IMG/VR virus record: IMGVR_UViG_3300037189_015940 | Location: 1 to 38,024 of that record | From: a virus | Reading direction: 5' to 3' (one strand) | Length of the DNA: 38,024 nucleotides | Part shown: positions 1-38,024 of the stretch, piece by piece | Numbering within the stretch: position 1 is the stretch's first letter | Layout of the letters: the number at the start of each line of letters is the position of its first letter | Notes under the pieces: model-generated | Databases searched by the model: none | What the model was told of the DNA's origin: nothing | What the model saw: only the letters and a program-made list of their open reading frames with translations | Made by a program: the position numbers and the translations under genes

Positions 1-42
1 GGCTTGTAAGGTTTTAGATATTAATTTTAAAGTAGAGATACA

Positions 43-216
43 ATGATTTACACAAAACTATTCTGCACAGACACAGCGTGTCCGTCGAGGCAAACCTGCG
101 ACAGAGCAACAACCCCAGAGAACACAAGAATAATCGAAACAACTTACAACAGAGAAGAAGATGCAATCAACTGCGACTACTACCAAGCAAAAACAGTCCC
201 CACTACAGAGGATTAA
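43..216 (+). CDS. Small Cys-containing hypothetical protein (57 aa)
   Basis: An ATG at 43 opens a 57-codon frame ending in TAA at 214-216. The product begins MIYTKLFCTDTACPSRQTC and has four cysteines (C8, C13, C19, C44), three of them in a C-x4-C-x5-C run near the N-terminus, which could bind a metal. The leader is A-rich with no clear Shine-Dalgarno, as usual in Bacteroidota. The frame reads in the same direction as the following genes and its base composition is GC-richer than theirs. No function is recognised. It may be a real small phage gene at the tail of a longer operon that begins left of the window. Confidence 0.55.
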   Translation: MIYTKLFCTDTACPSRQTCDRATTPENTRIIETTYNREEDAINCDYYQAKTVPTTED

Positions 217-223
217 TAGGGTG

Positions 224-310
224 ATGAAATACTACCTTGATAGAGGAGTGAACAAAGAAAAGGTTAATGATGTTTATAGAAGCATTATTAACGATAGAAT
301 GAAGCAGTAA
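224..310 (+). CDS. Possible tiny protein (28 aa)
   Basis: A short frame from ATG 224 to TAA 308-310 encodes 28 charged residues, starting MKYYLDRGVNKEKVNDVYR. It begins 7 bases after the previous stop codon and is preceded by AATAGGG, which could act as a weak ribosome site. The predicted product is a single amphipathic helix. Its length makes chance occurrence plausible, so this is tentative; its position in a tightly packed rightward gene set is the main support. Confidence 0.3.
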   Translation: MKYYLDRGVNKEKVNDVYRSIINDRMKQ

Positions 311-331
311 GAATAAACTTACAAAACAATC

Positions 332-390
332 AAAAACCAAATATTACAGCTTTTTTCTGCCATTAAAAGTTGTTGTGTTTGGTTTTTTTA
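332..390 (+). terminator. Weak hairpin followed by a T-run
   Basis: AAAAACCAAA at 332-341 can pair with TTTGGTTTTT at 378-387, and the run continues as T to 389. The loop is about 36 bases and contains a second small hairpin (CAG/CTG around 348-359). It lies between the tiny ORF ending at 310 and the promoter-like element at 370-399, so it could end upstream transcription. The stem is AT-rich, hence low confidence. Confidence 0.3.
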
Positions 391-399
391 TTAACTTTG
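370..399 (+). promoter_or_regulatory. Bacteroidota-type promoter for the MazG-like operon
   Basis: TTG at 370-372, a 19-base spacer and TAACTTTG at 392-399 match the Bacteroidota pattern TTG-N17-23-TAnnTTTG. The expected transcription start is near 405, leaving a short A/T-rich leader before the ATG at 416. It would drive the overlapping genes between 416 and 1794. Confidence 0.6.
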
Positions 400-415
400 A
401 ATAAAATTAAATTAA

Positions 416-859
416 ATGAATCAACTAAGTTTTATTGAATTAAACCAGCTCATTTTAGATTGGGCAAGAGAAAGAGGACTTATAAGTAGAGAATTTGCAT
501 TAAGGCAGACCGTTAAACTTATAGAGGAAATTGGAGAAACCGCATCGGCTATACTAAAGTCAGATGTCGACAAGCAAAAGGATGGCATTGGGGACATATA
601 TGTTGTTATTACCATACTATCTGCTCAAATCGGATTACCTTCATTCGTCCCAACAGGTGAAGCCACTGGCTTTAGGTCTCCAGAACACGAGATTATTGGC
701 ATGATTACTAACACAAAGGATAACTTGTCGATGATTGTGAACCTTGAGAGATTGGCCAAGTCTTTAAACTTAGACTTGCTTGAGTGTGTTAACTTAGCTT
801 ATAACGAAATAAAAGATAGAAAGGGGAGATTAGAAAATGGAACATTCATTAAAGAGTAA
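416..859 (+). CDS. MazG-like nucleotide pyrophosphohydrolase
   Basis: The 147-aa product resembles the phage MazG-like all-alpha NTP pyrophosphohydrolases, which hydrolyse nucleoside triphosphates to monophosphates and pyrophosphate using magnesium. The visible signature is LIEEIGETASAILK (residues 35-48, E37/E38/E41) followed by KDGIGDIYVVI (D56, D60), which corresponds to the ExxE...D-rich metal-binding helices. The region after about residue 75 is less conserved. The start at 416 follows a good Bacteroidota promoter. The 3' end overlaps the next gene by 23 bases, suggesting translational coupling. In phages these enzymes are thought to adjust nucleotide or (p)ppGpp pools; the substrate here cannot be read from sequence. 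Confidence 0.75.
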   Translation: MNQLSFIELNQLILDWARERGLISREFALRQTVKLIEEIGETASAILKSDVDKQKDGIGDIYVVITILSAQIGLPSFVPTGEATGFRSPEHEIIGMITNTKDNLSMIVNLERLAKSLNLDLLECVNLAYNEIKDRKGRLENGTFIKE

Positions 860-1415
860 CACCCCTACAATTGGGTCAATAAAAAAGAACTCTGTTCGAG
901 CGCACTTGAATGTGGTTTTGAAAAAAGCAAATCAATTTTTCGAGGATGATTTATCTAGAAAAACCAGAACAAGACAAATGGCCTACTATAGGTATGTGTA
1001 CTTCTATGTTGCGAAAAAAATGTTTGGAGACAAAATATCTTTGACAGATATAGGGCTTAGTGTAAATAAAGACCACGCAACTGTTATATATGGAATAAAA
1101 AAGGTTGAAAGTTCAAAGGTTTTTGACCCACAGTTGTACACTCTTTTAAGGTCTTTTTTAGAGTACTGCTCAAGCAAAGACGAGGAAAATAAAGACATCT
1201 TAGAATACGCTAGAAAGATGGATATTGAATCTCTTACAGAAGAGGTTTTGAGATTAAGAGCAAATCAATTATCGTTCCCAATACTTGCAGAAATAAACAG
1301 TTTCTTGAACGAATGCGATAAAGAAACTAGGGAGTCACTATTATTAAAAATAAAAACAGTTTACGAATTAAATAAAAAAGTGTATGATGTCAGAAATAAA
1401 GTTACCGCAGGTTAA
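837..1415 (+). CDS. Free-standing DnaA domain IV-like DNA-binding protein
   Basis: The 192-aa protein carries a region (residues about 40-91) that matches the C-terminal DNA-binding domain of DnaA: TRTRQMAYYRYVYFYVAKK resembles the DnaA PRQMAMxLxxxL helix, SLTDIGLSVNKDHATVIYGI resembles SLxEIGxxFGxRDHTTVxxA, and KKVE ends the motif. D79, H80 and T82 of the signature are present, while the first Thr of DHTT is Ala81. There is no AAA+ ATPase module; the rest is a helical tail with likely coiled coil. It probably binds DnaA-box-like DNA, acting as a replication initiator, an origin competitor or a regulator. It overlaps both neighbouring genes, so it is co-expressed with the MazG-like protein. 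Confidence 0.7.
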   Translation: MEHSLKSNTPTIGSIKKNSVRAHLNVVLKKANQFFEDDLSRKTRTRQMAYYRYVYFYVAKKMFGDKISLTDIGLSVNKDHATVIYGIKKVESSKVFDPQLYTLLRSFLEYCSSKDEENKDILEYARKMDIESLTEEVLRLRANQLSFPILAEINSFLNECDKETRESLLLKIKTVYELNKKVYDVRNKVTAG

Positions 1416-1794
1416 AGAATTAACTCCAGAATTGAAAGATATTTACTTATCAGAAACAGAAAGATGTGGTCAATTCAAAAAAGAAGATGTTTCAGATACC
1501 GATTTGGTAGGCTCTCACTTCTCATTTGAATCTTCTTCTCAAGGAGAGGAGTTTTGGTTTCAAGTGTGGAACAGTTTAACTGGAAATCTATTGCTAGATT
1601 GTGATTCTGACACGATAATTGTTGCAGGGCCTAATACCACATTCCCAGCTATATCAAAAGAGAAAACAATAAAAGACATTGATAAAATGGTTTTATTTAA
1701 AGACGGAGATTTAAAAGAGGTTATTTTTGATATTTCTGAAGCAAAAATCGAAATTAACGATTCCGGGAAAACGTTGACCATAAACTTAAAATAA
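1384..1794 (+). CDS. Hypothetical acidic protein (136 aa)
   Basis: A 136-codon frame starts at ATG 1384 (a second ATG follows at 1387) and overlaps the end of the DnaA-like gene by 32 bases in another frame. The product is acidic, with alternating strands in the C-terminal half (LLLDCDSDTIIVAGPNTTF, then ITLN-like ending TLTINLK), suggesting a small mainly beta fold. It has no membrane segment or signal peptide. No family is recognised. Its tight coupling to the DnaA-like gene hints at a shared role in early phage functions, but this is inference. Confidence 0.6.
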   Translation: MMSEIKLPQVKELTPELKDIYLSETERCGQFKKEDVSDTDLVGSHFSFESSSQGEEFWFQVWNSLTGNLLLDCDSDTIIVAGPNTTFPAISKEKTIKDIDKMVLFKDGDLKEVIFDISEAKIEINDSGKTLTINLK

Positions 1795-1806
1795 TCACTA
1801 TCTTTG
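1774..1806 (+). promoter_or_regulatory. Bacteroidota-type promoter for the DUF1064-like nuclease
   Basis: TTG at 1774-1776 (in TTGAC), a 22-base spacer and TATCTTTG at 1799-1806 fit the Bacteroidota promoter consensus. Transcription would begin around 1812, only a few bases before the ATG at 1819, giving an almost leaderless mRNA. The -33 part lies inside the end of the preceding gene. Confidence 0.55.
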
Positions 1807-1818
1807 TGTTTTCATCGT

Positions 1819-2256
1819 ATGAAGTACAATTCAAAAGCAAACACATATAAAGGTATTCGATTCAAGAGTCGATTAGAGACTTATATGTATAAATTGTTTG
1901 AAGGAGCCGGCATAAAAGCCGAGTACGAAAAACACAAGTATGAAATATTAAAGCCCTTCTTCTTTCCTTTTGACTGCTATGAAAAATCAATCAGAGGGAA
2001 GGCTTTGGTTAATAAGGGAAATAAAAAGATACAGGGTATAGTTTATACTCCTGACTTCGTTATAGAAGACCAAAACACAACCTATATCGTAGAAACAAAA
2101 GGTATTGCAACTCCAGATTTTATGGTTAGGTTTAAGCTTTTCAAGAATTGGTGTTTGAGCCAAGGCAAAGATTTCGTGATATTTATGCCTAGAAACCAGA
2201 CGCAGTGTAACGAAACGCTAGAAACAATACAACAAATGATAGAGGCCGCTAAATAA
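1819..2256 (+). CDS. DUF1064-type phage endonuclease
   Basis: The product (145 aa from ATG 1819) begins MKYNSKANTYKGIRFKSRLE, the typical opening of DUF1064 proteins, a PD-(D/E)xK-like nuclease family found in phages. The later core is YTPDFVIEDQNTTYIVETKG, where PDF...E-x-K supplies the D, E and K of the nuclease motif, followed by a helix TPDFMVRFKLFKNW. It probably cleaves branched or double-stranded DNA during recombination, repair or host DNA breakdown. An upstream TTG at 1804 extends the frame by five residues, but it overlaps the -7 element of the promoter, so ATG 1819 is preferred. The stop codon sits in the loop of the terminator. Confidence 0.72.
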   Translation: MKYNSKANTYKGIRFKSRLETYMYKLFEGAGIKAEYEKHKYEILKPFFFPFDCYEKSIRGKALVNKGNKKIQGIVYTPDFVIEDQNTTYIVETKGIATPDFMVRFKLFKNWCLSQGKDFVIFMPRNQTQCNETLETIQQMIEAAK

Positions 2257-2271
2257 CGGCCTCTTTTTTTA
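2241..2271 (+). terminator. Strong intrinsic terminator at the convergent gene border
   Basis: AGAGGCCG at 2241-2248 pairs perfectly with CGGCCTCT at 2257-2264 around an 8-base loop that contains the TAA stop of the nuclease gene, followed by T residues to 2270. The T-run serves rightward transcription; for the leftward operon, which ends at 2269, the hairpin is present but is not followed by a good T-run. Confidence 0.85.
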
Positions 2272-5200
2272 CTTCCTATACTCAGCTTCTATGAATTGAA
2301 CAAATCTAAACAAAGACTCTTTATCATTTGAGTAAATAATATCTTCATTCAATCTCTGAGTAAGAAATTCCAAATCAGAATCGCCCTTCTTGTAGCTCTC
2401 TATAAGCTCGTTAACATCCTTGCTTATATCTACAACTGGAGGAGGATTCTTTTTGTACTTCTCTATTTCTTTTCTAACATAAGCCAAATCCTCCATAGAC
2501 ATTTTTGCTTCTGACGATATAGCGTTTAATGTTTCTTTTCTCCAATACCTTTTAGCGGACTCAGGCATATTAGAGTCTAAAACCTCATTGATAAAGTTGT
2601 GGTTGTATTTTGTGTACAAAGCCACTTGCACACTATTATTTTTAACATCAAAGATATTCTTGAGCTTTTCCTTTGCTTCGGCTTGTTTTTTTCGCAACTC
2701 TTCTTTAGAGTAATTCTCACTACCTTTATAGTCAAGCCAAAACATATCAAATACAATATTATTCATTGCCCTGTCTTCTTTTTCTGCAAAAACCCTATTT
2801 TGTCTTTCAGAAAGATTTACACCCTTCTCTCTTAGATATTCTTTATTATAAATAACGTTGTTCTTAAAGTCATTTATACCGAAAGATATATTTCTTCCAA
2901 GAGGAGTAAGACCAATTGAGGCTAAGGCATCAGCTATTTTTCCGGCTCTACTTAACGTTTCGTTTTTATTTGTAGATAATGAGCCGGTATCTTCGTTTTT
3001 CTTTTCCGGTGTTACGGCCTTAAACACCTTTTCACCACCCTTTACCGCTATGTCCATCACTGGTATATTCGGGGTGTAGTCTCCTTCTTTCTTCTCAGAG
3101 AAAGCCACGTTATAACCTATATTCTTTTTTTGAGAACCACCAAATCTAGGCTCGTATTTCCCTGAATAAGTAATATCTTCTCCATACTGCTTATTGGCCT
3201 CTTCAATAGCCGAGGTTATAATCTCTCTAGAAACAGAGCCTCTTCCTTGTGTTGCTGTTTGTATAAGGGCGTCAATAATTATTCTTCTTTCTTTGTATAT
3301 TTTATCTTCCTCCGTTTCGTCTATTCTAGAAGTACCTTCTAGTAAGTTAGCATCTCCTTTATCATCATCGCCGGCTAACGCAGTAGCTATGGCCCCGCCT
3401 ATTGGCGCTAACAACAACAATTTTGTTGCTCTAATAACCTCCCCGTAAACTAAGTTTGAAGCTAATTTAACAGAAGCTGTCTTAACACCATCTATATTTC
3501 CCCTCCTGAAGGCGTCCTCAACAGCATTACCCTGAGCTAGATTGAACGAATTAAAAAACTGGTTTGCCATTCTCCATATATTATAACCAGCGCTATCTTT
3601 TGGAGACCTTCTTAGTTTTTCAGGTAAATTAAACGGGTTTTTTGTCCCAACAGTCTTTGATAGATTTGTGTCGGCATATAGTGATGATTCGTATATCGCA
3701 TCTCTATGTTTGTCCAAGTATTCAACATCTCCCTTTTCAATAGCTTTATAATCTGGCTTTTCACCTGTAATTTCCAAAAACTTAGCATCGAAAGAACCGT
3801 AAAATAACGGTATGGCCACAGCTACATCTGGATTATTAATCATTATTCTATTGAACTCCTGTAAGTAATCGTAATACTGACCAGTTGTCTTTTTGTTTAA
3901 AAACCTAATATTTTCAATCATTTTAGACTTTATCTCACTAGGTCTTTTGCTTCTTTTTCCTGAGCCTAAAACCTCTGCGCCTTGTAGTATTTTACTCTCA
4001 TTTGCTATACGAGAACCCTGTTGAGTTCCTATGTTTTCAATTACAGATGCGTGATTTACTTCGTTTGAAAGTATGTTTTTATACACGGCAATTCCTCTTA
4101 TAAGTTCTTGAGGGTTTTCCATTGCATTCACGACATTGGAAAACATATCTGCAAAAATCTTGTCAATACCAATTAGTTTCGTGCTTGTAGCCAATGTAGA
4201 GGCCGCGTCAAGAACCTCATCAGCAACGCTTTTCTTCATTAAACTTATACCAACAGTGGTCTCAAGTGCATTCTCGTAATCATTTTCAATTACAGTCAAC
4301 ACCTCTAATCTTTTGTTTTTTTCCGACTGACTCATGCTGCTTTCCAAAATTCCTTTTCTTACAGCCGACAGTGTTTTTGCGACAGTTTTGCTTTCAGAGT
4401 TTAACTTCAACAAGGACAACTCTCTTGCATTCATTTCGTAAACCCCAACAATGTCTTTTAAGTTCAAAACAAGTGAAGGCCCTGTTGCCCCAGCTTTCTC
4501 TTTCACAGAAGAAGCAACTGCTGATGGTCGACCTAAAAAGCTGCTTTTTATGTCTTCAAAAGTGTCTCCTCCTATTCTAGTTAGTCTTATTGGAAAATAC
4601 GACTCATTGGCTACGAATGGAGTTCCTTGTTGAAAGAAAGCATTCTCCTGAGCTAATGGGTTTGTTTCGTTTCTCGAATCATCAAGATTTTTTATTATGG
4701 ACTTTTCTGCTTCTGTTAAAGCTATGTTTTCACCTCTTTCAGTAGCTGCTTCAGCTTCAGATATAAGCTCCTTTAAAATATTGATTTCCGCCTCGTTGTA
4801 TATATCTTGTTTGGTTGGGTCGTTTAACACATCTCTAAAATATTGCGAAGCAGACCTAGCGTTTTTCATTCCAGCCAAGTGCATTCTTTGGACAAGAAAT
4901 ACTCCTAATCTTAAATTTGTTTTTATGATTTCGTTATCCTTACCTCCAGATATTTTTGATATTTCTTTCAAGGCTCCGTCAAAATAATCTCTCTGAAGTC
5001 TGTCTACAAATGTACTAGCTTCTCCAACAACACTTCCTGAGCGACCGTATACAGACTCATACAGAGGTCTTTCATTTTTACCTAAGTTTTTAAAGAATAA
5101 AGAATCCTTTGCAAAACCAAAGGACCCCCTTACTTTTTCTTTAATAGTAGATGTTTTTGTGCCAGCGATATTTTTAATTATCGACTTGGCTCTTGAAAAA

Positions 5201-6378
5201 TAACCAGTAAAGTTTACTGCAAATTTATCTCCAAAAACTGCCTCTAGTTTTTTTGACCGGTTAAATGCGTCTATATCAACTTTAAAAGACTCTAAAGTTC
5301 TCGACTGATAACCCATCTCCATCATAGATAAGGTGTTCAATAAATTTTCTGCCTTTGACTTACCTAATGTCGATAGATATTCTGGAGTTAAACCGCTTAA
5401 TACTTGGTCAAGCCTTTCTCTGGTGGCTTTGTCGAATAGTTGGCTAAAATTAGCTCTATTACTCTCTAATGAAGAAGAAACGTCATTTATCTCTTTTAAT
5501 GTTTCTGCGGAATCCCAAGGTTCTTTTTCTATCTCTAAAATCTCCTTTAAAGATTGAAATCTCTCTTGGTTTTCGATAATAAAGTCCCTTTCTGCGTTTG
5601 TTATAATTCCAGACTCATTCATTGCTATAGCAACATCAAGTAAGTCGTTTCTATTAATCAAATCGGAAGAGCCGGGAGATTCAGAGAACTCCCTTATTTT
5701 TTCAGATAAATAAGTTATGTTTTCTCTGCGTTTAAATATAACGTCCGACATCATTTTTGCTTCTTGAGAGGCCTGACTTGCAGTTGTTTTTTCAGAAAGA
5801 ACCCTCCCAAGCAAAGATTCATAACCGCTAATTTCAGAGGCTGGTATTTCTTCTACAGGTATAGACAGTAATCTTGAAAAATCTGTAAAACTACCCTCTT
5901 CTTTTACTAATTTTCCACTTTTTAATTTTTCAGATAAAGCTTTTCTTTTATTGTTTAGCTCTTTTTGCTTTCTTTCGTAATCTTTGATGGTAACAGTCTT
6001 GTCTAAAAGGTCAACGAACTTTTCGATAGCAATATTTTTGTTGGAGGCTCTCTCTATATTTAAAGCAGCCTTTGTTAGTGACCTTACGCTAGAACTATTG
6101 TATGTTCCGGAGCGAACAGCCTCGTTTAGCATATTGATTAAAAAACCAACTCTTTCCTTCATGTCGGATTTTTTTTCTACAGCAGAACGCTTTACTTCTT
6201 CTAATGCTTTACCAACAGCATCATTTTGGTCTTGAATAGATTTAGCATCAATCATTTCCTTTAAGGAAGATGCATCTATAACACCGTTTTTTAGAGCCTC
6301 TATTAACTCAGCTTCGCTTTTAAAGTTATGTGTTACTCCGTCTTTGTCTGTGTATGTAAAGCCACAAGGATTAGCCAT
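2269..6378 (-). CDS. Very large internal virion / ejection protein (1369 aa)
   Basis: Starting at ATG 6378 the product begins MANPCGFTYTDKDGVTHNF and contains FKSEAELIEALKNGVID, a short N-terminal pattern I associate with large phage internal proteins. It is mostly helical and highly charged, with long coiled-coil-like stretches, and one hydrophobic glycine-rich segment near residues 975-1010 (LLLLAPIGGAIATALAG) that could enter a membrane. No enzyme motif was found. A longer frame extends to 6531, but it overlaps the ferritin-like gene by 150 bases and the extension does not look like the family start, while ATG 6378 falls immediately after the ferritin stop. By position at the end of the tail/internal module it is probably carried in the capsid and ejected into the host. 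Confidence 0.7.
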   Translation of the reverse strand: MANPCGFTYTDKDGVTHNFKSEAELIEALKNGVIDASSLKEMIDAKSIQDQNDAVGKALEEVKRSAVEKKSDMKERVGFLINMLNEAVRSGTYNSSSVRSLTKAALNIERASNKNIAIEKFVDLLDKTVTIKDYERKQKELNNKRKALSEKLKSGKLVKEEGSFTDFSRLLSIPVEEIPASEISGYESLLGRVLSEKTTASQASQEAKMMSDVIFKRRENITYLSEKIREFSESPGSSDLINRNDLLDVAIAMNESGIITNAERDFIIENQERFQSLKEILEIEKEPWDSAETLKEINDVSSSLESNRANFSQLFDKATRERLDQVLSGLTPEYLSTLGKSKAENLLNTLSMMEMGYQSRTLESFKVDIDAFNRSKKLEAVFGDKFAVNFTGYFSRAKSIIKNIAGTKTSTIKEKVRGSFGFAKDSLFFKNLGKNERPLYESVYGRSGSVVGEASTFVDRLQRDYFDGALKEISKISGGKDNEIIKTNLRLGVFLVQRMHLAGMKNARSASQYFRDVLNDPTKQDIYNEAEINILKELISEAEAATERGENIALTEAEKSIIKNLDDSRNETNPLAQENAFFQQGTPFVANESYFPIRLTRIGGDTFEDIKSSFLGRPSAVASSVKEKAGATGPSLVLNLKDIVGVYEMNARELSLLKLNSESKTVAKTLSAVRKGILESSMSQSEKNKRLEVLTVIENDYENALETTVGISLMKKSVADEVLDAASTLATSTKLIGIDKIFADMFSNVVNAMENPQELIRGIAVYKNILSNEVNHASVIENIGTQQGSRIANESKILQGAEVLGSGKRSKRPSEIKSKMIENIRFLNKKTTGQYYDYLQEFNRIMINNPDVAVAIPLFYGSFDAKFLEITGEKPDYKAIEKGDVEYLDKHRDAIYESSLYADTNLSKTVGTKNPFNLPEKLRRSPKDSAGYNIWRMANQFFNSFNLAQGNAVEDAFRRGNIDGVKTASVKLASNLVYGEVIRATKLLLLAPIGGAIATALAGDDDKGDANLLEGTSRIDETEEDKIYKERRIIIDALIQTATQGRGSVSREIITSAIEEANKQYGEDITYSGKYEPRFGGSQKKNIGYNVAFSEKKEGDYTPNIPVMDIAVKGGEKVFKAVTPEKKNEDTGSLSTNKNETLSRAGKIADALASIGLTPLGRNISFGINDFKNNVIYNKEYLREKGVNLSERQNRVFAEKEDRAMNNIVFDMFWLDYKGSENYSKEELRKKQAEAKEKLKNIFDVKNNSVQVALYTKYNHNFINEVLDSNMPESAKRYWRKETLNAISSEAKMSMEDLAYVRKEIEKYKKNPPPVVDISKDVNELIESYKKGDSDLEFLTQRLNEDIIYSNDKESLFRFVQFIEAEYRK

Positions 6379-6379
6379 A

Positions 6380-6871
6380 TTAGAATAATTTTTTCTCCAA
6401 CAATAACATTGTGAATTTATCAGAAGGATTAACTCCTTCAAGCTTTCCAAGCATATCGCTATATGTAATAACGGCGTCTTTTTGAGCCTCCCTAAAGAAC
6501 TGTAAGAAGTCAAACGTGCAGACATCTCCAATATCCATCAGCTCTTTTGAACACTCATTGTATAAGCTATAAAGCTCATATTCCGTGTCATAAACAGTTT
6601 GTATTAGCTCTGATAAATTATTGTAATTAAGTTTTGAAGGGAACTCGACAGCAACGCTTGGGTCTACATTCCAATCTATCAGATAGTCTTGAATCTTTCT
6701 AGCGTGACCTAGTTCCTCGTCACTTTCTTTTATGAAAAAATCTCTTGCTAAGTCAAATCCGTTGTCTCTACACCAATTACTTGCTGCTTGATACGTGTAG
6801 TGATGCAAATACTCTTTTGAAATCTTTTTTGTTAGGATTTCTATAGTTTTAGGGTTGAGTGTTTTTAACAT
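6380..6871 (-). CDS. Ferritin-like di-iron protein
   Basis: The 163-aa product has the four-helix ferritin pattern and length. Likely ferroxidase ligands are in place: E20 with Y27 in helix A (KEYLHHYTYQAASNW), E53 and H56 in helix B (ESDEELGHARKIQDYLID, matching EExxHAxKLxxY), E97 or E99 in helix C, and Q130 in FLQFFREAQKDAV, which resembles bacterial ferritin FLQWFVxEQ. Ferritins oxidise Fe(II) and store ferric mineral in a 24-mer shell. The ATG at 6871 overlaps the stop of the 1222-aa gene, and the stop at 6380 abuts the start of the 1369-aa gene, so it is co-translated with internal virion proteins. Whether it is packaged or acts in the cell is unknown. Dps is less likely because Dps ligands sit in a different arrangement. 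Confidence 0.75.
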   Translation of the reverse strand: MLKTLNPKTIEILTKKISKEYLHHYTYQAASNWCRDNGFDLARDFFIKESDEELGHARKIQDYLIDWNVDPSVAVEFPSKLNYNNLSELIQTVYDTEYELYSLYNECSKELMDIGDVCTFDFLQFFREAQKDAVITYSDMLGKLEGVNPSDKFTMLLLEKKLF

Positions 6872-9800
6872 GGTATTTCTTTAATTTTTCCTTCTTTAAT
6901 TAATGCCGCTACAATCTCGTATGAACGTGACTCAAGCACTCTGTTATTTATGTCATTAACCTTGTTTTGCAAAGATACTTCTTTTTCATTTTGTGTTTTC
7001 GTAGGCTCTTCTTTTGTAAAAAGTTTATCCAATACTTCTCTTGATTCTGGGTTTATATCTAACTCAATCGGGCTTCCTTTGATGTTGTTATATATCTTCT
7101 CTAAATAATTTTTAGCACTTTGAAATATTGTCTTCAATTCATTTGTAGGAGCAATTCCATCATAGAAGTATTTTTCAACACCTCTAGCAAAAGCCTCACT
7201 TGTTTGTTCGGTCCAGCCTTCTGTTCCAGCCCAATCTTGAATCGTCTTCATTTGGCTTTCTGATAAATCTGATTCAAGTATTCGTCCTATTTGATTAATT
7301 GGTGTTTTTGAATCAGCGTCATTAAAAAACTCGATTACTTTTTTACCATCACTTAGCATTTCACTTGTTTTAGCAAAATCCTTAGATACGTTCTCAACTT
7401 TTCTATACCAACCATTACCAAGACCACTAGCTTCGGCCCTAGCATTCATTATACTAAGAACAAGTTTGATTTCGTTATTTAAGAAGCCTCTTTCGTGCAA
7501 AACCTCAGCCGTCTTCTTTTGAATAAACTCTGCGTGTTCAGCGTCAGTTCTCTTATCAAATGGTATAGCCTCAAGTTCAGTGGTTGATTTCTCATTAGAC
7601 ATAACCTGATACAAATACCTCTTAGCTTCCTCAGAATTGCTTACTTCTTTTACACTCGTATATCCCTCTGGAACTTCAGTTGGCACAGCATCTCCATTCT
7701 TCGTGCTGTAATAGAAAACATTCGATTTCAATTGCTCTGAATTGTAATCAATAACCGCTTTGTATCTCGCCTCTCTGTCTGTTATTTTTTCTCCAGTTTG
7801 CTGTTCGGCATTTTTCTTGGCCTCGGCAATTCTCTTTTCTTGGTCTGATTTTGAAAGCCCATAAAAACCATCGTTTCTTTTTCTTGAAGCGGTGTTTATT
7901 TCCTCTATCTTCTCGAATGCCCTTTTAAAACTTCTCTGCAACTCAGCAAGCTGTACTCTTTTGTCTTCTTTAGATAAGTCTGAATCCTTAACCCTTTCGG
8001 CTTCTTTTTTGATTTCCGCAACCTTATTTGAAAGGTCTAAAACCACCTTTCTATCCCCTTCAGGCATCAATTCTAGTCTATCTATAGAATCTTCCACAAC
8101 CTTTCTTGATTGAGACTCTAATCGCTCACCCTCCTTTATGAGTAGTTGTTTGGCCTCTGCGCTCAAGTTAGGGTCTTGTAACTTCTGACCTATTTCTGTC
8201 GCTCTCAAGGAGTTTTTATGCAGTAAGTTTAACTCCTTGCTATTCATATATGGAGAGGTCTGTTCTGCAACTATATGAGAGGCGACTACGTTCTGAGAAT
8301 GTAGTATTACAGCGTGAAGAGTCTGGTCTATTCCACCCCAAGATTTTGAGAAGTCAAATTCCTTACCAAGAACATATCTGTCGCTAAGACCGTTGATAAC
8401 GCTTGTTGAACGAAGAATAGCATCCAGTTTCACAGAATCTCGTAGGAACTTGCTAGCCTCTTGAGCGAACTTTTCCCTCATAGTCCTAGACAACATTTCC
8501 GGAGCTACACTCCTAATTATTGGGTTAAATATGGTTTTAACTTGAAAAGCCAACGGAAGATTTGTAGCTGCTCCATACAAAATAGCACCAGTCCAAGCTT
8601 GTCTACGCCCATATAAATCCTTGCCTTCGTTATTTTTTACATCGTAAGTTTTCCCTCCAAAGTCAAACTTATCCTTATTTGAATCTTTCGCTTCGTGTAA
8701 AGCCCGTTTAAACTCTCTGTTCTCCTGATTTATCTCTCTTAACTTAGCTCCAGTAGCATCTGCGGTAAGAGCAATAGTTCCAGCAACAGGACCTCCAGCA
8801 GTTATAGCGGCAACCATTCCAAGTCCGTCTCCAAAAATACTTGTAGTTTCGTTTATAAAACTACTAACATTTGTAACCTCCTTTACATCTCTAACTCCAG
8901 CCAGTTCTTTCTCCTGTGCTTCCGTAGCAATGTTTATAGCTTTCTCAACATCCTTCTGAGCCTCTTCTTCTCCAAGCAATGGAAATCCCGTGTCTTTCGC
9001 TAGGTCTTTTCCTAATTGATACATATTGGCTAAAGCACCCCAGCCCCACGCTTTTACTCTCTTTGCCATTTCAGCCAGTTCATTGGTCTCCGCAGAATAA
9101 CCACTTACGGCAGTTTTTAAGTTCTTAACCTTCTTGACCCCTTCATAATATTTTTTTCTTACTTTTAAATATTCTGAATAATACCCAGATATTAACGCCT
9201 CATTTTTGTCATACTCATTCTTTAACCTCTGAAACTCATCTTTGTCCTTGACGGTTCTAGCAGTATCAATAAGTTCGTTTCTTTTGTCCACAAGTTTATC
9301 CATACTAAGATTGAGCGCAGAAACCCTATCAAAGTCTAGTTTGTTTTCTTTTTCAGTAGCTTTTAGTAAGTTTCTACTAACTTTAGTTATAGCAAATCTT
9401 TCTTGAGGAGTCAACTTTTCAGTAGCATCATAATACTTATTTAGTAATAATGCGTCTTGCTTATTTTCAAAGAATCTATTTTTAACTCTTTCGGCCTTTT
9501 CTTCCGGTTTTAAATCCTTAAACTTTGGGTCTTCGATGGAAAGCTCTTCTCTTATGTCTGCAAAGTTATCTCCCTTTAAATCAACGACTGTTTGCCCGGT
9601 CATTTTCCCGGAAAGAGTATTCATGGCTGTTCTAAAAACATCCTCTGTCTCATCTAGAATACCAGTTCTTTGAACTTGAGCGTTGTATTCTCTTTCAATC
9701 GAATCTAAGTCTTCTCTTGTTATAGAAATATCACCTACTTTGGCTTTTGCTGAGTTGTACCAGTTAGATTCTTGAGCCTTAAATTCTTTTGCGGTATTAG

Positions 9801-10533
9801 AGTTCGCCATAAACTCTGTATTTCCATAAGTAATTTTTTTAAGACCCACACTGGTCTTTGCAAGCTGTCTATCGATGTCCTCTAAACTCTCTACGGACAA
9901 CGCTAATGATGGTGAGTTGAAGTCAATTTTAGGCAATTCAACAGGCTTTACCTCTACTCGTTGTGTTTGTGGATTATATACCTTTGACACTGTTTTTTCT
10001 GCCTCAGAAACAGCCTTAATTTTAGGTCTATCAACAACCTGAGTTACAATTTCTTTTTCAGGCAGTTTTGTTTTTTTAGACTCAATCAGCTTTTGTACAA
10101 TACCAGTAGGGACCTCTTCTTTTGATTTTCCTTGATTTGCCTTTTGCTTTTTCCAAAGCTCTATCTCCTTGCTGTTTTGTACTTTTTTGACAGTAGTATA
10201 TCCGGCCGGAACCTCTTTTGGCTCCGACTCCACATTGCCCACTTTAGGGTTTACGTTGTAGTAATATACGTTCTTATCTTCCTTCCCAGTAGAGGAAACC
10301 AAAGGCCGAGCCTGCTTTTGTTTTTTTGAAACCACAGAACCACGTTTGGGTGGTTGAGGCTGTTCTTGTGTAGTAGATTCCGAAACAACTTCTGTTGAGT
10401 TTAAACCTGACGGTTCGCTTGACTCTTTTTTTTTTAAGTCAAAACCATAAGCATCTGCCACGTCTTCAATAGTCGCATTTGTTTCTAATGCAATAGATTC
10501 TATTTCTTGTAGGGTTATCTTGTTTTCAGCCAT
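6865..10533 (-). CDS. Very large internal virion protein with degenerate zincin-like C-terminal domain (1222 aa)
   Basis: The protein opens with a small helical region (KITLQEIESIALETNATIED) and a low-complexity Ser/Glu/Gln/Pro stretch (about 36-75). A short motif occurs twice: residues 89-121 (NVYYYN...EVPAGYTTVKKVQNSKE) and about 938-970 (NVFYYS...EVPEGYTSVKEVSNSEE). A glycine/alanine-rich hydrophobic stretch lies around residues 570-600. The C-terminal part (about 1075-1190) has INQIGRILESDLSESQ then SEAFARGVEKYFYDGIAPT and YLEKIYNNIKG, which resembles the metallopeptidase-like domain of phage polyvalent proteins, but the HExxH site reads NQIGR. It is probably ejected with the DNA. It overlaps the ferritin-like start. 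Confidence 0.68.
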   Translation of the reverse strand: MAENKITLQEIESIALETNATIEDVADAYGFDLKKKESSEPSGLNSTEVVSESTTQEQPQPPKRGSVVSKKQKQARPLVSSTGKEDKNVYYYNVNPKVGNVESEPKEVPAGYTTVKKVQNSKEIELWKKQKANQGKSKEEVPTGIVQKLIESKKTKLPEKEIVTQVVDRPKIKAVSEAEKTVSKVYNPQTQRVEVKPVELPKIDFNSPSLALSVESLEDIDRQLAKTSVGLKKITYGNTEFMANSNTAKEFKAQESNWYNSAKAKVGDISITREDLDSIEREYNAQVQRTGILDETEDVFRTAMNTLSGKMTGQTVVDLKGDNFADIREELSIEDPKFKDLKPEEKAERVKNRFFENKQDALLLNKYYDATEKLTPQERFAITKVSRNLLKATEKENKLDFDRVSALNLSMDKLVDKRNELIDTARTVKDKDEFQRLKNEYDKNEALISGYYSEYLKVRKKYYEGVKKVKNLKTAVSGYSAETNELAEMAKRVKAWGWGALANMYQLGKDLAKDTGFPLLGEEEAQKDVEKAINIATEAQEKELAGVRDVKEVTNVSSFINETTSIFGDGLGMVAAITAGGPVAGTIALTADATGAKLREINQENREFKRALHEAKDSNKDKFDFGGKTYDVKNNEGKDLYGRRQAWTGAILYGAATNLPLAFQVKTIFNPIIRSVAPEMLSRTMREKFAQEASKFLRDSVKLDAILRSTSVINGLSDRYVLGKEFDFSKSWGGIDQTLHAVILHSQNVVASHIVAEQTSPYMNSKELNLLHKNSLRATEIGQKLQDPNLSAEAKQLLIKEGERLESQSRKVVEDSIDRLELMPEGDRKVVLDLSNKVAEIKKEAERVKDSDLSKEDKRVQLAELQRSFKRAFEKIEEINTASRKRNDGFYGLSKSDQEKRIAEAKKNAEQQTGEKITDREARYKAVIDYNSEQLKSNVFYYSTKNGDAVPTEVPEGYTSVKEVSNSEEAKRYLYQVMSNEKSTTELEAIPFDKRTDAEHAEFIQKKTAEVLHERGFLNNEIKLVLSIMNARAEASGLGNGWYRKVENVSKDFAKTSEMLSDGKKVIEFFNDADSKTPINQIGRILESDLSESQMKTIQDWAGTEGWTEQTSEAFARGVEKYFYDGIAPTNELKTIFQSAKNYLEKIYNNIKGSPIELDINPESREVLDKLFTKEEPTKTQNEKEVSLQNKVNDINNRVLESRSYEIVAALIKEGKIKEIPC

Positions 10534-10535
10534 AT

Positions 10536-12059
10536 TTATTTTTCATTAGCTTTTTTAGTACGGAATGAGTTTGTATTTGTATCAAAAATAAGACCTAACT
10601 CTCGGTTAAAGTAGTTTCTCATTTTTATTTTAACATCATTACTAATGTTTTGCTCAATTGCCTTCTTGTATATATAATTGCCTATGTCCAAGACACTCTC
10701 AAAAGTTTTCTCTTTATCATCAACATCAAGGTATTTGACGCCTCTTAATTGCTGAATAAATGCAACAGCATTATCCCCAGATAAAACTTCTGTTTTGCCT
10801 CCAATAGATGACTGGCCTAACTTAGATGAAGCTGGGCCAGTACTGGTCCCCAAAGAGTCGGAAGATTTTTGTCTGTATTGGAAAATAGCTTCTCCCGAAG
10901 AAGGGATAAAACCCAATCCAGTAGCTACTCTATCTGAAAATTCACCTTTTTCGCCGCTTATTGTCCAAATGGTTGCTTTTTTGGAAACCATAGAAGGTTC
11001 TTTTTTACCAGCTTCTTGTATAGCTATTTTAGTGTTAATTGTCACTGGGGAAAGCGGGTCTACAAAAGGAATTTTATTTGCAGCATTTCTTGATGAAAAA
11101 CCTCTAGCCTCATCCTCTGCTTTAACATCTTTTAACTTGTAAACCTGCTTTACTTTTTCGTATAGAGCATTTGAAACGTCATCGTAATCTTCTTTTGTGT
11201 ATTCTTTTTTTGGATTTCTAAACCTATCATCATTCGGAAGTAACTGATTAGCAACGTCGGCAAACAGTGCATTGCTACTCATCAAAACCTCTCTTGCTGT
11301 TTTTTTTAAGGTTTCGGAGTCTTCGTTGTCCAAGAAAGTTTTATCTATCGTTATGGAGCCATCCTCTCTCTTTCTTTGATAAACACCCACAGAACTTGCT
11401 ATGTTTTGAACCAGACCTTTTCCATCCTCTCCAACTAAGCTCGTTGAAGGTATTACCGATGCCTTCCAGTTAACAACCTCGTTAAGAGTAACATACGGCT
11501 TGGACTCTCCAAAAGAATTAGTCACATTTACTAATATAGGATTTCCATCCCCCCCAACTTCTAGCCTTCCATCAGACCTTGTTTTGTAAGGAATAAACAC
11601 AGTTTCCCCGTCGACATCTTTTACATCATAATTACCGTTTATTATGGAGTTAAAAGCCTCTGTAAAAGCAAGACTGGCTTTTGATATTTCTTTCTTTTCA
11701 AGAGCTTCGTTGTAGGCTTTAAAACTTTCCTTCGCTTTTCCCATTTGACTTACAAGCATATAAGCTTGTTGCTCAACTAAATTTGCCCCAGCTATGTCTC
11801 CAGCAGAAATTCTGTTGTAGTACTCAGTTTGCTTTGAAGCTAACTTTTCAGTTTGTAAAACGTCAAATTTAATGTGTCCAGTCGTTTGAGCCCTTACTTC
11901 TAGTGGCTTTACTTCTTTTTCTTTAGGCTTAGCGGCCGCTTTAGCCAACCTCTTTTCGTCTGCTTCTTGCTGAAATTTTTGAGCATTCAAAGCCACTTCT
12001 CCAAAATCAACTTTGGGAGCTGTTACAGTTGCAAATGCATTTGTTTTACCTATTGCCAT
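10536..12059 (-). CDS. Putative internal virion / cargo protein (507 aa)
   Basis: The product starts MAIGKTNAFATVTAPKVDFG and has a charged Lys/Glu/Ala helix (residues 25-55) followed by helical segments resembling internal core proteins of podoviruses (ATGHIKFDVLQTEKLASKQTEYYNRI). The middle contains beta-rich stretches and the end is charged (FRTKKANEK). No catalytic motif is seen. It begins 2 bases after the end of the 186-aa gene and ends 2 bases before the 1222-aa gene, so the three are expressed together. By position and composition it is probably a capsid-interior protein released during infection, comparable to the cargo proteins of crAss-like phages; this rests on context. Confidence 0.6.
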   Translation of the reverse strand: MAIGKTNAFATVTAPKVDFGEVALNAQKFQQEADEKRLAKAAAKPKEKEVKPLEVRAQTTGHIKFDVLQTEKLASKQTEYYNRISAGDIAGANLVEQQAYMLVSQMGKAKESFKAYNEALEKKEISKASLAFTEAFNSIINGNYDVKDVDGETVFIPYKTRSDGRLEVGGDGNPILVNVTNSFGESKPYVTLNEVVNWKASVIPSTSLVGEDGKGLVQNIASSVGVYQRKREDGSITIDKTFLDNEDSETLKKTAREVLMSSNALFADVANQLLPNDDRFRNPKKEYTKEDYDDVSNALYEKVKQVYKLKDVKAEDEARGFSSRNAANKIPFVDPLSPVTINTKIAIQEAGKKEPSMVSKKATIWTISGEKGEFSDRVATGLGFIPSSGEAIFQYRQKSSDSLGTSTGPASSKLGQSSIGGKTEVLSGDNAVAFIQQLRGVKYLDVDDKEKTFESVLDIGNYIYKKAIEQNISNDVKIKMRNYFNRELGLIFDTNTNSFRTKKANEK

Positions 12060-12061
12060 AA

Positions 12062-12622
12062 TTACTTTTTGGAAAGAGCGTCAATATATTTCTGTGTTTG
12101 AATAGAATTAGCAATTCCTTGAGCACCACTGGTCAATCCTTGAAGGCCACCTTGAAGACCACCCATTAAAGACTGCTGTCCGGCGTTAAATTGAGAAGAA
12201 AGAGCCGCAATATCTTGCATATACCGTTGTTCTCTCATTCCTCTTAAATTAGCCTCTTCTTGAGCAATCATCTTACTTCTTTCAGCTAATTGTCTATCTA
12301 TGTCTGCGCCTATAGCTTGAGCTTGCTTGTTTTGTTCTGCGACTAAGTTTTGGGCTCCCCCAACCAATCCTCTAACACCTCCAGCAGATAGTGAGTCCAT
12401 AGCCGTCCCTACGGCAGAAGACAACATTTCTTTTTGCATTTCGGCTCCCTTAGTAGCCACTTGTATTCCTTCTGCATAGTTTTGTAACTCAGGGACTTTA
12501 TATTGCTCTAAAGCTTTTTGAGCATCCTTTTGCATTTCAGCTCCTTTTATTGCCTGAAAGATTCCTCCCCCGGCAGACGCTAATCCAGTAGCACCCATTA
12601 TAAAACTTGTTGCTGCCGCCAT
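12062..12622 (-). CDS. Putative internal virion protein, gp14-like (186 aa)
   Basis: The product begins MAAATSFIMGATGLASAGGG, a hydrophobic Gly/Ala-rich N-terminus, then runs as Ala/Gln/Met-rich amphipathic helix (KGAEMQKEMLSSAVGTAMDS, AQAIGADIDRQLAERSKMI) and returns to a Gly/Leu-rich stretch (SLMGGLQGGLQGLTSGAQG). This organisation resembles the small ejection proteins of podoviruses such as T7 gp14, which forms the outer-membrane part of the DNA ejection channel. The motif KGAEMQK appears twice (residues 26-32 and 58-64), suggesting an internal duplication. It lies directly upstream of the larger internal protein genes, as in other podoviruses. Function is inferred from composition and position. 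Confidence 0.55.
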   Translation of the reverse strand: MAAATSFIMGATGLASAGGGIFQAIKGAEMQKDAQKALEQYKVPELQNYAEGIQVATKGAEMQKEMLSSAVGTAMDSLSAGGVRGLVGGAQNLVAEQNKQAQAIGADIDRQLAERSKMIAQEEANLRGMREQRYMQDIAALSSQFNAGQQSLMGGLQGGLQGLTSGAQGIANSIQTQKYIDALSKK

Positions 12623-12623
12623 A

Positions 12624-13019
12624 TTATTTTAATATTTTTACTAATTCAACACAATTTTGACTTCCTATTTGAAAGTCGTTTTTAACATAATCGTTTATTA
12701 AAGAGTGGTTTTTTAAAGAGGCATACCCAATTCTGTATCCCATCTGTTTCCCAATTTCACAAAGAGATGAAATCAAATACGAAATTGATTGTCTTCTCAA
12801 TGGCTTGTCTTTTACGTTTGGATTTGATACTATAAACTCAATCCAACACATTGCAGAGTTGGTTTTGTATAAAAAACCGGCACACACGGGTATTTCTCCA
12901 TCAAATACCATTATTCCAGTTTGCGGTAAACAATCGGCTGGAGGCGCAGTAAATCTCCAAAAAGACCACCATTCGCACAACATTCCGTAATCATTATACG
13001 TTACAAATCTGTAATTCAT
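12624..13019 (-). CDS. GNAT-like N-acetyltransferase (131 aa)
   Basis: The sequence follows the GNAT fold: a strand pair FDGEIPVCAGFLYKTNSAMC, then IEFIVSNPNVKDKPLRRQSI in the region of the acetyl-CoA binding motif (strand 4, loop and helix), a helix SYLISSLCEIGKQMGYRIG, then ASLKNHSLINDYVKNDFQIG, where GNATs place the last strands and the GF residues. The pyrophosphate-binding R/Q-x-x-G-x-G/A loop is not canonical. GNATs transfer acetyl groups from acetyl-CoA to amines. The gene sits between tail and internal virion genes, so it may act on a host protein or a virion component; the target is unknown. A -7-like element lies just upstream. Confidence 0.6.
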   Translation of the reverse strand: MNYRFVTYNDYGMLCEWWSFWRFTAPPADCLPQTGIMVFDGEIPVCAGFLYKTNSAMCWIEFIVSNPNVKDKPLRRQSISYLISSLCEIGKQMGYRIGYASLKNHSLINDYVKNDFQIGSQNCVELVKILK

Positions 13020-13026
13020 AGTACTG

Positions 13027-13034
13027 CAAAGATA
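13027..13034 (-). promoter_or_regulatory. Possible -7 promoter element before the GNAT-like gene
   Basis: On the minus strand TATCTTTG lies 7 bases before the ATG at 13019 and matches the Bacteroidota TAnnTTTG element. No TTG is found at the proper distance upstream. It falls in the 21-base gap between the 252-aa gene and the GNAT-like gene, one of few gaps in this region, and could supply the internal virion genes with extra transcript. Confidence 0.35.
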
Positions 13035-13040
13035 TGAATA

Positions 13041-13799
13041 TTATTGATACGATTTGACGGCATCGGCGTTTAAAGCGTAAAGAGTGGTCTCTGTTGAGTG
13101 ACTTTCTGTTGTTAGCTTAACCTTTGCGTAAACTCCTTTTACACCGTAACTTTCCGCTATTGGGTTTTTAGCAACAAAAACAATTCCGCCGGCAGGATAA
13201 GAATATGGGGTAACAGGAGCCTGAATGGTTATGGAATTACCCGTGTAAGCAGTGACAGTTGAAACCGGTTCGTAAGATTGTGTGTTTGGGCTGTATATAC
13301 AAAGAATGTCTCCAATAGAAACAACGTTTGGTATATTGCTAAAAGAAAATACGTTTGATAAAAAAGACGTTGGAACACCAATTCCCTGTATTGACAGTAG
13401 GTCAAAATTAAGAGTTGAGTTTGCATCTCTCCTTATGAATGCATAATGCTCACCCTCTCTTACACTAAAACTTTCTCTGTTGATGTGACCAGAATCTAAA
13501 TTTGTCTCTATCAACAAATCAAAGTTATTCACATTTGCCTCGATGCAAATTGTCTTAAACTCTTTAACCTCACTAGGGGCTTGATTAATAACTGTTTGTA
13601 TGTAAGACGGGAAAACCTCGTAGTTTCCATTGTTATTATAAAATCTGTTTATAGGGGCAGAGCTGACATTGTGAAGTGCCAGCTTACCCTTTTTAAACGT
13701 ATACATATCGCCTTTAATTTTAACGTAAGACTCTGGCTCAAAAGACCAGTTGGAAGTCCAACCGTTATTTTTCTCGTCAAAAGAAATTGTTTTTCCCAT
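13041..13799 (-). CDS. Tail-associated structural protein (252 aa)
   Basis: The product begins MGKTISFDEKNNGWTSNWSF, followed by EPESYVKIKGDMYTFKKGKL and a beta-rich body with SEVKEFKTICIEANVNNFDL and SREGEHYAFIRR-like strands. This NNGWTS...FEPE...YTFKKG...FKTI...EGxxYAF pattern occurs in proteins encoded directly after the large tail hub in Bacteroidota podoviruses, and I expect a beta-sandwich tail or fibre-adaptor protein. It starts 1 base after the stop of the 1540-aa gene, indicating coupled expression. There is no membrane segment or enzymatic motif. The exact place in the virion cannot be decided from sequence. Confidence 0.6.
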   Translation of the reverse strand: MGKTISFDEKNNGWTSNWSFEPESYVKIKGDMYTFKKGKLALHNVSSAPINRFYNNNGNYEVFPSYIQTVINQAPSEVKEFKTICIEANVNNFDLLIETNLDSGHINRESFSVREGEHYAFIRRDANSTLNFDLLSIQGIGVPTSFLSNVFSFSNIPNVVSIGDILCIYSPNTQSYEPVSTVTAYTGNSITIQAPVTPYSYPAGGIVFVAKNPIAESYGVKGVYAKVKLTTESHSTETTLYALNADAVKSYQ

Positions 13800-13800
13800 A

Positions 13801-16800
13801 TTAAATGCTACAAAATAATGATTCTGAATACGTATTGTATTGCTCTTGTAAAATTATATTTCCTCCAATCTGTGTTACAGAACCCGGTCTACAACATATT
13901 ACAGGGTCTCCAATCTCGTCGTTAAACACGTATTCCTTGTATAAAAATGGATTTCCGTTAGACACGATAGGTATTGTAAATTCAATTGTCTGAACATTAT
14001 CAAGACAGTCTGTGTACTGAAACTCAATAACTTCATTCTCTCCTTCTAATACGTTTGACAAATACTTGAATGAGGTAAATCTAAAGCAAGATTCTGAAGA
14101 GTTAACAGTTATATTTATGCTTCCTTGATAGCTACATCCAAACTCATCTGTAACAGAGTATATAATGAAGTCAGAACTTCCGCTTTCGTTTGTATATACA
14201 ATATCGTTGTCAACAACCTCTGCTGTACCATTTGATGCTCCGGAAACTATACCTACAATTACACTTCCTTCGTAAGTATCGTTTCCAAGTACATTTATTG
14301 TTAGGGTCTCTCCCTCGTTTAGAGATACATTGTCATCCTCAACAGATATTTTAGAAGCGCAATCCCAAACAATGTATAGTTTAGAATTTACAGAAGGTTT
14401 TGAAAACACAAAAGAACCGCTAGCAAAGTTTCCTGAAAAGTCGAGAGATAACCAAACTGCTTCGTCAAGAACCTGATTTACATCTAAAGAGTCTTCTGTT
14501 ACAAAATACCCAATTCTGTTGCATGGCTTGAAGTCAAAAGAACCGTCCTTAGCGTAAACGTTAATTGTAGCTCCATCCTGTGGTATTTCATTTATACCCT
14601 CTTGACCGATTAAGTTTTCAAATCTAGACACTCCATCTGATTCAAAAACTTCGTTATTTGAGTTTCCACCTACAACGCCAATTAATGGATTAGACCAACT
14701 GTACCCAGTCTGCATTGATTTACCTGCGTCTGTATCGTCATTGACAACAAGTAGAACAACTTCTCCTTCGTTTAGTTCGGGGCACTCAGCCTGAATGGTG
14801 TATTGAGAAGAGTCTTCCTCCGTGCTCAATGTGATAATCACTAAATCAGCAACAGTGTTCTTTTCGTACTCCACAACACCTGACCCTTCCAATCTACTGT
14901 ATGTAGATACGTTTTCTCCATCAGAAACAACCATTCTTGATTCAGAAGAAAAATTGTAAGGTATATTCATTGTAAACGACTGCTTAGGAGCCGGCACGTT
15001 AAACACTATTTCTTCGTCGGGAATAATAGTTCCTGATACAGTTAAGTTACAGGGAGTTTCAACATCTTCAACTGGTTTTTCTAAATCGGAAAAAGTTAAA
15101 TAGTACTGCTGCTTTTTATCGTCAAATCCACCAAAAATAAAATTATTGATGTATTGGTCGAATAACTTAACAAATTCAGCAATCATTCCGTAAACAGATA
15201 TTGGTTGAATACCATCTCCTCCCAATCTTAGTACAGCTCTTTTATTTGCGTCCGCAAAATATATTGAGTTGCCGTAAAAAGCAAAAGATTCCGGGTTATT
15301 CCCAATACCAAACTCACCAGCATACGGAACTTCATTTCCCAAGACACTTTCTACAGAAGCGACCTGTCCTCCTCCAACTGAGTCAAAAAGTATGTTTTTA
15401 GTGTACAATATATTGTGAACTTTATATTGCTGAAAAACAATTAAATTCGTGTCTTTAGTAAATAGCTTTTGAATAGAACCATATCTATCATCCAAGTCTT
15501 TGTAGTTAGCTCTTGATAAGTTAAATTCATTAAGAGAATTGTAATTCGACGTTTCGTCAAAAGCTCCGCTATAAGTTAAAGATGCAATATTCCTGTTCGC
15601 TTTGTATCCGTCTATCTCCACTCCATTTCCTCTCGTAGCGGTGGACAAAAAGTTTCCATTAAACTTATCTCTTACAATGTAGCTTTCGGCTCCATTCCCT
15701 TGAGAATAACAGTTAAAATAGTTAAGGGTTATTTCACAAGGCGTATTTGCCGATATGTCTTGGTCTTCGTCAGAGCTGTATTTTCCTAAATGATTCCCAG
15801 ACCCATCAATCAAGTAGGTATCTTGAGTTTCGTAGAATATCTGAGAAGATTTATCTTTTGGGTCTGTTTCAAAAATAAGTAAGTTATCAGAAGATAATAT
15901 AGTTATTTTCGTGTACATAAACGTTCTGTTCTGTGCGTTACCATTCATTATACTTGTAACACCACAGTACAAATAACCAGTCCCTGTAATTGGGTTTTGA
16001 TTCTGAGGAAGTGATGGGTCTAAACCATCCTCTACTCTAAAGAAATTTGTAGTGAAAGGATTCGCAGACACAACTTCGGCCTGATAAAAATCATAGAAGT
16101 TAGCATACGTATTTAAAGCCACAAAGTCTTTTTCAAAAACATATCTGCCTCCATTACTTCCTCCTTTTTCATTTCTGTAAAAAATAGTAACTTTAGAACC
16201 AGCCTTAATCTCGTAATCAGTATACGAAGTTCCATCAAATGTCGTAAACAAAGAAGACCTTGCCGTGGCTGAACCATTCCTTATAGCTGAGTTAGCCTCT
16301 ACCTCCTTGTATATTTGCTCTGCATTAGCAAAATCAATAGAGTATATGTTTTTGATTTTTATGTAGTTCCCGGCCGGCTCCTCAAAAGTAGTGGATTGAA
16401 TAAAGTCTGGTGCTTGAGTTCTGTAATCTAAAACCTCTATTTTAGTTAGCACATCGGTAGGCCCGTCCAAATCTCTTTTTAGTATCAAATTATCCCCAAC
16501 AGCTACCTTTTGGTTTTCTAGACCCTCTAGCTTCAACCAAAGATAATTCCCGTCCTTAAAAACAAATGTTGCGTAAATATTTTGATACTCAAGCTTATTG
16601 TCTTTAACGAATATTTTGTACCTATTCGCCCACGCAGGAGCTTTGTGGTTAATGTTGATTTTTATTTGGTTTTTTTTGTCGCTTTCCGATATAGGTATAA
16701 AGACAGTTCCGTCTGAAATAGTTTCATTTGCAATAACAGTGCTATATCTTCCGGACCCGTCTAAGTAAACAATGCCACATTCATAACTTCTGTTTGTTTT

Positions 16801-18423
16801 ACAACTAGCGAATGCGCTTCCTTCACTTAAAGTCGCGACAAAAGACATCTCTGTAAACTTGAAATATTCTATAAAGTTTGTTTCATCGTATACTTCTGGA
16901 GTGGTTGGATAATTAGTCCACACACGGTGTTTCACAAATGGCAGCTTGATGTTCAACAAGTTAACATCTGTAGAAGATATTATTTGAAATGGCTGAAACT
17001 TATCAGGATATGTATTATCCTCATTATCAACGGGAATTATTTGCGATTGGTTTTTAAAGTTTTCAGTAGCTACAACAGATATGAAGTTTATAAAGTCAGG
17101 GTCAAGAGACAGCTCTTGAGCGTTATTATAATCTTTGGCACAATAATATGATATGTCGCAGTTATAAACACTTCCTCCAAAAAATATTCCAGAAAATGAA
17201 GACGTATTGGATGTTGCAATAAGCGATATGTTTATCACGTTGTCTTTTCTAATCGGTGTATTAGTAAAGTCTATTGAGACCACATCATTAACAATGTTAA
17301 TGTCTGAAAAAGAAGGAGGAACTTCAGAGTCAGAAAAACTTTCAGAAACATAGTTAACATCAAAATCCGCCTTTACCTCATCACCATCAATGTCAACCAA
17401 GTCTCTACCCTCTACGTAATTTCCGTAAATCAACCTGTTTCCAATAAATTCTTGAGCCTGAGCTTTTAGAGGTACGTTGTCAAAAAGTCTTTTTATTTCG
17501 TCCTCTGCTAAAATGCTATATATTTTGTTGTTGGAGAACACAAAGTCCTTGGTCGTATTGTCTGACCAGAATTTCTTGCTCTTATTGAATGTGTCAATTA
17601 TGTATACAAAACTAGAGTTGCTCTCTCTGAAAACCAATTGGACATCAGTTACGTTTCTATCTCCAGTATTAAATTCAACCTTTACTCCGTTAAACTGATT
17701 TATCATACCAGAGTTTTCCTGAGTAAGATAGTCAAGTCTAAAGTTAGCAGGGTAGAACTGAGGATTTGAAAATGTAGACAAAGCACTGTACTCACCGTCA
17801 ATATACTTATATCGATAAGCAAAAGATAAAAACCTTTCCTTTATGTTGTTTTCAACACCCGTACCCACAATAGCGGGAGTACACACAGGAGCCTCAAAGG
17901 GTGGCTTTTTGTAGAGAGATATATCATCACTGTTGAATCCATTTAAACCATATCCCTTAGCTCTCCCTATATTTACGCATCTAATGTCGTTTAGATTGTC
18001 AGTCCAAACTAATAGTTTTTGTTGGTTAAATGAATTGTAAATTACATTAATACCGGTAACATAGTATTTTGGGTCGAAGTTTAAAACATTGCTACCAGCA
18101 TCTCTATCGTCTTCAAGAACTACAGATGTGTTTCCGCTTAACTCACTGTATTCTAATACTAAGTTTTTAGTAGGCGAATAAACAAGCCAGTATATACAAG
18201 AATTTGCCTCATCAGCTATAGAGCCAATACATATAGATTCCTCTGGAAGTTGGTATGTTGACACAAACTCAAGCCCATATACGTTTTGAACGGACCCAAC
18301 TTTTTGCCCTTCGCTATTTGATACGATAACGTTTAAAGCGTCAATATACTCCCCGTCAGGTACAAGTCTAAGGTCTAAATCCTTATTCATTTTACCCGAA
18401 ACAAATTGTCTTTTTAACTCCAT
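13801..18423 (-). CDS. Large tail hub/muzzle protein with cadherin-like domain (1540 aa)
   Basis: The N-terminus (MELKRQFVSGKMNKDLDLRL, then VPDGEYIDALNVIVSNSEG and VGSVQNVYG) is the standard opening of the large tail-stabilisation or muzzle protein of podovirus tails in this group. Next come repeated beta-rich blocks (YRYKYIDGEYSALSTFSNPQF) that look like a propeller and fibronectin-type modules. Around residues 1357-1440 there is a cadherin-like/Big domain: SVEDDNVSLNEGETLTINVL, GNDTYEG, then YSVTDEFGCSYQGSINITV. The protein probably forms the tail tip that receives fibres and controls DNA exit. Its ATG overlaps the stop of the 294-aa connector gene. No depolymerase residues are recognisable. 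Confidence 0.75.
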   Translation of the reverse strand: MELKRQFVSGKMNKDLDLRLVPDGEYIDALNVIVSNSEGQKVGSVQNVYGLEFVSTYQLPEESICIGSIADEANSCIYWLVYSPTKNLVLEYSELSGNTSVVLEDDRDAGSNVLNFDPKYYVTGINVIYNSFNQQKLLVWTDNLNDIRCVNIGRAKGYGLNGFNSDDISLYKKPPFEAPVCTPAIVGTGVENNIKERFLSFAYRYKYIDGEYSALSTFSNPQFYPANFRLDYLTQENSGMINQFNGVKVEFNTGDRNVTDVQLVFRESNSSFVYIIDTFNKSKKFWSDNTTKDFVFSNNKIYSILAEDEIKRLFDNVPLKAQAQEFIGNRLIYGNYVEGRDLVDIDGDEVKADFDVNYVSESFSDSEVPPSFSDINIVNDVVSIDFTNTPIRKDNVINISLIATSNTSSFSGIFFGGSVYNCDISYYCAKDYNNAQELSLDPDFINFISVVATENFKNQSQIIPVDNEDNTYPDKFQPFQIISSTDVNLLNIKLPFVKHRVWTNYPTTPEVYDETNFIEYFKFTEMSFVATLSEGSAFASCKTNRSYECGIVYLDGSGRYSTVIANETISDGTVFIPISESDKKNQIKININHKAPAWANRYKIFVKDNKLEYQNIYATFVFKDGNYLWLKLEGLENQKVAVGDNLILKRDLDGPTDVLTKIEVLDYRTQAPDFIQSTTFEEPAGNYIKIKNIYSIDFANAEQIYKEVEANSAIRNGSATARSSLFTTFDGTSYTDYEIKAGSKVTIFYRNEKGGSNGGRYVFEKDFVALNTYANFYDFYQAEVVSANPFTTNFFRVEDGLDPSLPQNQNPITGTGYLYCGVTSIMNGNAQNRTFMYTKITILSSDNLLIFETDPKDKSSQIFYETQDTYLIDGSGNHLGKYSSDEDQDISANTPCEITLNYFNCYSQGNGAESYIVRDKFNGNFLSTATRGNGVEIDGYKANRNIASLTYSGAFDETSNYNSLNEFNLSRANYKDLDDRYGSIQKLFTKDTNLIVFQQYKVHNILYTKNILFDSVGGGQVASVESVLGNEVPYAGEFGIGNNPESFAFYGNSIYFADANKRAVLRLGGDGIQPISVYGMIAEFVKLFDQYINNFIFGGFDDKKQQYYLTFSDLEKPVEDVETPCNLTVSGTIIPDEEIVFNVPAPKQSFTMNIPYNFSSESRMVVSDGENVSTYSRLEGSGVVEYEKNTVADLVIITLSTEEDSSQYTIQAECPELNEGEVVLLVVNDDTDAGKSMQTGYSWSNPLIGVVGGNSNNEVFESDGVSRFENLIGQEGINEIPQDGATINVYAKDGSFDFKPCNRIGYFVTEDSLDVNQVLDEAVWLSLDFSGNFASGSFVFSKPSVNSKLYIVWDCASKISVEDDNVSLNEGETLTINVLGNDTYEGSVIVGIVSGASNGTAEVVDNDIVYTNESGSSDFIIYSVTDEFGCSYQGSINITVNSSESCFRFTSFKYLSNVLEGENEVIEFQYTDCLDNVQTIEFTIPIVSNGNPFLYKEYVFNDEIGDPVICCRPGSVTQIGGNIILQEQYNTYSESLFCSI

Positions 18424-19307
18424 TATTTAATCCAGTTTGTTTGGCTTCTCATAGATTGTAACAACTCATCATATCTAAGATTCATTAATCTTATTTTAGT
18501 GTTGTTTCTAATAGCCTTAAATTCGTCTTTTGCTCGTCTTACAATGTATTCTTGAATACCAACTTTATTGGTTAATATCTCGGCTTTTATGAAGTGATAC
18601 AAGTATTTTTCAGCAAGTTTATTTACCTTTAATTCCGACTCACTTAAATCAGAAAGACCATCAGAAATATACTCGATAACAATAGTTTTGTCTTGTAATT
18701 CAGAACTAAATCGAATAAATCCCTTGTCTTTTTCAATCATAAAACTTCCATTTCTGTTGGCTTTCTTCCCATCCATCCCGAATCTAGCTCCATATAAGTA
18801 GCCTTGACCAGCCTCGAATGGATACCCTAACTCAAAGGAAGTTCTATTTGCATTGACTAGAGGAGACTGCCCCTGCAATGTTTCTGATAAAGGCGTTCCT
18901 TCAAGAGCGTCTCCATTATTATCAAACATTACATTGTAATTGTTGTCCTGTAAATATGCCACAGATATTGCGTTGCTATTGTTTTGAATTAAAGGACGTA
19001 AATTTCCGTTCTCGTCTACATAGCTTATTCTAACATAGTTTATATAATCCTTTGGAAGTGGCATTTTTAAATCTTGAGCAACCTCTAGTTCTAAGGCACG
19101 AACCTCTCTTCCGGCGTCATAATTTAACTCCTGAAGACCTCTTTTTGCGTGAAATATAACCTCGTATCTTTTGCAGTCATTGATAACCTTGTCATCACCA
19201 ACATACATTATATAGAAGTTGTTTATGATTTCCTTTAACAAAACATATTGGTACTCACCCCAGTTATTTTCGTCTTCGTAGTATTGTTGGTCTGTAAGTT
19301 GTAACAT
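18423..19307 (-). CDS. Head-tail connector / ring protein 2 (294 aa)
   Basis: The product starts MLQLTDQQYYEDENNWGEYQ and continues YVLLKEIINNFYIMYVGDDK, then AKRGLQELNYDAGREVRALE; these blocks are typical of a connector family found between capsid and tail-hub genes of Bacteroidota podoviruses. It is alpha/beta with a central Gly/Asn-rich loop region (about 120-190). It probably forms a ring below the portal that joins head to tail. It overlaps both neighbours by about one base, so the two ring proteins and the tail hub are translated in series. Confidence 0.65.
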   Translation of the reverse strand: MLQLTDQQYYEDENNWGEYQYVLLKEIINNFYIMYVGDDKVINDCKRYEVIFHAKRGLQELNYDAGREVRALELEVAQDLKMPLPKDYINYVRISYVDENGNLRPLIQNNSNAISVAYLQDNNYNVMFDNNGDALEGTPLSETLQGQSPLVNANRTSFELGYPFEAGQGYLYGARFGMDGKKANRNGSFMIEKDKGFIRFSSELQDKTIVIEYISDGLSDLSESELKVNKLAEKYLYHFIKAEILTNKVGIQEYIVRRAKDEFKAIRNNTKIRLMNLRYDELLQSMRSQTNWIK

Positions 19308-19993
19308 TATTGCGTTCTATTTGTTATCATTTCGTGTTCTTCAATTGCTTTTGCGGCAACAACAATATCTTGTTCTCTTATGTTCAAACCAGCATACTTT
19401 AAAATACGCATAGTTATCTCCATCTTGTCGTCATATCCAATCTCAAAGTCTTGATAGTTTGGGTCGGACGGATTAAACACGGCGTCCTCACCAACCATAA
19501 AGTAAGTCCAATTAGGGTCTTTTGGTAGCCTGAAGTAAACCAACTCAACACCATCCTCTATAGTGTCTGGATATACTTTGTAAGTGCCGTCATATTTGAC
19601 ATAAGCCGGATATAAAAGAGAAGGAGCTGTTAAGTTGCTTTCCAATAAAAACCACAGTTTATCCCTTCCTATATTTTCAATCTCCTTACTATTGTAGAGA
19701 AGATTTATTGTAACGTAAAAATCATTAGGTTCCTCAAAAATACCATTGTTGTATGTTAACGAAGTTGGAGCAACAATAAACTTGTCTAGGTTTTCCTTGG
19801 TCTTTTTTAATATTTCTTTTTCATTAATACGAGATTCCCTAACTACAGACGCTCTATTATGTCTATGAAAATAACCATCAACAATTTCCTGTTGAGCCTG
19901 TTTTGCAAAAGTGTTAAATTCAAGAGGGGTAATATATCCTCGACTTTCCTTGTTTAATATGAAGTGAACAAGGTTTCTTATGTCGTTAATCAT
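19307..19993 (-). CDS. Head-tail adaptor / ring protein 1 (228 aa)
   Basis: The sequence opens MINDIRNLVHFILNKESRGY followed by ITPLEFNTFAKQAQQEIVDG, a helical N-terminus, and then has the characteristic YKVYPDTIEDGVELVYFRLP then KDPNWTYF beta block seen in podovirus adaptor proteins. A C-terminal helical region ends in EEHEMITNRTQ. The likely role is a ring adaptor docking on the portal during tail assembly. The gene is the first after a strong terminator and a -7 element, so the tail operon probably starts here. Family assignment is by pattern and position. Confidence 0.65.
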   Translation of the reverse strand: MINDIRNLVHFILNKESRGYITPLEFNTFAKQAQQEIVDGYFHRHNRASVVRESRINEKEILKKTKENLDKFIVAPTSLTYNNGIFEEPNDFYVTINLLYNSKEIENIGRDKLWFLLESNLTAPSLLYPAYVKYDGTYKVYPDTIEDGVELVYFRLPKDPNWTYFMVGEDAVFNPSDPNYQDFEIGYDDKMEITMRILKYAGLNIREQDIVVAAKAIEEHEMITNRTQ

Positions 19994-20009
19994 AATGTCA
20001 AATTTTATG

Positions 20010-20017
20010 CAAATTTA
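20010..20017 (-). promoter_or_regulatory. Possible -7 promoter element of the tail operon
   Basis: The minus strand reads TAAATTTG, a match to TAnnTTTG, 16 bases before the ATG at 19993 and just after a terminator T-run. The nearest upstream TTG is about 30 bases away, beyond the usual spacing, so the -33 part is uncertain. A start point here would give the tail genes their own transcript. Confidence 0.45.
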
Positions 20018-20050
20018 CAAAAAAAAAGCACCCCGTTTCCGGAGTGCCAA
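20018..20050 (-). terminator. Strong intrinsic terminator after the 257-aa gene
   Basis: On the minus strand GCACTCCG (20047-20040) pairs with CGGGGTGC (20035-20028) through eight base pairs including one T-G wobble, closed by a GAAA tetraloop, and a run of eight or more T follows. It is placed 22 bases after the stop of the 257-aa gene. Confidence 0.88.
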
Positions 20051-20071
20051 AAGAGAAAAATATTATAAGGC

Positions 20072-20845
20072 TTATAGTGATTCGCTAATTTTAGAAAGCA
20101 CGTCCATACCCTCGTCCGTTAGGAAGAATGAAGCCATTGCTGAGTAAACGTTTTCTCCAAAAGGTACTGTTAAAATTTTCCCTCCTTCTTTCGCCCAAGT
20201 TACATTTCGTCCGTCTCTGCTGATTTTGATAATACCCATATCTACAGCTCGAACTGCAATGTTTCTAAACTTGACAATATCATCATCCACAAGAGCCATA
20301 AACTCTTTTGGGTTTTTACGAGCGTAAACCATTAAGTCACGTCGAAGTTCAGATGAAGATAATCGGTCTACTTTATTCTTGAAAATCACTCGCCCAACGG
20401 CCTCTAAATCCTCAATAGCCATTTCTTTTACTTGAATCTGAGCGTTTAGTACAACCAACTCTTCATCGTAATCCTTTTGAGCTTTTTGCTCTGGATTGAA
20501 CTCATAGAATACTTTTCCGTTGTCCGGGTGGTAAATTGATAAAAATTTTTGTAACTCAACATTTTCTTTAGGGACGATTAGTTTCCCGTTCTCCATGACA
20601 ATTTGAGTTGTTACAGCATACCCATCTTGCTCATCTAAGAATACAGAAGACTGATTGTCGCAATAACGTAAAGCTCGATTCTTTTCACCGTCAAAATACA
20701 ATAGTGGTTTTGATGGAGCGTGCTTAGAACGGATAGCGTAAGTAATTGGAGTTGCATCTCCTTTTAAAATGTAAGTTCTGTCCTTGAACTCAAAAGTTTC
20801 TTCAGTAGGTCTTTCAACCACTTGCTTTGGTTTTCTTCCAGCCAT
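20072..20845 (-). CDS. Putative capsid-associated protein (257 aa)
   Basis: The protein begins MAGRKPKQVVERPTEETFEF and shows an N-terminal beta-rich region (FEFKDRTYILKGDATPITYA) and a central helical coiled segment (VVLNAQIQVKEMAIEDLEAV), then FKNKVDRLSSSELRRDLMVY and a C-terminal winged-helix-like part (VDMGIIKISRDGRNVTWAKE, followed by a glycine-containing turn and a helix). No family is recognised with confidence. It is placed between the major capsid and the ring proteins, yet is insulated on both sides by terminators and carries its own -7 element. It may be an abundant head decoration, a head-completion protein or a regulator. Confidence 0.6.
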   Translation of the reverse strand: MAGRKPKQVVERPTEETFEFKDRTYILKGDATPITYAIRSKHAPSKPLLYFDGEKNRALRYCDNQSSVFLDEQDGYAVTTQIVMENGKLIVPKENVELQKFLSIYHPDNGKVFYEFNPEQKAQKDYDEELVVLNAQIQVKEMAIEDLEAVGRVIFKNKVDRLSSSELRRDLMVYARKNPKEFMALVDDDIVKFRNIAVRAVDMGIIKISRDGRNVTWAKEGGKILTVPFGENVYSAMASFFLTDEGMDVLSKISESL

Positions 20846-20871
20846 ATTAAATTAGATTAAAAATGATGGTG

Positions 20872-20879
20872 CAAATATA
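20872..20879 (-). promoter_or_regulatory. Possible -7 promoter element of the 257-aa gene
   Basis: The minus strand reads TATATTTG directly after the terminator T-run, 26 bases before ATG 20845. It matches TAnnTTTG; no TTG is visible 17-23 bases upstream because the terminator hairpin occupies that space. Confidence 0.45.
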
Positions 20880-20910
20880 CAAAAAAAAAGAGAGGCATAA
20901 GCCCCTCTTC
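20880..20910 (-). terminator. Intrinsic terminator after the major capsid gene
   Basis: The minus strand shows AGAGG (20908-20904), a short loop GGCTTATG and CCTCT (20895-20891), followed by nine T. The GGC/GCC bases inside the loop can extend the pairing with a bulge. It lies about 20 bases after the capsid stop. Confidence 0.82.
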
Positions 20911-20929
20911 TTTGTAGTGTAGATTACTA

Positions 20930-22306
20930 CTATTTTAACAACATAAAGTTGTTAGCTCCAAGAGTAATCAATGCTCGCTCTGACAAGAAGTGAACAGCCA
21001 TAGCGTCCAAATCTGTGTTAGAAGCACCACCAGCAGAACCTACTACCCAAGACTTATACTTGCGGTCTTCAGTTTCTGACTTGCGGTAACGTACGTGTAA
21101 GAACGGACGCTTAGCATTTTTACCAATTACTTGGTCGTAAACAGTAGTAGTACCAGCAGGAACCAAGATACCGTCAATATCGGTAACGTAACCACGAGTA
21201 GTAGCGTCGTTCAAATATTTCCAGTCAGACTTATAAAAGTCATATCCTAAGTTAAACCCTTTGAATCCTAAGTTTAACGCCATCTTCTCATCGTTATCAA
21301 ACAAACCGTAAGAAGCCAATGCTGTGTTAGCATTAGAGATAGACGCTAAAGTCTTGTCAATTTCAAACGATGTTTTACGATTTACGAATAAAACGTTTTC
21401 TTGAATAGCACCTTCTTTGTCAAGAATCTTAATGATGTTTTCAATGTCTTCACGCTCAGTGATTGCTCCAGTACCAACGTTACCACGAGTTTCAACTTCG
21501 TAGAATAAACCTTTAGTACCTTTGTAACCAGCAGTAGCAGCAGCAGAACCAGCAACAGCTACTTCTCCTTCAACCATTGACATTTCAAGGTAATCCTCAA
21601 AACGTAAACGAGTTTCGTGTTCTGATTTCAAATACCACAAGTATCCTGTAGCACCGTTTTCAGTAGTAACTTCAACCCATCCGATTTGAGCCATATCAGA
21701 ACCATTAACTTGGTATTTGTCTTTGATAATGATAGGGTTGTTTTCTAAGAACTCAGATTCAGCTTCCAAAGAACCTTCCATTCCGTTAGTTCCTTTTTTA
21801 AATTCAGAACCGTAAACGAAGATTTTTAAAGCACTAGCAGTGTTTGAAATACCAATAGAATCCAAGTCTGTATCAGCGTAAGGAGCCACAGTAATAGTAA
21901 CGCCATCAACAGCAATGTTTGTAACAATAGCTTTTGCTACAACACTGTTAGAGGTGTCACTGACTACGATAGTTTGATTTAAACGCACGGCATGAGGAGC
22001 ATCAAACTCGATTTCATTAACGTCAGTCAATGTTCCTGTTCCAAATACGTGTAAACGACCTTGCTCTGTCCATTTGATCAAGTCAGAAGTAGAAGGCATT
22101 TCAGCTCCAACCATACGAAGGAATGAAGCAATAGAGCGATTACCGAAACGCTCAAACTCTTTCTCATACAAATCAGGTAATTCGTGAGACAAGAAATCAA
22201 ATGTTCCAATGTAGTTTGTAGATAATACAGACTTGCTTGGTGTAGGGGTCAATAAAGGAGCCCCTGTAATCGCGTTAGATGTAAAATTTGCGGTTTGTAA
22301 AGCCAT
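20930..22306 (-). CDS. Major capsid protein (458 aa)
   Basis: The product begins MALQTANFTSNAITGAPLLT and then has FLSHELPDLYEKEFERFGNR, SIASFLRMVGAEMPSTSDLI and KWTEQGRLHVFG, blocks I associate with HK97-fold capsid proteins of crAss-like and related podoviruses. Later segments include TRLRFEDYLEMSMVEGEVAV (the long spine helix region) and a beta-rich C-terminus LGANNFMLLK. Length is in the normal range for this group. It follows the scaffold candidate by 23 bases and is followed by a terminator, which would allow high, separate expression. Codon use is notably more GC-rich and regular than in neighbouring genes, consistent with a highly expressed protein. Confidence 0.82.
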   Translation of the reverse strand: MALQTANFTSNAITGAPLLTPTPSKSVLSTNYIGTFDFLSHELPDLYEKEFERFGNRSIASFLRMVGAEMPSTSDLIKWTEQGRLHVFGTGTLTDVNEIEFDAPHAVRLNQTIVVSDTSNSVVAKAIVTNIAVDGVTITVAPYADTDLDSIGISNTASALKIFVYGSEFKKGTNGMEGSLEAESEFLENNPIIIKDKYQVNGSDMAQIGWVEVTTENGATGYLWYLKSEHETRLRFEDYLEMSMVEGEVAVAGSAAATAGYKGTKGLFYEVETRGNVGTGAITEREDIENIIKILDKEGAIQENVLFVNRKTSFEIDKTLASISNANTALASYGLFDNDEKMALNLGFKGFNLGYDFYKSDWKYLNDATTRGYVTDIDGILVPAGTTTVYDQVIGKNAKRPFLHVRYRKSETEDRKYKSWVVGSAGGASNTDLDAMAVHFLSERALITLGANNFMLLK

Positions 22307-22329
22307 TTTGTTTGTGTTGTGTTGTTAGT

Positions 22330-23376
22330 TTATCGTTTAATTATTTTCAAGCCACTTCCAAAAGAATCATCTTGCACAGCTCTAATTCTAGGCTTGTCGT
22401 TTGTTTGGACGTCTTTGACATCTCTAACATTCATATCGACATTTTTAATATCCTTAATGACGCCTTTTGTTGCGTCAGACTTGCCTTGCTCGTAAAAAAA
22501 CTTAGCAAAAGCATCAGGATTCATCGCCATCGTTAAAGCCTTGTGATAAGAGTGTGCATCTTTAAGAACACCGTTTTCATCTAAATGTTTCTTAATGAAA
22601 TTAGTAACGTCTAGGTTGTTGCTTTTTACTTCCTCGACATTTTCCGGTTTATAACCAACTTTCTTCTCCCCTAAGTCAAATTCAAAACCTTTGAATGAAT
22701 TAAAGAAGTCCTCGGTCTTTTTCATAAACACGGACGAGCGTTCTCTCTGTTGTTTCTCCTCCTGTTCTAAAGTGGCATTATGTTGTTTGTAAAACTCATA
22801 CGCTTTTTTCTGTTCTTCAGACAAACCAGCACTAGACCCTAGCGATAGTTTTAATTCGTCTTTTTTAGAATTTAAAAAGTTTCGAGCTTCAAACAACTCC
22901 TCTTTTAAGGCAACTTTTTTGTTTTTAATGTCCGACTCAGAATCAACATCTTCATCGAACCCATACTTAGAATCGATAAGGTATTCAATATCCTCCTCAT
23001 CTAAGTGCGGTTTTTGCATTTTATAATAATTTCTAAGAACTTCTTCATCTGAGGCTGAGTTCCAATCTTTACTGACCTTTATGTAATTCTCTACACCATA
23101 GTCAATTAAAGTTTTAACATCCTCCGGCAATTCTGGAGTTTTAAAAATATCCTCTACACTATTTAGTTGTTTCTCGTACTTAGTATTCAGATATTGTAAA
23201 ATTTCGTCATCGCTTAAAGAGGATTCTTTTATTTCTTCTTGAACCTCATCTTTTGTTTCATTCTCATTTACTTCTTCGTTAAGGTTTTGTTCAAACTCCT
23301 CTTGAATAGATTGTTCTTGCTCCTGAATAGATGATTGCTCCTCCGCATCAACGACTCTAAATTTTAATCCCTCCAT
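22330..23376 (-). CDS. Putative scaffold / head assembly protein (348 aa)
   Basis: The product is very acidic at the N-terminus (residues 10-55, rich in Glu and Gln: EEQSSIQEQEQSIQEEFEQN) and almost entirely helical, with a coiled-coil middle (KKVALKEELFEARNFLNSKK, EQEEKQQRERSSVF) and a C-terminal helix with small basic end (GLKIIKR). This composition and its place directly before the major capsid gene suit a scaffolding protein, whose C-terminus would contact capsid subunits. No protease motif is seen. An alternative is a minor head component. A -7 promoter-like element lies 22 bases upstream. Confidence 0.6.
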   Translation of the reverse strand: MEGLKFRVVDAEEQSSIQEQEQSIQEEFEQNLNEEVNENETKDEVQEEIKESSLSDDEILQYLNTKYEKQLNSVEDIFKTPELPEDVKTLIDYGVENYIKVSKDWNSASDEEVLRNYYKMQKPHLDEEDIEYLIDSKYGFDEDVDSESDIKNKKVALKEELFEARNFLNSKKDELKLSLGSSAGLSEEQKKAYEFYKQHNATLEQEEKQQRERSSVFMKKTEDFFNSFKGFEFDLGEKKVGYKPENVEEVKSNNLDVTNFIKKHLDENGVLKDAHSYHKALTMAMNPDAFAKFFYEQGKSDATKGVIKDIKNVDMNVRDVKDVQTNDKPRIRAVQDDSFGSGLKIIKR

Positions 23377-23397
23377 GTTTATTTAATTAAATTTGTG

Positions 23398-23405
23398 CAA
23401 AATTA
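23398..23405 (-). promoter_or_regulatory. Possible -7 promoter element of the scaffold/capsid genes
   Basis: In the 40-base gap after the portal gene the minus strand reads TAATTTTG, matching TAnnTTTG. A TTG exists upstream with a 26-base spacer, slightly longer than the usual 17-23. It would give the scaffold and capsid genes their own transcript. Confidence 0.4.
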
Positions 23406-23416
23406 ATATATTTTTT

Positions 23417-25834
23417 TTAATCTATTTTAAACAAGTCTTCAAAGCCCCCTAAAGAGTCTTCTTCGTTAAAGTCAATAGGGTCTAAATCTTGAGTTCTTTG
23501 TTTAATCATTTTCGATTGCTGTGTGGCTTGCAGTTTAGTTCTTTCGTCTTTTCTATCCTCCTTCATTTTTTCAGTCTCTGTTTTTGACTCTATAGAACGT
23601 GTAGCCACGCCAAGGTTTATTTGGCCCTGCATATTTATTAGCTGCGACTTGTACTCAAATTCTTTAGCCATTTTCTCTAAAGACATTTGGTGTTCCATTT
23701 GAGCCATTTGAGCGTCCATTTGACCTTGTAGTTGAATTACCTGTGCCTTGGACTCAGATTGGGCTTGAGCTAAAGAGGCTTGTGCAGACGCTTGAGCCTG
23801 ATAGTTTTCCTTGTTTCTTTCCGAATCTCTCTGCTCTTTTTCTCTTTTTTTGAACTTTAAAAGTTCAGATGCGATTTTTATGTTTTTTACGGAACGAATA
23901 TCAATGGCATCGTCAATATCTATTTTTCCGGCGGATATTGCACTTTGTATGTTTTGCTCAAGCATTTGTCGCTCTTCTTCGTCAGGGGACATTTCAATGT
24001 AAATACCAAAATCATAAAATGGCAAATCTAATATGTTATCTAGAATATCTATTGAGTTCTGACCAATCATATTTGCAAAAGTGTCTTTCATATCAGAAAA
24101 TTCAAGAACATCTGACATTCTATAACATAAACACTCGCTTAATCTCTCGGTAATAAATATGCCGCTTTCTAAAACGTGTTTTGTAGCTGTGTTACTGTTT
24201 AGTGCCGCTAATTTTTGAAGACCCACCAAAGAGTATTGGTCTGGTTTTGAGCCATCTCTTGCTTCGTTTAATCCGGTTACATCTCTTAACATATTTAAGT
24301 GATGATTGTACATATTAAGCAAGGAAGTTATTTTTGCATTTGCACCTGATGAGGTAAGCTCTTGAACTGGGACTCTGGCGTTGTTAAACTCTCCATCTTC
24401 TGTATAACTTCTACCAATAACACTACCGGTTTGAAAGTATAGATTTAATGCGTCTTCGGGAGTGTATGAATTTCCATTTCCTAAATTAATTGCGTTTAAC
24501 CCATCTACGTCAAGAAATACACCGTCAGGTTTCATACCGGCAATAACCTGCTGTATCTTCAAGTGAGTTAACTGTATTTGGTCGGCAATAGGAATCATCC
24601 TCTTAACCAAAGAATCGATTCGGCCTCTGTACATTCTTGGCGCACACATAACGTATGGAGGGTACACTTTTGATAGCGCAGATTTTGGTCTGACCATATT
24701 TCGCATTACCTCCCACTTTAGCAAGTGATTTGTACCTAAAACTAAAACTCCTTCAAACCAAACATCGATTCTTTTAGAAAGTTTTTCAAAGTTGGCGTCA
24801 GAACCTTTCGGACCTTCAAATTTATCGTCTCTTTTAATTACTTTTTCACCGCCGTTTCTGGTTTTTTTATTCTTGTATACTACGTTTAAATCTGTTTTAA
24901 ATGTAAAAAACAAAAGTGTAGCAGTATTGTTCTTGATATTACCGTTAATGTTTCCACCCCTTATGTTTTGATACGCATCCCATCTTGCGGCCATTTTAGA
25001 AATTTCTTTAATTTCTTCTTGACTCAAATCAGGATTTATTTTTTTTAGCTCTGTAACGTTGACATTTTTGACTTCTCCAAAATAATAACAATCTTCAAAC
25101 TGAGGACTTTCTGTAGGAGACCAAATCATATTTGCTGGGTCGCAATACTCAATATTAATTCCTTTGTGTTTGTCAAAATAATGTTTACAAGCAGAAACCC
25201 CAATAACAGTTGCGTCTTCGTCAAGCCTTTTCTTGATTAAATCATAACGATTTAGTTTCAATACGTTTTCAATAGCCTTTTCTTGAGCAACTTCAATTTC
25301 ATCTTTGTAAAACTGCATTTTTAAATCCAACTCCTCCTTACTCTTCGGTATTTCGTTTTCCGGAACAGGGGATATGTCGTACCCAGCAGTCTTGGCAATA
25401 TCAATAATTGGCCTTGAAACCATTGCTTTCTCAAGGTCTTTTTTGTACTTTTTCTTTTTACTCGAAGAAGTAGCGTCAATTGCATTTGCCTTAATCTCAA
25501 ACAAACGATTTGACATCCCATTAACGACAATATCGACAAACTTTGGGACAATAGGAACTGGAGTCCAATCTAAATTCAAGTAAGAAATATCCCCGCTTAA
25601 AGACATTTCTTTTTTGTATTTCTGAACAGACTGCTCTCCTTTTGCATACATTCTTAATTTATGAAAAAAATCTCTGTTTGTATAAAAACGTGAGCCGTCA
25701 ACAGATGTTTTTCTAAACCACTCGTTTTGTATTGCGTGACCAACTTGAAGACCCCAATCCTTGCTTTTTTTGATTTCGTCTGTTTCTAGTTGGTCTGGAA
25801 AAAATACCGCTGGTATTGAAAAATTATCATTCAT
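23417..25834 (-). CDS. Portal protein (805 aa)
   Basis: Portal features include the N-terminal block RMYAKGEQSVQKYKKEM (61-77) and YLNLDWTPVPIVPKFVDIVV (85-104), followed by helical regions, the clip and wing area (LLKWEVMRNMVRPKSALSKV, then PYVMCAPRMYRGRIDSLVKR), and ASGIFITERLS-like helical crown parts. Residues about 670-745 form a long Ala/Gln/Met-rich coiled coil (AQASAQASLAQAQSESKAQV), followed by an acidic C-terminus ending EDLFKID. The dodecameric portal is the DNA gate of the capsid. It overlaps the TerL stop by 8 bases. The block resembles portals of crAss-like podoviruses in length and motif order. Confidence 0.82.
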   Translation of the reverse strand: MNDNFSIPAVFFPDQLETDEIKKSKDWGLQVGHAIQNEWFRKTSVDGSRFYTNRDFFHKLRMYAKGEQSVQKYKKEMSLSGDISYLNLDWTPVPIVPKFVDIVVNGMSNRLFEIKANAIDATSSSKKKKYKKDLEKAMVSRPIIDIAKTAGYDISPVPENEIPKSKEELDLKMQFYKDEIEVAQEKAIENVLKLNRYDLIKKRLDEDATVIGVSACKHYFDKHKGINIEYCDPANMIWSPTESPQFEDCYYFGEVKNVNVTELKKINPDLSQEEIKEISKMAARWDAYQNIRGGNINGNIKNNTATLLFFTFKTDLNVVYKNKKTRNGGEKVIKRDDKFEGPKGSDANFEKLSKRIDVWFEGVLVLGTNHLLKWEVMRNMVRPKSALSKVYPPYVMCAPRMYRGRIDSLVKRMIPIADQIQLTHLKIQQVIAGMKPDGVFLDVDGLNAINLGNGNSYTPEDALNLYFQTGSVIGRSYTEDGEFNNARVPVQELTSSGANAKITSLLNMYNHHLNMLRDVTGLNEARDGSKPDQYSLVGLQKLAALNSNTATKHVLESGIFITERLSECLCYRMSDVLEFSDMKDTFANMIGQNSIDILDNILDLPFYDFGIYIEMSPDEEERQMLEQNIQSAISAGKIDIDDAIDIRSVKNIKIASELLKFKKREKEQRDSERNKENYQAQASAQASLAQAQSESKAQVIQLQGQMDAQMAQMEHQMSLEKMAKEFEYKSQLINMQGQINLGVATRSIESKTETEKMKEDRKDERTKLQATQQSKMIKQRTQDLDPIDFNEEDSLGGFEDLFKID

Positions 25835-28112
25835 GCTTTCTTATTAAAACGCTTTGCATTCCGTTGTTAGAATATCTTGCAAAGTTAAAAATTATTTCTT
25901 TAGGTTTTTCTTGAGTCTTTTTAGCGTAGCTTTTATTTGCCATAATAGCTAGACCACTACTAATCGTGGCGTCGTACTTTGTTCTGTCTGATATGTTAAA
26001 GTTGGCCCAATCCATTAATGTTTTATTAAAGTACATATTTCCGCAAGAACCTACCTCTCTAAACTCTCCAGTGTGGTCTATTCCAACAAACTCGTCAATG
26101 TAACTTTCAACGGCCTGTGCCTGCAAATCTCTTGTTTGCTCAGAAGAAGGAATACCACCTAGTTCTTTCTCAGATGTAGATAGTTCGTTCTTGTGCTTGT
26201 CAGGCCTGTTAAGTGAGTAACCTCTGTAACCACGATTTTTAAAGTACTTTAATTGACCAACTTTATTATTCTCAATAAGTATTGGCATTGAGTAAAAAAC
26301 GCAAGCCATTAAGCAGTCTTCATAAAACTCTTCTGCCGTTCTTGGTCTAGCAATATATTCTAAGAAAAAATGATTACTCGGAGCCCCTTCTAAATTAAAT
26401 TTTGTTAGGCCGTGTAAAGAACCTTTTGAGCCGCCTCCACCAACTACTCCTGAAATATCATAAGTATCACAACCAAAAGCCCCTATATGAGCGTTTTTAG
26501 GATGCTTTGTTCCGTTTTGTTTAATGTCTATTTGGTTTCTCATCTCTTTCTCTGGAAACCAAGTAACTTTAAAGTTGCCCTCATTTGTAGGAATCCATAT
26601 AACTTCAGAGTCTTGAATCCCATTCTTCCAAGCAAACTTTCCAGTATGAACAATACTTCTTGTAATTAAGTCATCATTAAACTCTATTTGCTCGTATATT
26701 TTATTTAAGTCAAACAAAGAGTTTTTAGCCTCGTCTCTAAAAGCGTGAGATTCTGTTCTTGGGTTTTGTCTGTAAAACTCGTTAAGAGCATCTGAGTCAC
26801 CTCTCAGCGAATCCACTGTGTTATTCCAAAACTCTATAACGCCCTGATATATGTATTCGCCATCTATACCCAATACAGGTGTTTCTGGTGTTTCAAGAAC
26901 CGGCATACCGTATCGGTCTATATACCCTTCAAAATTCCATTCTGTAGGTATAAACAAAGAATACAAACCGGACTTTGTTTGTCCATTGGCGTTTCTCTGA
27001 AGCACATTACTATTCATGTATATTTTCTTAAAACCGGACCCCCCCTCTTTTTGAGAGTTACAAGTGCTTCCCATCATGCACTTGCCTATAACTTTACTAC
27101 CAACGCGTAAACAAGTCTGAACTACTCGCCAGTTATTTTCAATGCTATTTGGCGGCAACCATTTACCGCTTTCATCTTCTACCAAGAGTTTTAACTTTTC
27201 ACCGTCATAAGAGTTATCTCCTGTGTTTTTCCAGTCTATAGATGTGTCTAATCCGTCGATAGAATCTTCTTCACTATCGAACATATTGTTTTTAGATATT
27301 TTCTTTGCAGGAACCCTATACGCCAATTCAGATTTTGGTTTATCCATACCATCTTGGATAGGTTTAAAAAAGAATGGATAGTTTGTTGATACAGGAACAA
27401 CCTTGTCTGTAAACATTTTTTTTGCGTCAGGCCCTGTTTTTGAAAGAATACCTATTCGGCTGTTTTTACTTATAGTGGCTATATTTACTGCTTCACCAGA
27501 TGCCATAAAAGAAAATCCGGAACGTCTGTTTTTTAGATAGCACATTCCGTAACATCTGTAATCAGCTTTACAAGCCTCCCAGAAAATCCAAAAAATTCTA
27601 TTTGACTCACGAAAGTCCGGTAAACCTACGTCTATTTTCGTCCACTGAAGGTACATATAGTTTGTTCCAGTAATATAGGTTGGCTTTCCATTATTCATAA
27701 ACCAAAAACCATACTCTCTTCTATCAAACTCTTCTTCTATGTAAGGAACCCACTTATCTCTAAATTCAGAAGGCATTTTATTCCACATAAAAATGTTCTG
27801 TATCTTAGATAGTTCCTTTGGGTATTCAAAAGGCTTCCAGTATTGTTCTTCTTTTTTAGACGAATTTTTATGTATTGATTTATGGCTATGTGGAAGTGCT
27901 ATTTTTAAGTTTTGAATCTCATAGACATCTCCTATGGTTCCGTCTTTTGATATTACTACTAAATCAAACTCTTTGTTATAACCATAAACCCAAGATTTAG
28001 ATTTGTTTCTTTTTAAAATTTCTTTTTCCGGAACAACATCTACTAATCGATATATATTATTTTCCTCTTCTTTCTGCAAAGGTTTGCATTGATTTTGATT
28101 CGTTTTTTTCAT
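25827..28112 (-). CDS. terL: Terminase large subunit (761 aa)
   Basis: TerL has an ATPase that drives DNA packaging and an RNase H-like nuclease that cuts concatemers. Visible parts are a Walker A-like loop KNRRSGFS (194-201), which is degenerate compared with GxxxxGK(S/T), a Walker B segment LKLLVEDE (307-314) with catalytic Glu, and nuclease carboxylates in GCDTYDISG (about 548) and DATISSGLAIM (about 715). Aromatic-rich N-terminal blocks (YITGTNYMYLQWTKI) are typical of this phage group. It overlaps the TerS candidate by 56 bases and the portal by 8. Length is longer than most TerL (about 550 aa) but within the range for this group. Confidence 0.85.
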   Translation of the reverse strand: MKKTNQNQCKPLQKEEENNIYRLVDVVPEKEILKRNKSKSWVYGYNKEFDLVVISKDGTIGDVYEIQNLKIALPHSHKSIHKNSSKKEEQYWKPFEYPKELSKIQNIFMWNKMPSEFRDKWVPYIEEEFDRREYGFWFMNNGKPTYITGTNYMYLQWTKIDVGLPDFRESNRIFWIFWEACKADYRCYGMCYLKNRRSGFSFMASGEAVNIATISKNSRIGILSKTGPDAKKMFTDKVVPVSTNYPFFFKPIQDGMDKPKSELAYRVPAKKISKNNMFDSEEDSIDGLDTSIDWKNTGDNSYDGEKLKLLVEDESGKWLPPNSIENNWRVVQTCLRVGSKVIGKCMMGSTCNSQKEGGSGFKKIYMNSNVLQRNANGQTKSGLYSLFIPTEWNFEGYIDRYGMPVLETPETPVLGIDGEYIYQGVIEFWNNTVDSLRGDSDALNEFYRQNPRTESHAFRDEAKNSLFDLNKIYEQIEFNDDLITRSIVHTGKFAWKNGIQDSEVIWIPTNEGNFKVTWFPEKEMRNQIDIKQNGTKHPKNAHIGAFGCDTYDISGVVGGGGSKGSLHGLTKFNLEGAPSNHFFLEYIARPRTAEEFYEDCLMACVFYSMPILIENNKVGQLKYFKNRGYRGYSLNRPDKHKNELSTSEKELGGIPSSEQTRDLQAQAVESYIDEFVGIDHTGEFREVGSCGNMYFNKTLMDWANFNISDRTKYDATISSGLAIMANKSYAKKTQEKPKEIIFNFARYSNNGMQSVLIRKHE

Positions 28113-28338
28113 CGGTTTTTTTGCTTATCATTTCCTCTTCATTGTCTATTCTTTGCAACAAATACAAAGCATCCTCAAAAGCAGTCCTTTTAGCTGAAAC
28201 TGCGTTTTTTAGTTTGTCAGCAGATAAATCTCCGCCTTCTTCACCAACAATGCTTTCTTCTAAAACCTTGATAAGCTCGTTAATTGACTTATAAGCAGCG
28301 TCAATAATCCTCTGCCTAATCTCTTTTTTGTCTTGCAT
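28057..28338 (-). CDS. Putative terminase small subunit (93 aa)
   Basis: The 93-residue product is helical and charged, with EIRQRIIDAAYKSINELIKV, a Gly-containing acidic linker, and a second helix LSADKLKNAVSAKRTAFEDA LYL-type coiled coil ending IDNEEE. The long overlap with terL (56 bases) and its position just before it make a small terminase subunit likely: it would recognise packaging sites and recruit TerL. No clear helix-turn-helix is visible, so the call relies on context and on similarity of the AKRTAFEDAL pattern to small proteins at this place in related phages. Confidence 0.5.
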   Translation of the reverse strand: MQDKKEIRQRIIDAAYKSINELIKVLEESIVGEEGGDLSADKLKNAVSAKRTAFEDALYLLQRIDNEEEMISKKTDEKNESKSMQTFAERRGK

Positions 28339-28339
28339 T

Positions 28340-28900
28340 TTAATTAAATTTTAATACTATATCTGAAAGTCTCATTCTATAAAGCCTTTCATCGTTTAAA
28401 AAAAACTCGTACTCGCTATTTTTTTTAAAACCAATTAAATCCCCTTTTGTAACATCTTTAAAGTCCTCGTTAAAAATTACAATATGACCAATATGCTGCT
28501 TTTCTTTTTTGCAATCATCTATAAGGACGTATTCATTTTTCACTGGTTTTACAAAACAGTAGTCGTTATTAGCCTTCCACTCTTCATTGTTTTTTTTGTA
28601 AGCATATATCTTGTAGTCGTCAACAAGATACTCGTCGTCTTTAAAAAACTCTGATGACTTCTTTGGCCGGCCTTTCATATCGTAGTAGGTTCTAAATACG
28701 TTGTGATGTACGATTACTAAGTCACCAACACATATCATTCCCTTATATTCTTTAGGAATAGCCTTAACAACTCCAACTCTATTTACGCTTTTGTGGTCTT
28801 CAAAAGAAGTGTTTTTGATTACGTCTACTCCATTTATTTTTTTTGAGTTGTTATACTCTCCATTCAACGGAGTGATTATAAAATACCTAACAGACTGCAT
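28340..28900 (-). CDS. Tandem GroES-like co-chaperonin candidate (186 aa)
   Basis: Two consecutive segments each resemble the GroES barrel. The first (about 1-110) has RYFIITPL, then VGVVKAIPKEYKGMICVGDL and VIVHH, then YLVDDYKIYAYK. The second (about 115-186) has DYCFVKPV, HIGHIVIFNEDFKDVTKGDL, then ERLYRMRLSDIVLKFN, close to the GroES ending VKVGDIV...EExLxMxExDILAI. GroES caps GroEL and helps fold substrates; phage versions such as T4 gp31 adapt the host chaperonin to capsid protein. The location upstream of terminase, portal and capsid genes supports a folding role. The mobile loop that contacts GroEL is not obvious in either half, so it may instead be a GroES-fold structural protein. Confidence 0.5.
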   Translation of the reverse strand: MQSVRYFIITPLNGEYNNSKKINGVDVIKNTSFEDHKSVNRVGVVKAIPKEYKGMICVGDLVIVHHNVFRTYYDMKGRPKKSSEFFKDDEYLVDDYKIYAYKKNNEEWKANNDYCFVKPVKNEYVLIDDCKKEKQHIGHIVIFNEDFKDVTKGDLIGFKKNSEYEFFLNDERLYRMRLSDIVLKFN

Positions 28901-29121
28901 TAAAACTCAAGGTTATATTCAACGACAACGCTATAAGGTTTGTTTATTTTTTTCCAAAGAAGCAGCTCTTTATCCTCGTTTTCAACCCAAACAAAAAAGG
29001 ATTCTTCAGATTCAAGTATTGCGTTTATCTTATATTTTGATGAAACTCTTTGCTCTACAAAGTAGTGCATTCCATCCTTGTAGTCTTTCCCTAAAGTTAT
29101 TTTTCTTATTAAACCATTCAT
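28900..29121 (-). CDS. Hypothetical protein (73 aa)
   Basis: This small beta-rich protein (MNGLIRKITLGKDYKDGMHY start; FFVWVENEDKELLLWKKINK core) is the first gene after a well-formed promoter and ends with overlap at the start of the GroES-like gene. It has no signal peptide, membrane segment or known motif. Co-transcription with packaging genes suggests a morphogenesis role, but this is only context. Confidence 0.5.
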   Translation of the reverse strand: MNGLIRKITLGKDYKDGMHYFVEQRVSSKYKINAILESEESFFVWVENEDKELLLWKKINKPYSVVVEYNLEF

Positions 29122-29136
29122 TAGATTAAATTTTTA

Positions 29137-29168
29137 CAAATTTATTAAAAAAAACAAAGAAAAATCAA
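29137..29168 (-). promoter_or_regulatory. Bacteroidota-type promoter of the packaging/head operon
   Basis: On the minus strand TTG (29168-29166), a 21-base spacer and TAAATTTG (29144-29137) closely fit TTG-N17-23-TAnnTTTG. The -33 element is inside the last codons of the 107-aa membrane protein gene and the expected start is 7 or so bases downstream of 29137, just before ATG 29121. Confidence 0.6.
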
Positions 29169-29468
29169 CCCTCCATAGCCTCCAGAAAAAACATCGTTTA
29201 TGTCAAACTTATTTCCTCGTTTTGCGTGATAGTGTTCCCATGCGAAGTTAGGAATATATCCAGCAATCCAGCCTATAACAGCCTTGGCCAAAAATGGCAA
29301 ATCAGATGTTTGAGGTAATATGTAAACCAAGAAAGCGAAGAATGCACCTGCTAATAAATGCAGGTAGTGTCTTTCTTTAATAAATCCCTTAATTATTTTA
29401 GGGAGATTAGTTACAATAGGATGTAGATGTTGTAACAACGCGTAAAATGTTGAGTCTTTAAATGCCAT
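29145..29468 (-). CDS. Small integral membrane protein (107 aa)
   Basis: The product has two or three hydrophobic segments: LHLLAGAFFAFLVYILP (about 41-57), FLAKAVIGWIAGYIPNF (about 64-80) and a terminal GGYGGLIFLCFF. Between them the loop WEHYHAKRGNKFDINDVFSG has an acidic/His character that might bind metal and recalls DUF2279/YfiM-like membrane proteins. It overlaps the preceding gene by 11 bases. It lies between the fibre genes and the packaging operon; roles such as holin, superinfection exclusion or envelope modification are possible, none proven. Confidence 0.5.
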   Translation of the reverse strand: MAFKDSTFYALLQHLHPIVTNLPKIIKGFIKERHYLHLLAGAFFAFLVYILPQTSDLPFLAKAVIGWIAGYIPNFAWEHYHAKRGNKFDINDVFSGGYGGLIFLCFF

Positions 29469-29805
29469 ATCGTTTAGTTAAGGTGTTTCTTAAAATTAAA
29501 TACTCTTTAAATTGCTGTGGACTCAGTTTTTCAGGTGCTTTTATTCCAAATTGTACCCTTTGAGTTTCGTCCATGTAATCGAAATCATCACCTGTTAATG
29601 GCTTGATTCTGAAATAAATAAACCCAAAAAATAAAGCGGTTATGGTTGTTGCGTATGCAAGCCACTGAAAAATAGTATCTTGTGATAAATACGACAACAC
29701 AAACAATGGATATATTATCCTTGCTGAACGCGTGTAATTATATGTCTTGCCAAAAATGACTACCCAATAATCAAGAGCGAAGTTTTTTACTATTAAATTT
29801 CTCAT
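29458..29805 (-). CDS. Small membrane protein (115 aa)
   Basis: The product has two hydrophobic stretches, RIIYPLFVLSYL (about 29-40) and FQWLAYATTITALFFGFIYF (about 46-65), followed by a polar C-terminal domain (KPLTGDDFDYMDETQRVQFG, then PQQFKEYLILRNTL). Both termini are predicted on the same side of the membrane. It overlaps the next membrane protein gene, and the two may work as a pair. No family is recognised; a virion or lysis-related role cannot be excluded. Confidence 0.5.
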   Translation of the reverse strand: MRNLIVKNFALDYWVVIFGKTYNYTRSARIIYPLFVLSYLSQDTIFQWLAYATTITALFFGFIYFRIKPLTGDDFDYMDETQRVQFGIKAPEKLSPQQFKEYLILRNTLTKRYGI

Positions 29806-29809
29806 GATG

Positions 29810-30007
29810 TTATTCTTCTTCTATATAAGGAATAGGTTTAAATTCTATGATTTGAAATTTATCATTTCCTTCAATGTTTTCAGCTTGCTCTAAAGAAGAA
29901 ATCCAATTTTCATTTATATCTTGTGTAAAATTAAAAACAAACCCTTCTTTATACTCTAGATTCTGTAGCTGGTTAACTATCTCTAATGGTACTATCTTGA
30001 CTAACAT
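29810..30007 (-). CDS. Hypothetical small acidic protein (65 aa)
   Basis: A 65-residue frame begins MLVKIVPLEIVNQLQNLEYK and ends in an acidic tail (PIPYIEEE). It lies 2 bases after the lectin-like gene and 4 bases before the next gene in a continuous operon, so it is probably real. The N-terminal half resembles a short helix and strands of small phage accessory proteins; no function can be assigned. Confidence 0.45.
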   Translation of the reverse strand: MLVKIVPLEIVNQLQNLEYKEGFVFNFTQDINENWISSLEQAENIEGNDKFQIIEFKPIPYIEEE

Positions 30008-30009
30008 GT

Positions 30010-30786
30010 TTAAGATATTAAATTATTTATTATGTCTACTAATGCCCCGTGTTCAGAGTTTGTTAAACTTCCTCCTGCCCAAAAAATTCCTCCTAAAGTT
30101 GCGTTTGAGTATATACTTTCAGTCCTTAATAAAACCACATTAGCTCCACTAAAACTGGAAAAACCTGTTTGAGTTCTATTAGCGACGGTTTTATTTCTAA
30201 AAAGTCTTAATGCAGTACTACTATCTCTATAACCAGCTTTTACCTCTGCGGCTGATGTGTAGTTAAAGGTTGAAGTTAAGTTTGAAAGCGAATTAATCCT
30301 TATAGCGCTAGTTGAAATTGTTAATCGCATTCTGTTATTTGAAAAAGAATTAATTTCGGACATTATTGCTTCAAGACCTAAAGTACCACCATTAACAACC
30401 CTTAATGCGTATCCAGCACTATTCAATTGATAAATACCCCCACCTTGGTTTGGTGCAAATCCTGTATTAAAATAAGCATCAACTCCATTACCGACAATGC
30501 CGCTATTAGTCACAAAAGAAAGTCCGCCAAATACTGTTCCCTGAAATAGAGATGGATTTCTTACATCTATTCTTGCGCAATCTAAACTACTATTCCAAAG
30601 AAACTTCATAGACCTTGTTTTTGACCATATACCAGCATTAACCATATCTATAACAGCTTGGTTATGTCTTTCTTTTGTAAAATTATCAGGATGGGGGATA
30701 GACAATGCTGTTAGTCTATCAAGATAAGACTGATATTCTGGAGAATATCCTCCTAAAGTAAGCATCATCATTCTTCTCAAACTCAT
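30010..30786 (-). CDS. Lectin-like tail/receptor-binding protein (258 aa)
   Basis: The N-terminal part MSLRRMMMLTLGGYSPEYQS then YLDRLTALSIPHPDN leads into a beta-rich body. FVTNSGIVGNGVDAYFNTGF looks like the strand-turn-strand entry of a concanavalin A-like (laminin G-type) jelly roll, and the end IFWAGGSLTNSEHGALVDII resembles the terminal GxxLTxxEhxAL pattern of such fibre domains. This class is common next to tail-fibre genes of Bacteroidota phages and suggests a sugar-binding role. It begins 2 bases after the 880-aa fibre gene stop, so the two are co-expressed and may assemble together. Confidence 0.6.
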   Translation of the reverse strand: MSLRRMMMLTLGGYSPEYQSYLDRLTALSIPHPDNFTKERHNQAVIDMVNAGIWSKTRSMKFLWNSSLDCARIDVRNPSLFQGTVFGGLSFVTNSGIVGNGVDAYFNTGFAPNQGGGIYQLNSAGYALRVVNGGTLGLEAIMSEINSFSNNRMRLTISTSAIRINSLSNLTSTFNYTSAAEVKAGYRDSSTALRLFRNKTVANRTQTGFSSFSGANVVLLRTESIYSNATLGGIFWAGGSLTNSEHGALVDIINNLIS

Positions 30787-30787
30787 A

Positions 30788-33430
30788 TTAAGCTCTTTGA
30801 TTAATAGAATAAATTATTTCAGTAGAATTAATGTACATACAAAAAATGTAATTAATCTGTCCTGTTGTGTAATTTCCACTTCCACTGAGTTTTTTAAATG
30901 GAGAAGTAAATGTAGGTGCTGTTCCTGAGTTATGTATAATTACATTGGTTACGCCTACCTGAGCATTTGTTGTATCAACTGATATGTTTCCAGTTTCAGG
31001 TGTTGCAATTGAACCATACAACCTATCTGTTACAAAAGTCAAAACTGTACCTGTTGTAGTACCAGCAGCGGTTGGTAAAGGTGTATATCCTAATGCGTCT
31101 TGTTTTGAATTAAATGTAGTCCAATCTGTAGAACTTAACTTTCCTGTATTTATTGCAGAAGCTACAGGAAGATTAAATGTATGCGTATCAGTTACTGATG
31201 AAATATTAAAATCCGTTCCTGTTGTGCCAACATCAAAATACTGTACTTGTTGTGTTAATCCATTTAACGCTGTTAGACCCGTTGTAAATGTTGTAAGCAC
31301 CTCACAAAGATTACCATTCTCTGTATGTAATGTTATAGTCCTTCCACCTGTAATTACATAAATACGGACTGCCAATCTATCAGTAATGAGTAATGAAGTT
31401 TGCGGAACAGGAATTGAGGTATAGTACTGGTCAACAGTTGTACCATTTGTAATACCTTCTGGATTTGTTGAACCACTTGCGACAAGAGTAAACACATTTG
31501 TAGTGCTAACTTTGTAAATTTCAGCATAAAATTGTGGACTTCCACCAGATGCACTTGATTGAAAATAAAACTCTAAATTCCAATTACCACCAGGTATATT
31601 TAAAAACGAAGGGTCTCCAGCGTCAGTTATAAATGATGCAATATACCCATTACCTGCTCCATTTGTTCTTATAAAATTAGCACCTCCTCCAAGTATTGGT
31701 GTTTTACTCATTTGATAATAAGTATCTCCACCAAATGTACCTTGAGACACACTACCATTAAGATAGTAATTAACCGACGCGCCACCTCCTGTTGAGTTTG
31801 GAAAATTAGCTAATGTTCCATCACCTCTAACGTATTGCGAAACTGAACCAGCTCCAGTAACTGTTATATCACCACTTGATGTTATAGGGCTATTTGTTAC
31901 AGTAAAAGCTGAAGGCATAGTTAATCCAACAGATGTAACACCTGCAGAAGGAATTGTTGGATACGCTATCTGCTTTACATTGCCTGACGAATCTCTTACC
32001 AATAAACTATCAGACGTGGCTCCTGTATCGGGTGTCTGAGATATTTTTAACTTACCATCAGAACCTATAACAAAAGACTCAGTATACGACGCTCCAGTCT
32101 TAAATGTATAGGTTCCTCTTGTTCTATACTCTGTTCCTATTGTGTTGTCATCTATGACTATGTTGGACTGCGACGCACTAGGGTTGCCTAATACAAAGTC
32201 CATTTGCGTTTGGGCCCTTTGTATGGACAGTAGTGTATTACCGTTTAAAAAACTTCTGTTTGAGTCTGCAATCTTTACAGAGCCAAAGTTATCTTCTGAT
32301 ATTTTACTCCAAGTAACATTTGTTGGGGAACTGAACTTAGCTATTCTGTTTGTTTTACCAACACCTGTAATCCCAGTATCAGGCATAGATGTCAACACAT
32401 AGTCCATTGTTCCGGGGTCCCATACATAGGCCAAGTCCGTGTCTAGTGCAATATATATAACTCCAACTGTGCCTATTGATGGAAACGATGCTAAGTCAGC
32501 GTACTCAACGACCTGCTCCTGCGATATAAATGGATTAACACCATCCTCACCGTCATTTGTTAGGTCCGATGTTTTTGTGGGTATTTCTGGCTTGTTTAAT
32601 ATTAGAGAATCTCCTCCTGTTGAGTCCCAATCCGCATTTATTTGTCTAACCCTAGCCCCTTCGCCTAAATCGAGCCAATAAGTATTTCCTCCAATCTCTG
32701 GAAGTATAGCGTCATTATCAAACTTAGCTTTATATATTCTTCCTTCGTAATAGACTACATCGCCAGCCTTATATTCGTTATTTAAAGCATCTGTGTGATT
32801 TACAGAAAACTCAATGGCGTTTAATGAAACTGCCGGTAAATCATCGATAGTTATAAAACCAACATCGTTGTTAAACTCAGATAGGTTTTCTGGAGCTCCA
32901 TCTATGTCGCTGTAATTAACGGACATATCAAGCAAACCAATTAAAAAAGAATCGTTAAAAGACAAAAATCCGTTTCCGCGGACAAACTCAACATCTATTT
33001 TGAGTAGGTTTGAGTTGTCTGGGTGGTCTTCAACCAAAATTAACTTGTATATAGAGTAGCAATTTGGGTTTGCGGAATTGTAAAAATATATGTAGTCTCC
33101 TTCAAAACTTGAGATTAATTGGTCAAAAAAACGAACTTTTAAATCTTTTTTGGACAGCCCAAAAGATGTTACAGAATTAAACGAAACTGTATCAGGAGAG
33201 GGTTCAAAAATCCAAATAAAGCCAGAAGGCGTGCCAGATGGGTTTTGCCACTCTGTGTACCTTAAAGTGACGGAGTTTGGAAATAAAATTGTACCAACGC
33301 TTGAGTAGTACTCTGCAACCTTGTCGGCTGTAAAGTTCTTTGTTTGATTAGAAGACTGAGCATCGCTACCAATCCACTTATCATTACCTCTTACTACACC
33401 ATCGTTTTCGTATGTATGTATTCTTGCCAT
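30788..33430 (-). CDS. Tail fibre protein (880 aa)
   Basis: The N-terminus (ARIHTYENDGVVRGNDKWIG, then SDAQSSNQTKNFTADKVAEY) is a typical virion-attachment start of tail fibres in aquatic Bacteroidota phages. The body contains fibre motifs such as DAPENLSEFNNDVGFITIDD-type turns, VNYYLNGSVSQGTFGGDTYY and the repeated modules GDITVTGAGSVSQYVRGDGT and DWTTFNSKQDALGYTP (about 770). The C-terminus (TSPFKKLSGSGNYTTGQINY) probably forms the receptor-binding tip. There is no intramolecular chaperone (endosialidase-type) motif. Its start overlaps the stop of the preceding spanin-like gene. Sequence of the middle is low-complexity and glycine/serine/threonine-rich, as usual for trimeric fibres. Confidence 0.78.
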   Translation of the reverse strand: MARIHTYENDGVVRGNDKWIGSDAQSSNQTKNFTADKVAEYYSSVGTILFPNSVTLRYTEWQNPSGTPSGFIWIFEPSPDTVSFNSVTSFGLSKKDLKVRFFDQLISSFEGDYIYFYNSANPNCYSIYKLILVEDHPDNSNLLKIDVEFVRGNGFLSFNDSFLIGLLDMSVNYSDIDGAPENLSEFNNDVGFITIDDLPAVSLNAIEFSVNHTDALNNEYKAGDVVYYEGRIYKAKFDNDAILPEIGGNTYWLDLGEGARVRQINADWDSTGGDSLILNKPEIPTKTSDLTNDGEDGVNPFISQEQVVEYADLASFPSIGTVGVIYIALDTDLAYVWDPGTMDYVLTSMPDTGITGVGKTNRIAKFSSPTNVTWSKISEDNFGSVKIADSNRSFLNGNTLLSIQRAQTQMDFVLGNPSASQSNIVIDDNTIGTEYRTRGTYTFKTGASYTESFVIGSDGKLKISQTPDTGATSDSLLVRDSSGNVKQIAYPTIPSAGVTSVGLTMPSAFTVTNSPITSSGDITVTGAGSVSQYVRGDGTLANFPNSTGGGASVNYYLNGSVSQGTFGGDTYYQMSKTPILGGGANFIRTNGAGNGYIASFITDAGDPSFLNIPGGNWNLEFYFQSSASGGSPQFYAEIYKVSTTNVFTLVASGSTNPEGITNGTTVDQYYTSIPVPQTSLLITDRLAVRIYVITGGRTITLHTENGNLCEVLTTFTTGLTALNGLTQQVQYFDVGTTGTDFNISSVTDTHTFNLPVASAINTGKLSSTDWTTFNSKQDALGYTPLPTAAGTTTGTVLTFVTDRLYGSIATPETGNISVDTTNAQVGVTNVIIHNSGTAPTFTSPFKKLSGSGNYTTGQINYIFCMYINSTEIIYSINQRA

Positions 33431-33819
33431 TAATTAGTAATTAAAAGAAACCCAGACAAAGATAGTGAAACTATGCCTATATATTTCCAAAACGTTTTTT
33501 TCGTTTTTTCTTTTTTAATTATTTTTTCGTTGTTTATGATAACTTGGTTTAAAGAGTTGTTTTCCATCTCCTTTGATTTGTAAGCACTTAATAGAAGTTG
33601 ATTCTGTTCTTGTAACAGAGCAGTTCTTTTTTCTTCATTCTTTAAGATGTCTTTTGTTAACTTTAACTCCGCCTTGCAAGCGTCACCCTTTATTAGCTCC
33701 GTTATTATCTTTACTGACTGAATGCTGTCCAGTATCACAACCTTTTCCTGTGCGTTCATCGAAATAACACTGCATATCAGAAACGCTATACTTACTAACA
33801 AGTTTAATTTTTTGAACAT
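33430..33819 (-). CDS. Second spanin-like subunit: signal peptide, coiled coil and C-terminal membrane segment (129 aa)
   Basis: The product starts MFKKLNLLVSIAFLICSVIS, a Sec signal peptide with likely cleavage after A23 (MNA|QEK). C17 is not preceded by a good lipobox, so a lipoprotein is unlikely. The middle is coiled coil (KLTKDILKNEEKRTALLQEQ) and a hydrophobic helix near residues 110-127 precedes the end. The gene overlaps the preceding i-spanin-like gene by 137 bases in a different frame, the arrangement of Rz/Rz1 pairs. It probably helps disrupt the outer membrane at lysis, but the topology is not that of classical outer-membrane spanin lipoproteins. Confidence 0.5.
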   Translation of the reverse strand: MFKKLNLLVSIAFLICSVISMNAQEKVVILDSIQSVKIITELIKGDACKAELKLTKDILKNEEKRTALLQEQNQLLLSAYKSKEMENNSLNQVIINNEKIIKKEKTKKTFWKYIGIVSLSLSGFLLITN

Positions 33820-34066
33820 ATACTTTTTTGATTTTTGATTTTTGACGTATTAAACTATCTTTTGTTTTGACTAAAACACCATCCTTTTCTTTTAGATTTT
33901 CATACATTTTTATGTATGTTTTTGCCTGAGCATTGTAAAATAAAGCGGAATCCTTTAAAACTTTATTTTCGTTTTCAAGATGTCGAGTTTTATTTAGGTT
34001 GAAAAACAGAGCAATTACAAGAACAACAACAATTACTACGGCAATGTATTTTTTATAATTCAACAT
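33683..34066 (-). CDS. Rz-like inner-membrane spanin (127 aa)
   Basis: The protein has an N-terminal membrane anchor (MLNYKKYIAVVIVVVLVIALF), then a periplasmic coiled coil (HLENENKVLKDSALFYNAQA, LKEKDGVLVKTKDSLI) and a C-terminal block KLVSKYSVSDMQCYFDERTG. This is the i-spanin architecture: membrane helix plus a rod reaching the outer membrane. The position directly after the endolysin gene and the 137-base overlap with the next coding frame support the assignment. C-terminal cysteines C100 and C110 could form intermolecular disulfides between spanin rods, as in lambda Rz. Confidence 0.6.
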   Translation of the reverse strand: MLNYKKYIAVVIVVVLVIALFFNLNKTRHLENENKVLKDSALFYNAQAKTYIKMYENLKEKDGVLVKTKDSLIRQKSKIKKVYVQKIKLVSKYSVSDMQCYFDERTGKGCDTGQHSVSKDNNGANKG

Positions 34067-34556
34067 AATTAATTCCGTTTTTATCTTTAATCAATTTTCC
34101 AGAGTCATACTTTCTTTTTAAAGACCTCCAGTCATTTCCGAAGTTCATTTCAAAATGAGGCGCGTCTTTAAACCTTTTCCAGTCGCCACCCCAAGACCAT
34201 CCTTTAGACTTGAAATAGTTAACAACTTCCATCCAGTCAGCTTTAGAGTCTTTGTCAAAATCACGAATCATAGACCAAGATGCCTCTTCAAAAGTTCCGT
34301 TTCCGTCATTGTCATATAACAATACAATATCAAAAGCCAATCCGTAATTATGAATTGACTGCCAAGCACGAGCGTTTGTAACTTTTGGTCTTCTATTAAA
34401 CAGGGCATTTTGCTCTTCTGGCGTTCTGTAAACATACGCAAATCTAAGCCTTGCGCCTTTGCCCAACAGGTTGTTGGCCTCTATGTATTGCTGTCGAAGT
34501 TGCTCTCTAATTTTTGGATGAGCCTGCTTTATACGCTCAAGTGTAATATTATCCAT
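34053..34556 (-). CDS. Endolysin, M15-family L,D-/Ala-Glu peptidase (167 aa)
   Basis: This is a peptidase M15_4-type lysin with zinc ligands H69 and D76 in SIHNYGLAFD (SxHxxGxAxD) and H134 in DAPHFEMN; the WSWGGDW segment before it is usual. The N-terminal region has KIREQLRQQYIEANNLL then GARLRFAYVYRTPEEQN, the typical opening helix and R/T substrate strand. Between the zinc sites are two acidic loops, D82-x-D84-x-N86-G and D99-x-D101-x-D103, which could bind calcium as in T5 endolysin. There is no signal peptide, so a holin is needed. It overlaps the upstream gene by 8 bases and the downstream spanin gene by 14. Confidence 0.85.
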   Translation of the reverse strand: MDNITLERIKQAHPKIREQLRQQYIEANNLLGKGARLRFAYVYRTPEEQNALFNRRPKVTNARAWQSIHNYGLAFDIVLLYDNDGNGTFEEASWSMIRDFDKDSKADWMEVVNYFKSKGWSWGGDWKRFKDAPHFEMNFGNDWRSLKRKYDSGKLIKDKNGINYVEL

Positions 34557-34866
34557 TTGATTTTGATTTTATTATTGCTACTCCAAGGGCTGAAAAAAAA
34601 GCGACTATAACCGCAATAGCCCATTTAAACTGTTTTACGTATGTGTTAACCTCAACTTTAAACTCTTCAAGGTCGTCAACCTTAGCCTCTACAGAACGTA
34701 ACTTTCCAGCAATACCTTGCTCAGAACTTAATGGGTTGCCCATAATTGCGTTTTTAATATCTCTGACGTCACCACCAACGTCCTCTAGCTTCTCCTTAAA
34801 AAGTCGTTGATGTTGTTCCAACCTGTCTAATCTTTCACTGTTTAGGTAATCTCTATTCGGCTCCAT
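34549..34866 (-). CDS. Coiled-coil membrane protein, possible holin/accessory lysis protein (105 aa)
   Basis: With the start at ATG 34866 the product begins MEPNRDYLNSERLDRLEQHQ. It has a long N-terminal coiled coil (about 1-75, EEFKVEVNTYVKQFK end) and one C-terminal hydrophobic helix WAIAVIVAFFSALGVAIIKS. This resembles XhlA-type hemolysin/holin-associated proteins. An upstream ATG at 34896 would lengthen it by 10 residues and enlarge the overlap with the previous gene; the family-like start favours 34866. It directly precedes the endolysin and follows a holin candidate, so it is likely part of the lysis cassette. Confidence 0.55.
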   Translation of the reverse strand: MEPNRDYLNSERLDRLEQHQRLFKEKLEDVGGDVRDIKNAIMGNPLSSEQGIAGKLRSVEAKVDDLEEFKVEVNTYVKQFKWAIAVIVAFFSALGVAIIKSKSNG

Positions 34867-35053
34867 TGTTACTTTTTGATTTAAAAAGTTTTTCAACAGA
34901 GTCTACAAAACTTTGAACGGCAATATAAGCAGTTGCTATAATTACCCAGTCTGTTGAATGTAAAACACCTTTAAACAAAGCTACTGAAGCCACAACGAAA
35001 ACAAGCAACTTCCTGCTTATCCATTTATTGATTCTGTAGTCTAAATTTTTCAT
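34853..35053 (-). CDS. Putative holin (66 aa)
   Basis: The short product MKNLDYRINKWISRKLLVFV has a basic N-terminus and two hydrophobic stretches, LLVFVVASVALFKGVLH (about 16-32) and DWVIIATAYIAVQSFV (about 35-50), with a charged end (EKLFKSKSNNGAE). Pattern RKL-(hydrophobic)-DW-YIAVQ resembles small phage holins in Bacteroidota. It is located two genes upstream of the endolysin, as expected for a holin. A membrane role in timing lysis is likely; pore formation is not provable from sequence. Confidence 0.6.
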   Translation of the reverse strand: MKNLDYRINKWISRKLLVFVVASVALFKGVLHSTDWVIIATAYIAVQSFVDSVEKLFKSKSNNGAE

Positions 35054-35054
35054 A

Positions 35055-35372
35055 CTAATATGAGTATAATGTTGACAAGCCTAAAGCTAAACTTTCGTAG
35101 TCATCAGTATAGTCATTGCCATCAACAAGTATTTGTGTAACATTATTTGTAGGTGTTGAATATATATCAATACCCAAGTGGGAGTAATACGCTGGGTCAA
35201 TACCTAAGATGTGCATATATAATTTCCATTGAGTCTTGCCAGAGGCGGTTACTCTTTCTTCTGGAAAATTTTTAATCGTAAATGTTGAATTGTTTAATGG
35301 ATATACTTGAAACAATTCTCCATCTATGTATAATGCAATGTGGCTTCCTATTTTTTCAAATGAAAATATCAT
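35055..35372 (-). CDS. Hypothetical beta-rich protein (105 aa)
   Basis: The sequence MIFSFEKIGSHIALYIDGEL and the end DDYESLALGLSTLYSY describe a soluble, probably beta-sandwich protein. A repeat of strand-turn pairs (ALYIDGELFQVYPLNNSTF, NNVTQILVDGNDYTDDYESL) is visible. There is no membrane segment, signal or catalytic motif. Its start overlaps the end of the HNH gene and it ends just before the holin candidate, so it is a component of the same late operon. It might be a minor structural or receptor protein; that is a guess. Confidence 0.55.
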   Translation of the reverse strand: MIFSFEKIGSHIALYIDGELFQVYPLNNSTFTIKNFPEERVTASGKTQWKLYMHILGIDPAYYSHLGIDIYSTPTNNVTQILVDGNDYTDDYESLALGLSTLYSY

Positions 35373-35674
35373 TATTTTTTGTTTTTAGTGTTATTTGTCT
35401 TTGCTTTAACTAATCTCGTGTTTTTTTTGTGATTAGAACCCCCTTTAGCTAATGGCTTTATGTGGTCAACCACATATCCGTCAGGTATATTTTTATGCCT
35501 AGCTCTAGCCTTTGCCCTCATGCTTTTCTTCTTTTTTTCTTCTGGAGTAGCGTTCTTTGCTTTTTTATAGGCCTTTCCTTTTTCGCTTTTATTCCATTTA
35601 GAAGAAGTTTCTTGATGCTTTTTTCTAGCCTCTGGATTTTCTCTATAATATTTAGCAGTTTTACTTAAAGCCAT
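35372..35674 (-). CDS. HNH-type nuclease-like small basic protein (100 aa)
   Basis: The N-terminal half is a Lys/Arg-rich helix (MALSKTAKYYRENPEARKKH ... RAKARARHKNIPDG). The C-terminal half has YVVDHIKPLAKGGSNHKKNT, an HNH signature (DH...PLxxGG...N) with the first His of the DH pair and the Asn in place, followed by a basic tail. It may cut or nick DNA, as HNH proteins assist cos cleavage or act as free-standing homing nucleases. It overlaps the 105-aa gene by one base and sits beside four other small Lys-rich proteins. The domain is small, so binding only is also possible. Confidence 0.6.
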   Translation of the reverse strand: MALSKTAKYYRENPEARKKHQETSSKWNKSEKGKAYKKAKNATPEEKKKKSMRAKARARHKNIPDGYVVDHIKPLAKGGSNHKKNTRLVKAKTNNTKNKK

Positions 35675-35678
35675 AATA

Positions 35679-35849
35679 TTATTTTTTCATCATTTTTTTT
35701 GCTTTTCCTTTAGCAGCTTCTTTTTTTTTGTACTTTCCAGCCTTAGACATTGCAATTGCTACTGCTTGTTTTTGACTCTTACCTGAAGCCATTTCTTTTT
35801 TAATGTTTTCTGAAATAGCTTTGTCTGATTTTCCTGATTTTAACGGCAT
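35679..35849 (-). CDS. DUF6496-like small basic protein (56 aa)
   Basis: From ATG 35849 the product reads MPLKSGKSDKAISENIKKEM then ASGKSQKQAVAIAMSKAGKY, followed by a Lys/Ala tail. The first 40 residues fit the DUF6496 pattern MPLKxGKSxKxISxNIxxE...GxxQKQAVAIALSKA common in phage and bacterial small proteins; it is probably a helix-turn-helix-like or nucleic-acid-associated unit. It lies between two related small basic genes. No signal peptide is present. It is unnamed; DNA binding is inferred from charge. Confidence 0.65.
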   Translation of the reverse strand: MPLKSGKSDKAISENIKKEMASGKSQKQAVAIAMSKAGKYKKKEAAKGKAKKMMKK

Positions 35850-35854
35850 AACTT

Positions 35855-35998
35855 TTATTTTTTATATGGAAATTTTTTGTTTAACATTTTCTGTCTTTTA
35901 TCGCATCCGCAGTCTTTAGATACTTTTTTTACAACAGCTTTCACTCCGGTATATTTTGCTAACTTAGCAATAGTATCTCCTAATCCTCTGCTTTTCAT
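35855..35998 (-). CDS. Small basic Cys-containing protein (47 aa)
   Basis: The frame from ATG 35998 starts MKSRGLGDTIAKLAKYTGVK, with KKVSKDCGCDKRQKMLNKKF then PYKK. The GLGDTIxKxxxxTGxKxVVxK...KDCGCxxRQ...N pattern is frequent in phages of this group and the CGC pair may bind zinc. The start overlaps the DUF5872-like stop by the ATGA signature, so it is made by coupled translation. Its function is unknown. Charge and Cys pair suggest a small nucleic-acid-binding protein. Confidence 0.65.
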   Translation of the reverse strand: MKSRGLGDTIAKLAKYTGVKAVVKKVSKDCGCDKRQKMLNKKFPYKK

Positions 35999-36336
35999 CT
36001 TTTAATAGGTTTTACTCTCCTACCCATTCCTACCTTTGATTTTTCTTTCTTTTTACTAGCAAGTTGCGACTTACTCATTTCTGATTTAGTCACCGGTGTT
36101 TTTGAAGACACTCTTTTTGTTGGCCTACAGTATTCGTTTTTACCGCCGGCTCCACAAGGCTTTCCGGTTCTTGTGTCTTCCCACTTTTCATCCTGCCATC
36201 TTTTTAATTCAGAGCCCTTTTTTCCTTTACGAACATTTCCTTTAGATTTCCTGCATTTAGCTATTGCCTGAGAAGCTCTTGCTGAAGGAAAAACATCGTA
36301 TTGAGCTTTGACTTTTTTATAACAAGCATCTTTCAT
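35995..36336 (-). CDS. DUF5872-like basic protein (113 aa)
   Basis: The product contains KDACYKKVKAQYDVFPSARA then SQAIAKCRK, and later KRWQDEKWEDTRTGKPCGAG followed by YCRPTKRVSSKTPVTKSEM, blocks that match DUF5872-type proteins known from phages and giant viruses. The protein is rich in Lys and Arg, with conserved Cys pairs that may be zinc-linked. A nucleic-acid or internal-core role is plausible. The start at ATG 36336 overlaps the stop of the homing endonuclease gene by ATGA. The C-terminus is a basic tail without fold. Confidence 0.65.
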   Translation of the reverse strand: MKDACYKKVKAQYDVFPSARASQAIAKCRKSKGNVRKGKKGSELKRWQDEKWEDTRTGKPCGAGGKNEYCRPTKRVSSKTPVTKSEMSKSQLASKKKEKSKVGMGRRVKPIKR

Positions 36337-37040
36337 TTTTGCAAATTTAATGATTTCCTGATAGACTTAGCTTTGTGATAATTTTTTTCATTTGCAAAGT
36401 TAAAGTCACTCAAAAACCATCCGTTTGAAGACTTTCTTTTTTTATTTAATAAATCATTAATTCTAAACGTTTTATTGTTTGTAAACACTCCTGCTTGATA
36501 AACATCATGAAAATAAAAAACATCTTCATTTGTATTTTTTAAGCAAACAGGGGTATTATATCCTTTTAAACAAAACTTATTGTTTTTAAATCTTTTCTTG
36601 CCACTTATATTTTTTAAACCCAAAAAAGAAGCGCAACTTGCTTGAGAATCAAAACTAAATTCTTCCCCTGTTTCGCAATCTATTATACAAATGTTTTTTG
36701 ATGTATTTAAATTTGAGCCTCCAATACCTCCTAATTTTATATTTAAACAACTACTATTGCTCAGTAAATCTTTAGTTACAATCTTTTCTTCAAAAGAATA
36801 GGCGTCATGCATATTATCAAACTCAGCTATAATTTCTCTTTTAAAATTCTTGTATCCATATTTTATTACTGAATCAATAAACGCTGACTTTACGCCCTTT
36901 TTTTTAAGACTTATAGCATTTCCTTGACTACAAACTCCGCATCCTATATATCCATCAGAAATTCTTCTTTCTAAATGGACTCCAATATAAAATTTATCGT
37001 TCACAGTGCAAGTTGTTTTGTAGACTATATATCTTGGCAT
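36333..37040 (-). CDS. GIY-YIG homing endonuclease (235 aa)
   Basis: The N-terminal GIY-YIG nuclease is visible: YIVY at 4-7, FYIG at 17-20, R25/R26 and the second GYIGCG at 30-35, and a metal-binding Glu at 84 (DAYSFEEKIVTKDLL), followed by LNIKLGGIGGS. The C-terminal half has a DNA-recognition part (NUMOD-like): GEEFSFDSQASCASFLGLKN (about 125-144) and a second unit RKSSNGWFLSDFNF. Such enzymes nick or cut phage DNA to copy themselves into homologous sites. The gene overlaps both neighbours by single bases (TAATG and ATGA) and is inserted between two small basic protein genes. No intron or fusion is visible. Confidence 0.78.
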   Translation of the reverse strand: MPRYIVYKTTCTVNDKFYIGVHLERRISDGYIGCGVCSQGNAISLKKKGVKSAFIDSVIKYGYKNFKREIIAEFDNMHDAYSFEEKIVTKDLLSNSSCLNIKLGGIGGSNLNTSKNICIIDCETGEEFSFDSQASCASFLGLKNISGKKRFKNNKFCLKGYNTPVCLKNTNEDVFYFHDVYQAGVFTNNKTFRINDLLNKKRKSSNGWFLSDFNFANEKNYHKAKSIRKSLNLQK

Positions 37041-37309
37041 TACTTTCCTTTCAAATATTTATCGCTATTTGGCGACCATAAGTTTTTACAGGCCCAGTAT
37101 CTAGCGGTTAGTTTGTTAGTCGCAGAGGCGCATTTATGTCTTGCATTAAAAGATTTTCTAGCTTTTGCTGAATAATTTGATTTGTAACCATCTGCTCCGT
37201 AATGTATTAGCTTTTCTGTTCCGTTAGAACAAGCCTTGACCATTCTTTTCTTTCCAGCCCTATCGCTTGGTCTAGGACTATTGCACTTCATTTTGCTTTT
37301 ATCTGCCAT
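37040..37309 (-). CDS. DUF6321-like basic protein (89 aa)
   Basis: The product MADKSKMKCNSPRPSDRAGK, then KRMVKACSNGTEKLIHYGAD, ends with KSFNARHKCASATNKLTARY and WACKNLW. The series KCNxPR...KKxVVKAC.NG.EK.I.FG...RKSFxARHKC......LTARYWxCKxW is a recurrent phage pattern that I place in DUF6321. It is Lys/Arg-rich with several Cys (C9, C27, C60, C74), consistent with a small zinc-stabilised DNA-associated or virion-core protein. It starts 3 bases after the fibre gene stop. The function is unknown. Confidence 0.65.
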   Translation of the reverse strand: MADKSKMKCNSPRPSDRAGKKRMVKACSNGTEKLIHYGADGYKSNYSAKARKSFNARHKCASATNKLTARYWACKNLWSPNSDKYLKGK

Positions 37310-37312
37310 AGC

Positions 37313-38024
37313 TTAGTTGTATATTCGCACTTCTATTTGACAATTCAAAATGCCGTCTGTAGGTTGTGGATTGCCACCTGAAAGAGCCATTAAAAATACT
37401 TGAGAATTACTCACCCTCCCAATCTTTACGAAATTGTCGTACGCACCAAAATACGTTGGGGTTGCAAAACAAACTGTCTTATTATTTGTAAAGGTAGAGC
37501 CACTTATTGTGCCTATATACACTCCAGCACTATTTCTAGTCCACGACACAGTTCCGCCAGTATTGTTAAAAACTTGACTCACAACAAAAGGAGGGTCTGT
37601 CGGAAAAGTGCCGGCCATAAGTATAACTACGTAGGATTTATAGTTTAGACCTTCACCAGCAACACCTTGCGGTCCTTGCGGTCCAGTAGCGCCTTCAGCT
37701 GCTAACAACGCCCAATTTCCCGGATTATCGGCAGGGTTTTCATTTTCAGAACCAGCATTACTTTCCGTGTATAAAAACCAAGAAGCCCCGTCATATCCAA
37801 CTGCGTCGTTTTCAAAATAATCAGTGCCTAAAACCCACTGCCCCCTCCATAATAACCCCGCTGGGCCGGCAGGACCCGGAACACCTTGAGGGCCTTGAGA
37901 ACCTTGAGGGCCTGTGTTTCCTTGAGGACCTTGAGGACCTTGAGGACCTACACTTCCGTTTCCAAGAACAAAATCAGCTAATTTTTGAAGTGTGAAATTT
38001 TTAGTTATATTTCCAGCAGAGTCA
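37313..38024 (-). CDS. Collagen-like fibre protein (3' part; start outside the window)
   Basis: The frame remains open to the right edge, so the start lies outside the window; the visible 236 residues include the C-terminus. After SAGNITKNFTLQKLADFVLG comes a collagen-type Gly-Pro-Gln repeat (GPQGPQGPQGNTGPQGSQGP, about residues 29-48), then a WRGQWVLGTDYFENDAVGYD segment resembling carbohydrate-binding modules (W-G-x-W...Y-x-x-x-D-x-V-x-Y-x-G-x-S-W). A second short GATGPQGPQGVAGEG stretch follows, then a beta-rich C-terminal domain (about 105-236). It is probably a trimeric fibre or decoration protein. An internal Met at 37708 is not the true start. Confidence 0.7.
   Translation of the reverse strand, partial: DSAGNITKNFTLQKLADFVLGNGSVGPQGPQGPQGNTGPQGSQGPQGVPGPAGPAGLLWRGQWVLGTDYFENDAVGYDGASWFLYTESNAGSENENPADNPGNWALLAAEGATGPQGPQGVAGEGLNYKSYVVILMAGTFPTDPPFVVSQVFNNTGGTVSWTRNSAGVYIGTISGSTFTNNKTVCFATPTYFGAYDNFVKIGRVSNSQVFLMALSGGNPQPTDGILNCQIEVRIYN
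37915..37950. repeat. 9-base tandem repeat in the collagen-like coding region
   Basis: On the plus strand TTGAGGACC is repeated head-to-tail between about 37922 and 37949, with a close variant just before it. It encodes the Gly-Pro-Gln triplets of the fibre. Such repeats can change copy number by slippage or recombination. Confidence 0.75.

Follow-up and report, generated by a model that had tools for sequence, protein, structure and literature searches.

Why would a phage keep a ferritin gene among the genes for its largest virion proteins, and what would the product do there? The locus that raises this question lies in an IMG/VR virus record of 38,024 nt, the whole of which is called the window here. 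A sister contig of 65.6 kb is near-identical to it (5 mismatches in 16.4 kb) and has ends that overlap by 203 bp at 96.6%; it is probably a nearly complete genome. The window TerL matches those of Cellulophaga phage phi19:3 and the Flavobacterium elemo phages at 39-42%. Cultured phages with related TerL infect Flavobacterium, Cellulophaga, Tenacibaculum and Maribacter, and the host is probably a flavobacteria-like bacterium. By its PF25729 muzzle domain and TerL homology only, the phage is classed as a putative Crassvirales/Pachyviridae-like podovirus. The sister contig (L176) also encodes GroES- and GroEL-like proteins (1336-1593 and 1593-3182), as do MW202828 and elemo relatives.

The ferritin ORF described in an earlier note on this DNA is present where it had been placed, on the minus strand (Table 1). 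Its product matches the Pfam Ferritin profile PF00210, the search that the note had proposed, at 67.1 bits (E=2e-18) against a curated cut-off of 24.5 bits. By phmmer, E. coli FtnA-type chains match at 4e-15 and bacterioferritins far more weakly (3e-4); the unnamed phage family phrog_16594 is matched at 5e-16. AlphaFold2 models, with a pLDDT of 89.7 when bacterial relatives are the input and 93.8 when phage relatives are, contain the four-helix bundle on which the earlier identification depended, followed by a C-terminal helix E. The helices of the model with pLDDT 93.8 span residues 7-37, 40-66, 86-113, 117-143 and 152-162. Foldseek places E. coli FtnA and the Vibrio cholerae ferritin as the closest folds (TM 0.86-0.90). 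We conclude that, by family and predicted fold, the product is a non-heme ferritin, and it would presumably assemble as a 24-mer cage. Identity as a Dps was rejected, as helix E is present, the intra-subunit ligands are conserved and the best matches are ferritins.

Alignment with FtnA (FtnA numbering in brackets) assigns the two-iron ferroxidase ligands to E20 (E17), Y27 (Y24), E53 (E50), H56 (H53), E97 (E94) and Q130 (Q127). All six are invariant in 61 of 61 distinct phage ferritins and align at conserved positions, and the ferroxidase site, which the earlier note had called apparently intact, reads as intact. Five of the ligands listed there stand unchanged, and its choice of "E97 or E99" settles as E97. 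Membership among the three-iron FtnA proteins was rejected, the C-site ligands E49, E126, E129 and E130 being E52, A129, D132 and A133 in the window ferritin. Across the 61 phage proteins, 31 have Ser and 30 have Ala at the E130 equivalent and none has Glu; the E126 equivalent is Glu in only three, and the E49 equivalent is mostly Asp. Judged by these substitutions, the phage ferritins have lost the third iron site (C) that FtnA has in bacteria. Ala or Ser at the E130 position presumably resembles the animal H and M chains. The phage ferritin is thus like FtnA (E. coli, PDB 1eum; Vibrio cholerae, 3qz3) in fold, length, helix E and the six ligands, at 28-31% identity, but differs at the C site, in its C-terminal tail (..MLLLEKKLF) and in W67 and R127, which are invariant in the phage proteins and absent from the bacterial set compared.

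Table 1. Features of the late gene block around the ferritin gene (window positions).
Feature	Position	Strand	Description	Basis
Ferritin gene	6380..6871	minus	163 aa, 19.2 kDa, pI 4.7	PF00210, AlphaFold2, Foldseek, alignments
N-terminal part of split giant internal-virion protein (putative)	6865..10533	minus	1222 aa	homology to unsplit giant
C-terminal part of split giant internal-virion protein (putative)	2269..6378	minus	1369 aa, from ATG 6378	homology to unsplit giant
Putative internal virion (cargo) protein preceding giant	10536..12059	minus	507 aa	position
Virion structural protein	12062..12622	minus	186 aa	phrog_13764 'virion structural protein', 1e-17; elemo homolog, 40%
Muzzle C-terminal domain protein	13041..13799	minus	252 aa	PF25729, Pfam, 3e-8
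Bidirectional terminator-like hairpin	2241..2264	.	10 pairs	consensus match only

The late block runs from terminase, portal, scaffold, capsid, ring-like proteins and a 1540-aa protein to the muzzle C-domain, and continues with a GNAT-like gene, the 186-aa virion protein, the 507-aa protein, the 1222-aa protein, the ferritin and the 1369-aa protein; the names ring-like, scaffold and cargo are tentative and given by position. Presence of the muzzle C-domain assigns the module to the crassvirus-like tail/cargo region; phiCrAss001 has gp44 as its muzzle protein and gp45 and gp46 as cargo proteins (PMC10172136). The 507-aa protein has a 533-aa homolog at the same position in contig G049 (E=1e-14), and its place corresponds to that of phi38:1 gp100, a 'structural protein'. 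The hairpin closes the block just past the last giant gene, and was the only excess over shuffles in a promoter and terminator scan.

Two further features of this region were observed. The muzzle C-domain is a gene of its own, beside 13801-18423, whereas in elemo gp22 and phi38:1 gp97 it is the C-terminus of one protein; a putative glycosidase gene sits in that break in MW202828. Like the giant, this large virion gene is divided, and in some relatives the break holds an insert. In about 20 compared loci, a conserved gene of 131 aa (12624-13019; GNAT-like, phrog_17252) lies between the muzzle C-domain and the virion protein.

The ferritin gene is tightly joined to both neighbors. Upstream, the stop codon of the 1222-aa gene overlaps the ferritin ATG by 7 nt (ATGTTAA), as the earlier note had it; downstream, where an overlap had also been claimed, the next ATG abuts one base past the ferritin TAA (TAA T ATG), a 1-nt gap. 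The 1420-aa ORF listed downstream was rejected as a TTG over-extension of the 1369-aa gene. Among distinct loci with two giants, all 25 have an upstream ferritin junction that abuts or overlaps (-7 to +14 nt).

Comparison with relatives indicates what the two neighbors are. In G046, the nearest relative that lacks a ferritin (TerL 72%, MCP 83%), one ORF encodes 2488 aa, to which the 1222-aa protein aligns over aa 134-872 (its own aa 204-933, E=1e-52) and the 1369-aa protein over aa 1295-2176 (its own aa 145-984, E=5e-37). At another ferritin locus (L278), the C-terminal half aligns over its whole length to residues 1133-2488 of this unsplit giant (E=4e-162). Both ferritin flanks match one unsplit giant in order at 11 ferritin loci, the window included, and the giant is a single ORF in 15 of 15 ferritin-less relatives checked, among them Elemovirus, phi38:1, phi19:3 and MW202828; these 26 loci share ancestry and are not independent events. 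Since the halves match unsplit giants in order and the ferritin-less giants are single, the ferritin gene occupies a break in an ancestral giant gene, of which the 1222- and 1369-aa genes are, by homology, the N- and C-terminal parts. The earlier note was right about the location, although what it took for two very large internal virion genes reads as two halves of one.

A role for the giants as internal-virion proteins can be suggested from their homologs. Pfam gave no domain in the two encoded by the window. The 1222-aa protein has a homologous module in contig G004, which also matches the Cellulophaga phage phi38:1 'structural protein' gp101; phi38:1 gp100 is likewise annotated as structural. 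Residues 503-1006 of the 1369-aa protein match elemoE gp18 (aa 2795-3318). At other ferritin loci, the giant downstream of the ferritin in contig G082 has a match at 5e-34 to phrog_22602 ('virion structural protein'), and that upstream in L284 carries a ddrB-like ParB (ddrB-ParB) domain (1e-25). This domain is typical of phage polyvalent proteins, which are predicted to be packaged, and a processed form of P1 DdrB is present in the head (PMC5512222). Toward the C-terminus of the 1222-aa protein, residues 1047-1176 resemble parts of giant proteins from phages that are not related to it (a Leptolyngbya phage, Bordetella phage BPP-1 with Bbp10, and phrog_9880).

Close relatives mostly lack the ferritin. 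Among 50 records found mostly via the 1540-aa protein, the sister contig alone has one above cut-off, and 2 of 45 records found via TerL carry one, indicating that the gene is dispensable. The gene is nevertheless not confined to this phage, and the survey of the same locus that the earlier note had suggested found it in place in two relatives: G082 (931 aa, ferritin, 1931 aa; ferritin 54.5% identical to that of the window) and G049 (1130 aa, ferritin, 1338 aa; 46% identical). A scan of viral contigs with the window ferritin returned the sister contig only; the same scan with an alignment of the window, G082 and G049 ferritins returned at least 141 relatives, of which 80 loci were fetched. A same-strand gene of at least 700 aa directly adjoins the ferritin in 56 of these 80 loci, and does so on both sides in 36. 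Giants flank 24 of 51 ferritins on both sides, vs 1 of 263 other genes of 120-260 aa at the same loci, a contrast that is descriptive only given the shared ancestry of the loci. In other layouts the ferritin follows a giant of about 3300 aa, or lies in the order giant, ferritin, 145 aa, TerL, portal (L334, L336, L344). Members of the same clade also occur among small genes, away from giants, in contigs of up to 256 kb (L319-L345). A tblastn search of 50,697 phage records with the window ferritin found no significant match (the best was to a ferritin of a Thermus phage, E=0.04), and a phage-clade query of the same set likewise gave no significant match, which indicates that the cultured phages in the set lack the clade.

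The phage ferritins are separated with full support from a bacterial set that is proteobacterial and Helicobacter only, while support for their internal order is mixed; the window ferritin, next to G082 and L268/L270, has a long branch. When genome contigs were scanned with an alignment biased toward FtnA, the matches came only from Helicobacter and from Enterobacteriaceae with their relatives. The dN/dS of phage ferritins has a median of 0.067 and a maximum of 0.21 (42 pairs), and the gene is under strong purifying selection. Within this sampling we recognize a phage-specific ferritin clade that appears embedded in a late internal-virion module.

With slightly better than even confidence, we take the best explanation of the locus to be a late two-site ferritin that is made in step with the giants and acts in the infected cell. 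An ancestor would have inserted the gene into a giant cargo/ejection-protein gene, leaving two abutting genes. From the operon layout, the ferritin would be expressed late, from within the internal-virion block, and the abutting starts would have it translated in step with the giant proteins. The product would be a catalytically competent two-iron ferritin with an H-type site and no FtnA C site, taking up and oxidizing free Fe(II) in the late phase of infection. Less free iron would mean less Fenton damage to DNA during its replication and packaging, and less to enzymes with FeS or di-iron centers; the ferritin may also withhold iron from the host. A link with the giant cargo gene in particular, and not just with any place in the late block, exceeds what a purely cytosolic role needs.

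A second explanation, possible although less probable, is that the particle takes up ferritin, as subunits or as cages, together with the giant ejection/polyvalent proteins. The ferritin would then either remain in the head as an iron load or enter the next host along with the DNA and bind iron at entry. Adjacency to giant internal-virion genes persists across rearrangements, whether between halves or after giants of about 3300 aa, and the virion annotation and ddrB-ParB domain of related giants, the latter a hallmark of polyvalent proteins, fit packaging. An assembled ferritin cage, however, is 12 nm in size and too large to pass a podovirus tail intact. No packaging-tag extension is visible on the giant-flanked ferritins at the loci checked (163-172 aa, the same length as FtnA). 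No ORF fusing ferritin and giant was found in the fetched loci, where one match was non-significant (E=0.01). Co-expression alone, moreover, explains the layout. The crassvirus head cargo zone of about 1.1e7 A3 (PMC10172136) would hold several 12-nm cages by volume. A protein detected by mass spectrometry in Vi01-like phages was modelled as a ferritin, but that is a Phyre2 match and the iron-uptake mutant test in that study was negative (PMC10892097). Action in the cytosol of the infected cell is favored over packaging, and we regard as less likely than not the specific claim that this phage clade evolved its two-site ferritin as a dedicated part of the virion cargo, one that assembles with the split giant ejection proteins and travels in the particle. 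Were it true, each infection would deliver, or each particle export, iron-handling capacity, and no ferritin of a phage would have been shown to belong to an ejectosome before.

It is improbable that the gene is a passenger of host origin that settled where a modular giant gene has a linker tolerant of inserts, and that is kept for a weak antioxidant benefit of a general kind, with no functional tie to the giants. The presence of ferritin is patchy, the insertion region is variable between giant-protein modules, and these giants carry other enzyme-like inserts (one resembling GNAT in G004, which scores below cut-off, and DUF3293 in elemo), all as a passenger would predict. Against this stand the strong purifying selection, the single phage clade well apart from the sampled bacterial FtnA (proteobacterial sampling), and a location that stays fixed while the flanking proteins diverge to about 25% identity or beyond recognition. 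Nothing was found in favor of host contamination or mis-assembly, which was rejected as a negligible prospect, given the near-identical second contig with overlapping ends and the same arrangement in independent contigs of other samples.

Ferritin-superfamily proteins are known from other phages. Dps and Mn-catalase genes occur in gut phages ('Gratiaviridae'; PMC8008677) and a Dps-like gene lies near replication genes in Lactobacillus phages (PMC6669764); as here, such proteins, ferritin-like ones included, have been suggested to manage iron or ROS in the course of infection. Those published cases are of Dps or Mn-catalase type, whereas the present protein is classed as a true ferritin with helix E in a giant-gene block. 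Thermus phage phiLo (MH673673) has an annotated 'putative ferritin', and BFVD lists a few phage ferritins. Also in BFVD, several proteins from uncultured phages that are annotated as 'prohead protease' or as 'Dps' of large size (A0A6J7XDU5, A0A6J7WPK9 and others) weakly match the ferritin fold, possibly reflecting ferritin-like domains in head-assembly proteins.

Giant multidomain internal-virion proteins encoded in late blocks, with variable enzyme domains, are known as polyvalent proteins (P1 DdrB, N4 vRNAP; PMC5512222) and as the crassvirus cargo proteins gp45-gp50 (PMC10172136). One ferritin-adjacent giant shares the ddrB-ParB domain with the former, but the ferritin has an ORF to itself, placed between the halves, and is not a domain of the giant; a term search of the main text of PMC5512222 gave no mention of ferritin. 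Under the Ferrojan horse hypothesis and its HxH tail-fiber iron, marine phage particles are proposed to carry host-derived iron (PMC11705849). That iron sits in tail fibers for receptor use, in contrast to the predicted oxidizing iron store described here, which has no fiber link. A literature search, mostly without subscription journals, found no prior description of the clade or of its split-gene location; phage ferritins and Dps were already known, and the clade, its site chemistry and its location appear to be new.

The position of the ferritin beside or within a giant gene suggests that iron handling is part of making or delivering particles. Phage effects on iron have so far been argued mostly from tail fibers and scattered Dps genes; whether phages carry or manage iron by means of a ferritin becomes directly testable. 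The locus also indicates that accessory enzymes can split giant virion proteins rather than fuse to them.
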